NCBI GenBank assembly: GCA_003242955.1
Contig: QJPH01000292.1
Location: 1-47,460 of the forward strand
DNA from: Candidatus Methylumidiphilus alinenensis
GTDB taxonomy: Bacteria; Pseudomonadota; Gammaproteobacteria; Methylococcales; Methylococcaceae
Reading direction: 5' to 3'
DNA: 47,460 nt
A model generated the notes under the pieces. The model was not told where the DNA came from and ran no database searches. It worked only from the letters and a program-made list of their open reading frames with translations. Below are positions 1 through 47,460 of this stretch, one piece after another (positions within the stretch are counted from its first letter, which is position 1; every line of letters starts with the position of its first letter). The translations under genes and the position numbers were made by a program.

Positions 1-224
1 CCGCGTTAAGGGAAGCCCATAGGTGGATTATTATACGCGTTTAAATGATTGGTTGGCATACATTTCTGCAAAAGGTATGTGAAGCATAGAGAAATCTTGA
101 TATACAGCATTTTCATCTTAAAAATATACCTAAAACAGACATTTCGTTAAACCTTCAGGTCAACCGAATAACCTGTGCTATCATACCCACTACCAAGTAA
201 CTCTTTGATGTTGAAAATGCTGTA
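1..224 (-). mobile_element. IS630-type element, copy 1 (cut by window start)
   Basis: This is the reverse complement of the first 224 bases of the element at 37675-38128, with no length difference. The terminus TACAGCATTTTCA reads leftwards from 224, and its internal inverted partner lies at 103-115, giving a 122 bp terminal module. The remaining half of the element lies beyond position 1. TA at the terminus fits IS630/mariner-type target duplication. Confidence 0.75.
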
Positions 225-327
225 TGTAAAAGGAAATCTATCACAAGAAGATTTTGAAACATGGGAAAAACGATTTGTTTTAAAACAGTAACTGATGATA
301 CGCACCATACCATTGAATTTCAGCATT

Positions 328-406
328 GTAGCCCGGATGGAGCCGCTTGCGGCGTAATCCGGGAGAACCACCCGGATTGCGCCGCAAGCGGCTCCATCCG
401 GGCTAC
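328..406. repeat. palindromic intergenic repeat
   Basis: Two arms starting GTAGCCCGGATGGAGCCGC and its complement face each other across a short AT-containing centre. The whole stretch would fold as one long hairpin. Similar GTAGCCCGGATG repeats are widespread between genes of gammaproteobacteria. It may act downstream of the toxin gene, but there is no T-tract, so it is not called a terminator. Confidence 0.75.
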
Positions 407-514
407 GGCCTTCCCATTTGCGTAACATCAGACAGTAAGCTAATTTAGCTTCAAAGCTATAATTTCTAATCACTGTTAGAAAGTATGCTCTTACGCATTG
501 ACTAACGCAAACAA

Positions 515-844
515 TTAGCCTTTGTCGCGCTTTTCCTTGCAGTGCCATGCGCGGACGATGACGACTGTTTGCCGGTCAGTGATGTAGCGCAAGACATAGT
601 TGCCAGAGCCGAAAGGCAGGAACAACTCGCGGCGGTCTGTGCCGTCATTCATCGGTTGGCCTATTTCGGGAAAACTGGCAAGAAGCTTTGCGCCATCTTG
701 CAGAACCCGACCGGCGCGGGCAGCGGCTTTCGGGTTTTTGTCCTCAAGAAAAAGGCGCAACCGTTCCGTGTCTTCCAGTGCCTCAGGTAGCCAAACTATT
801 TGGGACACGGCAGTTCGTTTTCGCTTCCCCATAAGGCAAGCCAT
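515..844 (-). CDS. ParE/RelE-family toxin
   Basis: This 109-residue protein has the layout of ParE/RelE-type toxins of type II toxin-antitoxin modules. An N-terminal helix pair (LPEALEDTERLRLFLEDKNP) is followed by strands such as YVLRYITDRQTVVIVRAWH near the C-terminus. In this family ParE members poison gyrase while RelE members cleave mRNA; the sequence alone does not decide which applies here. The reading frame overlaps the end of the upstream antitoxin gene by about 49 bases, which points to translational coupling. A second ATG at 832 is an equally possible start. No ribosome binding site is clear for either, consistent with coupling. Confidence 0.8.
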   Translation of the reverse strand: MACLMGKRKRTAVSQIVWLPEALEDTERLRLFLEDKNPKAAARAGRVLQDGAKLLASFPEIGQPMNDGTDRRELFLPFGSGNYVLRYITDRQTVVIVRAWHCKEKRDKG

Positions 845-1071
845 GCGCTAACGGCTTCGTGCGGTATGGCGTGGCCTGTGAGCTTATAGCGTTGCCAACG
901 CTCCATATCCTCGCGCTTTTCCCGTTCGTAGGTTTCTTCCCGTTCCACATACTCTTCAATGGCCGCTTTCATAAGCCAATGGGGGGTGCGTTCCTTGGCT
1001 GTGCCTAAGGCTTTGAGGCGTGTGTGTAGCGTTTCGTCCAGCTTGATACCTGTGTTGATAGTTTTCGTCAT
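796..1071 (-). CDS. ribbon-helix-helix antitoxin of the ParE-like toxin
   Basis: This 91-residue protein has a ribbon-helix-helix (CopG/ParD-like) N-terminus: a strand INTGIKLDE followed by helices covering LHTRLKALGTAKERTPHW and the next twenty or so residues. A charged C-terminal tail would wrap the toxin. The start is placed at the ATG at 1071 (MTKTINTG) rather than an in-frame upstream ATG, because the longer version would run through the operator-like repeats at 1101-1126. The gene is first in a two-gene operon with the toxin, the usual antitoxin-first order. Such antitoxins repress their own promoter, which the repeats support. Confidence 0.8.
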   Translation of the reverse strand: MTKTINTGIKLDETLHTRLKALGTAKERTPHWLMKAAIEEYVEREETYEREKREDMERWQRYKLTGHAIPHEAVSAWLALWGSENELPCPK

Positions 1072-1100
1072 GGTTTCTGCCTGATGCATGGTTATTTTCC

Positions 1101-1126
1101 ATACAACTAAATTGTATTCATTACAA
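1101..1126 (-). promoter_or_regulatory. putative operator of the toxin-antitoxin operon
   Basis: Three alternating half-sites ATACAA, TTGTAT and TACAA are spaced about one helical turn apart (starts 1101, 1112, 1122), 30 bases upstream of the antitoxin start. The overlapping dyads suit cooperative binding by a ribbon-helix-helix antitoxin. This is inferred from pattern and position. Confidence 0.5.
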
Positions 1127-1282
1127 CCTATTAACACCAATTAATGTCATCCGTCAAGGTTTAAGTTTTGCAGCATCGTCAGCTAAACCGATATGTGCGC
1201 TCCTGCCAAACCTGCCGCCTACTTTGGTCCTGACGCGCACCGTAACCCGCCAAGCCGTCCCCTCAATTTGGCAAAGATAATA

Positions 1283-1391
1283 AGGGCGGGTTTGGAACCC
1301 GCCCCTACGCAGGTAGTTAATTCCAAATTATCAATGCATTAAAAACAGAAAACGGGATGTCGATTCGTAGGGGCGGGTTCCAAACCCGCCC
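1283..1391. repeat. inverted pair of a GC-rich palindromic repeat
   Basis: Two ~25 bp copies of a repeat with core GGGCGGGTTTGGAACCCGCCC (1283-1308) and its inverse (1368-1391) flank about 60 bp of AT-rich DNA just downstream of the patZ-like gene. A third copy lies at 47076-47103 after glyA. They would form strong hairpins at the 3' ends of genes. The rest of the 1141-1407 gap shows no gene. Confidence 0.7.
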
Positions 1392-1407
1392 GGTTCTGTT
1401 CACCACA

Positions 1408-3894
1408 CTACAAGGATTTCGTAACCACAACCACGCCCGGCTCGTCGGGTTTAGTCTTCTGGCTGAATCCCAATTTACGCATTAGATGCAGCATCTTTGT
1501 ATTATTTGCCAGCACTTCGCCTTCCAGGGTTTGGAATTTTTTTTCTTTGGCAGCATCAATGATGCAATACATCAAACGTGTGCCAAGCCCAAGGTTCTGC
1601 CATTCATCGGCGACGACCAAGGCGATTTCGCCACTTTCACCGTCGGGGTTGGTGAAATAACGGGCCACCCCTATCTCGATATTTTCATCACCTTTACTGA
1701 GTATGGCGATAAAAGCCAATTCCCGTGAATAATCAAGTTGGGTGAAACGCACTAACATTTCCCGGCTAAGTTCGCGAATGGACTCCATAAAGCGAAAATA
1801 CTTTGACTCCTGCGATAGCCTGCGAATAAAGGCTTGCTCCATTTGCGCATCTTCAGGGCGGATGGGGCGGATGGTGACTAAAGAGCCATCGTGCAGTTGA
1901 AATTCACAGGTCAGATGGCTTGGGTAAGGATGGATGGCCATGTGGTCGTAAGCCTTCCGGCCCGACGGCCAGCGGCTTACTTCAATGTGCGCGTCTATGG
2001 CGAATGCTCCATGTTCATCGACAGTCAGAGGATTGATGTGCATTTCTTTGATCTGGGGCAATTCGCAGACCATTTCAGAAACCCTCAACAACACATTGAC
2101 CACTGCGTCAATATTAGCTGCCGGTTTGTTGTTCCACTGCCCGAGCGTCTTTGCAACTTGGGTTTGCCCTATTTTATGACGGGCAATGAGTTCATTGATC
2201 GGGGGCAATGCGATGGAACGGTCATGGAGGATATCCCCCCCCCTGCCGCCGATGCCAAAGATGATGACCGGCCCGAATACAGGGTCGCTGACCACACTGA
2301 CCAAAAGCTCCCGCCCGTTGCGTTCTTCGGCAGCAAGCACTTCGTTGGGAGAGTTGGCAGTCATGGCTGGCAGCATCGGTATGTCAAAGGCCCGTAGCAA
2401 GGCGCGTGTCTCAAGGTTCGAAAGCCGTGTGCGCTTTTCGTCCAAAACTCCCTCAATGATTAAGCGAGCACCTTCGATATCAGGGGGCTCCAGATCCGCC
2501 AATGGCCCCGGCGCTTGCATCAGGAGCTCTTGGTTGCGGCGGAATTCCGCTAGAAAGCCGAAGCCCTCCAAAGCGCTTTCTGGATCGGAGAATGCCGGGA
2601 AATTGTTTTCGTCGAGGATTTTCCTGCCTTCGCGCACTTTGGATTCACCCAACCAACAACATAGGACGGGTTTGCGGAGTGGGTTTTTGGCATGGACCAT
2701 GGCTTTTGCAATATTCGTCGGTTGCGTCATGGTTTGTGGGGCCAGCATCACCAGCAGGCCATCGACATTTTGGTCTTGCAGGCAAGCTTCCACGGCTTCC
2801 TTGTATCGTTCGGGAGTGGCATCCCCTAGGATGTCCACGGGATTGTCATGAGACCAAGCTCCGGGGAGTAATGTGTTTAGCTTTTTCAGGGTTTCCGCGT
2901 CCAGCCCCGCCAATTCTATGCCACGTTCCAATGCCCGGTCAGTGGCTAATACTCCGGGGCCACCGGCGTTGGTAATGATGACTAAACGATTGCCTCTGAC
3001 CCGGTGTGGCTTGGAGAGCATTTGCGCCGCCGCGAACATTTGTTTGACCGTGTCGGCGCGCACTACACCGGCACGTTCAAGGGCAGCAGCAAAGACATCC
3101 TCCGAATCCAGTGGAAAACCGGCATCGGAACAAGCTAATCGTGATCCCTCGCTGTGCCGCCCGGCTTTTATGACAATGACTGTCTTTAAACGCGCCGCCG
3201 CCCGCAACCCACTCATAAAACGGCGAGCATCACGGATTCCTTCAACATACATCAGAATGCCTCGAGTTTCTGCATCTAAAGCCAGATAATCGAGAATATC
3301 GCCAAAGTCAACGTCGGTGGCAGCACCCACGGATATTACTGTGGAAAACCCTACCGAGTGGGCGCTAGCCCAATCTAAAATGGCCGTGCAAATCGCCCCG
3401 GATTGGGAAACCAAGGCTAAGGTGCCGCGATTGGCAATGTCATTGCCAAAGGTGGCATTCAGCCCTATGGAAGGCCGCATCAGGCCCAGGCAGTTCGGCC
3501 CGAGTATGCGCACCCCATAAAAAACTGCCTCCTCAAGCAGGGAATGTTTCTGTTGCTTGTCCGCACCACCCTCCAATTCACCGAACCCGTAGGACAATAC
3601 GATGGCTGCATAGACCCGATGCTCCCCGCATACGCGAATGATGTCTGCAACAGTGTCCGCCGGTGCTGCTATGACTGCTAGATCAATCTGTTTGTCCAGA
3701 CTATCGAGCGAAGCAAAACAGGGCTTGCCGCTTATTTCTTGGCATTTCGGGTTAATTGCATAAACCGGCCCGGCGAACCCACCGGCCAGCAGGTTGGCGT
3801 AGACACGGCCTCCCACCGTTGTGGGGTTTTCGTTTGCACCGAATACGGCAATTGATTGGGGTGCGAACAGCGGTTCCAAGTAGTGTCTACTCAT
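1408..3894 (-). CDS. PatZ-like acyl-CoA synthetase / GNAT acetyltransferase, internally deleted
   Basis: The 828-residue protein has the domain order of bacterial Pat/PatZ (YfiQ) proteins, which acetylate lysines of acetyl-CoA synthetase and other enzymes. An NDP-forming acyl-CoA synthetase-like CoA-binding domain (about residues 8-135, with FGANENPTTVGGRV) is followed by succinyl-CoA ligase-like regions, an ATP-grasp segment (about 470-650) and a C-terminal GNAT domain (about 670-828, acetyl-CoA loop near EWQNLGLGTRLM). The E. coli protein is 886 residues. Here the sequence passes directly from SPNEVLAAEE to RNGRELLVSV, where relatives have roughly 60 more residues holding the first ATP-grasp strands. 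The synthetase-like half is thus probably inactive while the GNAT half looks intact. There is no close operon partner; cpdA is divergent. Confidence 0.8.
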   Translation of the reverse strand: MSRHYLEPLFAPQSIAVFGANENPTTVGGRVYANLLAGGFAGPVYAINPKCQEISGKPCFASLDSLDKQIDLAVIAAPADTVADIIRVCGEHRVYAAIVLSYGFGELEGGADKQQKHSLLEEAVFYGVRILGPNCLGLMRPSIGLNATFGNDIANRGTLALVSQSGAICTAILDWASAHSVGFSTVISVGAATDVDFGDILDYLALDAETRGILMYVEGIRDARRFMSGLRAAARLKTVIVIKAGRHSEGSRLACSDAGFPLDSEDVFAAALERAGVVRADTVKQMFAAAQMLSKPHRVRGNRLVIITNAGGPGVLATDRALERGIELAGLDAETLKKLNTLLPGAWSHDNPVDILGDATPERYKEAVEACLQDQNVDGLLVMLAPQTMTQPTNIAKAMVHAKNPLRKPVLCCWLGESKVREGRKILDENNFPAFSDPESALEGFGFLAEFRRNQELLMQAPGPLADLEPPDIEGARLIIEGVLDEKRTRLSNLETRALLRAFDIPMLPAMTANSPNEVLAAEERNGRELLVSVVSDPVFGPVIIFGIGGRGGDILHDRSIALPPINELIARHKIGQTQVAKTLGQWNNKPAANIDAVVNVLLRVSEMVCELPQIKEMHINPLTVDEHGAFAIDAHIEVSRWPSGRKAYDHMAIHPYPSHLTCEFQLHDGSLVTIRPIRPEDAQMEQAFIRRLSQESKYFRFMESIRELSREMLVRFTQLDYSRELAFIAILSKGDENIEIGVARYFTNPDGESGEIALVVADEWQNLGLGTRLMYCIIDAAKEKKFQTLEGEVLANNTKMLHLMRKLGFSQKTKPDEPGVVVVTKSL

Positions 3895-4021
3895 GGTGTC
3901 CCATTCTCCGTGAAGGTTAAATATGCTTTCCGGCAGTCATTCAAATCAAAATAATTAGACATTAACCTAAATTTCGGTTATTTAAGTTTAACTTACTCAA
4001 GATTGCAAAGGATTGACCAAC

Positions 4022-4849
4022 ATGCGGCATGCCAGCGAATTGACCAAACCCATTCTTATCATACAAATCACCGATTTTCATCTGTTCGCTGATCCTATGC
4101 AAACTATGATGGGGATCAGCACCGAAAAAAGTTTTCTCGCCGTGCTGGAACATGCCTGGCGAAACCAAGATGGGGTTGCTTTGTTCCTATTGACAGGCGA
4201 CTTAGCCCAGGAGCCTTCCGTCACCACCTATCAACGCCTAGGGAATCATCTGAACGCACTCAGTGTGCCTTGCTATTGCCTACCCGGCAATCACGATGAT
4301 CCCGAATTGATCCGGCAAAGTTTGGCGAAAGGGAATATCCATTATGATTCTCAAGTTCTATTGGATGGATGGCAGATCATCTGCTTAGACAGTACAGTCC
4401 CACTCGACCCCAGTGGCTATCTGGCCCCAGGCCAAATGGACCTGCTCGAAGCCAAGCTTGCCGAACAGCCAAAACGCCATGCCTTGATTTGCCTCCACCA
4501 TTCGCCCCTCCCTACCGGAGCTAGATGGCTCGACACAATGAAGTTGTTTAACGACGAATCTTTTTTTAAGCTGGCTGGCCGTTATCCCCAAGCCAGGGGC
4601 GTGGTCTACGGGCACATCCACCAAGCCATGGATGTAACACACAACGGCCTGCGCTTGCTAGGATGCCCCTCGACGTGTTTTCAGTTCAAGCCAGACACTG
4701 ATGATTTCGCGCTGGACAGAGTGCCGCAAGGTTATCGATGTATAGAACTCCATCCCGACGGGAAAATTTCTACGAAAGTCGTGCGCATGGATTCCGTGCC
4801 GCATGGCTTGGAAATGGACTCCAACGGCTACAAAGACCATGGGGCCTGA
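4022..4849 (+). CDS. cpdA: 3',5'-cyclic-AMP phosphodiesterase
   Basis: This 275-residue cytoplasmic metallophosphoesterase of the CpdA/Icc family would hydrolyse cAMP to AMP. All dinuclear metal motifs are visible in order: D-x-H in ITDFHLF (D18, H20), LTGDLAQE, PGNHDD, a late LHHSPL histidine pair and YGHIH. Length matches the family. The start is set at the ATG at 4022 because AAAGGA lies 9 bases upstream; an in-frame TTG directly after that motif is too close to use it. The gene overlaps the DsrC/TusE-like gene by 11 bases, implying co-transcription. Confidence 0.9.
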   Translation: MRHASELTKPILIIQITDFHLFADPMQTMMGISTEKSFLAVLEHAWRNQDGVALFLLTGDLAQEPSVTTYQRLGNHLNALSVPCYCLPGNHDDPELIRQSLAKGNIHYDSQVLLDGWQIICLDSTVPLDPSGYLAPGQMDLLEAKLAEQPKRHALICLHHSPLPTGARWLDTMKLFNDESFFKLAGRYPQARGVVYGHIHQAMDVTHNGLRLLGCPSTCFQFKPDTDDFALDRVPQGYRCIELHPDGKISTKVVRMDSVPHGLEMDSNGYKDHGA

Positions 4850-5189
4850 AGTTTTGCCAACTTTGGAACTAAATGGCAGGTCTTTGGAACTGACCGATAG
4901 CGGCTTTTTGTCCGACACTTCGGACTGGGATGAAACCGTCGCCGAGGCATTGGCAATGCGCTCGCAGATTCGGCTAACCGCAGCCCATTGGGAGATTATC
5001 CGCTTCCTCCGCGACTATTATTGCAAATTCCAACATCTCCCCAATGCCCGGATGTTTGTCAAAGCGGTGCAAAAGCAGTTTGGCGAGGCGAAAGGCAATT
5101 CCCGCTATTTACACAAGCTCTTTCCCGAAAGCGCGGTTCGCTACGCCTGCTTGATTGCAGGACTGCCAAAACCGCCAGGGTGCTTATAG
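4839..5189 (+). CDS. DsrC/TusE-family sulfur-relay protein with both C-terminal cysteines
   Basis: The 116-residue protein belongs to the DsrC/TusE/DsvC family of sulfur carriers. The C-terminal arm reads ACLIAGLPKPPGCL: it has the penultimate cysteine shared by all members and a second cysteine 11 residues earlier. TusE, which serves tRNA 2-thiouridine synthesis, has only the first; DsrC, the partner of dissimilatory sulfite reductase, has both. The chemistry therefore looks DsrC-like, although no dsr or tusBCD genes are in the window. The start at 4839 gives the usual length and overlaps cpdA. Its 3' end overlaps the convergent gene at 5184 by six bases. Confidence 0.85.
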   Translation: MGPEVLPTLELNGRSLELTDSGFLSDTSDWDETVAEALAMRSQIRLTAAHWEIIRFLRDYYCKFQHLPNARMFVKAVQKQFGEAKGNSRYLHKLFPESAVRYACLIAGLPKPPGCL

Positions 5190-5783
5190 GATTGGTTTAC
5201 TTTCATTCTCAAAATCCTTTCTCAGTTCACCCAATTTTTTGTGATAAGCTTCCGCGTCGCCATAATCAACAAATCGATTATAGCGGCTGTGTGCAGCTTT
5301 GATCCGTTTCGCGTGTTTGATCGGACACCAATATTGCTCCGTCCGCGCTGCTATTTCCCGCGCATAGGCGAGTATCCCATTGCCGTAGGAACAATAAGCG
5401 CAGTGGACTTTTTCGATCAAATTCAGGTAGGCGAGGTTGGCGTGGTCGAAAACCAAGTAATCCTTCCTGTTGACTTTGGGTATTCCGTAGACGGGGAAAC
5501 AAACAAATTGGTAGAGGCTGACACTGGCATCAAGCAGCACCAACGGTGGGGCAATCCCGTAGATAAACGGCAGGGTGATTATTTTTAGAGGGCTTGAATC
5601 CAAGACATATTTCAGCAAGCCTTTCTTGAGTGCGCGATGGGCGGCGAGGATGTCGTTGGTGTATTCGATTTTGCCGTCGAGAATCCGCAGCCGCAATTCC
5701 TCGGCCCGATTTGCCAAGGCTATTTCAAGCTCCGCTTCCAATTCGCGGATTTTTTCGATCAGAACTTCTATTTGATTAGGCAT
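5184..5783 (-). CDS. conserved membrane-associated protein of unknown function
   Basis: This protein of about 199 residues has an N-terminal coiled coil (IEKIRELEAELEIALANRAE), a hydrophobic segment around residues 68-100 (IITLPFIYGIAPPLVLLDAS) and a cysteine-bearing C-terminal half with NLIEKVHCAYCSYGNGILAY and YWCPIKHAKR. I recognise the type as a conserved uncharacterised protein of proteobacteria; no function can be assigned. The CAYC pair and WCP could bind a metal, which is speculative. The start at 5783 is supported by AGGAGG eight bases upstream and replaces a longer frame. It stands alone, convergent with the DsrC-like gene. Confidence 0.75.
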   Translation of the reverse strand: MPNQIEVLIEKIRELEAELEIALANRAEELRLRILDGKIEYTNDILAAHRALKKGLLKYVLDSSPLKIITLPFIYGIAPPLVLLDASVSLYQFVCFPVYGIPKVNRKDYLVFDHANLAYLNLIEKVHCAYCSYGNGILAYAREIAARTEQYWCPIKHAKRIKAAHSRYNRFVDYGDAEAYHKKLGELRKDFENESKPIL

Positions 5784-5880
5784 GGGTAGCCTCCTTCTGT
5801 TTAAGGGGCTGTGTGATGCCCAAAAGGGCAATATTCCTCCTTATGAAGTTAAAAAGCCAGAGAAATCGGAACCCTTAATG

Positions 5881-5913
5881 GCTCCACCTTTGAAAAAAGG
5901 GGGGGTGATTTCC
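5881..5913. repeat. degenerate copy of the CCCCCTT-type palindromic repeat
   Basis: A stretch with CTCCACCTTTGAAAAAAGG followed by a G-run and GATTTCC resembles the repeat inserted in smc at 8475-8519. It sits in the short gap between zipA and the membrane protein gene. Assignment is by resemblance only. Confidence 0.45.
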
Positions 5914-5973
5914 TTAGTGTTTATTTCGGCAACGAAAACAATAGCGTATAGATGCCCCAAAGGAGAAGTGTAT

Positions 5974-6717
5974 TTAATATGCTTCCCGCAACCGCCCGCG
6001 CATCTGGTTAATTTTCTCCCTTGTCAACGGTTGGCGCTTTTCGTCCCACTCAACACCGCCCAAGTTCAACGCCAGTTCGTGGCAGGTGGCGACTAGATCG
6101 TCGAAAACTTCAAGCGGTTCATCCACTTGCGGTGGTTGGAAGAATAGCACTACGCCAGGACATTCGAAATTTTCCATGTCTTTGATGGGAAATGTGCCCG
6201 GCTCCACTAGACTGGCAACACTGAACAGCGGGACACGATATTCGCGGTCATAGCGATGGTAGATTCCCATGTCACCGTAAATCAAACGCAGATCGTCCAA
6301 GGAATCACGCAGTTGTAGTCCGTTGAAGAACCCACCTTTGGCAACGACGCTGATTTGTATAAGGAAGGGTGCGCCCAAAGGATCTGTTTGGGGCTGGTCT
6401 CTACGGACCGGTTCCGTCTGAACTGGTTCGGGTTGTTCCTCCATTAATTTCCGTTGGCTGCGATCCGAATTGTTAAAACTGATTGGGGGGTCTTTCCTTG
6501 CCAAAGAACCGCTATAGTACCCGGCCTTGGCGGGCTTGGACACGTCTTCGGGTGGCGGCGGTTCCCCATGCTCTTCCAACGCGTCGTATTCGCCGCGTTG
6601 GTTGATGAAATCCAACAGCTTTTTCTTATGGCGTCCCCAAACATAGACGCTTGCGATGACGAAAACGCCCGCTACGGCTAATAGCAAGCGGAGTGTTTCA
6701 CTATCCATTTGTTCCAT
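5974..6717 (-). CDS. zipA: cell division protein ZipA
   Basis: This 247-residue protein has the ZipA plan: a short periplasmic N-terminus, one membrane segment (about 10-27, LLLAVAGVFVIASVYVWG), a charged and proline-rich linker (PPPPEDVSKPAKAG onwards) and a C-terminal FtsZ-binding domain (about 120-245). That domain includes FLIQISVVAKGGFFNG and the conserved GVVLFFQPPQVDEPLEVFDDL. ZipA anchors FtsZ polymers to the inner membrane. It lies 10 bases downstream of smc on the same strand, the common smc-zipA order. The ligA gene that often follows is absent here. Confidence 0.93.
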   Translation of the reverse strand: MEQMDSETLRLLLAVAGVFVIASVYVWGRHKKKLLDFINQRGEYDALEEHGEPPPPEDVSKPAKAGYYSGSLARKDPPISFNNSDRSQRKLMEEQPEPVQTEPVRRDQPQTDPLGAPFLIQISVVAKGGFFNGLQLRDSLDDLRLIYGDMGIYHRYDREYRVPLFSVASLVEPGTFPIKDMENFECPGVVLFFQPPQVDEPLEVFDDLVATCHELALNLGGVEWDEKRQPLTREKINQMRGRLREAY

Positions 6718-6727
6718 TACATTACCT

Positions 6728-9700
6728 CTACAGTGCTGCGAGTACTACGGCTTCGTCAATGTCCACCGCAACAATGCGGGAGACGCCGGGTTCTTTCATG
6801 GTTACCCCGGCAAGATGCTGGGCGATTTCCATGGTTGCTTTGTTATGTGATATAAAAAGGAATTGTACCTTCTCTGCCATTTCCTTTACCAATTGGCTGA
6901 AGCGAACGACATTGGCATCGTCCAGAGGAGCGTCCACTTCATCCAAAAGGCAGAAAGGCGCTGGGTTTAATTCAAAGATGGAGAATACCAAGGCCACTGC
7001 CGTCAGCGCTTTTTCGCCGCCGGACAGAAGGTGGATGGAACTATTGCGCTTGCCGGGCGGGCGGGCCATGATGGTCACACCCGTTTCCAACAGATCCCTT
7101 TCGCTCATTTCCAGATAAGCCTGGCCACCACCGAATAGTTTGGGAAACATGCGTTGGATCCCAATATTAACTCGGTCGAAGGTGTCCTTGAAACGGACTC
7201 GACATTCACGATCAATTTTTTCAATGGCTTGCGTCAGCGTTGCCTGCGATTCCATCAAGTCTTGCCGTTGTTTGTCTAGGGTTTGCAAACGTCCTGACTG
7301 CTCGTTATATTCGTCTAGGGCGGTCAAATTAATGGCACCCAAACGGCTGATTTCCTCGGTCAATTGTGCCACCTTCTGTTGCCAGTCCTTTTCCTGGGCT
7401 TCTTCGGGGATGTCTGGAATCACCTGTCCAGGACTGACGCCAATTTCATCGAATTGCTCCTGTACGGTCAGCCGTCTGACATCATTTTCCTGATAGTCCA
7501 GTTTGATCTTTTCCAGGCGTTTTTTCAAGGCATCCAGCTCACGTTCTTTGCGCAGTTTTGCCTCTGCCAAGGAACGCAGTCCGGTTTCGGTTTCGCTGGA
7601 TTGTTTGCGAAGTTCAGCCAGTTCGCGTTCCACCCTGTAACGTTGCTCCGACAATTCCTCCAAGGCTTCCTGTTCCTCATCCATGGGCACACCCGCTTCT
7701 TCAATCAATTTGGCTAATTCTTTCAAGCGTTCTCCAGTCTGTAGGTGGTATCCCTCGCCCTGTTCCAAATGCTTGAGTGTTAGAGATTCCATGGATCGTA
7801 AGGTTTCCACCCGGCTTTGAAGCCCGTGTAGACGATCCCTGGCAGTGTGCAATGCAGTTTCCGACTCGGCGGCGCGGTGTTCAAATGCTAGTTGTTGGCT
7901 AGTTAAATCTTTGCTTTGGCGTTCAAATTCGATTATCCCTTGTTCGGCCCGTAGTAGTAGGGTTTTGGCTTCTGCGACCTCCTCGGCATTGTTTCGTAGG
8001 TGTTCATCCAAGTCTTCCAGTTCCGATTCGAGTTGGCGCAGACGCTTACTGGCTTGTTCGTGTCTGGCGGTTGCCGCACTGGTCCGCGATTTGATGCGGG
8101 AAATTTCGGTAGCCATACGATTGGACTCGGACTGGCGCTGCTCGCGTTCCTGTTCGGCTTGCTGTGCCGCTTCCTCAGCAAGAGTCAAGTTGTACTCAAA
8201 TTCGCCGACAACCGCCTGCAATTCTTCACAATGCGCCTTCATTTCGCGTAATTCCCGCTCGCGTTTCAACACCCCAGCCTTGGCGTCATCAGGCTTCTTC
8301 ATCACCAACCAACCCGGTCCCATCCAGGCACCGTCTGGTGTCACCACCGATTCGTGTTGTTCCAGCCGGGTACACAATTCCCTGCCTTCCGTTAAATTAC
8401 TGGCACGGTAAACACCGCCCAGCAATGGATTCAAATTCCATGCAGATTGAATGCAATCAAGCAGCCGCTCGTTCAAATCCCCCCTGTCCCCCTTTTTCAA
8501 AGGGGGGCAAGGGGGATTTCCAAGCTCAAAGAAGGCCATCGACTCAAGATTTTTGCCTCCATTCAATAGAGGGAGGTAGTGGCGGGTATCTTCGACGCAG
8601 ACGGCCTCCAAGTGAACGCCAAGCACATTCTCCACCGCCGACTCCCAGCCGGGGCTGACTTCCAAGTGTTCGGCCAATCGGCTGGCTTTGTGCAGTGCGG
8701 CATCGCTAAGCCATTGTTTAAGGGCTGCGCGGTCTTTGCCCATGGCGTGTTGTTGTAGCAGTTCTAAGGAACTGATCTTGCCTTGGCTAGTATGCAACAG
8801 CGCCCGTTTGGCGTTTAAGCCATCCTGGCAGGTTTTGGCAAGGCTACGCTGCAAGTGGATCACTACTTGCAATTCCTCCAAGCGGGCCAGATACTCACTC
8901 TGGTTGTCTTCCAACTGGGTCAGGTTTTCTTGCAAGTTTTCCAATTCCGAGTCCCTAAGCCCGTTTTCAATTTCATCCCGCTCCCTGTCCATTCGTTCCC
9001 GGCGACTTCGGAGTTGGCGCTGCTGCTCTTCCATTTGGCGAATACGCACCCGCTCAACATCGGATTGGCCTTTTAAGCTGGCTAGATCGCCTTTGAAGGC
9101 ATCCCACTCGACACGCCAAGCTTTGAGCGCTTTTTCCGCTTCTTGACGTTCGGCGGCAGCGTTGGCTTCGGTTTGCCGGGCAGCTTTAATTTCAGATTCC
9201 AATTCTAGCAATTCCAAGCGAACGGCATCAATCTGCCCATGTTCATGCGCTAATTGTGCCTGTGCCTGAATCTGTTCGACCTTGAGCCGTTCCTGCTCAA
9301 GCCGCAGCCCTTCGCGGGTTTGGCGGGCATGTTTTATCGCTTGGTCCAAACGGGTGATTTCGGCACCTAATTCATAAAACCGCCCCTGCCTGTCGTTTAA
9401 GGATTTTTGGAGTTGTTCCCTCTGTCCCTTCGCCGACTCTTCCTTGGCGATCAGAAGATTTTCTTCGCCTACTAACTCCCTAAATTGCCTCTCGCATTCC
9501 AGCAATGCAGCTTGGTGCTGTTTTAGCGTCTGGTCGTATTTACGCCAGCGCAACCCAAGCAGTTGCAGGCGAAAAAGGCGTTCTTCCTCCTTTAAAGCGG
9601 TATACTTTTCCGCTTTTTTTGCGCTGCGTTGCAGGTTGCCAATTTGCTTTGCCACCTCGTCGCGCAGGTCTTGCAGGCGTTCCATATTTTCTTGGGTATG

Positions 9701-10255
9701 CCTCATGCGGGTTTCGGTTTCGTTACGGCGCTCCTTATATTTGGAAATGCCGGCGGCTTCTTCGATCACCTCGCGGAGTTCGTCTGGCTTGGCTTCAATC
9801 AGGCGGGAAATGGTTCCTTGTTCGATGATGGCGTAACTGCGCGCACCCAAACCAGTGCCGAGAAAAATATCGGTGATGTCCTTGCGCCTGCAACGCGTAC
9901 CGTTAAGCAGATAAACTGACACGCCGTCCCGTGTGACCTGTCGCTTGATGGAAATTTCTTGGTACTTCGCATATTCTCCTGGCGCACTGCCGCAGGCATT
10001 GTCGAACACCAGTTCCACCGATGCCACGCCCACTGGCTTACGGGTGGATGACCCGTTGAAAATCACATCGGCCATAGACTCGCCGCGCAAATGCTTGGCG
10101 GAACTTTCTCCCATAACCCAACGCACCGCGTCGATGATATTGGATTTGCCGCAGCCATTGGGTCCGACCACGCCGACCAAATTTCCAGGCAAAGGAATTG
10201 AAGTTGGATCGACAAAGGACTTGAAGCCCGCGAGTTTGATTTTGTCCAGTCGCAT
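6728..10255 (-). CDS. smc: chromosome segregation ATPase SMC
   Basis: The 1175-residue SMC has a P-loop near the N-terminus (GPNGCGKSN, residues 31-39), two long coiled coils, a central hinge (about 505-680), the ABC signature LLSGGEKALTA and Walker B CLLDEVDAPLDD near the C-terminus. With ScpA and ScpB, encoded 2-4 kb away, it forms the condensin that organises newly replicated DNA. The hinge carries a foreign in-frame insert at residues about 579-593, translated from a 45 bp palindromic repeat (8475-8519). Start and end fit the family. zipA follows directly and is probably co-transcribed. Confidence 0.97.
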   Translation of the reverse strand: MRLDKIKLAGFKSFVDPTSIPLPGNLVGVVGPNGCGKSNIIDAVRWVMGESSAKHLRGESMADVIFNGSSTRKPVGVASVELVFDNACGSAPGEYAKYQEISIKRQVTRDGVSVYLLNGTRCRRKDITDIFLGTGLGARSYAIIEQGTISRLIEAKPDELREVIEEAAGISKYKERRNETETRMRHTQENMERLQDLRDEVAKQIGNLQRSAKKAEKYTALKEEERLFRLQLLGLRWRKYDQTLKQHQAALLECERQFRELVGEENLLIAKEESAKGQREQLQKSLNDRQGRFYELGAEITRLDQAIKHARQTREGLRLEQERLKVEQIQAQAQLAHEHGQIDAVRLELLELESEIKAARQTEANAAAERQEAEKALKAWRVEWDAFKGDLASLKGQSDVERVRIRQMEEQQRQLRSRRERMDRERDEIENGLRDSELENLQENLTQLEDNQSEYLARLEELQVVIHLQRSLAKTCQDGLNAKRALLHTSQGKISSLELLQQHAMGKDRAALKQWLSDAALHKASRLAEHLEVSPGWESAVENVLGVHLEAVCVEDTRHYLPLLNGGKNLESMAFFELGNPPCPPLKKGDRGDLNERLLDCIQSAWNLNPLLGGVYRASNLTEGRELCTRLEQHESVVTPDGAWMGPGWLVMKKPDDAKAGVLKRERELREMKAHCEELQAVVGEFEYNLTLAEEAAQQAEQEREQRQSESNRMATEISRIKSRTSAATARHEQASKRLRQLESELEDLDEHLRNNAEEVAEAKTLLLRAEQGIIEFERQSKDLTSQQLAFEHRAAESETALHTARDRLHGLQSRVETLRSMESLTLKHLEQGEGYHLQTGERLKELAKLIEEAGVPMDEEQEALEELSEQRYRVERELAELRKQSSETETGLRSLAEAKLRKERELDALKKRLEKIKLDYQENDVRRLTVQEQFDEIGVSPGQVIPDIPEEAQEKDWQQKVAQLTEEISRLGAINLTALDEYNEQSGRLQTLDKQRQDLMESQATLTQAIEKIDRECRVRFKDTFDRVNIGIQRMFPKLFGGGQAYLEMSERDLLETGVTIMARPPGKRNSSIHLLSGGEKALTAVALVFSIFELNPAPFCLLDEVDAPLDDANVVRFSQLVKEMAEKVQFLFISHNKATMEIAQHLAGVTMKEPGVSRIVAVDIDEAVVLAAL
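8475..8519. repeat. 45 bp palindromic repeat inserted in the smc hinge
   Basis: AAATCCCCC and GGGGGATTT close the ends, with CCCCCTTTTTCAAAGGGGGG in the middle. The length is a multiple of three and read in smc it gives NPPCPPLKKGDRG. The same repeat family occurs between genes at 10284-10317 and in degenerate form at 5881-5913, so it is mobile or dispersed DNA rather than ancestral smc sequence. Confidence 0.85.
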
Positions 10256-10283
10256 TTAATTAATTGGGGCAGAGGGCCGGGTA

Positions 10284-10317
10284 CTTCCCCCTTTGCAAAA
10301 GGGGGGCAGGGGGATTT
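10284..10317. repeat. partial copy of the same palindromic repeat upstream of smc
   Basis: CCCCCTTTGCAAAAGGGGGG followed by CAGGGGGATTT matches the right two thirds of the smc-internal repeat. It lies between the divergent smc and queF genes. Confidence 0.75.
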
Positions 10318-10443
10318 CTTTGGGCAGGGCGAGTTTTATAAAATAAGAATTGCGCAATGACAATCAACGGTCTGGTTATGGCGGGAACAAATGCTTATTA
10401 TAGCGAACTAATTGCAATCAGCCTAAAGCGAATCCTCAACGCC

Positions 10444-10833
10444 ATGTCTACGAACCCCAGCAAAGAAATTGAAACCTTCGCCAATCCACAGCCCGGCAGG
10501 AGCTACACCATCCGCATTGAGGCGCCGGAATTCACCTGCCTATGCCCGAAAACCGGGCAGCCCGATTTCGCTACGTTTCTGATTGAATACGTACCCGATG
10601 CGGTGTGCGTGGAATTGAAATCGCTCAAATTATATTTCTGGTCCTACCGGGACGAAGGCGCTTTCCATGAGGCTGTCACTAACCAAGTCCTTGACGATCT
10701 GGTTGCCGCCACCTTACCCAACTTTATGCGGATCATTGCCAAGTTCAACGTTCGCGGCGGACTCTATACCACCGTAGTGGTTGAATACCGCAAGGAAAGT
10801 TGGATTGCGCCAGAGGCGGTGGTGTTGCCTTGA
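10444..10833 (+). CDS. queF: NADPH-dependent 7-cyano-7-deazaguanine reductase
   Basis: This 129-residue unimodular QueF reduces preQ0 to preQ1 in queuosine biosynthesis. The catalytic motif [13 protein letters not shown] contains the nucleophilic Cys34 and Asp41. The family NADPH-binding region [20 protein letters not shown] and substrate residues in FNVRGG are intact. The ATG at 10444 is chosen because [15 protein letters not shown] is the usual family N-terminus, whereas the longer frame adds 29 residues not seen in relatives. The SDR remnant begins 9 bases after its stop. Confidence 0.93.
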
Positions 10834-10842
10834 GAACACACT

Positions 10843-11262
10843 ATGAAAAAATCAGTTAGCTTTGATTATTCGGGCAGAGTTGCCTTGATCACCGGGGGTG
10901 CCGATGGAATTGGACGGGCCACCGCCCTTGCTTTTGCCGAGAGCGGTGCAAACGTGGCGGCACCCTACACAGCTTCAAAGCATGGTGTGATAGGGCTGAC
11001 CAAAACGGCCGCGTTGGAATACGCCAAGTGCGACATCCGGGTCAACGCCGTGTGTCCGGGTTTTATAGGAACTAAGCTGTTGGAAGGTGTGGGAATCACC
11101 CCTGCTAACGAGATCGGCCAAACAATTGCGGGAATGCACCCGTTAGGACGTTTTGGGACGGCAGAAGAAATTGCCGGGGTTGTCCTATGGCTTTGCTCGG
11201 ATCAGGCCAGTTTTGTGACGGGTCATGCTTTGCTTGCGGACGGAGGATATACGGCCCAATAA
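10843..11262 (+). pseudogene. short-chain dehydrogenase with a large internal deletion
   Basis: The frame is open for 139 residues, where classical SDRs have about 250. The N-terminus has the Rossmann motif TGGADGIGRA, and the C-terminus resumes with YTASKHGVIGLTKTAALEYA, then VNAVCPGFIGT and FVTGHALLADGGY. Between GANVA and PYTASKHG roughly 110 residues are missing, including the NNAG region and the catalytic serine; the YxxxK pair remains. The deletion kept the frame. It is therefore most likely an inactive remnant that could still be translated. It could be read from the queF promoter; its original substrate is unknown. Confidence 0.75.
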
Positions 11263-11299
11263 TCGTTATCCGCCTATTCTGGCCCTCCGCGTAACTTCT

Positions 11300-12238
11300 T
11301 TATTTATCCCTCCACCTGCCATCGCCGGATCGGGTGCGGACGGGTTTGCGGGGCGGGGCTTCGGGTGCAAGGCCAACCGAAACAAGCAGGCTATCCCGTT
11401 GTTCTGGCAGGAGTTCGGTATATGTCCGCGCCTTGATATGGGGCGGCAGCACGATATTGCCGAAGCGGATGCGAATCAACCGGCTAACGGCGATGTTTTG
11501 CGACTCCCACAAGCGGCGGACAATACGGTTGCGGCCCTCGCTGAGGGTGACGTGATACCAGTGGTTGGAACCCTCGCCGCCGGCTTCGACAATAGCGTTG
11601 AAATGCGCCGGACCATCTTCCAATTCCACGCCTTGTTTGAGCCGTTCTAGCATGTCTTCGCTAACCTGCCCCAACACCCGCACCGCGTATTCGCGTTCAA
11701 TCTGCCTGGACGGATGCATTAGCCGGTTTGCCAACTCGCCATTATTAGTGACCAGCAGCAGACCTTGGGTGTTGATATCCAAACGGCCTATGTTGATCCA
11801 GCGGCCAATTTCCAGGCGCGGCAGTTGTACAAAGATAGTCGGCCGTCCTTCCGGGTCGCGGCGGGTGACGATCTCGCCGGTAGGCTTGTGGTATAGCAAA
11901 ACCCGCGTCGCTTGGTTGACCCGTTTCTCGACATTGACCGGGCGTCCACGCAGCATCAGTTGGTCGCCTTCTTTCCAGCGGTCGCCCAGTTTGGCGGGGT
12001 TGCCATTGAGTAAGACTTCGCCGCTTTCGATCCAAGTTTCGATTTCCCTGCGCGAGGCTAAACCGGCATGGGCCAGCACTTTTTGAATGCGCTCCCCTTC
12101 GGTTTCCCTCGCTTTGCCATCTTCCAAGGGTAAAGGGTTCATTGTTTCAACGGTATTAACCTTCGACGGGGCGGGTCGTTGGCTAGGGCGCTTGGTCCGT
12201 ATGGTTTTCTGGTTGTCGGGTGGTTTCGGTTTGGTCAT
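11300..12238 (-). CDS. rluB: 23S rRNA pseudouridine(2605) synthase RluB
   Basis: This 312-residue protein has an S4 RNA-binding domain (about 45-100, with RIQKVLAHAGLASRREIE) and the RsuA/RluB-type synthase domain. The catalytic aspartate is in INIGRLDINTQGLLL and the later motif EGRNRIVRRLWE is intact. RluB modifies U2605 of 23S rRNA. The N- and C-terminal tails are basic and low in complexity, as is common in RluB. The start at 12238 follows the MTKPKPP reading; scpB runs 56 bases into this gene. The scpA-scpB-rluB order is frequent in proteobacteria. Confidence 0.9.
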   Translation of the reverse strand: MTKPKPPDNQKTIRTKRPSQRPAPSKVNTVETMNPLPLEDGKARETEGERIQKVLAHAGLASRREIETWIESGEVLLNGNPAKLGDRWKEGDQLMLRGRPVNVEKRVNQATRVLLYHKPTGEIVTRRDPEGRPTIFVQLPRLEIGRWINIGRLDINTQGLLLVTNNGELANRLMHPSRQIEREYAVRVLGQVSEDMLERLKQGVELEDGPAHFNAIVEAGGEGSNHWYHVTLSEGRNRIVRRLWESQNIAVSRLIRIRFGNIVLPPHIKARTYTELLPEQRDSLLVSVGLAPEAPPRKPVRTRSGDGRWRDK

Positions 12239-12809
12239 GGTATCTTGCGGTTGTATCAGGAACGGGCAAATGGGTGTCGGCAATTGGGCCTAGCCGATCA
12301 ATGAAAGTTTGCAAAGGTGGCAGTTCGTCTAGCCCTTTCAGGTTGAAATAATCTAAAAAGTGGCGGGTGGTTGCGTACAGCCCAGGGCGGCCAGGAACTT
12401 CCTTATGTCCCACCACTTGTACCCAATCCCGCTCCATCAGGTTGCGGACAATCTGGGTGGATACTGCAACCCCGCGTATTTCCTCAATCTCTCCTCGGGT
12501 AACCGGTTGACGGTAGGCAATGATGGCGAGAGTTTCCAAAAACGCCTTGCTATAACGCGCCGGTCGCTCCTCAAATAGACGGGAAATCCATGGCGATAGC
12601 CTTTCCCGCACTTGGAAGCGGTAACCCGTTGCGACTTGCTTCAGTTCGATGGGCCGATTGTCGAATTCTTTCGCCAACTCAGTCAATGCGCTACGCACCT
12701 CGGCGGCTTCCGGCTGTCCGTCTTCCGGGAATAGAGCCTGCAATTCGGCTACGCTCAAGGGCTTTGGCGCGACGAACAGCGCGGCTTCGACGATGTCCTT
12801 CAAATCCAT
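12183..12809 (-). CDS. scpB: segregation and condensation protein B
   Basis: This 208-residue ScpB has two winged-helix domains, visible as MDLKDIVEAALFVAPKPLSV and the second domain with ETLAIIAYRQPVTRGEIEEI. It dimerises and binds ScpA to complete the SMC complex. The start is placed at the ATG at 12809 because it matches the family N-terminus; the open frame extends further upstream but through scpA territory. The end overlaps rluB by 56 bases in another frame. It probably shares a transcript with scpA. Confidence 0.92.
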   Translation of the reverse strand: MDLKDIVEAALFVAPKPLSVAELQALFPEDGQPEAAEVRSALTELAKEFDNRPIELKQVATGYRFQVRERLSPWISRLFEERPARYSKAFLETLAIIAYRQPVTRGEIEEIRGVAVSTQIVRNLMERDWVQVVGHKEVPGRPGLYATTRHFLDYFNLKGLDELPPLQTFIDRLGPIADTHLPVPDTTARYHDQTETTRQPENHTDQAP

Positions 12810-12876
12810 GGCAGGCTTAAGTGGATAATCGTCAAACGGAGGGTGCGCGGGTGATTCTGCAACGTCCTGGTCTCGC

Positions 12877-13686
12877 TCAGGCAGGTGCTGCCTGGTGGAC
12901 CCGAATATATAATTCGCCCAAGGGCTCTTCCTGAATAATGTCAATAAAGCGTTCCTTGCATAATTCCAATATGGCCAAAAGTGAAACCAAGGCACCTTGT
13001 CGGCCCTCACGACGATTGAATAACTCGGGGAAGGCAAGCTGGGGCTTTTCCTTCAGGCGGGATAACACGCTGGACATCCGTTCGCGCACGGATAACGGCT
13101 CGCGCAGAATGCGGTGATGGGTGGACCGCTCGGCCCGTCGCAGCACGTCTTCGAAAGCCGACAGGACTTCCTGCAAATCGACTTGGGGGTAGACTTTGCG
13201 CACCGTCAAGGTACTAGTGTCAACCCCACCCAGTTCAAACACGTCGCGCTCACAACGCGGCAATTTGTCGAGTTCTTCCGCCGCCGTTTTAAAACGTTCG
13301 TATTCCTGCAGGCGCCGCACCAATTCGGCTCGAGGGTCGTCTTCCTCAGCCTCGGCTGTTTCCGTGCGCGGCAGCAACATGCGGGATTTTATTTCGGCCA
13401 ATATCGCGGCCATCAACAGATACTCGGCGGCCAAATCCATGCGTATCCCCGCCATTGCGTCAATGTAGGCAATGTATTGACGGGTGATTGTGGCAATGGG
13501 TATGTCTAGGATGTCCAAATTCTGCCGTCTGATCAAGTACAGCAATAAATCCAGCGGTCCTTCAAAGCTTTCCAAGAAGACTTCCAGCGCATCGGGTGGA
13601 ATATACAAGTCCTCGGGCAGTTCGGTGTAAGGTGTCCCATTGACCAAGGCGATGGAATGGGACACTGTTGTAGGGTTTTCACTCAT
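12877..13686 (-). CDS. scpA: segregation and condensation protein A
   Basis: This 269-residue kleisin has the typical N-terminus FEGPLDLLLYLIRRQNLDI that binds the SMC neck, a charged middle, and a C-terminal winged helix (LVSLLAILELCKERFIDIIQ) that binds the SMC head. Size and layout are normal. scpB follows after a 67-base gap on the same strand. Upstream, 13687-13833 holds no gene that I can support. Confidence 0.93.
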   Translation of the reverse strand: MSENPTTVSHSIALVNGTPYTELPEDLYIPPDALEVFLESFEGPLDLLLYLIRRQNLDILDIPIATITRQYIAYIDAMAGIRMDLAAEYLLMAAILAEIKSRMLLPRTETAEAEEDDPRAELVRRLQEYERFKTAAEELDKLPRCERDVFELGGVDTSTLTVRKVYPQVDLQEVLSAFEDVLRRAERSTHHRILREPLSVRERMSSVLSRLKEKPQLAFPELFNRREGRQGALVSLLAILELCKERFIDIIQEEPLGELYIRVHQAAPA

Positions 13687-13833
13687 GGAGGCACCGTCGT
13701 CGTTAAGCCCAATGGGATGTCAAAACTAGCGGTTCGTACTTGGCGTGCGGCAACTCGTTGCAGCAGGTCGTGGAAGTCGGCGACGAGTCGCCAAACGCCA
13801 TGATAAAGAAGGCCAAGTCACTCATGCCCGTGA

Positions 13834-14481
13834 TCATATCCCGGCAATGCCGTTCATTAGGGCCTGGAACAGAGAAACCGGCACACCCATGAATACCCAG
13901 AGTAGATTCGTCATCATCAGAAACAACAAAATATATAATCCGTAAGGTTCAATTTTACTGTATTGGTAGGCCATACGGGGAGGTAACAGCCCTAGGGCGA
14001 TGCGTCCACCGTCCAGAGGTGGCACGGGCAATAAATTCAACACCATCAGGACCACATTAATGCCGATGCCCGCCTGGCCCATCAAACCCAAGGGCTGGCT
14101 CAGAAATTCAGAGTGCAGCAGGATCGCCAGGCGTATCATCAATGCCCAAAATATCGCCATTAAGAGATTGGCTGCGGGGCCGGCTATAGCCACCCATACC
14201 ATGTCGCGACGGGGATTGCGCAATTTTCCAAAATCCACTGGAACCGGCTTGGCCCAGCCGAAAATCATATTGCTGAAGAGCAACATTAAACCCGGCACTA
14301 GCAATGTACCGATAGGATCGATGTGCTGCAACGGATTCAAAGACAAACGGCCTAGGCGCTCGGCTGTCCTGTCGCCGAATTTTTTCGCGACCCAGCCATG
14401 GGCAACTTCGTGCAGCGTGATGGCAAAAAGAACCGGTAAGGCCCAAATGGTTATTTTCTGAATTAAAGTCAGTTCTTGCAT
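13834..14481 (-). CDS. M50-family site-2 protease-like membrane protein
   Basis: This 215-residue polytopic membrane protein carries the zinc motif HEVAHG (H24, E25, H28) in its first membrane segment and the second S2P motif NLLPVPPLDGG around residue 150. About five or six hydrophobic segments are visible. There is no PDZ domain, so it is the short YwhC-like type rather than RseP. Its substrate is unknown. It follows yciO by 19 bases on the same strand, an arrangement repeated in many proteobacteria. Confidence 0.88.
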   Translation of the reverse strand: MQELTLIQKITIWALPVLFAITLHEVAHGWVAKKFGDRTAERLGRLSLNPLQHIDPIGTLLVPGLMLLFSNMIFGWAKPVPVDFGKLRNPRRDMVWVAIAGPAANLLMAIFWALMIRLAILLHSEFLSQPLGLMGQAGIGINVVLMVLNLLPVPPLDGGRIALGLLPPRMAYQYSKIEPYGLYILLFLMMTNLLWVFMGVPVSLFQALMNGIAGI

Positions 14482-14500
14482 GGTCGGGAATTTTCCGAAT

Positions 14501-15121
14501 TTATTGAAGAAACGTCACAACCGCCTTGCCTTGGCGGATGATTTCCGGGGTGTCTTCCGTAAACCCGATGATAGTCGTCGGTTCATAGGGAACCACGTCG
14601 GCATCAATGATTAAATCGACTAGTTTTTCTAGCCTTTCCCTTATTTCGTAGGGGTCGGACATTGCCTCATCATCTCCCGGCATGATTAAGGTTGAACTGA
14701 ACAATGGCTCGCCCAATTCCTTTACCAATGCCTGCACAATCGGGCTGTTTGGGATGCGGATGCCGACGGTCTTGAATTTGGGATGCTGAAGCCTGCGCGG
14801 CACCTCCTTGGTCGCCTTGAGGATAAAGGTGAAGGGCCCGGGTGTTAGCATTTTAATCAACCGGAATGCCTCATTGCCAAATCGGGTAAAAGACGATATC
14901 TGGGAAAGATCGCGGCAAACCAAGGCGAAACGATGTTCTTGACCCAATTGACGAATAAGGCGAATTCGCTCCAAGGCATCCTTATTGTCAATTTGACAGC
15001 CCAAGGCATAGGATGAGTCAGAAGGGTAGACAATCAGTCCGCCATTGCGGACGACCTCGACCGCCCTTCGAACCAACCTTTCCTGGGGAGACAGTGGATG
15101 AATTTGGAAATATTGTGCCAT
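14501..15121 (-). CDS. YciO/Sua5-family L-threonylcarbamoyladenylate synthase-like protein
   Basis: The 206-residue protein is of the YrdC/YciO/Sua5 fold. The nucleotide and RNA-binding core is visible in GGLIVYPSDSSYALGC, and PGPFTFILKATKEVP and VGIRIPNSP follow in the usual order. Family members make threonylcarbamoyl-AMP for tRNA t6A; the YciO branch is close but its role is less certain. The MAQYFQIHPLSPQ start matches YciO. It is first in a small operon with the M50 protease. Confidence 0.85.
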   Translation of the reverse strand: MAQYFQIHPLSPQERLVRRAVEVVRNGGLIVYPSDSSYALGCQIDNKDALERIRLIRQLGQEHRFALVCRDLSQISSFTRFGNEAFRLIKMLTPGPFTFILKATKEVPRRLQHPKFKTVGIRIPNSPIVQALVKELGEPLFSSTLIMPGDDEAMSDPYEIRERLEKLVDLIIDADVVPYEPTTIIGFTEDTPEIIRQGKAVVTFLQ

Positions 15122-15514
15122 GCGGCTAGTTTACTACAGAGCGGCGGTTAAATCGCGTGCCGCAGGCAATTTCATTCGTGCCCATAACCGCTGGCCCGGT
15201 GCTCAAGCGGACGCGCCGGACCCTTGCCGTTTTGGGTCAGAAAGGTCCGTCTGCAGCCAACGTAGTTTGTCTGTAATTCAAAAATTAACAACCCTCGCTG
15301 TTCAGGGCCTTAGCTATCAATTGCCCACTCGGGTTTGAAAGCCATCAACCTAAAGCCGTGACAGGTCATCTTATACTTGCCGTAGTTCGCCCTGTTGGAC
15401 AAACACTAGGGCTTGAGCTGTATGGCGCAATGGGTTAGGTTTGCGCTTTTATTAGGTTCTCGTTGGGGGCTATGCCTTGAGCAAGTTACTTGTGGACTGT
15501 GTTGGAATTCGATG
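15122..15514. other. gene-free stretch left of the integrative element
   Basis: This 393-base gap lies between yciO and the left attachment site. I see no convincing coding frame, tRNA or terminator in it. Before integration it would have been the DNA immediately downstream of tRNA-Ser(UGA). Confidence 0.5.
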
Positions 15515-15528
15515 TGGCGGAGAAGGTG
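15515..15528. repeat. left attachment site (attL core)
   Basis: TGGCGGAGAAGGTG is identical to the last 14 bases of tRNA-Ser(UGA) at 33073-33086 (reverse strand). It lies 176 bases before the integrase start. Confidence 0.85.
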
Positions 15529-15649
15529 TCCGCCATTTTGACATTTAAGAGCCTCCGTCTAAGTCCACATTTATATAAATATATCAATATCATAAGACTC
15601 TAATGTGTCCGTTGAAGTTTGTTGCTTTCCGCCACAATCCGGGGTATAT

Positions 15650-15671
15650 TTTGTGGGCAGATTTGTGGGCA
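15650..15671 (+). promoter_or_regulatory. putative integrase arm-type sites, left end
   Basis: Two direct copies of TTTGTGGGCA start at 15650 and 15662, 12 bases apart, directly before the integrase gene. The same pair with the same 12-base step and orientation occurs at 33008-33029 next to the right attachment site. Position and spacing suit arm-type binding sites of a tyrosine integrase. Confidence 0.6.
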
Positions 15672-15690
15672 ACTTTTCGGGGTGAATGCA

Positions 15691-16890
15691 ATGGGTAAGA
15701 AGGCCAGTCCGCTAACCATCAACTCGTTACGCAAGAAACAAGGTAAGCATAGGGTTGAGCGTAGCCTTTATCTGAATGTGCGGGGTGAATCCGCAACATG
15801 GTGTTTCCGTTACATGCTCAAGGGCATTTCTCACGAAATTGGGCTTGGGAGTGCAGATGTTGTGGATTTGGCGAATGCTCGTCATGAAGTCGGGAAGTTG
15901 CGAATTCAATTGCACGAAGGCATAGACCCTTTGGCGGAAAGGCGCAAATCAACAACCTCGGCCACCTTTGAAGCAGTGGCGGCTGAATTGATCGAGTCCA
16001 AACGGGCCGCTTGGCGAAATGCCAAACACGCCCAACAGTGGACAAACACCCTGACCCAATATGCCTACCCGGTTTTAGGCAAGCTTCACGTTAAGGACAT
16101 CGAAACCGAGCATGTCTTGAAAGTGCTAAAGCCCATTTGGAAGGAAAAGCACGAAACCGCAACGCGGTTGCGCCAGCGCATTGAAGCAGTATTGGACGCG
16201 GCGGCGGCTAAGGGCTTGCGTGATGCGCTAAACCCGGCACGTTGGAAAGGCCACTTGGACAAGCTGCTTTCCGCAATCCCGAAAGCCGACCGGGTACAGC
16301 ACCATGAGGCCGTGCCATGGCAGGACATGCCAGCATTCATGGGGGAACTTCGCCAGCAGGAGGGAATAGCGGCTCTTGCCTTGGAATTCATCATCCTGAC
16401 CGCCACTCGAACCAGCGAAACCTTGAACGCCCAATGGGATGAGGTCAATTTGGATGAAGGAATCTGGACTATCCCCAAAACGCGCATGAAAGCCAAGCGG
16501 GAACATCGAGTCCCACTCTCCCTAGCGGCTATGGAGGTGTTGAACAAAGTACCGCGCATTGACGGCAACCCGTTCATTTTTCCGGGCCGCAACGATAAGC
16601 CCTTATCCAATATGGCAGCGGCTATGCTGTTACGGCGGATGAGTCATGAAGAAACCACACACGGCTTCCGTTCATCGTTTCGGGATTGGGTAAGCGAAGC
16701 AACGAACTTCAACCCTGAATTGTCAGAGATGGCCTTAGCCCATACCATAGGCGATGAAACGGAGGCCGCTTATCGTCGGGGCGACCTGATGAAAAAGCGC
16801 CAAAAGCTGATGCAAGCTTGGGCGGATTACCTAGGCGGGTTGAAGAAAGGCGCGGACGTGATACCGATCAAGCGCGGGGCGGCGAAGTAA
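15691..16890 (+). CDS. int: tyrosine site-specific integrase (P4-type)
   Basis: This integrase of about 399 residues has an N-terminal DUF4102-like arm-binding domain, a SAM-like core-binding domain (about 100-190) and a catalytic domain. The catalytic residues are visible: arginine in LTATRTSETLNAQ (about 240), HGFRSSFRDW (about 323-332), histidine in ALAHTIGD and the nucleophilic tyrosine in AAYRRGD (about 361). It would recombine the element with the tRNA-Ser 3' end. The ATG at 15691 has GGGGTGA upstream; a longer frame would run through the TTTGTGGGCA repeats. It lies at the end far from the intact tRNA gene. Confidence 0.92.
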   Translation: MGKKASPLTINSLRKKQGKHRVERSLYLNVRGESATWCFRYMLKGISHEIGLGSADVVDLANARHEVGKLRIQLHEGIDPLAERRKSTTSATFEAVAAELIESKRAAWRNAKHAQQWTNTLTQYAYPVLGKLHVKDIETEHVLKVLKPIWKEKHETATRLRQRIEAVLDAAAAKGLRDALNPARWKGHLDKLLSAIPKADRVQHHEAVPWQDMPAFMGELRQQEGIAALALEFIILTATRTSETLNAQWDEVNLDEGIWTIPKTRMKAKREHRVPLSLAAMEVLNKVPRIDGNPFIFPGRNDKPLSNMAAAMLLRRMSHEETTHGFRSSFRDWVSEATNFNPELSEMALAHTIGDETEAAYRRGDLMKKRQKLMQAWADYLGGLKKGADVIPIKRGAAK

Positions 16891-16929
16891 GCCAACCAAA
16901 TTATTGAAAATGAGCAAGAGGTAAACAAC

Positions 16930-17142
16930 ATGGCAAGCGTTGCAGAAAAAATAGTTGAGACGGTCAAGGGCATGTCGGAACAGCAAGCGGCGGCGGTCTT
17001 GGACTTTGCGCAAGCATTGCAAGCTAAAAAGGATGATGAGTATGAGCAAGCCAAGCAGAAGGCACTTGCCCTGCTTGACGACCCACCACTTGCACTGAAT
17101 GGGCGATATTGGTCTAGGGAGTCTCTCTATGACAGGCTCTAA
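16930..17142 (+). CDS. putative antitoxin paired with a PIN-domain toxin
   Basis: This 70-residue acidic protein has an N-terminal helical part (VAEKIVETVKGMSEQQAAAV) and a C-terminal tail ending GRYWSRESLYDRL, like small DUF2281/VapB-type antitoxins. AGAGG precedes the ATG. It overlaps the following PIN-domain gene by 14 bases, the order expected of an antitoxin. The assignment rests mainly on this context. Confidence 0.7.
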   Translation: MASVAEKIVETVKGMSEQQAAAVLDFAQALQAKKDDEYEQAKQKALALLDDPPLALNGRYWSRESLYDRL

Positions 17143-17551
17143 GTTTGTCGATACCAACATCCTGCTATATGCCAACGACAAGACGGCGGGGGACAAGCAA
17201 AGGAAATCGGCTGACTTGCTTAAGGCGTTGTGGGCAACTCATCAAGGCACACTCAGCACACAGGTTTTGCAAGAATTTTTCTATAATGCCACGCGAAAGC
17301 TGACCCTACCGCTTAATGTGCCAGTGGCAAGGGGCATTTTCCAAGCATACGGCGCATGGTTGAAAGGGCCGGTTACGGATTCCACCATCATTGGCGCGAT
17401 TGACCTACACACAAGCCTTGGTTTTTCCTTTTGGGATTCGCTGATAATCAAATCAGCTTTGGACAATGACTGCGACACGCTGTATAGCGAAGACATGCAG
17501 CACGGGCAGTTGATCGACGGGCGTTTGACGGTCATCAACCCTTTTATTTGA
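17129..17551 (+). CDS. PIN-domain toxin (VapC-like ribonuclease)
   Basis: The 140-residue PIN protein shows the acidic active-site residues in order: FVDTNILLYA near the N-terminus, a glutamate in STQVLQEFFYNA, an aspartate in LGFSFWDSLI and a late acidic patch TLYSEDMQHG. VapC toxins cut specific RNAs, often tRNA or the rRNA sarcin-ricin loop. The start at 17129 is the ATG directly before GSKFVDTN; the longer frame overlaps the antitoxin gene more deeply. With 16930-17142 it probably stabilises the element. Confidence 0.85.
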   Translation: MTGSKFVDTNILLYANDKTAGDKQRKSADLLKALWATHQGTLSTQVLQEFFYNATRKLTLPLNVPVARGIFQAYGAWLKGPVTDSTIIGAIDLHTSLGFSFWDSLIIKSALDNDCDTLYSEDMQHGQLIDGRLTVINPFI

Positions 17552-17705
17552 AGAACCCGACCGGCACGGGCCACCGTTCCGGGCGTGTACCGATAGACAA
17601 CATTCAACGAATTGCCAAGCCTAGCCCGACGGGGCGAATAGCGGGTATCTCAACCGCGTGGCTTGGCTCCCATCTTGAGAACTGGCACAAGAGAGGTGCT
17701 TATCC

Positions 17706-19268
17706 ATGAATACACCGGCACAAGAGCATGTATGTTACGACTTCCTCTGTAGTTTTGAGCAAGGCATAAGGGAGCATCCTCAGAAAGAGGCTGACACGTC
17801 GGATCAAAAGAGCTTGGAAATCAACATTGCCGATAAAATCGAGGCATTGCTTGAGGACTATCCCGCCTGTGATGCACTTATCCGTTTTAGGAGTTATTTA
17901 GACGCAGAAGTTGAAAGGTATCGCAGTGCAAATGACGAACGGCGAAAAATTATTGTTGAAAATGTAGCGAAGGCATTAGATAGACAAATTGAGGGTGATA
18001 CTTCACTAGGCGAGGCTATGAAGGCTGCAAGGAAACATGATAATAAATGCAGGAAATTGGCGCAAAAGGATTGGCTGAATCATGTTGATTTCATGGCGTT
18101 GATTGGGATATTAGATGGAGTAAAATCTTTGAAATTAGATGAAGCCAGAATAGAAGAAAAACAGTATTTAGTCGAATCATTTAAAGGGTGTCTACCATCA
18201 GAAAAACTTATTTTGCTAAATGAGTCCCCTGCCTTCCCTTGCACACCGATGGAATTAGCTGATTGGTTTAAACAAATTAAGCTTCCCCTTAATAAAATCA
18301 TTCCATCGTTTGTTGACGAACTGGCGGCGATTGAGGCAACCAAGGCCGAGATAAGTACTGAACCCTTGCAAAGCAACTGTGAGCAGAATGCGGAAAACGA
18401 GCATGGGGCTGGCATGTCGATCATTCGCAACATCAACGGGCGGGAAGCTATCCCGGTTTGGTCTATACCTTATGTTTGTCATTTGGGCGTATCCCTATCA
18501 GCGGGTTTTGGAGACATCCTGCGATCATTGGCTCACAAACCAAGCGGAATGATAGAACCTGATTTTATCACAGCCTATCTACAAGATGAGAATGGCGCAG
18601 TTGTGCCTATATCAATCAATGAATGGAAAGGCTTGCTCAAGGATGTCAATAATGAAGAGGTTATGCGAATGGAAACCGAAGGCCCACTAAATGTACCCTA
18701 TTATTCATGGAGAGAATCATCGTCAATAATAACTCCAACACAAGCTTTTATGTATGTTGATGAACTGAGCCATTGGTATTATGAAGCCCACAAAGCATAC
18801 ATTGACTATGATAAAAATATTTGGGTCATTATTGGTGGAAAACATGAGCCTATTCCTTACCGGCGCGAAGATTATCCGCTAATCCTTGACCCGATAATTC
18901 CTAAAAAAGTGTTGAAAAAGCACGGCGAATGGTTTGAAGCCTGTAATTTCCAAGGGCAAGGCGGGGCAAGCCCGGAACCCGGACAAGCCACGGGGGGGGA
19001 GGCATCAGTACAAAAAGGCTTTGACGACTTGGGGAGTGTTCCAGTCAGGCGTGAGCGCACCTTGATTAAATGGCTTGGCATACAGGAGATAGACGAGGGA
19101 AAAAGCTTTGATCGTTGGTTAATCAAGAAAAAGCGAGCAGCTATTTGGGATGCTCTAAGCAAGATGAACAAGGATGACTTTCCGCCAGTCAGCCCGGATA
19201 CCATCAAAAAATTCTTTAATGCTAATAAAAAACATTGCCGTTTTAAGAGAGGAAGGCGACCGGGTTAA
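17706..19268 (+). CDS. unrecognised element-borne protein
   Basis: I do not recognise this 520-residue protein. It appears soluble and mostly helical in the N-terminal half (charged helices around 45-110 and 120-175). The middle is aromatic-rich (HWYYEAHKAYIDYDKNIWVI, about 355-375), a glycine-rich linker lies near residue 420, and the C-terminal 90 residues are very basic and end GRRPG. That basic tail with WLGIQEIDEGKSFDRWLIKK could bind nucleic acid. The base composition is more AT-rich than its neighbours, suggesting separate acquisition. GAGAGG lies 11 bases before the ATG. It stands between the VapBC-like pair and alpA. Confidence 0.75.
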   Translation: MNTPAQEHVCYDFLCSFEQGIREHPQKEADTSDQKSLEINIADKIEALLEDYPACDALIRFRSYLDAEVERYRSANDERRKIIVENVAKALDRQIEGDTSLGEAMKAARKHDNKCRKLAQKDWLNHVDFMALIGILDGVKSLKLDEARIEEKQYLVESFKGCLPSEKLILLNESPAFPCTPMELADWFKQIKLPLNKIIPSFVDELAAIEATKAEISTEPLQSNCEQNAENEHGAGMSIIRNINGREAIPVWSIPYVCHLGVSLSAGFGDILRSLAHKPSGMIEPDFITAYLQDENGAVVPISINEWKGLLKDVNNEEVMRMETEGPLNVPYYSWRESSSIITPTQAFMYVDELSHWYYEAHKAYIDYDKNIWVIIGGKHEPIPYRREDYPLILDPIIPKKVLKKHGEWFEACNFQGQGGASPEPGQATGGEASVQKGFDDLGSVPVRRERTLIKWLGIQEIDEGKSFDRWLIKKKRAAIWDALSKMNKDDFPPVSPDTIKKFFNANKKHCRFKRGRRPG

Positions 19269-19355
19269 TAAATGGGGTAAACGAAAATATAGCCCTTTTC
19301 CCCCATTTAATTAGCTAATTTACCCGTTTTTATCTGTTAAATCATTCTGGATAAT

Positions 19356-19408
19356 ACTCCACAAGCTTGCGGCTTTGACCGTGGGCGTTTTCTTGTTTAC
19401 TGTGGAGT
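19356..19408 (+). promoter_or_regulatory. inverted repeat over the alpA ribosome binding site
   Basis: ACTCCACA (19356-19363) and TGTGGAGT (19401-19408) face each other across 37 bases. The right arm contains GGAG, the likely ribosome binding site, six to ten bases before the alpA ATG. It could be an operator or a hairpin hiding the site. Upstream, 19269-19355 is AT-rich with a further AAATGGGG/CCCCATTT dyad. Confidence 0.45.
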
Positions 19409-19414
19409 GTATCT

Positions 19415-19666
19415 ATGACCGCGACAAATCAATTACCCACTGAGGGCTACTGCCGTCTAACCCAAATCCTTGGCAATCCCAAAGCCAAACCTAACCCAAT
19501 TCCTCCCCTTGTGCCTGTATCCAAGTCCACTTGGTACGATGGCGTGAAATCCGGTAGATTTCCAGCACCTGTGTATATAGGGCGGTCTTCCCTTTGGAAA
19601 TGCGCCGACATCAGGAAACTTATAGAGCGCATTGGGAAAGGGGAGTTTGCAAATGAGCAAGGGTAA
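19415..19666 (+). CDS. AlpA-family DNA-binding regulator
   Basis: This 83-residue protein of the AlpA/MerR-like winged-helix type has the core VSKSTWYDGVKSGRFPAPVY followed by GRSSLWKCADIRKLIERI, the common pattern of AlpA excisionase/regulators. In P4-like prophages and PICIs, AlpA activates integrase and excision. The gene starts the replication cluster, and its 3' end overlaps the next gene by 14 bases. An inverted repeat covers its translation start. Confidence 0.88.
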   Translation: MTATNQLPTEGYCRLTQILGNPKAKPNPIPPLVPVSKSTWYDGVKSGRFPAPVYIGRSSLWKCADIRKLIERIGKGEFANEQG

Positions 19667-20009
19667 TCAATCAGTTCCTACTTACTCCATCTGCAACCGG
19701 CTTTCAGGGGAATATGCAACCGTTGAAAGTGCGCTGATTGGCATGGGCTTTCCCCAAAAAGAAGCGGAAAAACTGGCGCGGGAATATGACCCGAAAACCA
19801 AGTCACTATATATGGAGATTTCCCCTGCTTTGTTGATGGTGCAATGCATAAACGGCAAGTTTCGGAATTATGAAGGGGTTGTCTTGAATAATCCAGATAA
19901 GAAAGCCGTTGAGTTTTTTACGCAAGCCATGAACCGCATGTTTGAAATGTCCGGCAATCCGAACAGAGTAATGATTGTGGCATCCATACCCAAGTCGGCT
20001 GTTCAGTGA
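19653..20009 (+). CDS. hypothetical protein in the alpA operon
   Basis: This 118-residue protein has no family I can name. The first part has a small helical motif (VESALIGMGFPQKEAEKLAREYD), and a later helix (KKAVEFFTQAMNRMFEMSGN) is followed by a strand VMIVASIPKS. It looks soluble. The start at 19653 (MSKGNQS) follows GGGGAG at suitable spacing and overlaps alpA. The tight packing with alpA and the KilA-N gene implies one transcript. Confidence 0.75.
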   Translation: MSKGNQSVPTYSICNRLSGEYATVESALIGMGFPQKEAEKLAREYDPKTKSLYMEISPALLMVQCINGKFRNYEGVVLNNPDKKAVEFFTQAMNRMFEMSGNPNRVMIVASIPKSAVQ

Positions 20010-20018
20010 GGCATGGGA

Positions 20019-20696
20019 ATGAATACCAAAGCATCAAATATTATCCGCTTGAATTATCAGGGCTTGAATGTGGGTTTCACCGGGGATGGTTGGTTCAACG
20101 CCACGCTTGCCGCTGAAAAGTTTGGGAAGCGTGTTGACCACTGGCTTAAATCACAGGAAACCAAAGAGTACATTAAAGCTTTGGCAAGCCATCTAAATAC
20201 CCCCAAAAGGGGGGATTTAATCCAGACTAAGCGGGGCAAGAACGGCGGGACTTGGCTTCACCCTAAGCTTGCCGTGGCGTTTACCCGTTGGCTTTCGCCT
20301 GATTTTTCGGTTTGGTGCGACTGCCAGATTGACGGGCTGATTCGTGGCAACCATCCCCACTACGACCGATTGAAGGCACGGGACAAGTCGGCGGTTTCCT
20401 TCAAGTTCATGAATGATGTACTGAAACTGGTGCGCTTGGATGAGGGTAAGGAAACCTTGGACTACCACTATCAAAACGAAGCCAAGCTTTTGAACTGGCT
20501 AGTGACTGACGAATTCAAAGCCGTGGAGCGGGATACGCTAGACGCTGGACAGTTGGCCTTGCTCACTGCCTTGGAGGAACGTAACGCCATTTTGCTGGCG
20601 CAGCGGGTCAACCGTGACGACCGCAAACAAAAGCTTGCCCAATTCGCCCAAGAGTGGCGGAACGGTCAAAGCCACGCATTGGGGAGGGCGGCATGA
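20019..20696 (+). CDS. KilA-N domain protein
   Basis: This 225-residue protein has a KilA-N DNA-binding domain at residues about 10-105, with GFTGDGWFNATLAAEKFGKR, WLKSQETKEYI, then GGTWLHPKLAVAFTRWLSPD and VWCDCQIDGLI. The rest is helical with no second known domain. KilA-N proteins are common in phages and satellites and are usually regulators or anti-repressors. The ATG at 20019 is preferred because GAGG lies seven bases upstream; an ATG at 20013 is too close to it. Confidence 0.88.
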   Translation: MNTKASNIIRLNYQGLNVGFTGDGWFNATLAAEKFGKRVDHWLKSQETKEYIKALASHLNTPKRGDLIQTKRGKNGGTWLHPKLAVAFTRWLSPDFSVWCDCQIDGLIRGNHPHYDRLKARDKSAVSFKFMNDVLKLVRLDEGKETLDYHYQNEAKLLNWLVTDEFKAVERDTLDAGQLALLTALEERNAILLAQRVNRDDRKQKLAQFAQEWRNGQSHALGRAA

Positions 20697-20995
20697 AACG
20701 CTTGACGCTACCCGCCAATAGGCCGCAAAATGACCGCACTACTACTGCTACCGGGAACTCCGCACCCCGTAAGACTTGCGGATTTTTTATGTCTGGATTC
20801 TGTCACCACGGGCCACTAACCCCACTGACCGAAACCGGCACACGCCAGTTTTCCAAATTTGGCGCAAGGATTACACCGGGAAATAAGGGGAGCAATCCCA
20901 CGAATAACCGGGGCCGCGTAGCAGCGGTAGTTGAACCCTTGCGCCTCCCCTTTCGGGATGCGCTTCAATCAATCTTGATTAGGAGCAACTATCTC
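20697..20995 (+). other. 299-base leader with a terminator-like hairpin
   Basis: No gene is supported here, although one frame is open throughout. It contains a terminator-like hairpin at 20767-20788, an AATCAA/TTGATT dyad at 20967-20980, and a ribosome binding site AGGAG before the next gene. In P4-like elements the comparable position holds attenuators and an immunity RNA; here that is only a suggestion. Confidence 0.4.
20767..20788 (+). terminator. short hairpin followed by T-run
   Basis: CCGTAA and TTGCGG (one G-T pair) form a six-base stem with a three-base loop, then A and six Ts. It lies about 70 bases after the KilA-N gene and could end or attenuate that transcript. Confidence 0.5.
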
Positions 20996-21535
20996 ATGCA
21001 AAACCCTACCCAAACCCCAACCACGGGCGAAAACTGCCCAAACACCGCACAAACCACCTCAAAAGCCACCACCGAGCTAGGCTCAGTACGCTTTGACCAT
21101 TCGCCATTTGGCGCGGTTGATCTGGACGGCACTACCGTCCTCTCCCGCCTGTTGAACCTTGGGGCAATGGCAAAGGCGACCAAGATACCGGGGCAGGAAA
21201 CATTCAACCCCCATGTCGCCACCGATTCAATGGGCCGGAAACTCCTTGCCGATCAACTGCATTGCGGAATAGAGGAAATCTTGGAAGGAATAAGCGTTGT
21301 TAGCCGACTGCTGGCTAAGTCCCATGGCGATCTTGAGCAATGGGACATCACCCAAGCGGCATGGCTGACGTGCGGCCTTGCCGACCTTGCCAAAGACATG
21401 GCGCATGAGCGTTGCAACATTCTGTGTGAGATCAAAGAGAGCCTTGACGGGCAACGGAACCTAAAGGGCGGCGATGCACCGGCAAGCGATGAAACCCAAG
21501 CCTACACCGATTCGAGCAAGGAGGGCCAAGCATGA
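20996..21535 (+). CDS. hypothetical element protein
   Basis: This 179-residue protein begins with a threonine- and proline-rich low-complexity segment (about 1-35) and continues with a helical domain (about 75-150) including GIEEILEGISVVSRLLAKSH. I do not recognise a family. The start at 20996 is chosen over a much longer upstream frame because AGGAG stands 10 bases before it and the upstream part shows no protein-like character. Its stop overlaps the next start by four bases (ATGA), so the two are coupled. Confidence 0.7.
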   Translation: MQNPTQTPTTGENCPNTAQTTSKATTELGSVRFDHSPFGAVDLDGTTVLSRLLNLGAMAKATKIPGQETFNPHVATDSMGRKLLADQLHCGIEEILEGISVVSRLLAKSHGDLEQWDITQAAWLTCGLADLAKDMAHERCNILCEIKESLDGQRNLKGGDAPASDETQAYTDSSKEGQA

Positions 21536-21843
21536 ACGCGAAAACCCAAGACAGCGACATTCAGGCCAAAAGCGAATCTTGGCAGCATTCAACCGACAGG
21601 CTGGAATGGATTATCGTGGTTCAAGGCGCATTGGCTGAAAGTCTTTCCGATCTTGCTGGCACGATCTGCATACTCGCCGATTCAGCCGAGGAAAAATCTG
21701 AACTAATGCCGGGGGCGTTGAAGCTTTGTGTCCGCGTCTTGTTGGATGCTTGCGAAAAGTCATTAAAGGTTGAGGAAAGGCTAAAGGGCTTACTGCCGCC
21801 TGATGCTATCGCGGCTTTGAAAGCACAAGCAGAACCCGGATAG
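21532..21843 (+). CDS. small helical hypothetical protein
   Basis: The 103-residue protein is predicted mostly helical (IIVVQGALAESLSDLAGTIC, then LKLCVRVLLDACEKSLKVEE). Its hydrophobic helices and periodic acidic residues resemble the C-terminal half of the upstream protein in style, so the two might be partners; that is inference. No family is recognised. It is translationally coupled to 20996-21535, and a strong hairpin follows 21 bases after its stop. Confidence 0.7.
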   Translation: MNAKTQDSDIQAKSESWQHSTDRLEWIIVVQGALAESLSDLAGTICILADSAEEKSELMPGALKLCVRVLLDACEKSLKVEERLKGLLPPDAIAALKAQAEPG

Positions 21844-21864
21844 CCACCAAACCGACACAAAAAA

Positions 21865-21891
21865 GCCGGTCAAGTTACCCGCTTGACCGGC
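21865..21891. terminator. perfect 10 bp hairpin before the primase gene
   Basis: GCCGGTCAAG and CTTGACCGGC pair fully around a seven-base loop. A six-A run precedes it, so on the minus strand it is followed by TTTTTT, as in a leftward intrinsic terminator. On the plus strand there is no T-run, so rightward it may only attenuate or protect RNA. Confidence 0.6.
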
Positions 21892-21935
21892 CTTCGCTTT
21901 GGCAACCTTGCCACTGAACACGGGAAGATTATCAC

Positions 21936-22919
21936 ATGGAAACATCAAGCAATCAAGCATTTACACCACTTAACACCGAAGATTTCAGAACCCACATCCT
22001 AGGCGAATATGGCCTTGCCCTTGTCGGCGACATCAAGGCAGACGGGGCGTTTCACTATCTCGGCACAACCGAAGACAAGAAGGGCCATAAGCCTTTCCGT
22101 TACTGTGTCCATGCCGATACCCCTTGCAATGTCTATTTCAACGATCTTAAGCGCGGCTTTCATGGGGTTTGGTATCCAGAAGGCCAGCAACCGCTAACCC
22201 CTGCCGAGCGCGAAGCGCGGCGGCGGGAGATCGAGCAACACAAGGCGCAGCGCGAAGCCGAAACCCAAGCCAGACACCGCAAACGGGCGGCATGGGCCTT
22301 GAAGCTGTGGGAGTCTGCCCATCCTGCCGATGGCTCACACCCCTATCTAGTCCGCAAGGGCGTGAAGGCCCACGGGCTTAGGCTGTTACCGGTTTGGGAA
22401 AAGCGTATTTACCCAGACGGCGGCGGTAGCCAGTTCGAGGTAATCCCCATCGAAAACGTGCTACTGGTTCCGATGAAAGACGAAACCGGGGCTTTGTGGA
22501 ACGTGCAACTGATCTACCCGCAAAAAATCTTATTAGGCGATGAAGAGCGCGACCGGGATTTTCTACCAGGTGCGCGAGTCACCGGACTATTCCACTGGCT
22601 AGGCGAGCGTACTGAGACGGTTTGCCTTGCCGAGGGCTATGCCACTGCCGCAAGCGTCCATGAAGCCACGGGATACCGTTGCTTTGTGGCATTTTCGGCT
22701 GGCAACCTTCCCCATGTGGCGCAAGCGGTACGGGCGGCTCTCCCAGATGCCAAAATCGTAATCGGTGCAGACTTCGACAAGCCCGACAAAAAAGGCCGGC
22801 GGGCTGGAATCGAGAAAGCCGAAGAAGCGGCGGGGCTGGTAGGGGGCTTTGTGGCACTGCCACCGATTGAAGGCGCGGACTTCAACGATTGGGCCAATAC
22901 ACTCAGGATGGGCCAGTGA
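21936..22919 (+). CDS. TOPRIM-domain primase
   Basis: This 327-residue protein resembles plasmid/satellite DNA primases of the DUF7146/TOPRIM type. The N-terminal part (1-90) is of unclear fold, a charged helix (about 88-130, EREARRREIEQHKAQREAET) follows, then a catalytic core with SHPYLVRKGVKAHGLRL. The TOPRIM domain includes the glutamate in VCLAEGYATAASVHEATGY (about 231) and the acidic pair in VIGADFDKPDKKGRRAG (about 278). It would lay primers for element replication. Its stop overlaps the helicase-like gene by one base (ATGA), so the two form one unit. Confidence 0.87.
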   Translation: METSSNQAFTPLNTEDFRTHILGEYGLALVGDIKADGAFHYLGTTEDKKGHKPFRYCVHADTPCNVYFNDLKRGFHGVWYPEGQQPLTPAEREARRREIEQHKAQREAETQARHRKRAAWALKLWESAHPADGSHPYLVRKGVKAHGLRLLPVWEKRIYPDGGGSQFEVIPIENVLLVPMKDETGALWNVQLIYPQKILLGDEERDRDFLPGARVTGLFHWLGERTETVCLAEGYATAASVHEATGYRCFVAFSAGNLPHVAQAVRAALPDAKIVIGADFDKPDKKGRRAGIEKAEEAAGLVGGFVALPPIEGADFNDWANTLRMGQ

Positions 22920-25087
22920 TGGACGATAAACCGACCGACATTAAAACCCTTGTGGACAAGGCCGGAAAGCCCAAACAACCTGGCAAGCCAACTGCCAGAC
23001 TCGAAACAGGCAAACCGCAAGCCCAAGCCGACCGCGCTAATGTGGTGAACTTGAAAGAGGAAACCGCCTTGCGCTCGGCGTTTGAGCGGAAAATAGAACA
23101 AACGGAAGACAATACCGCGCTGATGTATGGCGTTGGGATGGATGTCAACAAGTCTGCTTTGCGCAAAGCCTCCAAAGAAGCCCTATTAAAGCTGATTGCC
23201 AAGAAAGCCACTGTGTCGCTGGAAATTCTCAAGGCCGATTTGCAAGACGCGGGGGGCGAACAGCAAGGGCGTGGGAGGGCGAATGCCGGTTTCCTGCCCT
23301 ATGAGAACAAAGGCAATCAGCTTTGGGTGATGGATGACCAAGGGCCGCGACCGCTGTGCAACTTTGTGGCGTGGATTGCCGAGGAAATCATCCATGACGA
23401 CGGCTTGAATGAGGAAGTGCTGTTTTGCATCGAGGGCCGTTTGCATGACGGTACGGAATTTCCGCGTGTTGAAGTGTCATCCTCCAAGTTTGCCAGCCTG
23501 TCATGGGTGACAAGCGAATGGGGGGCGCGGCCTTTGATTCACGCCGGAACGTCGATCAAAGACCACTTGCGCACGGCGATACAGGGGCTTGTTCCCTGCA
23601 ATAAACGGCGCAAGGTCTACGGTCACACCGGCTGGCGCAAAGTGGGTGATGAGTGGCTGTTTCTGCATGGCGGCGGGGGGATTGGCAAGGATGGCCACAA
23701 GGCCGAGATTGAGGTTAAGGCCGGGGAAGGCAACATGCGGCACTACCGTTTTGAGGATGAAGGCGGCGGCGATTTGTGCGCAGATGTGCGGGCGAGTTTA
23801 CGCCTGTTGGACATTTCCGCATCAAACCGGGCCGTGGGGGTTGTCGCTCTGGCTAACATTTACCGCGCACCCTTGGGCGATGCCGCATTGATTGATTTTG
23901 GGGTGTGGCTGTCTGCCATCACGGGTTCTCGCAAGTCCGAGGTTACTGCATTGATGTTGGCGCACTTTGGGAGGGGATTTTCCGGGGCGCGGAGCTTCCC
24001 GGCTAATTGGGATGACACCGAAAGCGACCTTGAAGCCAAGGGTCATGCCGCTAAGGATTGTGTGTTTGTGGTTGATGACTTCAAGCCAAAAGGGACACCC
24101 AACGATGTCCACAAGCTCCATGCCAAGGCAGACCGTTTCCTTCGCGCTGTCGGTAATCAGGCTGGGCGCGGGCGGCGGACCAGCGACATGAAACAGCGAG
24201 CGGCCTATTTTCCCCGCTGCATGGCAGTCTCATCGGGTGAGGATATTCCACGCGGGGCTTCCCTCCGTGCGCGTCTGGTGTTGGTCGAGTTGAGCGTGAC
24301 CGACATCGACAACGGCATTCTGAGCGAACTGCAAAAAGCGGCAAGGGATGGGGCTTTGGAGCGGGCCATGGGCGGTTTCTTGCGCTGGTTGGCTCCTACT
24401 ATGGACAGTTGGAAAAAAGCCCTGCCTGAACTACGGCGGTCATTGCGCGACGGGGCAAACCAAGAAAGCTTTGCCAAGGCACACCCACGGGCAGCGGATA
24501 TTTACGCCAATTTGTTGATTGGGGTGGATTTGTTCTTTATGTATGCGGAATTGGAAGGCGCGGTGACGGCGGAAGAGCGTGTTGCACAGTTCGAGCGTTG
24601 CCAAACCGTTCTGAAAGAAATGATTGCCGCCCAAGGTGACATGCAAGCCGACCAAGACGAGGTGACGCAATTCCTTGGTTATCTCAAGTCTTCCTTCAAT
24701 GCCGGGATGTGCCATTGTGCCGACCGACATAAACAAGGGCCACCTTCCAAGCCGTCTTCTTTTTGGGGCTGGAAAGAGATTCCGGGCATTGGAGAAAACG
24801 CGCCAATCATCGACAAGCCGAATGGTGAACTGATTGGATGGGTTGACGAATTGCGCGTTTATCTGGATGGTAACGCGGCTTTTGCGGCGGCTCAGGAGAT
24901 GGCAAAGGCCACGGGAGAGAACCTAGCTATTACTCAACGTAGCCTATTTGTACGCATGGACGAGCGGGGGATGTTGCTGGATGTAGCCAAGGAAGCTGGC
25001 AAAGTGAGACGTGACCCAAAACGCACTATTGCTGGTGTACCTAGGCGGGTCTTTATCATGAGCCGGAAAACTATAGAGGATAGGTAA
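22919..25087 (+). CDS. DUF927 helicase-like replication protein
   Basis: The 722-residue protein has a basic, disordered N-terminus and a central DUF927-type domain (about 120-500) related to superfamily 3-like helicases of satellites. A variant P-loop AITGSRKSEVTALMLAHFG places Lys at about 339, with Arg where the usual Gly stands. Walker B is CVFVVDDFKP near 382, and the conserved ISSGED-like region reads AVSSGEDIPRGASLRARL. The last 150 residues look like a winged-helix region. With the upstream primase it is the likely replication initiator. The ATG at 22919 is selected because it overlaps the primase stop. The symmetric repeats at 25096-25347 begin nine bases after its end. Confidence 0.82.
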   Translation: MDDKPTDIKTLVDKAGKPKQPGKPTARLETGKPQAQADRANVVNLKEETALRSAFERKIEQTEDNTALMYGVGMDVNKSALRKASKEALLKLIAKKATVSLEILKADLQDAGGEQQGRGRANAGFLPYENKGNQLWVMDDQGPRPLCNFVAWIAEEIIHDDGLNEEVLFCIEGRLHDGTEFPRVEVSSSKFASLSWVTSEWGARPLIHAGTSIKDHLRTAIQGLVPCNKRRKVYGHTGWRKVGDEWLFLHGGGGIGKDGHKAEIEVKAGEGNMRHYRFEDEGGGDLCADVRASLRLLDISASNRAVGVVALANIYRAPLGDAALIDFGVWLSAITGSRKSEVTALMLAHFGRGFSGARSFPANWDDTESDLEAKGHAAKDCVFVVDDFKPKGTPNDVHKLHAKADRFLRAVGNQAGRGRRTSDMKQRAAYFPRCMAVSSGEDIPRGASLRARLVLVELSVTDIDNGILSELQKAARDGALERAMGGFLRWLAPTMDSWKKALPELRRSLRDGANQESFAKAHPRAADIYANLLIGVDLFFMYAELEGAVTAEERVAQFERCQTVLKEMIAAQGDMQADQDEVTQFLGYLKSSFNAGMCHCADRHKQGPPSKPSSFWGWKEIPGIGENAPIIDKPNGELIGWVDELRVYLDGNAAFAAAQEMAKATGENLAITQRSLFVRMDERGMLLDVAKEAGKVRRDPKRTIAGVPRRVFIMSRKTIEDR

Positions 25088-25095
25088 TGTTTTTT

Positions 25096-25347
25096 AGTGG
25101 GGAGAGTGGGGATATATAGCTAGAACCGTTGTAGCATAAGGCTTTCACGCTCCCCACTCCTAAAAAAAGAGTGGGGAGATTCCCCACTTGAGTGGGGAGC
25201 AGAAATTGAGGCAGGGCAAACCAACAAACCGGCCTATGCAACACGCTCCCCACTTTGAGTGGGGAGAATCCCCACTAAAAAAACGCAGTGGGGAGGCTGT
25301 AATCCACGTCAGCCGTGGGCTACAGCCAATCTCCCCACTCTCCCCAC
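25096..25347. repeat. candidate replication origin: 12 mirror-placed AGTGGGGAG motifs
   Basis: GTGGGGA occurs at 25097, 25106, 25171, 25192, 25259 and 25288, and its complement TCCCCAC at 25151, 25181, 25247, 25269, 25332 and 25341. The strand order (+ + - + - + / - + - + - -) and distances are mirror-symmetric about 25222 to within one base. Neighbouring motifs are mostly 9-11 or 20 bases apart, so on one helix face. The spacers are only weakly symmetric, which points to selection on motif placement. An AT-rich stretch follows (25390-25500). Position after primase and helicase genes suits an origin with iterons. Confidence 0.65.
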
Positions 25348-25729
25348 TCCTGCAACATAGGTACATAGCTGGTTTGCGTGTGTGCCTGTGTGTGCCATGA
25401 CAAAACCAACTATAAATCATAGAGTTGCTAAAAAAAACAAGCAAAATAAGGCGAAAATCCGGCACACTTCGACGGAAAAACCAAAATTTCGATTGTAGAG
25501 TGAGGGGGTATGCGTGAACAAGGCCAATGGACAGGCAACTCAAGCAGTGAGATCAAGCGCAATGCACCTTGTCGGAAAAAGTGAAAATACCGCTTTTGAA
25601 GGGGGGGGTAGTGCTTTCGCCTGTGGAACGCCCATGGAATCAGGATTTTACCCGCCGAAAAACTTGAGGGGGTATCGGCTAGGCGGTTTAACTGGTGATT
25701 TAGTGCAGAGATTAAAGGGGGTAGATCGA

Positions 25730-25912
25730 AGCCACGGGCTACCGGCGCAAGCCTTCACGGTCTGGCGGGGCAAGCCGATTGCCGATAGCACCACGGGCAA
25801 GGCTCCACGATCTGGCGGGAGCCTTCCAACCCACGGGCCAAGCGAAAGGAACCCTGCCCTTGGGCGGTCTGATTGGATGTTGAGCGAAGCCACGGGCAAG
25901 CCATGCCTTACG
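25730..25912 (+). repeat. single diverged copy of the 258 bp repeat unit
   Basis: This stretch follows the same order of words as the array at 30994-32225: CCTTCACGGTCTGGC, ACCACGGGCAAGGCTCCACG, GAGCCTTCCAACC, AACCCTGCCCTTGGGCGG. It lies five kb from the array. An open frame across it (25514-25972) is not accepted as a gene. Confidence 0.75.
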
Positions 25913-25982
25913 CCTTGTTGGATAAATGGGCCATGCGACCAAGCCAGATTCAACCGATTTGAAAACTTTTGAGAGCGAAAAC

Positions 25983-26348
25983 ATGAACAAGCGAACCGAG
26001 TACCAACGGGAATACATGCGGAACTACCGGGCCAAGGAGCGTGAAACGAGGGCAACCGCCATACAGGCCAACCCGCTTGCCGACATTGGCATGACGGGCT
26101 TCACCGATAGGCAGCTTGAACAGTTGCGGGGGATTGTGCGGGGTGAATTGGAAACCCTGCTAACGCCGCTAACGGCAAATAACGTAAACACGGTTAGCAA
26201 GCCAGCATCCAAGCTAACAGCCACTAACGTAAACAGGGTAAACAGGCTTTGCCGACACTGCGGTAAGCCATTCACCGGGCAATCAACCAAGGTGTATTGT
26301 GCGGACCCTTGCCGCAAGAAAGCATTTAGGCTGAGGGCCAAGACATGA
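25983..26348 (+). CDS. small zinc-ribbon protein
   Basis: This 121-residue protein begins with a very basic segment (RTEYQREYMRNYRAKERETR) and ends with a zinc ribbon CRHCGKPF...YCADPCRKKAFRLR, where four cysteines would bind zinc. A middle helix (DRQLEQLRGIVRGELETLL) may mediate oligomerisation. Such proteins are frequent in satellites and phages and probably bind DNA, though the function is not known. The start at 25983 is the ATG before NKRTEYQ. Its end overlaps the SSB-like gene by four bases. Confidence 0.75.
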   Translation: MNKRTEYQREYMRNYRAKERETRATAIQANPLADIGMTGFTDRQLEQLRGIVRGELETLLTPLTANNVNTVSKPASKLTATNVNRVNRLCRHCGKPFTGQSTKVYCADPCRKKAFRLRAKT

Positions 26349-26731
26349 TTGACTCATTGATTAGCGGGAAGCTGATACGCGACCCGACCACCAAGACCGG
26401 GCCAAGCGGCAAACCGTATTGCAACTTTTTATTGACGGTGTTCACGGGCGAAGAAAGCCCAGTTGTCGTAAGCGGCATAGCCTTTCAGGACGTGGCGCAA
26501 CGGATAGGCAAGCTTGCCAAGGGCGATGCCTTGACAGTCACCGGGGCATTGAAGCCTTCAACCTGGGCGGACAAGGCCACGGGCGAAACCAAGCACGGGC
26601 TTAATGTCACCGTGTCGGCTTGCCTGTCTGCCTATGACGTGAAGAAAAAGCGCACACCGCCAAGCACCAACGGCGACAACGCCAAGCCCCACGACTATTC
26701 ACCGGGCTTTGATGAACCCTTGGATTTCTAA
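26345..26731 (+). CDS. single-stranded DNA-binding (SSB-like) protein
   Basis: The 128-residue protein has the start of an OB fold (SLISGKLIRDPTTKTGPSGK, then NFLLTVFTG) with a G-D-A-L-T-V-T-G-A-L strand and a second half like SSB (TKHGLNVTVSACLSAY). A flexible linker and a short acidic-hydrophobic tail DEPLDF follow, similar to the SSB tip that recruits partners. It would protect single strands during replication of the element. It is coupled to the zinc-ribbon gene by a four-base overlap and lies amid the G-tract motifs. Confidence 0.8.
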   Translation: MIDSLISGKLIRDPTTKTGPSGKPYCNFLLTVFTGEESPVVVSGIAFQDVAQRIGKLAKGDALTVTGALKPSTWADKATGETKHGLNVTVSACLSAYDVKKKRTPPSTNGDNAKPHDYSPGFDEPLDF

Positions 26732-27154
26732 CCCGGCTATGGTCTGGCGCTGCGGAGGTTGGCGGAAAGTGCTGATTTTAGGCTTATGAGAGGGGGGGGT
26801 ATCTGGTAAGGCATTGGCCTTGCACGGCAAACAAGGCACGTACTTGGGTGGACAATGGGTTTTATCTTAGAAATTAAGGGGGGTATGGTAAGACAAGGGC
26901 GGAAACTGCCGGGTATCCGAGAAAAAATCGGGGGGGTATCTGCAATACTTGTGCGGACACTGCCGGGTATCCTTAGAAATTAAGGGGGGTGGTGCGGGAT
27001 TTGGGCGGAAACTAGCGAATATAGCAAACTATAGGTAGGGGTGTGTGGTTAGGACTGTGGCGGAATCATTGTAAATTCGGTTTAAGGAGTGGGGGGGGTA
27101 TCCGGCTAGTGTGCGGCACAAAGCAACATCATCAACGACTCGATTGGAAACGCC

Positions 27155-27370
27155 ATGTCTGATTTTCAACCCTATGTGAAAGACATACGCTGGTTGTTTG
27201 TCCGCTGCAAACAAGCCGGTATCGAACCGCCACAAGGCCCGCACTGTGAAGCGTTTGCCGAGCGAGTGGCAATCATGCTGGGTGATGGCGAAATGACCGA
27301 AGCCGAAGCGCGGGAGTGTGCCTTTGCGGGGTACTTGAGCCAGTCAACCATTCCATGCCGTGAATTGTAA
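27155..27370 (+). CDS. small hypothetical protein
   Basis: The 71-residue protein (MSDFQPYVKDIRWLFVRC...) has a predicted helical N-terminal half and an acidic helix GDGEMTEAEARECAFAGYL. The composition is protein-like and the start is the only ATG at the head of the frame. No family is recognised. It stands alone between G-tract motifs and probably belongs to the same transcript as the SSB-like gene or to a separate one. Confidence 0.55.
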   Translation: MSDFQPYVKDIRWLFVRCKQAGIEPPQGPHCEAFAERVAIMLGDGEMTEAEARECAFAGYLSQSTIPCREL

Positions 27371-27479
27371 GCGAGTGGACTATAGCCGAAAATGAACCTA
27401 GACGGGAGGCTGTACATGGGTTTAACCCGTGCGCGTGTGGACAATGGGTTTTATCTGAGAAATTAAGGGGGGCTAAGTC

Positions 27480-27700
27480 ACTTGAACGAAAGTAATCCTG
27501 CCCTTGGCGGTCTGGCTGGACGGTGATCGAAGCCACGGGCAAGCCGGAACCATGCCGAGCGACCGCACCGGCTGAAAGACTTCCCCTCCTGCCCATGGTC
27601 TACCGCACTCGGCAAGGCCACCACGCGGGCAGGGCTTGACGGTCTGGCATGGCAAGGCATGTGACCAGACGAAAGGAATCCTGCCAGCGCAACGGACAAC
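27480..27700 (+). repeat. degenerate copies of the 258 bp repeat unit
   Basis: Words of the array unit recur here in diverged order: TAATCCTGCCCTTGGCGG, TGATCGAAGCCACGGGCAAG, GGGCAGGGCTTGACGGTCTGG and AAAGGAATCCTGCCAGCG. The stretch immediately precedes the 3' end of the cargo operon. No gene is supported in 27371-27707. Confidence 0.6.
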
Positions 27701-27707
27701 ACCGCCG

Positions 27708-28211
27708 TCAGTTACAATCATTCTTGTTTATCTGGAAACGCGCTATTTCCATGCCGTCGTTACCGCTGTAGGCATACACATATGTTGCACCATACCGCAA
27801 AGATGGCTGCATTTCTTTGTTTGCGCATATGCTTTTTTTTACATCTGGTTTCAAGTTTGCTTGAAGCCAACTTGGGGCTATGTCTCGGGATGAATAGTTG
27901 GGGAAAGAATAAAAGTAGGTTAAGCGAGGACCAGGGCCAGCCTCAGACCTATCCCACCGGGTATCTTTATCAATCATAGTTGGCCCTTGCCTATTTTTCT
28001 GCTCGGCTATTTGGGCGAAGCCCTTGGTAATTATTGCGTCAACTTCTTGTTGTGTATGTGTATCTTCAAAGGCAGATTTTCCAGTAATCTTCCCGATAGC
28101 ACCACCAATAACTCCTCCAAATATTGTTCCGAATAAACCTTTCGCTAATGCTGTTGGCGTTACGACCATTGAGAATGTTGTAATCAATAAACAGAGTATA
28201 AATTTCCTCAC
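27708..28211 (-). CDS. exported glycine-zipper protein, last gene of cargo operon
   Basis: Starting from the GTG at 28211 the protein has 167 residues and a clear signal peptide (RKFILCLLITTFSMVVTP, cleavage after TALA), then a glycine zipper LFGTIFGGVIGGAIGKITGK that may insert in a membrane. The rest is hydrophilic, with a tyrosine-rich LTYFYSFPNYSS and a cysteine pair. AAGGA stands eight bases before the GTG. A longer ATG frame from 28307 runs into the hairpin repeat at 28292-28338 and begins QRNTLLYCA, the usual reading of such a repeat, so it is not used. Function unknown. Confidence 0.65.
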   Translation of the reverse strand: MRKFILCLLITTFSMVVTPTALAKGLFGTIFGGVIGGAIGKITGKSAFEDTHTQQEVDAIITKGFAQIAEQKNRQGPTMIDKDTRWDRSEAGPGPRLTYFYSFPNYSSRDIAPSWLQANLKPDVKKSICANKEMQPSLRYGATYVYAYSGNDGMEIARFQINKNDCN

Positions 28212-28291
28212 ACCTTTTGTATCCTTCAAGTTCTTGAATAATGAAAACGCGAAATTAGAAGACACCCCTAGTGCAAGTGCGCAATAGAGAA

Positions 28292-28338
28292 GCGTATTGC
28301 GCTGCAAGAATGGGATTCTTTCATTCGGCGCAATACGC
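28292..28338. repeat. hairpin repeat GCGTATTGCGC / GCGCAATACGC
   Basis: The 11 bp arms (28292-28302, 28328-28338) enclose a second small hairpin AAGAAT/ATTCTT. GCGCAATACGC repeats of this kind are common intergenic palindromes. It lies between two genes of the cargo operon and may stabilise or end the upstream message. Confidence 0.65.
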
Positions 28339-28381
28339 GGAGTTCCGTTATTGCGCCCTGCGGCACTAAACCTGTCACCAC

Positions 28382-29029
28382 TTATCTTCCAATTCGGATT
28401 GAATTCTTTATTTCATTGACGGTTGGCGCAAGAAGCATTGTTTGAGCCACGTCATAACTCATCGTGATTTTTACGTTTTTGTTGCCAAGTGGAATGAGGT
28501 AAATAGTATTGATAAATTTACGGGTAGCTCCAATTTCTTGATAGTCAAAGCGTAAAGCAACATAGTCAGCTACAGTGTCCTTAATCCCTTTGTAGGGCGT
28601 GATGCGCGTTGTTTTATCACCAGACTTCTCTAGCATAGCGAGTACCATCTTGTATCCTTGGTCTGCATAGGCATCAATATCTGCTTGGGTCATTGCTGCG
28701 ACATCATTTTGTGTCTCTGTTTGTTTGATTCTCACGCTTATGCGCACGGTAGCTGCTGCACCACTGGACTGATTATCATAGTAATTGGCTGCGATAATTA
28801 TGTCATTGTTGCCTTGCCCTATCCTAGTCAAAATCTCGGTGTTTGTATCTATCGAATCCATCACTTGTTTATCAATAATCCTCCAATGGTGCGGAATTTT
28901 AATGCTAATGCCATATTTCAGATTATATGTCTCAAAAACGCTTGGGTTTTCCGCCAGTGCATTTCCTGCAACAAATAAGAAAACCAGCAAAGTAAATACC
29001 ATGCTTAATCGAATTTTGAATGCGTTCAT
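28382..29029 (-). CDS. exported protein of unknown function
   Basis: The 215-residue protein has a strong signal peptide (about 1-26, VFTLLVFLFVAGNALA). The mature part begins with SVFETYNLKYGISIKIPHHW, a pattern seen in PsbP/DcrB-like periplasmic proteins that bind hydrophobic ligands or assist envelope proteins. Long strands alternate with helices, ending MLLAPTVNEIKNSIRIGR. The gene follows the J-domain fusion gene by 40 bases and shares its strand. The PsbP/DcrB resemblance is tentative. Confidence 0.7.
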   Translation of the reverse strand: MNAFKIRLSMVFTLLVFLFVAGNALAENPSVFETYNLKYGISIKIPHHWRIIDKQVMDSIDTNTEILTRIGQGNNDIIIAANYYDNQSSGAAATVRISVRIKQTETQNDVAAMTQADIDAYADQGYKMVLAMLEKSGDKTTRITPYKGIKDTVADYVALRFDYQEIGATRKFINTIYLIPLGNKNVKITMSYDVAQTMLLAPTVNEIKNSIRIGR

Positions 29030-29069
29030 AGATGAAATCTGTATGCTTATTTTGAAAAAAATGGTGATA

Positions 29070-30779
29070 TTATTTTTGATTGCGGTAGAGTTTATTCAAC
29101 ATTTCTTGTGCCACTGGATTTCCTTGACTAGCAGCCATACGATACCATTTGGCTGCTTCGGCGCGGTTCTGAATTACACCCCGACCGAAGTTATATAGAG
29201 AACCTAGGGCGAATTGTGCATCTGGATTCCCCTGTACAGCCGCTTTGCGATACCAACTGGCTGCTTCAGCATAGTCTTGAAGAACCCCCTCACCATTGGC
29301 GTAATTTGAGCCTAGTATGAATTGCGTTCTTGCATCTTCTTGCTTCAGTTCGTTAAATTCATTTAATGTCATAATTTTGATGGTGTTGCCCTCCCGTTGT
29401 TGTGCTAGATTCTTTGCCTTTAGGATGATATCCAAAGCCTGATCCCAAGGTATGTCTTTATACTCCATAGTCACATTACCTTGAACGGACTCAGTAACAA
29501 CAAAATTGAGATTACTGAAATCTGCTAAAATTGCCAAAACTGAAGAGATGGGAATATTTTGAAAATTAAATGATATTTTCTCCCCACTATAAGAAAAGTC
29601 ATTTGTCTTGGTTTCCTCATTATTATCCCATTTGATGGACGACTCATCTCTATCAAACGGCCTTAATTTTGCCGGTAGTGAGGCTTTGGGCTGTTCTTCC
29701 TGCGATGTTTCCGCCCAGTCCAACTCCCACGGCTTTTTTAGGGAGGCTTTCTCCGGCTCTACCGGCTTGGCATTCGCCCAATCAAAAACTTCTGGATTTG
29801 CGGTTTGCGTGGATATTGTCTGCGAATTTTCGCCTGAGTGATATTTTGCTGCATACCATTCTTTCCTTTCGGACCTGTTGAGTGACTTGCCAACTAGATT
29901 CAGTGTCATAAACGACAATACCAGCGCTGCCCCTACTAGGAATCTAAACAAGCCCATGTCACCAAAACTGACTTGGGTTCCGCAAACTTTATCCCAACGA
30001 GTGAAACCAGTCTGTTTCATGAGCTTGTAATCTTTAAACATGAAAAAGAACGGTGCGACAATTAGAAATAAACCCAGACCTAAGCCAAAAAAATACACTT
30101 GAAAGGTGCGCTTGAGCAAGTCGGAAAAAGGCACGGTTTGTATTGATGGGTATGTCTTGGATTCAACGCTGATATTCAAAATAGCCTTGCCGGGTGTGCC
30201 GCCAAACATTGCTAGAACGACTGGTTCAAGCAGGATGCAACTCGCCATAGCCACAACCGCATAAAGCAACTGATTTACTACTGGGTTTTCAGTGCCAAGG
30301 GATAGCAAGGCAAAGCCGATTGCGCCAACGAAAGCAAAAAAGTTCATGTCGATGTAACGGGCGGCCATTCTACGCCAAGGATGGTGGCTTTCCGGCTGTT
30401 GCCGTGGTTTGGGCGGGGGTTGCCTCGTTGAATCATAGGGCTTGTATTGGGGGTTCGCTTGGGACTCGTTGGCGTTATGTCTGGCTTCCTGTTTGGGTTC
30501 TGCCTTGGGCTTTTGGCTTTGCTGTCCCGTGCTGCTGTGCTTTAGTTCTTCGTTGAGGGCTTCCGCTTCATCCAAAAATTCATCGTAGTCTTTTCGTTTG
30601 GCAGGGTCGGAGAGTACGGCATAGGCGGCGTTCAGGGCTTTCATGACTTGCACTGCCGCAGCCCTATTATCTGGATATTTGTCGGGATGGTACTTTTGGC
30701 AAAGCACCTTGTAAGCCATCCTAATGACTTCGAGGGGCGCATCCCGCGACACTTTGAGGGTTTGGTAATGGTTGTTCAT
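29070..30779 (-). CDS. J-domain / RDD membrane / secretin-N-like / Sel1 fusion protein
   Basis: The 569-residue protein combines four modules. Residues 4-70 are a J-domain with helices and an intact HPD (31-33), so it could stimulate an Hsp70. A Pro/Gln/Lys-rich linker follows, then an RDD-type membrane domain (about 130-310) with several hydrophobic segments and MFGGTPGKAILNI. After a charged linker, about 402-482 resembles the short secretin/TonB N domain (ISFNFQNIPISSVLAILADF, LNFVVTESVQGNVTMEYKDI). Residues 483-569 are Sel1-like repeats (YANGEGVLQDYAEAASWYRK). The ATG at 30779 is the natural J-domain start; a longer frame adds 17 unlikely residues. It heads the cargo operon. Role unknown; envelope biogenesis or stress is conceivable. 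Confidence 0.82.
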   Translation of the reverse strand: MNNHYQTLKVSRDAPLEVIRMAYKVLCQKYHPDKYPDNRAAAVQVMKALNAAYAVLSDPAKRKDYDEFLDEAEALNEELKHSSTGQQSQKPKAEPKQEARHNANESQANPQYKPYDSTRQPPPKPRQQPESHHPWRRMAARYIDMNFFAFVGAIGFALLSLGTENPVVNQLLYAVVAMASCILLEPVVLAMFGGTPGKAILNISVESKTYPSIQTVPFSDLLKRTFQVYFFGLGLGLFLIVAPFFFMFKDYKLMKQTGFTRWDKVCGTQVSFGDMGLFRFLVGAALVLSFMTLNLVGKSLNRSERKEWYAAKYHSGENSQTISTQTANPEVFDWANAKPVEPEKASLKKPWELDWAETSQEEQPKASLPAKLRPFDRDESSIKWDNNEETKTNDFSYSGEKISFNFQNIPISSVLAILADFSNLNFVVTESVQGNVTMEYKDIPWDQALDIILKAKNLAQQREGNTIKIMTLNEFNELKQEDARTQFILGSNYANGEGVLQDYAEAASWYRKAAVQGNPDAQFALGSLYNFGRGVIQNRAEAAKWYRMAASQGNPVAQEMLNKLYRNQK

Positions 30780-30993
30780 AGTGTGGGTTCTCTTCCTGAT
30801 GTAAACGGCTAAAGCATCTATGGCTTCCACTACGCTTGCAAGCCTGTTGCTTTGGCTTCATCTAACACGGTAAAGGCAAACAATGCCGACTTATGCAGTT
30901 TATTTTAGACCTTTTATGAAAGCTTAAGGCAAACAGGGGGAAATAGGTCAAGGGTTGTGTAATGGCAAAAAAGTGGACTAGTTTCTCGCCGAT

Positions 30994-32225
30994 AGCCACG
31001 GGCAAGGAACCCTGCCCTTGGCGGTCTGGTTGGATGGTGATCGAGACCACGGGCAAGGCCGGAACCTCGATCAACCCGGACGGCAAAGCCGGAATTGGGC
31101 AGGGCTTCACGAACTGCCAGCACACCGCCACCGAGGAAGCCACGGGCTACCGGCGCAAGCCTTCACGGTATGGCAAGGCAAGGCCATTGCCGAGCGCACC
31201 ACGGGCAAGGCTCCACGATCTGGCGAGAGCCTTCCAACCTCAAGGCCACGGAACTAGCGAGAGGAATCCTGCCCTTGGGCGGTCTGGTTGGACGGTGATC
31301 GAAGTCACGGGCAAGCCGGAACCCCGATCAAGCCAGACGGCAAGGCCGGAATTGGGTAGGGCTTCAACGGTCTGCCAGCACACCGCCACCAAGCAAGGTA
31401 CGGGCGACCGGCGCAAGCCTTCACGGTCTGGCAGGGCAAGGCCATTGCCGTTAGCGCCACGGGCAAGGCTCCACGATCTGGCGAGAGCCTTCCAACCGTC
31501 AAGGCCACAGGACTAGCGAGAGGAATCCTGCCCTTGGCGGTCTGGTTGGAGGGTGATCGAAGCCACGGGCAAGGCCGGAACCTCGATCAATCCAGACGGC
31601 AAGGGCGGGACTTGGCAGGGCTTCACGGTCTGGCAGCGCACCGCCACCAAGCAAGGCACGGGCGACCGGCGCAAGCCTTCACGGTCTGGCAGGGCAAGGC
31701 CATTGCCGTTAGCACCACGGGCAAGGCTCCACGATCTGGCGAGAGCCTTCCAACCGTCAAGGCCACGGGACTAGCGAGAGGAACCTTGCCCTTGGGCGGT
31801 CTGGTTGGACGGTGATCGAAGCCACGGGCAAGGCCGGAACCTCGATCAAGCCAGACGGCAAGGCCGGAATTGGGCAGGGCTTGACGGTCTGCAAGCGCAC
31901 CGCCACCAAGCAAGGCACGGGCAACCGGCGCAAGCCTTCATGGTCTGGCAGGGTTAGCCGATTGCCGTTAGCACCACGGGCAAGGCTCCACGATCTGGCG
32001 AGAGCCTTCCAACCGTCAAGGCCACGGGACTAGCGAGAGGAATCCTGCCCTTGGCGGTCTGGTTGGATGTTGAGCGAAGCCACGGGCAAGCCGGAACCTC
32101 GACCAAGCCAGACGGCAAGGCCGGAATTGGGCAGGGCTTCACAGTCTGCCAGCGCACCGCCACCAAGAAGGCACGGGCGACCGGCGCAAGCCTTCACGGT
32201 CTGGCAGGGCAAGCCGATTGCCAAA
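30994..32225 (+). repeat. tandem array of about 4.7 units of a ~258 bp repeat
   Basis: The phrase CCTGCCCTTGG (one copy with a base change) starts at 31011, 31268, 31527, 31785 and 32044, giving periods of 257, 259, 258 and 259. Each unit contains four variants of a sub-block CGGTCTGGC...CACGGGCAAGG. Units are nearly identical apart from small substitutions and one-base indels, which shift frame between units. The last unit stops after about 180 bases at AAGCCGATTGCC. Open frames exist on both strands but shift from unit to unit, so coding is unlikely. 30780-30993 shows no gene. Confidence 0.85.
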
Positions 32226-32251
32226 AATCAGCCTGTACGGAAAAGGGGTAG

Positions 32252-32260
32252 TTATCCACA
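32252..32260 (+). promoter_or_regulatory. consensus DnaA box
   Basis: TTATCCACA matches the strongest E. coli DnaA box exactly. It stands between the tandem array and the resolvase gene. A single perfect match in a window of this size could arise by chance, so a function is only suggested. Confidence 0.35.
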
Positions 32261-32306
32261 GGCAAGAAAGCCAGCAACCACGCGGGTTTGATTTGGTGAA
32301 AATGGA

Positions 32307-32365
32307 TGTACGTTAAACAACCGTTTATCGTACAATTGTGCTATACTGTAATCATATGATAACAG
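32307..32365. promoter_or_regulatory. putative recombination/operator sites of the serine recombinase
   Basis: A 28 bp imperfect palindrome (32307-32334) begins TGTACG, ends CGTACA and has TTAAAC/GTTTAT inside, the size of a resolvase subsite. A second 20 bp near-palindrome centred on ATCATATGAT (32346-32365) follows, 17 bases before the gene. TATACT at 32342-32347 may be its -10 element, so binding would also repress transcription. Confidence 0.55.
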
Positions 32366-32381
32366 TACAGGAGCGCAAGCC

Positions 32382-32990
32382 ATGAAGACCAAAAGCCAAA
32401 AACGCATAGCCCTCTATTTGAGAGTTTCCACCGATGGGCAGACCACCGAGAACCAACGCCTTGAACTTGCCAAGATAGCCGAGCAAGCAGGATGGGAAAT
32501 TGTTGAAGTGTACGAAGATCAAGGCATATCAGGGGCGAAAGGCCGCGACCAACGCCCTGCATTCGACAAGCTTTGCAAGGATGCAGCACGGCGTAAATTC
32601 GACATGATAGCCGCTTGGAGCGTTGACCGGCTAGGGCGAAGCTTGCAGCACCTTGTGACCTTCTTGGAGGAATTGCACGGCCTAGGCATTGACCTTTACT
32701 TACACCAACAAGGCATAGACACCACCACGCCAGCAGGAAAGGCCATGTTTCAAATGTTAGGCGTTTTCAGCGAGTTTGAACGCGCCATGATAAGGGAACG
32801 GGTAAATGCCGGACTTGCCAGAGCCAAGGCAGAAGGAAAGACCCTAGGAAGGCCAAAAACCTCGACCGACACCGAACAAGCCATTATCCAAGCCTTAGCC
32901 AAGGGCGGTAAGGGAATGCAGAAAATAGCCAAGGAGTTTGGCGTAGGCACGTCAGTTGTCCAAAGGCTTGCCAAGGCTGAGGCCACTTGA
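32382..32990 (+). CDS. serine recombinase (resolvase/invertase family)
   Basis: This 202-residue protein has a resolvase catalytic domain with LYLRVSTDGQTTENQ (nucleophile Ser16), the arginine-bearing region AAWSVDRLGRSLQHLVTFLE and the long E helix AMFQMLGVFSEFERAMIRER. The C-terminal helix-turn-helix includes KGMQKIAKEFGVGTSVVQRL. It would resolve, invert or exchange DNA at short dyad sites such as those just upstream. The ATG at 32382 follows AGGAG by ten bases. It is the last gene before the right attachment site. Confidence 0.9.
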   Translation: MKTKSQKRIALYLRVSTDGQTTENQRLELAKIAEQAGWEIVEVYEDQGISGAKGRDQRPAFDKLCKDAARRKFDMIAAWSVDRLGRSLQHLVTFLEELHGLGIDLYLHQQGIDTTTPAGKAMFQMLGVFSEFERAMIRERVNAGLARAKAEGKTLGRPKTSTDTEQAIIQALAKGGKGMQKIAKEFGVGTSVVQRLAKAEAT

Positions 32991-33007
32991 TTATGGCCTA
33001 GATCATG

Positions 33008-33029
33008 TTTGTGGGTAATTTTGTGGGCA
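33008..33029 (+). promoter_or_regulatory. putative integrase arm-type sites, right end
   Basis: TTTGTGGGTA and TTTGTGGGCA start at 33008 and 33020, 12 bases apart as at the left end and in the same orientation. They lie 44-65 bases inside the right attachment core. See the left pair at 15650-15671. Confidence 0.6.
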
Positions 33030-33072
33030 GGATTTTATTTATTCAATAAAATCAGTAGCTTATGTCGTGAAA

Positions 33073-33086
33073 TGGCGGAGAAGGTG
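33073..33086. repeat. right attachment site (attR core) within tRNA-Ser
   Basis: TGGCGGAGAAGGTG, read on the reverse strand, is the CCA end and acceptor/T-arm edge of tRNA-Ser(UGA). An identical copy at 15515-15528 marks the other end of the element. The integration restored the tRNA 3' end. Confidence 0.85.
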
Positions 33087-33163
33087 GGATTCGAACCCAC
33101 GGAGGGCTACTAACCCTCAACGGTTTTCAAGACCGCCGCCTTAAACCACTCGGCCACCTCTCC
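33073..33163 (-). tRNA. tRNA-Ser(UGA), target of integration
   Basis: The reverse strand begins GGAGAGGTGGCCGAG and has the loop CTTGAAA, giving anticodon UGA (33127-33129). A long variable arm (GAGGGTTAGTAGCCCTC) is typical of tRNA-Ser, followed by GGTTCGAATCC and an encoded CCA. The last 14 bases are the attachment core of the integrative element. Confidence 0.95.
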
Positions 33164-33178
33164 ATTGATCATCTCAAT

Positions 33179-33184
33179 ATTATA
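33179..33184 (-). promoter_or_regulatory. likely -10 element of tRNA-Ser
   Basis: On the reverse strand TATAAT lies 15 bases upstream of the tRNA 5' end. A TGGAAC hexamer 17 bases further upstream is a weak -35 candidate. Confidence 0.5.
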
Positions 33185-33332
33185 ATCCATTCGCCGCCTT
33201 GGTTCCAGTATTTTTTCCTAGTTGATATTAATATACCTGATTACTAATATATGCATTGGAGCGCAGGCAATGCCCGGTACTGGAGGGATCAACACCCCAT
33301 CTATTGAGGTGTGTAGCGAGCATGGCCTGATC

Positions 33333-34061
33333 CTACGACCTCCAGACACAGCGTCCGCCGCTAGTTTTGTCAATCGCGTCAAGTCTGGCAACATGAGCAG
33401 CCTGCTCTGGTCCGCTGCAATAAACGACAGCCAATTTTGCCAGTGATCGTCGAACGCCTTTGAAGCTGGTTGGCACGCCAGGGTTGGCATCTTCCGGTCC
33501 AATTCCAACCTCTAGCAACAATTCGGATTGGCCACCAGTCATGGCAAGATAAACCTCGGCAAGAATCTCCGCGTCTAGCAGGGCGCCATGCAATTCGCGG
33601 TGGCTATTGCTTACGTTATAGCGCTTGCAAAGGGCATCAAGGCTGTTCCTTTGGCCGGGGTGCTTCTTTTTAGCTAAGGCCAGGGTATCCAAAATTGCGC
33701 AAAAATCGGCAATTCTGCGCTTTTCCGGGGGCAGTGTCGTGTCTTCCAGCCGCCGCAACTCGGCATTGATAAAGCCGACATCGAACGGGGCATTGTGAAT
33801 GATCAACTCGGCATCTTCGACAAAATTGATAAAGTCGACGACAATCTGCTCGAACAAGGGTTTGTCTTTGAGGAATTCATTGTCCAACCCATGGATATCC
33901 ACCGCGCCTTTGTCAATGACGCGATCCGGATTGATGTAAACATGATAATGGTTGCCGGTAATCTTGCGGTTGACCAGTTCCACGCAACCGATCTCAATGA
34001 TCCTGTGGCCTTCTTGGGGTTCTAGGCCGGTCGTTTCGGTGTCCAGCACAATCTGTCGCAT
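33333..34061 (-). CDS. dnaQ: DNA polymerase III epsilon subunit (proofreading exonuclease)
   Basis: The 242-residue DnaQ has the DEDD exonuclease motifs: IVLDTETTG near the N-terminus (D7, E9), IIHNAPFDVGFIN in the middle, and the late HGALLDAEILAEVYL with the catalytic His and Asp. It proofreads within the polymerase III core. The C-terminal part (about 185-242) would carry the alpha-binding segment. rnhA lies four bases upstream on the same strand, the usual gammaproteobacterial cluster. It sits on the right flank of the integrative element. Confidence 0.95.
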   Translation of the reverse strand: MRQIVLDTETTGLEPQEGHRIIEIGCVELVNRKITGNHYHVYINPDRVIDKGAVDIHGLDNEFLKDKPLFEQIVVDFINFVEDAELIIHNAPFDVGFINAELRRLEDTTLPPEKRRIADFCAILDTLALAKKKHPGQRNSLDALCKRYNVSNSHRELHGALLDAEILAEVYLAMTGGQSELLLEVGIGPEDANPGVPTSFKGVRRSLAKLAVVYCSGPEQAAHVARLDAIDKTSGGRCVWRS

Positions 34062-34065
34062 GCGG

Positions 34066-34515
34066 TTATTTTCCTACCGATAAAATTTCATCAACACCTT
34101 TGTTGGCCAGTCGATCAGCGCGCTCGTTTTCCACATGTCCGGCATGACCCTTCACCCACTTCCATTCGACATGATGATTGAGTCTTGCGGCCTCCAGCCG
34201 CTGCCAAAGATCGACGTTCTTGACGGGTTCTTTGTTTGCCGTTTTCCAACCCCGTTTGACCCAATTGGGCAGCCATTCCGAAATTCCCTTGGCAACATAG
34301 ACCGAATCGGTGACGACACAGACTTCACAACGTCTAGTAAGGCTTTCCAGTGCCTGGATGGCAGCGGTCAGTTCCATTCTGTTGTTGGTGGTTTGCCGCT
34401 CTCCCCCATAGAGTTCCTTTTCCCTTTCCGCATATTTCAATAGTACGCCCCAACCGCCCGGTCCTGGGTTTCCCCGGCATGCGCCGTCGGTGTATGCATA
34501 GACTTTTTCAGGCAT
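34066..34515 (-). CDS. rnhA: ribonuclease HI
   Basis: The 149-residue RNase HI degrades RNA in RNA-DNA hybrids. The DEDD residues are visible in [16 protein letters not shown] (D10), [28 protein letters not shown] and [17 protein letters not shown]. The ATG at 34515 is preferred, since AGGTGA precedes it by five bases; an in-frame GTG at 34524 would add three residues. It lies between yafS and dnaQ on the same strand, so the three genes probably form one transcript. Confidence 0.95.
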
Positions 34516-34524
34516 GGGAGTCAC

Positions 34525-35268
34525 CTAATCAAGTAAGGGGGGTGTCATGGCTTGTCCGGGAACTAAGCCAGGGACCCTGGCCCAGGACTTTTTCATCGGG
34601 ATCAGAGTCCAAGTGCGCTTGATTGCCTTTATCGAATACACAGGGGTTAGGAAAGCGATGGATTTTTGCCATGTTGTTTGAGGTTCAAGAAAAACGTGAT
34701 GGGTAGGCAAGCCAAACCCTGCATTCAGTTCAGTTTCAAATTTTAACAGATTCAACCATTCCATGACTTGGGAACTTCTTACGAAATGCCGACTCCATGA
34801 TGAAGAGGATTGTTGCATGAAGCGCAACAGGCTATGCGGACTCCATGGATTGAACCCCAAGATAAACAGGCGCCCTTCAGGTTTTAGAACACGTTCCGCC
34901 TCGCTTAGGATGCGGCGGGGGTCCGCCTCAAATTCGATGAGGTGGGGCAGTATTACAGTGTCAACGCTTTCACAGGCGATGGGCCATTCTTCAATTTTAG
35001 CAAAGACTGTGTTCGTTATTTGGCCTTCCCTAACCCCCCCATCCACAATCAAGCAGAAGTTCCTAAGGAATTCATCCGTAATGTAGGTTGTTTCGATGCC
35101 AAGCCTGCCAACTTGTAATATTCGCTGATAATAAGTATGATTAAGCGAATTCAAGAGGTAGGAAGATTCGCTGTCGCGTAGCGTTTTACCCAGGGAAGTG
35201 GAATCATACCATTCCATAAACTGTTGACGAGGATGCTGCGATGGAACGCGGATTTTTTTGTAATTCAT
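34525..35268 (-). CDS. YafS-like SAM-dependent methyltransferase
   Basis: This 247-residue class I methyltransferase-like protein has a degenerate nucleotide-binding start (RILQVGRLGIE), the post-I acidic position replaced in part, then ESVDTVILPHLIEFEADPRR and LKPEGRLFILGFNPWSPHSL, which match the UbiE/YafS-type methyltransferase fold. The position next to rnhA and dnaQ and divergent from mltD is that of E. coli yafS, whose substrate is unknown. The start at 35268 (MNYKKIR) is preferred to a frame beginning in the mltD leader. Confidence 0.82.
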   Translation of the reverse strand: MNYKKIRVPSQHPRQQFMEWYDSTSLGKTLRDSESSYLLNSLNHTYYQRILQVGRLGIETTYITDEFLRNFCLIVDGGVREGQITNTVFAKIEEWPIACESVDTVILPHLIEFEADPRRILSEAERVLKPEGRLFILGFNPWSPHSLLRFMQQSSSSWSRHFVRSSQVMEWLNLLKFETELNAGFGLPTHHVFLEPQTTWQKSIAFLTPVYSIKAIKRTWTLIPMKKSWARVPGLVPGQAMTPPLLD

Positions 35269-35325
35269 TGTGTTGCGCGATTTGTTAATGCAATGACTCA
35301 CCGGGCTTGAATCCTGAGGAAAACC

Positions 35326-37278
35326 ATGAAACATCATATACCCAATTTAAGAATTATTTGCGCATCGATATTTGCGCTTACATTGGCGGCCTGTTCACAC
35401 AACGTCCCCAAGCCCAGTAACGACCTCAACTTGGCAGGCAATGACTCCAAGCCTGGCGGTCAGTTGGTAAAGCTTAAAAAAGGGCATAGAACGGACAGGT
35501 CGACAGGAAAATTTCCCGATCCGCGCAGTTATGACAACCTTTGGGATAGATTGTTCGACCGGTTCGACCTTCCAGAAGTCAGCCACCAAGACATTGACCG
35601 CGAACTCTATTGGTTTATCAATCACCCGACCTACATTGACCGGGTTCAGTCAAGGGCCGAGCCGTTCCTGTACTCTATTGTAAAACAATTGGAAAAACAG
35701 CATATGCCGGGTGAATTGGCTTTGCTGCCGGTTATTGAGAGTGCTTTTCAACCCCACGCTGTCTCTCCGGCCAATGCTGCAGGAATCTGGCAATTCATTC
35801 CGGCAACGGGGCACCATTACGGGCTTAAACGCAGCACCTCTTACGACGGGCGGCGGGATATCTACGCATCCACGAGGGCGGCGATAAAATATTTGAAAAA
35901 ACTGCATGATGAATTCAATGGCGATTGGTTTTTGGCAATCGCTGGTTACAATTGCGGTGAGGGGGCGGTGGCTAGGGCCATACAAAGAAACATTGCACGT
36001 GGCTTGCCTACGGATTTCTGGTCGTTAAGCCTGCCACAAGAAACCCGTACCTATGTTCCGCGACTGCTAGCCGTGGCTAAGCTGTTTTCCGAATCGGAGC
36101 AGTACGGCATCAGCCTGCGTCCGATACCCAACAAGGCTTTATATAAAACCGTGGTCTTGAAAGACCAAGTCGATTTGGCCTTGGCTGCCAACGCCGCTGA
36201 TATTTCCCTAGACAAGCTTTTCGAGTTAAACCCTGGATTCAAGCGCCAACGTGTGGATGTCAACGGTAGTTACCGTTTATTTATACCGGCCCATAAAAAA
36301 ATTGTTGATTTTCACCAAGACTTGGCACGACAAATCGCGGCTCAACCTGATAATGACCAGTCCGCTTTAACATCGGTTGAAGAAAGCTCGATTGCCCAAC
36401 CAGCGGATGCCGACACCCGGACACCACCCGCACAGCTAGTGCCAGCGAAGAATACCGACACGCCAGCTTCCATTCCGAAAGTCGCCCCACCCGATGTCGG
36501 TGCACAAGCCCCAATGCCAATGGCTGTACCCTTGAAAGTCGAAACGGAAGAGCCGGTTATGGAGCCTGCGCTACAAAATTCCAAAGAACAGACTCCAGTT
36601 CAGCCAGAAGCGCTAAAATCCACCGGAAACTCCTCAAGTGTACTGGCCGGACGGGCAGCCAAAAGTGAATTGCAATCGCAAAATTCTGCTGCCGCTGAGG
36701 ATACGAAGGAAAACCCGAAGCCTGAACCGTTTGCCTTGGTCAATATCTATTCCAGTGATTCCCCTGCCGAGCCGAATATTAGCGTAGCCGCCTATGAGAA
36801 AATTGCCTCGGTTGCCAAGGAACGCCACCCTTCAACGCAGACGGTAAAAAAAAACCCACCTAAAACCCAAGACGAACCGCCTGACAAACACCATGCAAAG
36901 CCCGTTGAACGAGAAACTGTGGCTTTAATTGAGCGTGAAAGCGAAGGGCGCAATTCAGTTCACGGTAAAAACAAACCGGTTTTGAAAAACCACCCAGATC
37001 ATCCCGAGGTTCACAAAGAGGTCGAGCAAATCCCTGTTGCCAAGAAATCGGACTATGTGGTTCATGCGGGTGACACGCTACACTCGATTGCTAATAAATA
37101 TGACATGGACGTGGAAGATTTGAAAAAAATGAACCATGTCGCGGATGCCGACGACATCAAGTGGGGGCAAAGCATGAAGGTTGTGGTCAAGGATGCCGGA
37201 AAAAAATTGACAGGCATCAAGGCCACGGCATACAAACCTGGCACTCCAAACGCCAAGTATAAAGCGCACCACGGATAG
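35326..37278 (+). CDS. mltD: membrane-bound lytic murein transglycosylase D-like
   Basis: The 650-residue protein is a lipoprotein by its signal peptide with lipobox LAAC (Cys23). A SLT domain (about 120-230) has the catalytic glutamate in LLPVIESAF (E138), SPANAAGIWQFIPATG and AGYNCGEGAVARA. A degenerate LysM-like segment (about 285-325) is followed by a long Pro/Ala/Lys-rich linker (340-560) and one clear LysM (about 573-625, YVVHAGDTLHSIANKYD). It cleaves peptidoglycan glycan strands with 1,6-anhydro ends, at the outer membrane. It is divergent from yafS with 57 bases between starts. The linker is unusually long. Confidence 0.9.
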   Translation: MKHHIPNLRIICASIFALTLAACSHNVPKPSNDLNLAGNDSKPGGQLVKLKKGHRTDRSTGKFPDPRSYDNLWDRLFDRFDLPEVSHQDIDRELYWFINHPTYIDRVQSRAEPFLYSIVKQLEKQHMPGELALLPVIESAFQPHAVSPANAAGIWQFIPATGHHYGLKRSTSYDGRRDIYASTRAAIKYLKKLHDEFNGDWFLAIAGYNCGEGAVARAIQRNIARGLPTDFWSLSLPQETRTYVPRLLAVAKLFSESEQYGISLRPIPNKALYKTVVLKDQVDLALAANAADISLDKLFELNPGFKRQRVDVNGSYRLFIPAHKKIVDFHQDLARQIAAQPDNDQSALTSVEESSIAQPADADTRTPPAQLVPAKNTDTPASIPKVAPPDVGAQAPMPMAVPLKVETEEPVMEPALQNSKEQTPVQPEALKSTGNSSSVLAGRAAKSELQSQNSAAAEDTKENPKPEPFALVNIYSSDSPAEPNISVAAYEKIASVAKERHPSTQTVKKNPPKTQDEPPDKHHAKPVERETVALIERESEGRNSVHGKNKPVLKNHPDHPEVHKEVEQIPVAKKSDYVVHAGDTLHSIANKYDMDVEDLKKMNHVADADDIKWGQSMKVVVKDAGKKLTGIKATAYKPGTPNAKYKAHHG

Positions 37279-37658
37279 ACTTGGCTTAAAAAGCCGGACG
37301 GGATATTCCAACCTGTCCGAAGCGTTTGTTCCTGTCGGTATCTGTGGCCTTGCACAAAACGTCAGTCAGGGGGTTAAAAACCCTTCGCGCTTCGTGTTTA
37401 TCTTTGCGTTGAACCCGACTTTCGATTTCGGGCAATAAGTCCAATTAACTGCATACCGAAAAAATTTTTTATGTAATACAAAAGTTCGTACAATATGGAA
37501 AAAATATGCTCGCGAAAAACTATTTAATCGAGGGCCATTTGCTAAGGCGATTGACTCTTACTATTGCGGAAATTGAATCTGCTGAAACCAGCAAATAGTC
37601 TGGTAGTTAGGCAGCGGGTATATAGTTGCTTCGACATTGTATAAATACCGGGGTAGTT
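37279..37658. other. gene-free stretch after mltD
   Basis: This 380-base region shows no supported gene. A GC-rich dyad (CGGACGGG/CCTGTCCG, 37294-37319) follows mltD, with a T-run only on the reverse strand. The last part is the leader of the split antitoxin gene, with ACCGGGG as a likely ribosome binding site. Confidence 0.45.
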
Positions 37659-38311
37659 ATGACTCAAACAGAGTTACAGCATTTTCAACATCAAAGAGTT
37701 ACTTTGTAGTGGGTATGATAGCACAGGTTATTCGGTTAACCTGAAGGTTTAACGGAATGTCTGTTTTAGGTATATTTTTAAGATGAAAATGCTGTATATC
37801 AAGATTTCTCTATGCTTCACATACCTTTTGCAGAAATGTATGCCAACCAATCATTTAAACGCGTATAATAATGCACCTATGGGCTTCCCTGAACGCGGTA
37901 GGGCGCAACAGGCGTGTTCCGTCGTTTTGGCAACGTCTTTTGTTGACCGTCACAACGGCCTATGTGCCATTTTTTTCACCGCTAGGAGTCCCAATTTGCA
38001 TTCATGTACAGCGTTTTTTCTTAACAAATGAAAATAAAAAAGGACACTCATTCAAACTATCCTGTGTGTCTGTGCTTTGCAAAATGGTATAACCCAACAA
38101 GTAACTATTCGATATTAAAAACGCTGTATTAGAACAACACATTTCTGAATTAGATGACGATTCCTTTGTAAAGCTCCGTGACTGGTTTTTCGAATTCGAC
38201 CAAGCCCGATGGGATAAACAACTAGAAGCCGATTCCAACGCTGGAAAGCTAGATTTCCTTATCAATTTGGCACTTGCCGAACATGAAGCCGGATTAACGA
38301 GAGACCTTTGA
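37659..38311 (+). pseudogene. antitoxin gene split by the IS630-type element
   Basis: The first five codons plus one base (37659-37676, MTQTEL) and the rest (38129-38311, LEQHISELDDDSFVKLRDWF onwards) are separated by the element. Removing the element with one TA copy restores an uninterrupted 66-residue frame with no shift, ending LAEHEAGLTRDL. That is a typical small acidic antitoxin of a RelE/ParE-like module. The right part alone has no usual start codon. Its last bases overlap the toxin start (TTGA). Confidence 0.85.
37677..38126 (+). mobile_element. 450 bp non-autonomous IS630-type element, complete copy
   Basis: The element is flanked by TA on both sides (37675-37676, 38127-38128). 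Its outer ends are related inverted repeats: CAGCATTTTCAACATC and, reversed at the right, CAGCGTTTTTAATATC, with further similarity over about 45 bases. Each end is itself a 122 bp palindromic module (37675-37796; 38007-38128). No transposase remains. Two other copies, cut at the window ends, are over 95% identical. It interrupts an antitoxin gene. Confidence 0.82.
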
Positions 38312-38562
38312 AACACAAAACGGCTTCTAGTTTCTGGGCTTGCTATGAATGCCTTCCTGTGGGAATTCGCAGTCTCGCCAAAAAGAACTTTAAACTGTTA
38401 AAAGCCGATCATCTCCACCCTTCTTTGCAATTTAAGAAAGTTGGTAAAGTCTGGTCTGCGCGTGTCGGTTCAAATTATCTTGCAGTTGCAACGCCGATTG
38501 ATGATGGATTTCTTTGGGTTTGGATTGGGACTCACGCGGAATACGACAAGTTGATTGCCTAA
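38308..38562 (+). CDS. RelE/ParE-like toxin with disrupted antitoxin
   Basis: The 84-residue protein begins at TTG overlapping the antitoxin stop and has the family pattern SSFWACYECLPVGIRSLAKK, then LHPSLQFKKVGKVWSARVGS and a C-terminal VWIGTHAEYDKL. Such toxins of the HigB/RelE fold act on mRNA at the ribosome. The frame is intact although its antitoxin gene is split, so it is either not expressed, inactive, or neutralised from elsewhere. The overlap start suggests translation depended on the antitoxin gene. Confidence 0.82.
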   Translation: MKHKTASSFWACYECLPVGIRSLAKKNFKLLKADHLHPSLQFKKVGKVWSARVGSNYLAVATPIDDGFLWVWIGTHAEYDKLIA

Positions 38563-38653
38563 AAACCGTTAACTCTTAACGGGGTTCGTATATGGCGACA
38601 ATAAGGCCGTTGAACTGAGGAAGTGCAAGAGTAGGCCAAAAAAGCCTTGCCTA

Positions 38654-38682
38654 TTGACATACAGGCTATCTTGCTTCATAAT
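38654..38682 (+). promoter_or_regulatory. sigma70-type promoter of tRNA-Leu
   Basis: A perfect -35 TTGACA (38654-38659) and -10 CATAAT (38677-38682) are separated by 17 bases. The -10 ends 35 bases before the tRNA gene. Confidence 0.75.
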
Positions 38683-38717
38683 TACTTTCCAACCAAGTCG
38701 TTATGCTTTTTCCTCTT

Positions 38718-38802
38718 GCCGAGGTGGTGAAATTGGTAGACACGCATGTTTCAGGTACATGTGAGGAGACTCGTGGAGGTTCAAGTCCTCTCCTCGGCAC
38801 CA
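38718..38802 (+). tRNA. tRNA-Leu(CAG)
   Basis: GCCGAGGTGGTGAAATTGG starts the molecule, the loop TTCAGGT gives anticodon CAG, a long variable arm follows, then GGTTCAAGTCC and an acceptor end CTCGGC with encoded ACCA. All stems pair. Confidence 0.95.
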
Positions 38803-39153
38803 CAAAAAATACTTTCAGTTTCAAAGCTATCTTAAAAAAATAGTCCGCCATAGATGTTCCTTTTTTCCTTATTCATTGCGGTAATCCTAAATTAGACAGT
38901 TAGGCAACAGACATAGGGGGAGTTCAAATGGCATTTTGTTCAAAGGCTAGACTCGCCTCCCGGTGATCTGGATTGCTCACCGCGTCCATGCGGTTCGGGC
39001 TTCGCCCCGCGCTGTGCGCGTCCAAATTCGCTCCCGGCGAATTTGTCCGGCAATCCATGCCGGTATGACGGCTTATGTGACTGGCACACTGCTATTCTTT
39101 CGCAAATGCATAAGATTTATCCAATAACCTGAGATGTTGAAAACGCTGAAATC
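38803..39153. other. gene-free stretch with palindromic repeat before can
   Basis: A block with CAAATTCGC/GCGAATTTG (39023-39031 and 39037-39045) and nearby GATTGC/GGCAATC dyads (38946-39067) looks like an intergenic palindromic repeat. GATGTTGAAAACGCTG at 39131-39146 resembles an end of the IS630-type element. No gene is supported. Confidence 0.5.
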
Positions 39154-39807
39154 ATGAAACCTTGTGAAAAGCTACTAATCGAAAACAAGGCATGGGCCGC
39201 TGAAAAAATCGTCCAAGAACCGGATTTTTTTAAAAAATTGTCTGGCGATCAGACCCCGGAGTTTTTGTGGATTGGCTGTGCAGATAGCCGTGTACCGGCG
39301 GAGATCATCGTAAACGCCGAACCGGGCGAGATTTTCGTGCATCGCAACATCGCCAACCAGGTAATTGCCACGGATTTCAATAGCCAAAGTGTGTTGCAGT
39401 ATGCCGTTGATGTTTTAAAAGTCCGGCATGTCATCGTTTGTGGGCATTACAACTGCGGTGGCATAAAAGCTGCCTTGGATAAGCAGCGGGTGGATTTGAC
39501 CCTTGTCAACAAGTGGCTCATACACATTAAAGACATTTACCGTATTCACCAAAACGAGATAGAGAGTCTTGATACGCAGGAAAAAAGGGTAAACCGGCTC
39601 GTAGAACTCAACATAATTGAGCAAGTCCAGCGTTTATCGCATACGGCAATCATCCAGAACGCTTGGAAGCGCGAGCAGCGGCCCGTATTGCATGGTTGGG
39701 TGTATGGTCTGGATAATGGTGTCATCAATCCACTGGTCACTCTGCCGCCTGGAACACACATTAATTCAATCTATCAGTTCGTCGAACCGCCTGACAATGA
39801 TTCATAA
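39154..39807 (+). CDS. can: beta-class carbonic anhydrase
   Basis: This 217-residue beta carbonic anhydrase interconverts CO2 and bicarbonate. Zinc ligands and catalytic residues are at the same numbers as E. coli Can: Cys42 and Asp44 in [10 protein letters not shown], His98 and Cys101 in [17 protein letters not shown] and a C-terminal [11 protein letters not shown] are conserved. It overlaps the SulP transporter gene by 11 bases, so the two are translated together. The pairing suggests bicarbonate handling. Confidence 0.95.
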
Positions 39808-41335
39808 GCACGTTAAATACTATTTTGAACATCTAGACTCCGATATTCCTGCAGGATTGGTCGTTTTCCTAGTGGCGTTGCCCCTTTGTTTAGGCATAGC
39901 GATGGCATCCGGCGCACCTTTATTTTCAGGTGTCATCTCCGGCATCATTGGTGGTTTGGTCGTTGCCTGGCTCAGTGGCTCCCAACTCAGTGTCAGCGGT
40001 CCGGCTGCGGGTCTGACAGCCATTGTAATGCTTGCTATTCAGAAGCTGGGAAGTTTTGAAAGCTTTCTGTTTGCCGTGGTTGTCGCAGGTATCATGCAGT
40101 TGATATTGGGATATTTACGGGCCGGCACCATCGGTGCTTATTTTCCCTCGGCGGTCATCAAAGGCATGTTGGCAGCGATAGGCTTGATTCTTGTCATGAA
40201 ACAGATACCCCATATAGTCGGTTTCGACTCACAATATGAAGTGGACGAAGCCTATATGCCTGGAAACGCAGAATCGACAGTTTTTATATTATATAAATCA
40301 CTGAAATCCTGTACATTGGGTCCAATAATAGTGAGTGTGTTAGCCATCGTGGCACTTCTATCCTGGGAAAAACCATTGTTCAAACGCAACCGGATTTTGT
40401 CGCTGATTCCTGGGCCACTAGTCGCCGTGCTGTTGGGGGTGGCTTTCAACCTTGCCACCTTGGATAACCCTGTCTTGGCAATCTATCAGGAGCATCTGGT
40501 CAGTCTGCCTACCATCCATGGCATAGAAGGTTTTTTGGGCCAACTTCGATTTCCCGATTTTACCCAGTACGCCAATCCAGAAATCTATAACATCGCCATT
40601 ACCATTGCAATAGTTGCCAGTCTGGAAAGCCTTTTGGGCCTGGAAGCCACTGACAAGCTCGACCCGTTGAAACGGGTGGCACCCACCAACCGGGAACTGA
40701 AAGCCCAAGGAATTGGGAACATACTGAGTGGGCTTCTGGGCGGCCTGCCGATGACCGCCGTTATTGTCCGCAGTTCTGCCAATGTCAACGCAGGGGGCAG
40801 GACTAAGATGGCCTGCTTTTTCCACGCTGTTTTGTTGTTGCTTAGCGTGATGTTTATGTCCGGCTATCTTAATTACATTCCCCTTGCCAGCCTGGCTTGC
40901 ATTCTTATATTGACCGGTTATAAGCTGGCAAAGCCAAGACTGTTCATGGAAATGTATGCCAAGGGAATGAATCAGTTTGCGCCTTTCATCATTACGGTGG
41001 TTGCCGTCCTGATTAGTGATTTGTTGAAAGGCATGGCTATCGGGATGGTTTGCGGTTTATTCTTTGTCATCAAAGCAAATTTCCACTCTACCATCACGTT
41101 GACGCAGGATGGCAAGAACTATCTGTTACGATTACAAAAAGATGTCTCGTTTTTGAACAAGGTACTATTACGGAGTTATCTTAATAAGGTAGATGGCAAT
41201 AGCTATCTTATTATTGACGGCAGTAAGGCCCAGTTTATCGACCAGGACATATTAGAAACCATTCAAGATTTTGTTAACGCGGCCAAGGATGACAATATCA
41301 CCGTGGAATTGAAAAAAATTTCAACCACCCCTTAA
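39797..41335 (+). CDS. SulP-family anion transporter
   Basis: The 512-residue protein has the SulP core of about 12-14 membrane segments: [40 protein letters not shown], then [20 protein letters not shown], which is the family signature. A short STAS domain is at the C-terminus (about 430-512, [20 protein letters not shown]). SulP members move sulfate, bicarbonate or other anions. Coupling to carbonic anhydrase suggests bicarbonate, but sulfate is possible. The start at 39797 (MIHKHVKY) overlaps can; a much longer frame inside can is rejected. Confidence 0.9.
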
Positions 41336-41349
41336 ACTACAGAGGTTAT

Positions 41350-41838
41350 ATGAGTGAACTAATCGTAATTGGCTATGACAACCCGTTTGAAGCTGAGGAA
41401 GTCCGGCTCAAGCTAATCAAAATGCAGCAAGATTATTTGATCGACCTGGAAGATGCTGTGGTTGCGGTCAAGAATGCCGAGGGTAAAGTCAAGCTGAACC
41501 AAGCCTATCAACTGACGGCGGCAGGCGCCATTAGCGGGGGTTTCTGGGGCGCGTTGATCGGCCTGCTATTTTTAAACCCACTGTTGGGAGCGGTCGTCGG
41601 CACGGGTGCGGGTGCAATGTCCGGGGCCTTGACTGATGTGGGCATCAACGACGACTTCATGAAGGAGCTTGCCGCTACCCTAAAGCCGGGTTCGTCTGCC
41701 CTGTTTGTCCTAGTCCGCAAAGCCACGCCAGACAAAGCACTGGACGAATTGCAAGGGACTGGCGGCAAAATAATCAAGACTTCGCTGTCACACGAAAATG
41801 AGACAAAACTCCAGTCCGCGCTTGATGCTGTGAAATAA
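41350..41838 (+). CDS. DUF1269 membrane protein
   Basis: This 162-residue protein begins MSELIVIGYDNPFEAEEVRL and has a glycine-rich hydrophobic hairpin (about 58-98, AAGAISGGFWGALIGLLFLN), then FMKELAATLKPGSSALFVLV, the DUF1269 pattern. Its function is unknown; the fold suggests a ferredoxin-like domain split by a glycine-zipper membrane insertion. It follows the SulP gene by 14 bases on the same strand, so it may assist or regulate the transporter. Confidence 0.85.
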   Translation: MSELIVIGYDNPFEAEEVRLKLIKMQQDYLIDLEDAVVAVKNAEGKVKLNQAYQLTAAGAISGGFWGALIGLLFLNPLLGAVVGTGAGAMSGALTDVGINDDFMKELAATLKPGSSALFVLVRKATPDKALDELQGTGGKIIKTSLSHENETKLQSALDAVK

Positions 41839-41858
41839 GAAGACTTCCGAGCTCTTAA

Positions 41859-41963
41859 CGTTGCGTCGTTGCGTGAGATAAAAAGTCTTCGCCCATTGAA
41901 TGACATGCCGCATTGAGAGAAAGGCCAAAAGAAGGTCTCACGCAACGGCGCAACGACGCAACG
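41859..41963. repeat. long inverted repeat
   Basis: CGTTGCGTCGTTGCGTGAGA (41859-41878) and an extended complement (41936-41963) enclose 57 bases. A smaller dyad GTTCCCAAGCT/AGCTTGGGAAC follows at 41991-42014. Repeats with GTTGCG words occur between genes of many proteobacteria. Confidence 0.7.
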
Positions 41964-42088
41964 TAAAAGCGCAAGTGAAGGGTTTAGGTCGTTCCCAAGC
42001 TGGAGCTTGGGAACCAGCCAAACGTCGTACTTTCATGGTAGCCCACCCTATGACTGCGTAACATCAGTTTCTAATCAAGACGCACTAT

Positions 42089-42778
42089 GTGTGTATAATG
42101 ACAGTCAATTCGATACCTGGCTTTGCCGACCCATTCAGTTCCATACTCCATTTGCTCGCCGCCGTTGTTTTTTGCGTACTTGGCTTTTTTCTGGTGGCGC
42201 GTGGGCGGGGCAGTATAGGGCGGATGTTTTCTCTGGCCGTTTTCGTGTTTAGCGTAGTTTTTTTATTGTCCATGAGCGGCGTGTTCCACCTGCTTGCGCT
42301 AGGCGGCACAGGACGCATGGTTTTGCAAAGGCTAGACCATGCAGGCATTTTCCTTCTCATCGCGGGCAGTTTCACCCCCTTGCACGGCATAATGTTCACC
42401 GGTTTTTGGCGATGGGGAATATTGGCCTTGGTCTGGACATTGGCGATTACCGGAATCATCTTAAAATCAATTTTCTTTAATAACATACCCGAATGGCTGG
42501 GATTAAGCATCTATTTGGGCATGGGCTGGCTCGGCCTGCTTTCTGGCATATTGCTTAGCCGCAGATTGGGTTTTGCTTTCGTAAAACCCCTGGTGTATAG
42601 TGGCTTGGCGTATTCTCTGGGTGGAATTACCGAGTATTTTTCTTGGCCTATTTTAATTCCCGGTGTCATTGGCCCTCACGAGATATTTCATGTCGCTGTC
42701 ATTGTCGGCATCGGTATTTATTGGTACTTTATAGGCCAGTGTCTTGACATCGACAGGCGTTTCCCACCGCATCCCTAA
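42089..42778 (+). CDS. hemolysin III / PAQR-family membrane protein
   Basis: This protein of about 229 residues has seven membrane segments and the hemolysin III/YqfA pattern: an early SSILHLLAAVVFCVLG, a serine and histidine in SMSGVFHLLA, FLLIAGSFTPLHG with a conserved His, and a late GPHEIFHVAVIVGIG with the two histidines of the putative metal site. PAQR-like hydrolase activity is suspected for the family, and haemolysis is doubtful. A second ATG nine bases downstream (42098) is an alternative start. It precedes the HEAT-repeat gene by 15 bases. Confidence 0.83.
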   Translation: MCIMTVNSIPGFADPFSSILHLLAAVVFCVLGFFLVARGRGSIGRMFSLAVFVFSVVFLLSMSGVFHLLALGGTGRMVLQRLDHAGIFLLIAGSFTPLHGIMFTGFWRWGILALVWTLAITGIILKSIFFNNIPEWLGLSIYLGMGWLGLLSGILLSRRLGFAFVKPLVYSGLAYSLGGITEYFSWPILIPGVIGPHEIFHVAVIVGIGIYWYFIGQCLDIDRRFPPHP

Positions 42779-42793
42779 TGACCGGATACTTTA

Positions 42794-44386
42794 ATGAAGC
42801 TCCCGAATCTATTGCGTCCAAAGTGGCAACATTCCAATGATTCAGTCCGTTTGGCGGCAGTTCAAAAGCTAGAGGATCAGGCGATCCTAGCGGAGATTGC
42901 CCACATCGACACTGATACCGCAGTGCGGGTGGTCGCCGTCAGCAAACTTAATGACCAAGGCATCCTGTCGGAGGTTGCCAAGAATGACAGCGATCCAGCA
43001 GTGCGCATCGCTGCCATGGATAAACTGGAAGAGCAGGCACTTCTAGCCGACGTGGCCCGGAACGCCAACGATGTTGAAATACGCTTGGCAGCCGTCATGA
43101 AATTGGACAAACCGGCAATGCTCGCCAGTGTCGCCAAGGATGTAGAAGATCAACGGGTGGGTGGGATGGCGGTGCAAAAATTGGACGATCAGACGCTGCT
43201 TGGCGATTGTGCCCAGGGTGCAATCAATGCAGCCGTGCGTGAGGCCGCTTTCCAAAAGTTGCAGGATCAAGCCATCATTGGCGAGGTCGCCATGAAGGCA
43301 AACGATGCTGATTTGCGCGCTTCCGCAGTCGGAAAGCTCAGCGACCAAGCTGTATTTGCGAAGGTGGCCCACAGTGCAGGCTACGCTGATGTTCGCAAAA
43401 ACGCTTTACAGAAGGTGACAGACGAAGCCATCCTTGCCGAAATCGCCAAACATTCAAACGATGCGGAAGCCCGTTTGTCAGCTTTGGGCAAACTGTCCGA
43501 CCAAGCCAGCCTGATTGATGTCGCCAAGCATGGAAGCTTTGAAGAGACTCGTTCATGCGCGGTGCAAAAGCTTGCAGACCAAGCCACTCTTGTGGATGTG
43601 GCCAAAAACGATCCCGATGCCTTCGTGCGCAAATCAGCCGTGCAAAGGCTGCTCGATCAAGTTGTGATTGCCGATATTGCATGGAACGATAGCAACACCT
43701 TTGTTCGCGAGGCGGCGGTTTTAAGATTGACAAACCAAAGTTTCATTGCCGAAATTGCGCAACGGAATTCAAGTTGGGCCGTGCGCAAGACAGCCATCGA
43801 ACTCTTGCAAAATCAAGCAGTCCTAGCCAGCATCGCTGACAAAGACACTGAAGAACCCTATGTGCGCGAGACAGCGGTGCAAAATTTGACCGATCAATCG
43901 CTGCTGGGCGCTATCGCCATTAATAATAATAACTGGTCAGTCCGCAAGTTGGCAGTTCAGGAGTTAACCGACCAAACGGTGATTGGACAAGTTGCAAAAA
44001 ACGACGGGAATGCCTATGTGCGTGAGGCGGCAGTCAGTTGCCTGACCGACCTATCCATCCTTGCTGAAGTAGCCAAACATGCGAACGATGCTTGTGTGCG
44101 CAAATCGGCCATCCATAAGTTGGCTCTCCCATCGGTTTTCGCGGAAGTTGCCAGAATCGACAAGGATTGGTGCGTTCGGAAATATGCGGTATGGGAGTTG
44201 TCCGACCCGGCAGTACTTGCCGAAATTGCCAAGACAGATGTCAACGGTTGGGTGCGCGAAGCCGCTGTCCTAAAATTGACCGACAGTTCCCTGCTGGCGA
44301 AAATCGCCAAGAACGATGCATCTGCTTTTGTTCGCAAGGCCGCCATCCGCAAACTTGCCGATCCATCGATCATCAATGAACGCTAA
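42794..44386 (+). CDS. HEAT-repeat solenoid of 20 units
   Basis: The 530-residue protein is built almost wholly of 26-residue HEAT-like repeats with consensus VRxxAVxKLxDQxxLAxVAK, from about residue 17 to the end. I count 20, the last cut short. Units differ in the loop (NDSDPA, NNNNWS, DKDTEEPY) and one has an extra residue. There is no signal peptide or second domain. Repeats of this type bind other proteins and resemble phycobilin-lyase/HEAT proteins; no partner is known. Its 3' end overlaps the AmrS-like gene by 11 bases. Confidence 0.82.
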   Translation: MKLPNLLRPKWQHSNDSVRLAAVQKLEDQAILAEIAHIDTDTAVRVVAVSKLNDQGILSEVAKNDSDPAVRIAAMDKLEEQALLADVARNANDVEIRLAAVMKLDKPAMLASVAKDVEDQRVGGMAVQKLDDQTLLGDCAQGAINAAVREAAFQKLQDQAIIGEVAMKANDADLRASAVGKLSDQAVFAKVAHSAGYADVRKNALQKVTDEAILAEIAKHSNDAEARLSALGKLSDQASLIDVAKHGSFEETRSCAVQKLADQATLVDVAKNDPDAFVRKSAVQRLLDQVVIADIAWNDSNTFVREAAVLRLTNQSFIAEIAQRNSSWAVRKTAIELLQNQAVLASIADKDTEEPYVRETAVQNLTDQSLLGAIAINNNNWSVRKLAVQELTDQTVIGQVAKNDGNAYVREAAVSCLTDLSILAEVAKHANDACVRKSAIHKLALPSVFAEVARIDKDWCVRKYAVWELSDPAVLAEIAKTDVNGWVREAAVLKLTDSSLLAKIAKNDASAFVRKAAIRKLADPSIINER

Positions 44387-45473
44387 CTTCAATTCCGCCG
44401 GGGCTTTAGCTACCCGCTATTGGCGCAAGCTTGAAGATGGCAGGGTCGAATGTCAGATTTGCCCACGTTTTTGCAAGTTGCATGAGGACCAGAGGGGTCT
44501 GTGCTTTGTGCGCGGCAATTTGGGCGGGGAGGTTGTGCTGTTTTCGTATGGTCGATCCAGCGGGTTTTGCATCGACCCTATCGAAAAAAAACCGCTCAAC
44601 CATTTTTTGCCCGGTACGCCTATATTCTCCTTCGGCACGGCGGGTTGCAATCTGGCCTGCAAATTTTGCCAGAACTGGGACATTAGCAAATCGCGTGAAA
44701 TGGATCGCTTGATGGATCAGGCATCCCCGCAAGCCATCGCCCGCGCCGCCATAGAAACTGGTTGTCGAAGTGTGGCCTACACCTATAATGACCCGGTCAT
44801 TTTCCACGAATACGCCGTCGATACCGCTATAGCTTGCCGTGAACTGGGCATCAAGTCGGTGGCGGTTTCGGCGGGCTATCAATGCCCCGAACCACGCGCC
44901 GAATTTTACCGGCACATGGATGCGGCGAACATTGACTTGAAAGCCTTTACCGAGGACTTCTATCATCGAATTTGCGGTGGGCATTTGCAGGCCGTATTGG
45001 AAACCTTGGAATATATCAAGCACGAAACCCAGGTCTGGTTGGAAATCACCACCTTGCTGATCCCCGGTGAAAACGATTCTGAGGCTGAGTTGGAAAGTTT
45101 GACCCAGTGGGTGTTTGAGAAGTTAGGCCCTGATGTACCTCTGCATTTTTCAGCCTTCCATCCCGATTGGAAAATGTTAAATATCCTGCCCACGCCACCC
45201 GCCACAGTGACCAAGGCACGGCAAATCGCCATGAAAAACGGTATCCGCCATGCCTACGTCGGTAACGTGCATAATAAGGATGGCGACAGCACATGGTGTC
45301 ATCAATGCGGGAATTTGCTGATCGGTCGGGATTGGTACGAACTTTCCGAATGGAACCTCACCCCGCAGGGGAAATGCAATCATTGCGGAACGGTCTGCGC
45401 GGGGGTGTTCGAGCAAAAGCCAGGAAACTGGGGTTCCAAGCGTGTTCGAGTGGACATGACAAGACGGGCATAA
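44376..45473 (+). CDS. AmmeMemoRadiSam-system radical SAM enzyme
   Basis: This 365-residue radical SAM protein has CxxxCxxC in AGCNLACKFCQNW near residue 91, the glycine and ligand motifs in SVAYTYNDPVIFHEYA, and NIDLKAFTEDFY. A second zinc site CHQCGNLL...CNHCGTVC is at the C-terminus. An N-terminal pair of cysteines (CQICPRFCKL) is typical of AmrS. The other partners, Memo and AMMECR1, are not in this window. The product is unknown. The ATG at 44376 overlaps the HEAT-repeat gene; a longer frame inside that gene is rejected. Confidence 0.88.
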   Translation: MNANFNSAGALATRYWRKLEDGRVECQICPRFCKLHEDQRGLCFVRGNLGGEVVLFSYGRSSGFCIDPIEKKPLNHFLPGTPIFSFGTAGCNLACKFCQNWDISKSREMDRLMDQASPQAIARAAIETGCRSVAYTYNDPVIFHEYAVDTAIACRELGIKSVAVSAGYQCPEPRAEFYRHMDAANIDLKAFTEDFYHRICGGHLQAVLETLEYIKHETQVWLEITTLLIPGENDSEAELESLTQWVFEKLGPDVPLHFSAFHPDWKMLNILPTPPATVTKARQIAMKNGIRHAYVGNVHNKDGDSTWCHQCGNLLIGRDWYELSEWNLTPQGKCNHCGTVCAGVFEQKPGNWGSKRVRVDMTRRA

Positions 45474-45497
45474 GGATTTCCCGTTCACCATAAGACC

Positions 45498-45580
45498 GTA
45501 GGTCGGGTTAGGCGCAAACACAAGTAGGGGCGACCGGCCGGTCGCCCCTACAACGGTGGTTTATGTGCGCCGTAACCCGA
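45498..45580. repeat. palindromic intergenic repeat
   Basis: TCGGGTTA (45503-45510) and TAACCCGA (45573-45580) flank a perfect 28-base palindrome at 45524-45551 centred on CGACCGGCCGGTCG. It lies between the radical SAM gene and glyA. The remaining gap to 45782 contains only a weak promoter candidate. Confidence 0.75.
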
Positions 45581-45782
45581 CAAAGGGGGTGCATGGCGGG
45601 TTTTCGGTGCGCTGTCCTGGCCAATGCAGGCGGCAAATTTGGCTGGTGCGCACCTAACCCGCCCTTGCGGCAAGATGGTGTTTGCCAAAATGATAATTGC
45701 TGGCCACGAACAGTTGACTTAATGCCAGTCTCCATCTAGGGTACAATATACTTTCCAACGTATTAGAAAGCAGGGTCATATT

Positions 45783-47039
45783 ATGTTTAGCAAGGGTATG
45801 GAAATTGCCGGTTTCGACGATGAATTGTGGGCCGCAATACAAAACGAAGAAAAAAGGCAAGAAGATCATATCGAACTGATTGCCTCTGAAAATTACGCCA
45901 GCTTGCGCGTGTTGCAGGCGCAGGGAACTGTGCTGACTAACAAATATGCCGAGGGTTATCCCGGCAAACGTTATTACGGCGGTTGTGAAAACGTCGATGT
46001 GGTCGAGGTTCTTGCCATTGAACGTGCCAAACAATTATTTGGTGCGGATTTTGCCAACGTGCAACCCCATTCAGGTTCGCAAGCCAACTCCGCCGTCTAT
46101 ATGGCGCTGATTGACCCAGGCGATACCGTACTCGGCATGAGCTTGGCCCATGGCGGTCATTTGACCCATGGCGCGAAGGTGAGTTTTTCCGGCAAACTTT
46201 ACCATGCCGTGCAATACGGGTTAGACCCGGCAACAGGTGAGATTGACTACGACCATGTCGATGCATTGGCACGCAAGCATAAGCCAAAATTGATAGTTGC
46301 CGGCTTTTCCGCCTATTCCAGGGTGGTTGATTGGCAGCGTTTCCGTACCATTGCCGATGAAGTCGGTGCGTATTTGTTAGTGGACATGGCCCATGTTGCT
46401 GGCTTGGTTGCCGTTGGGCTTTATCCGAACCCGGTGCAAATTGCCGATGTCACTACGACGACGACCCACAAGACCTTGCGTGGCCCAAGAGGTGGGCTGA
46501 TTTTAGCCAAGTCTAACCCGGAGTTGGAAAAAAAACTTAACTCCTCGGTTTTCCCCGGTAATCAGGGGGGGCCGCTGATGCATGTGATTGCCGCCAAGGC
46601 AGTGGCCCTTAAAGAAGCCTTGCAGCCCGAGTTCAAGCATTACCAAGAGCAGGTCCTTGCAAATGCCCGCGCCATGGCAGGTGCTTTTATCCAGCGCGGC
46701 TTCAACATTGTTTCAGGCGGCACCGATAACCACTTGTTTCTAGTCGATCTGGTTGCCAAAGGGCTGACCGGCAAATTAGCGGACGCGAAATTGGGCGAAG
46801 CCTATATCACCGTGAACAAAAACGCTGTTCCCAATGATCCACAATCACCTTTTGTCACCAGTGGCATCCGCATTGGCACACCTGCGGTCACCACGCGCGG
46901 GTTTGGCGTAGAAGAATGCATAGCCCTGACTGGTTGGATATGCGACATCTTGGATGACCCTGAAAATGGTGCGGTGAATGATCGGGTTAGGCATCAAGTG
47001 CTGGAGATATGCCACAAACTTCCGGTTTACCCGCAATAA
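45783..47039 (+). CDS. glyA: serine hydroxymethyltransferase
   Basis: The 418-residue PLP enzyme interconverts serine and glycine with tetrahydrofolate, supplying one-carbon units. Family motifs are intact: [33 protein letters not shown], the PLP lysine in [14 protein letters not shown] (K230) and [15 protein letters not shown] near the C-terminus. The length is standard. AGGGTC precedes the ATG at 45783. In methylotrophs glyA can serve the serine cycle, but nothing here shows that. Confidence 0.97.
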
Positions 47040-47075
47040 ATTCCGCAGACGTAGATTGATTGCTTTTCTCTCATA

Positions 47076-47103
47076 GTGGGGCGGGTTTGGAACCCGCCCC
47101 TAC
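47076..47103. repeat. GC-rich palindromic repeat after glyA
   Basis: This is the third copy of the GGGCGGGTTTGGAACCCGCCC repeat found at 1283-1391. It lies 37 bases after the glyA stop. Confidence 0.75.
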
Positions 47104-47122
47104 AGAATCAACTTTCATGAAC

Positions 47123-47220
47123 TACAGCATTTTCAACATCAAATAGTTACTTGATAGTGGGTATTGTAGCGTAGGACGTTCGGTTAACTTGAAGGGCTAG
47201 ATGAATATCAATTACTTGGT
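47123..47220 (+). mobile_element. left-end fragment of the IS630-type element
   Basis: It begins TACAGCATTTTCAACATC and follows the complete element for about 90 bases with many differences, then is interrupted by a second copy at 47221. It looks like an older insertion in which the newer one landed. Confidence 0.65.
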
Positions 47221-47460
47221 TACAGCATTTTCAACATCAAAGAGTTACTTGTTAGTGGGTATTATAGCACAGGTTATTCGGTTGACCTGAAGGTTTAACG
47301 GAATGTCTGTTTTAGGTATATTTTTAAGATGAAAATGCTGTATATCAAGATTTCTCTATGCTTCACATACCTTTTGCAGAAATGTATGCCAACCAATCAT
47401 TTAAACGCGTATAATAATGCACCTATGGGCTTCCCTCAACGCGGTAGGGCGCAACAGGCG
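47221..47460 (+). mobile_element. IS630-type element, copy 3 (cut by window end)
   Basis: The first 240 bases match the complete copy at 37675-37914 without length change and with only a handful of substitutions. The inner inverted partner of the terminus is at 47330-47342. The right half lies beyond the window. Confidence 0.8.

Follow-up and report, generated by a model that had tools for sequence, protein, structure and literature searches.

A mirror-symmetric array of twelve words beside primase and Rep genes as a candidate replication origin of a P4/PICI-like integrative element in Methylococcales

An array of twelve short words in the genome of Candidatus Methylumidiphilus alinenensis is, judging from sequence comparisons, very likely the replication origin of a P4/PICI-like integrative element, bound by the Rep protein of the element and built of two inverted half-origins with six words each. 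The window, that is, the whole stretch of 47,460 bases that we analysed, contains twelve exact matches to GTGGGGA at 25097-25347, in the order ++-+-+|-+-+--, and outside the array only two more, at 20354 and 29581. The place (25097-25103 to 25341-25347) and the order of the twelve words are as reported in a first-pass annotation of this DNA, and so is the mirror symmetry about a centre near 25222: the word centres pair about 25222.5, with the sums of the six pairs departing from their median by 4 in all. Start-to-start gaps between the words are 9, 45, 20, 10, 11, 55, 12, 10, 19, 44 and 9 bases; the annotation's statement that most neighbours are one or two helical turns apart is right, the gaps of 44, 45 and 55 being the ones that do not fit. 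When words were placed at random with random strands over the same span, none of 20,000 trials reached this symmetry with full strand antisymmetry, and permuting the observed gaps and strands equalled it in 4 of 200,000 cases; note that the symmetry statistic was picked after the array had been seen, and that the real test is given by the relatives.

The left arm (25097-25198, plus strand) has its words at 25097-25103(+), 25106-25112(+), 25151-25157(-), 25171-25177(+), 25181-25187(-) and 25192-25198(+). In the right arm (25247-25347, minus strand) the layout is inverted, with words at 25341-25347(-), 25332-25338(-), 25288-25294(+), 25269-25275(-), 25259-25265(+) and 25247-25253(-). All these words are exact matches, and the layout of both arms was also found by a search that was blind to the word. 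The centre between the arms (25199-25246) is not AT-rich, with an AT fraction of 0.50 and 0.45 over the 40 bases inward from each arm. The first word, at 25097, lies 9 bp 3' of rep, whose stop ends at 25087, and the AT-rich outer flank of the left arm (25050-25096; GC 0.34 over 25050-25099) overlaps the end of this gene. On the other side, the outer flank of the right arm (25348-25449) includes the strongest AT-rich tract, 25400-25449 with a GC fraction of 0.24, which agrees with the AT-rich tract described earlier as following the array. Directly beside the words the outer flanks of the window are only mildly AT-rich (AT 0.60 and 0.50 over 60 bases), less so than those of the relatives described below.

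Is this layout kept in related elements? Relatives of Rep at E <= 1e-30 are present in 43 of the 301 genomes of the window's order (Methylococcales), and the Rep profile at 1e-40 finds 3 of 369 genomes sampled from the window's class, its own genome included. We assembled a sample of 42 sequences, consisting of the window, 40 stretches of 8-18 kb from the 54 listed places with a Rep match, and L013, a contig of a Methylococcaceae MAG that carries the closest named Rep relative and stands for G025, a genome of the window's genus; 12 further match places, mostly weak or truncated, were left out. The scan accepted any seven-letter word, provided that no fewer than five of the six sites were occupied by it with no more than one mismatch, where word 2 starts at 8-10, an inverted word at 51-58, and the next three follow as a word 18-24 bases on, an inverted word 7-12 on and a word 9-15 on.

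This word-blind scan found 45 six-word arms (about 0+, 9+, 54-, 74+, 84-, 95+) in 27 of the 42 sequences, the arms being partly dependent (L041/L042 and L058/L059 are pairs from the same genome, and L041 and L043 are near-identical). The same scan gave no arm in 731,646 bases of mononucleotide shuffles or in 1,463,292 bases of dinucleotide shuffles. Within the bounds of the scan the offsets fell at 8-9, 52-56, 72-76, 82-86 and 93-99, and they were exactly 9, 54, 74, 84 and 95 in 10 of the 45 arms. The word, on the other hand, may be GTGGGGA, TGGGGGA, TAGGGGA, TGAGGGA, CTGGGGA, TTGGGGA, CTTGGGA, TTGGGAG, GTGGGAA or GGGGAAC depending on the element, with a GGGA core retained in nearly all of them. 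The first-pass annotation had proposed to test whether related elements keep the motif positions while the spacers vary; this is what we see in the 27 sequences, and the word varies as well. It had also named relatives without the symmetry as evidence against an origin, but from element to element it is the word that differs, and hardly the placement. With the exception of one duplicate in L036, all 45 arms lie 3' of rep at a distance of up to about 1.2 kb; since the stretches had been picked around rep, this position does not by itself prove a link. The duplicate in L036 repeats the right arm exactly over 121 bp (11434-11554 and 6305-6425), at a distance of 5.1 kb from the origin.

The strict scan found no arm in 15 of the 42 sequences, some of which carry other or partial arrays. 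For example, L054 and L066 have mirror arrays with a different inner layout, L053 and L068 have weaker ones, L070 (where rep is in two pieces) has a word cluster, and partial remains are seen in L049 and L055. In eight sequences (L062, L065, L067, L069, L071, L073, L074 and L075) there was nothing comparable, and three of these (L062, L069 and L073) contain clusters of 6-mers. The order of the arms is reversed, right before left, in L048, L060 and, by eye, L037, so that there the AT-rich outer flanks fall in the middle. Outside the order, the locus of the Rep relative L084 has twelve words in the mirror order +++-++|--+---, and L085 has inverted sets of 6+5 words in register, where the candidate for a twelfth word differs at two bases and does not keep the register; in both, the inner layout is unlike that of the window. 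A search of IMG/VR with the single Rep protein gave no match; the Rep profile picked up five distant relatives there, all lacking a strict arm. With a pattern that required three of the words, we came across two IMG/VR contigs, L081 (9289-9349) and L082 (1608-1668), that have inverted GTGGGGA sets around an AT-rich stretch; by eye, the spacer resembles the AAGCC palindrome described below and the adjoining ORF appears helicase-like.

A search of whole genomes for the pattern formed by the first three GTGGGGA words of an arm is independent of the choice of stretches around rep. In the 6.6 Mb genome to which the window belongs, this pattern occurs once per strand, that is, in the two arms only. 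It was found in 6 of the 301 genomes of the order, the backwards control in none of the 301, and all six genomes are among the 43 with a Rep relative. Of the 13 match places, nine are found 3' of a Rep relative at a distance of less than 1 kb and another is the duplicate in L036; the remaining three (two sites, one of them matched on both strands) are in genome G047, on a contig other than that of its Rep match. This G047 array (L109 4530-4730) consists of GTGGGGAA words in a near-mirror order, extends over the end of a gene near the end of the contig, and has an SSB-like ORF (by eye) nearby; it is not beside the Rep relative of that genome. A pattern of four words built on the shorter core TGGGGA matched 2 of the 301 genomes, both times beside rep and with no match of the control, and missed the window because its gaps had been set too tight. 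The region 24900-25600 had no match in a DNA search against plasmids.

The two genes upstream, both on the plus strand, end just before the array, as had been noted: a primase with a Toprim domain (21936-22919) and rep (22889-25087), which encodes a 732-aa protein. The primase shares 36% identity with the N-terminal part of the P4 alpha protein (185 columns, E 1e-17) and is present in 38 of the 42 sequences, whereas the helicase is present in all 42 because the sequences were chosen by it. In L036 and L075, a single ORF, of 1074 and 1105 aa respectively, has both the primase and the Rep match, an arrangement like that of P4 alpha. The 732-aa protein had no accepted match in Pfam, PHROG or NCBIfam. 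Pfam does not give the earlier name DUF927 for the protein itself (no such match up to E 5); 2 of 28 members of its family match PF06048 at E <= 0.01, and the predicted fold agrees with PF06048. Although the AlphaFold model, built from a seven-row alignment, reaches only a middling confidence (mean pLDDT 70), its best PDB matches in Foldseek are the SaPIbov1 Rep (8tch, E 2.2e-13) and the SCCmec helicase Cch (5dgk, E 9.6e-12), so that we take the protein for an initiator helicase with the predicted fold of SaPIbov1 Rep and Cch and a winged-helix-like domain at its C-terminus. For the last 96 residues, modelled as winged-helix-like, 8tch again comes first, with a weak E of 0.04 and no match at <=0.001. 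A sequence search of the PDB with the Rep profile gave only short matches resembling choline-binding repeats, and tblastn with Rep matched 2 of 50,697 records of phages and 8 of 72,556 records of plasmids, with identities of 31% at most.

We compared the differences between words with those between Rep proteins at 24 loci. The correlation was 0.286 for the C-terminal domain and 0.27-0.29 for other parts of Rep; beyond relatedness, the words did not follow the C-terminal domain, the partial correlation being 0.059, with 581 of 2000 permutations as high.

Apart from the words, the arms share further elements. The spacer between words 2 and 3 is 36-40 bases long and contains a palindrome of the type AAGCC-N11-GGCTT, which is independent of the word, is kept in elements of the window's order and is not seen in P4. 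In the window, the spacer of the right arm (25295-25331, minus strand) has the palindrome ggctgtaatccacgtcagccgtgggctacagcc at 25295-25327, and that of the left arm (25113-25150, plus strand) has a degenerate copy. In relatives, words 3 and 4 of an arm often have an A- or T-tract between them; in the window A-tracts lie there at 25162-25168 and 25277-25283 (both plus strand). For 40 of the 45 arms (all but those of L042 and L059 and the third one of L036), the AT content of the outer 30 bases is 75% in left arms (n=24) and 63% in right arms (n=16), as compared with 53-54% for the inner 38 bases and 48-50% for the loci. A spacer consensus, allowing up to 2 mismatches, has the right-arm spacer as its single match in its own genome, and the palindrome pattern has no exact match in IMG/VR, although this pattern is a narrow one (it is exact in only two of 90 loci, both being the same place of one genome). 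Accordingly, we rejected the idea that the palindrome is a genome-wide repeat.

The array appears to belong to an integrative element. A 14-bp direct repeat, TGGCGGAGAAGGTG, is found at 15515-15528 and 33073-33086, and its right copy is the 3' end of a tRNA-Ser gene, therefore the element probably spans about 15.5-33.1 kb; the two repeats are the probable attachment sites of this 17.6 kb element. int-alpA RNAs are typical of P4-like integrative elements. One is located at 17614-17680 (Rfam RF02996, 53 bits), and together with a tyrosine integrase (15619-16890, plus strand), the primase and Rep, and the attachment repeat at tRNA-Ser it gives the features of a P4-like element. On the plus strand, the element also encodes a small HTH protein resembling AlpA (19415-19666; AlpA E 0.052 and HTH_17 0.0032, both below cut-off, and PHROG 66 weakly), a KilA-N protein (20013-20696) and a single-strand DNA-binding protein, SSB (26345-26731). 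None of sid, delta, psu and epsilon appeared among the ten proteins scanned.

The first-pass annotation regarded such an array as unusual. We find it less so, as the P4 ori and the PICI origins are close precedents. Read from the right, the P4 ori (X51522, 9310-9413) has six type 1 repeats at 0, 10, 53, 75, 86 and 96, as compared with 0, 9, 54, 74, 84 and 95 in the arm, and its orientations, ++-+++, agree with those of the arm, ++-+-+, at five of the six sites. All six sites are within 2 bp; since 625 of 368,073 six-site layouts drawn at random over an equal span come as close, this match is suggestive, but not a proof. Both have AT-rich DNA just outside the first word and an initiator with a related Toprim primase domain. 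On the other hand, the P4 ori is a single arm, located 2.3 kb from alpha and with the word GGTGAACA, whereas here two arms with GTGGGGA lie beside rep, and its AT-rich spacer has, by eye, no palindrome of the AAGCC type such as the arms have here. While the primases are related, a relation between the helicase part of P4 alpha and Rep is not detectable (hhalign probability 17.8). At the sequence level the helicase part of P4 alpha has a match in SaPI5 Rep (7ola, E 1.3e-7) but no detectable one in the Rep described here; helicases of different families thus seem to be combined with layouts that are alike.

In P4 the ori is apart from crr, whereas here we see a single combined locus and no other array. 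Like the array, P4 crr (4291-4590) lies immediately downstream of the initiator gene and has two units that carry words. These are two direct 120-bp repeats with five annotated words each, at 0, 9, 52, 70 and 84 in the order ++--+; the first three offsets are thus like those of the arm, but the repeats are direct and not inverted, and the later orientations differ.

The plasmids known as iteron plasmids also have repeated initiator sites, mostly as direct repeats and with other initiators. For the PICI origins, Fillol-Salom 2018 (PMC6092414) states that they are located 3' of rep, that an AT-rich region in them is always flanked by two sets of iterons, and that a plasmid was maintained by the rep-ori segment of one Gram-negative PICI. 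For SaPI Rep, PMC7581432, citing Ubeda 2007, describes a C-terminal domain that recognises the iterons directly 3' of its own gene, apparently with two hexamers. PICI and SaPI origins resemble the array in their position immediately 3' of rep, in the two iteron sets and in a Rep of the SaPIbov1 fold. They differ in that the PICI sets flank the AT-rich region, whereas in the window the DNA between the arms is not AT-rich and the AT-rich stretches are found beyond them; in the relatives with reversed arms named above the AT-rich flanks are central, unlike in the window. SCCmec Cch and Cch2 are, according to PMC7581432, similar to Rep in being self-loading helicases with repeats downstream of the gene, Cch (5dgk) being the second-best fold match; the putative Cch2 origin has three iterons there, unlike the twelve words here. 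The proposal that an origin lies beside the primase/helicase pair is thus supported by comparison, as the word placement is kept in 27 of the 42 sequences and the best fold match of Rep is to the SaPIbov1 protein, of the kind that recognises iterons 3' of its own gene. In our best reading, the array has the position of P4 crr, the layout of P4 ori and the general plan of a PICI origin, and works like the origins of P4 and PICIs without being exactly either.

How might such an origin work? Rep, a presumed self-loading helicase encoded just upstream, would use the winged-helix-like domain at its C-terminus to bind the twelve words. Either arm would be a half-origin in which six words at fixed places are combined with a spacer palindrome, an A-tract and AT-rich DNA on the outer side, and would take up one Rep hexamer, so that the two inverted arms could seat two hexamers in opposite orientation. 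These may melt the AT-rich flanks and unwind the DNA, presumably outwards. The primase and the replisome of the host would then copy the excised circle, with the origin probably firing both ways. We suggest one hexamer per arm and a two-way origin because there are six words per arm, the arms are inverted, and the adjoining gene encodes a predicted helicase of a self-loading, ring-forming kind.

A more general idea, which we put forward tentatively and hold to be slightly more doubtful than not, is that the six-word arm is a self-contained half-origin for loading a helicase, with one word for each subunit of the Rep hexamer. Its geometry would be kept across P4 alpha and the SaPIbov1-type Rep, its word could be exchanged wholesale, and the arms could be doubled or placed in either order. 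If this is true, the origins of P4, of PICIs and of the elements described here are assemblies of one module.

We considered what else the array could be. It could be a cis-acting control site like P4 crr, for copy control or as a looping partner, while replication starts elsewhere in the element. P4 requires both ori and crr, the array occupies the position of crr directly 3' of the initiator gene, and the crr repeats resemble the arm in where their initial three words stand (0, 9, 52). However, the six-site layout is closer to P4 ori than to crr, and instead of a second array there are only the two single words elsewhere in the window and the two arm matches genome-wide; we think this explanation unlikely. 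It is very unlikely, in our opinion, that the words are operators from which a regulator (KilA-N, AlpA-like or another DNA-binding protein) controls the downstream genes. Repeated words frequently are operators, and both KilA-N and AlpA-like proteins are encoded in the element. Still, KilA-N is not a constant partner of the array: we rejected this protein, which had been proposed earlier as a binder, since a homologue is found in just 2 of the 42 sequences (window included; a lower bound, as most stretches hold only about 4 kb upstream) in contrast to 38 for the primase. AlpA-like proteins are commoner, and the argument from rarity does not apply to them. The two downstream genes scanned have homologues in 0 and 1 of the 41 other sequences, twelve words laid out in mirror order over 250 bp exceed the need of an operator, and the arms come in the opposite order in L048, L060 and, by eye, L037.

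The inverted words, with loops of 3-4 bases, and the palindrome in each spacer can pair, and could thus form single-stranded hairpins, either in RNA or in single-stranded DNA for priming or rolling-circle replication. When the spacer stem is slid, fewer cells pair, at most 47.9% as compared with 62.2%, but this would be true for any palindrome. In 35 spacers of the 40 arms (L038, L039, L040 and the L043 pair were left out) we were not able to find covariation: 62.2% of the cells are paired versus 63.7% after shuffling, and 436 of 500 shuffles were as high. RNAalifold predicted no structure for the spacers, deviations common to inverted word pairs were no more frequent than by chance (38 arms), and Rfam had no match at gathering scores at the array. 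These results speak against a hairpin or RNA role, which we regard as highly improbable; in the absence of a pairing signal in spacers and word pairs, the words seem to be held alike by whatever reads each word. Clustered inverted words occur also in partition, packaging and recombination sites, and we find it equally hard to believe that the array is one of these. No partition or terminase family was seen among the adjoining proteins scanned, integration seems to take place at the tRNA end 8 kb away, and in nearly all sequences it is a primase that stands beside Rep.

A replication origin bound by Rep thus remains the preferred explanation, and it touches on a live question, namely how a self-loading helicase ring is assembled on duplex origin DNA. 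Some two dozen elements with a near-fixed layout and a changing word are a natural experiment in this respect. The layout suggests that the initiator needs a geometry and not a sequence, with one site per subunit of the ring; it links the origins of P4 and of PICIs, and may serve as a word-independent signature for origins of uncharacterised integrative elements. Neither this layout with changing words nor such elements in Methylococcales turned up in the open literature, as judged from titles and the start of abstracts, which is weak evidence of novelty since subscription papers were mostly outside the search.

Two other parts of the element deserve mention. Between the integrase gene and the int-alpA RNA, at 16930-17551, there are two small ORFs that, by eye, resemble those of an antitoxin and a PIN-domain toxin. 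Near its right end, at 31005-32222, a 258-bp unit is repeated 4.7 times in tandem with 91% matches; pieces of this unit are also found at 25728-25831, 25847-25900 and 27491-27551, and two other contigs of this genome, C25 and C50, carry pieces as well.
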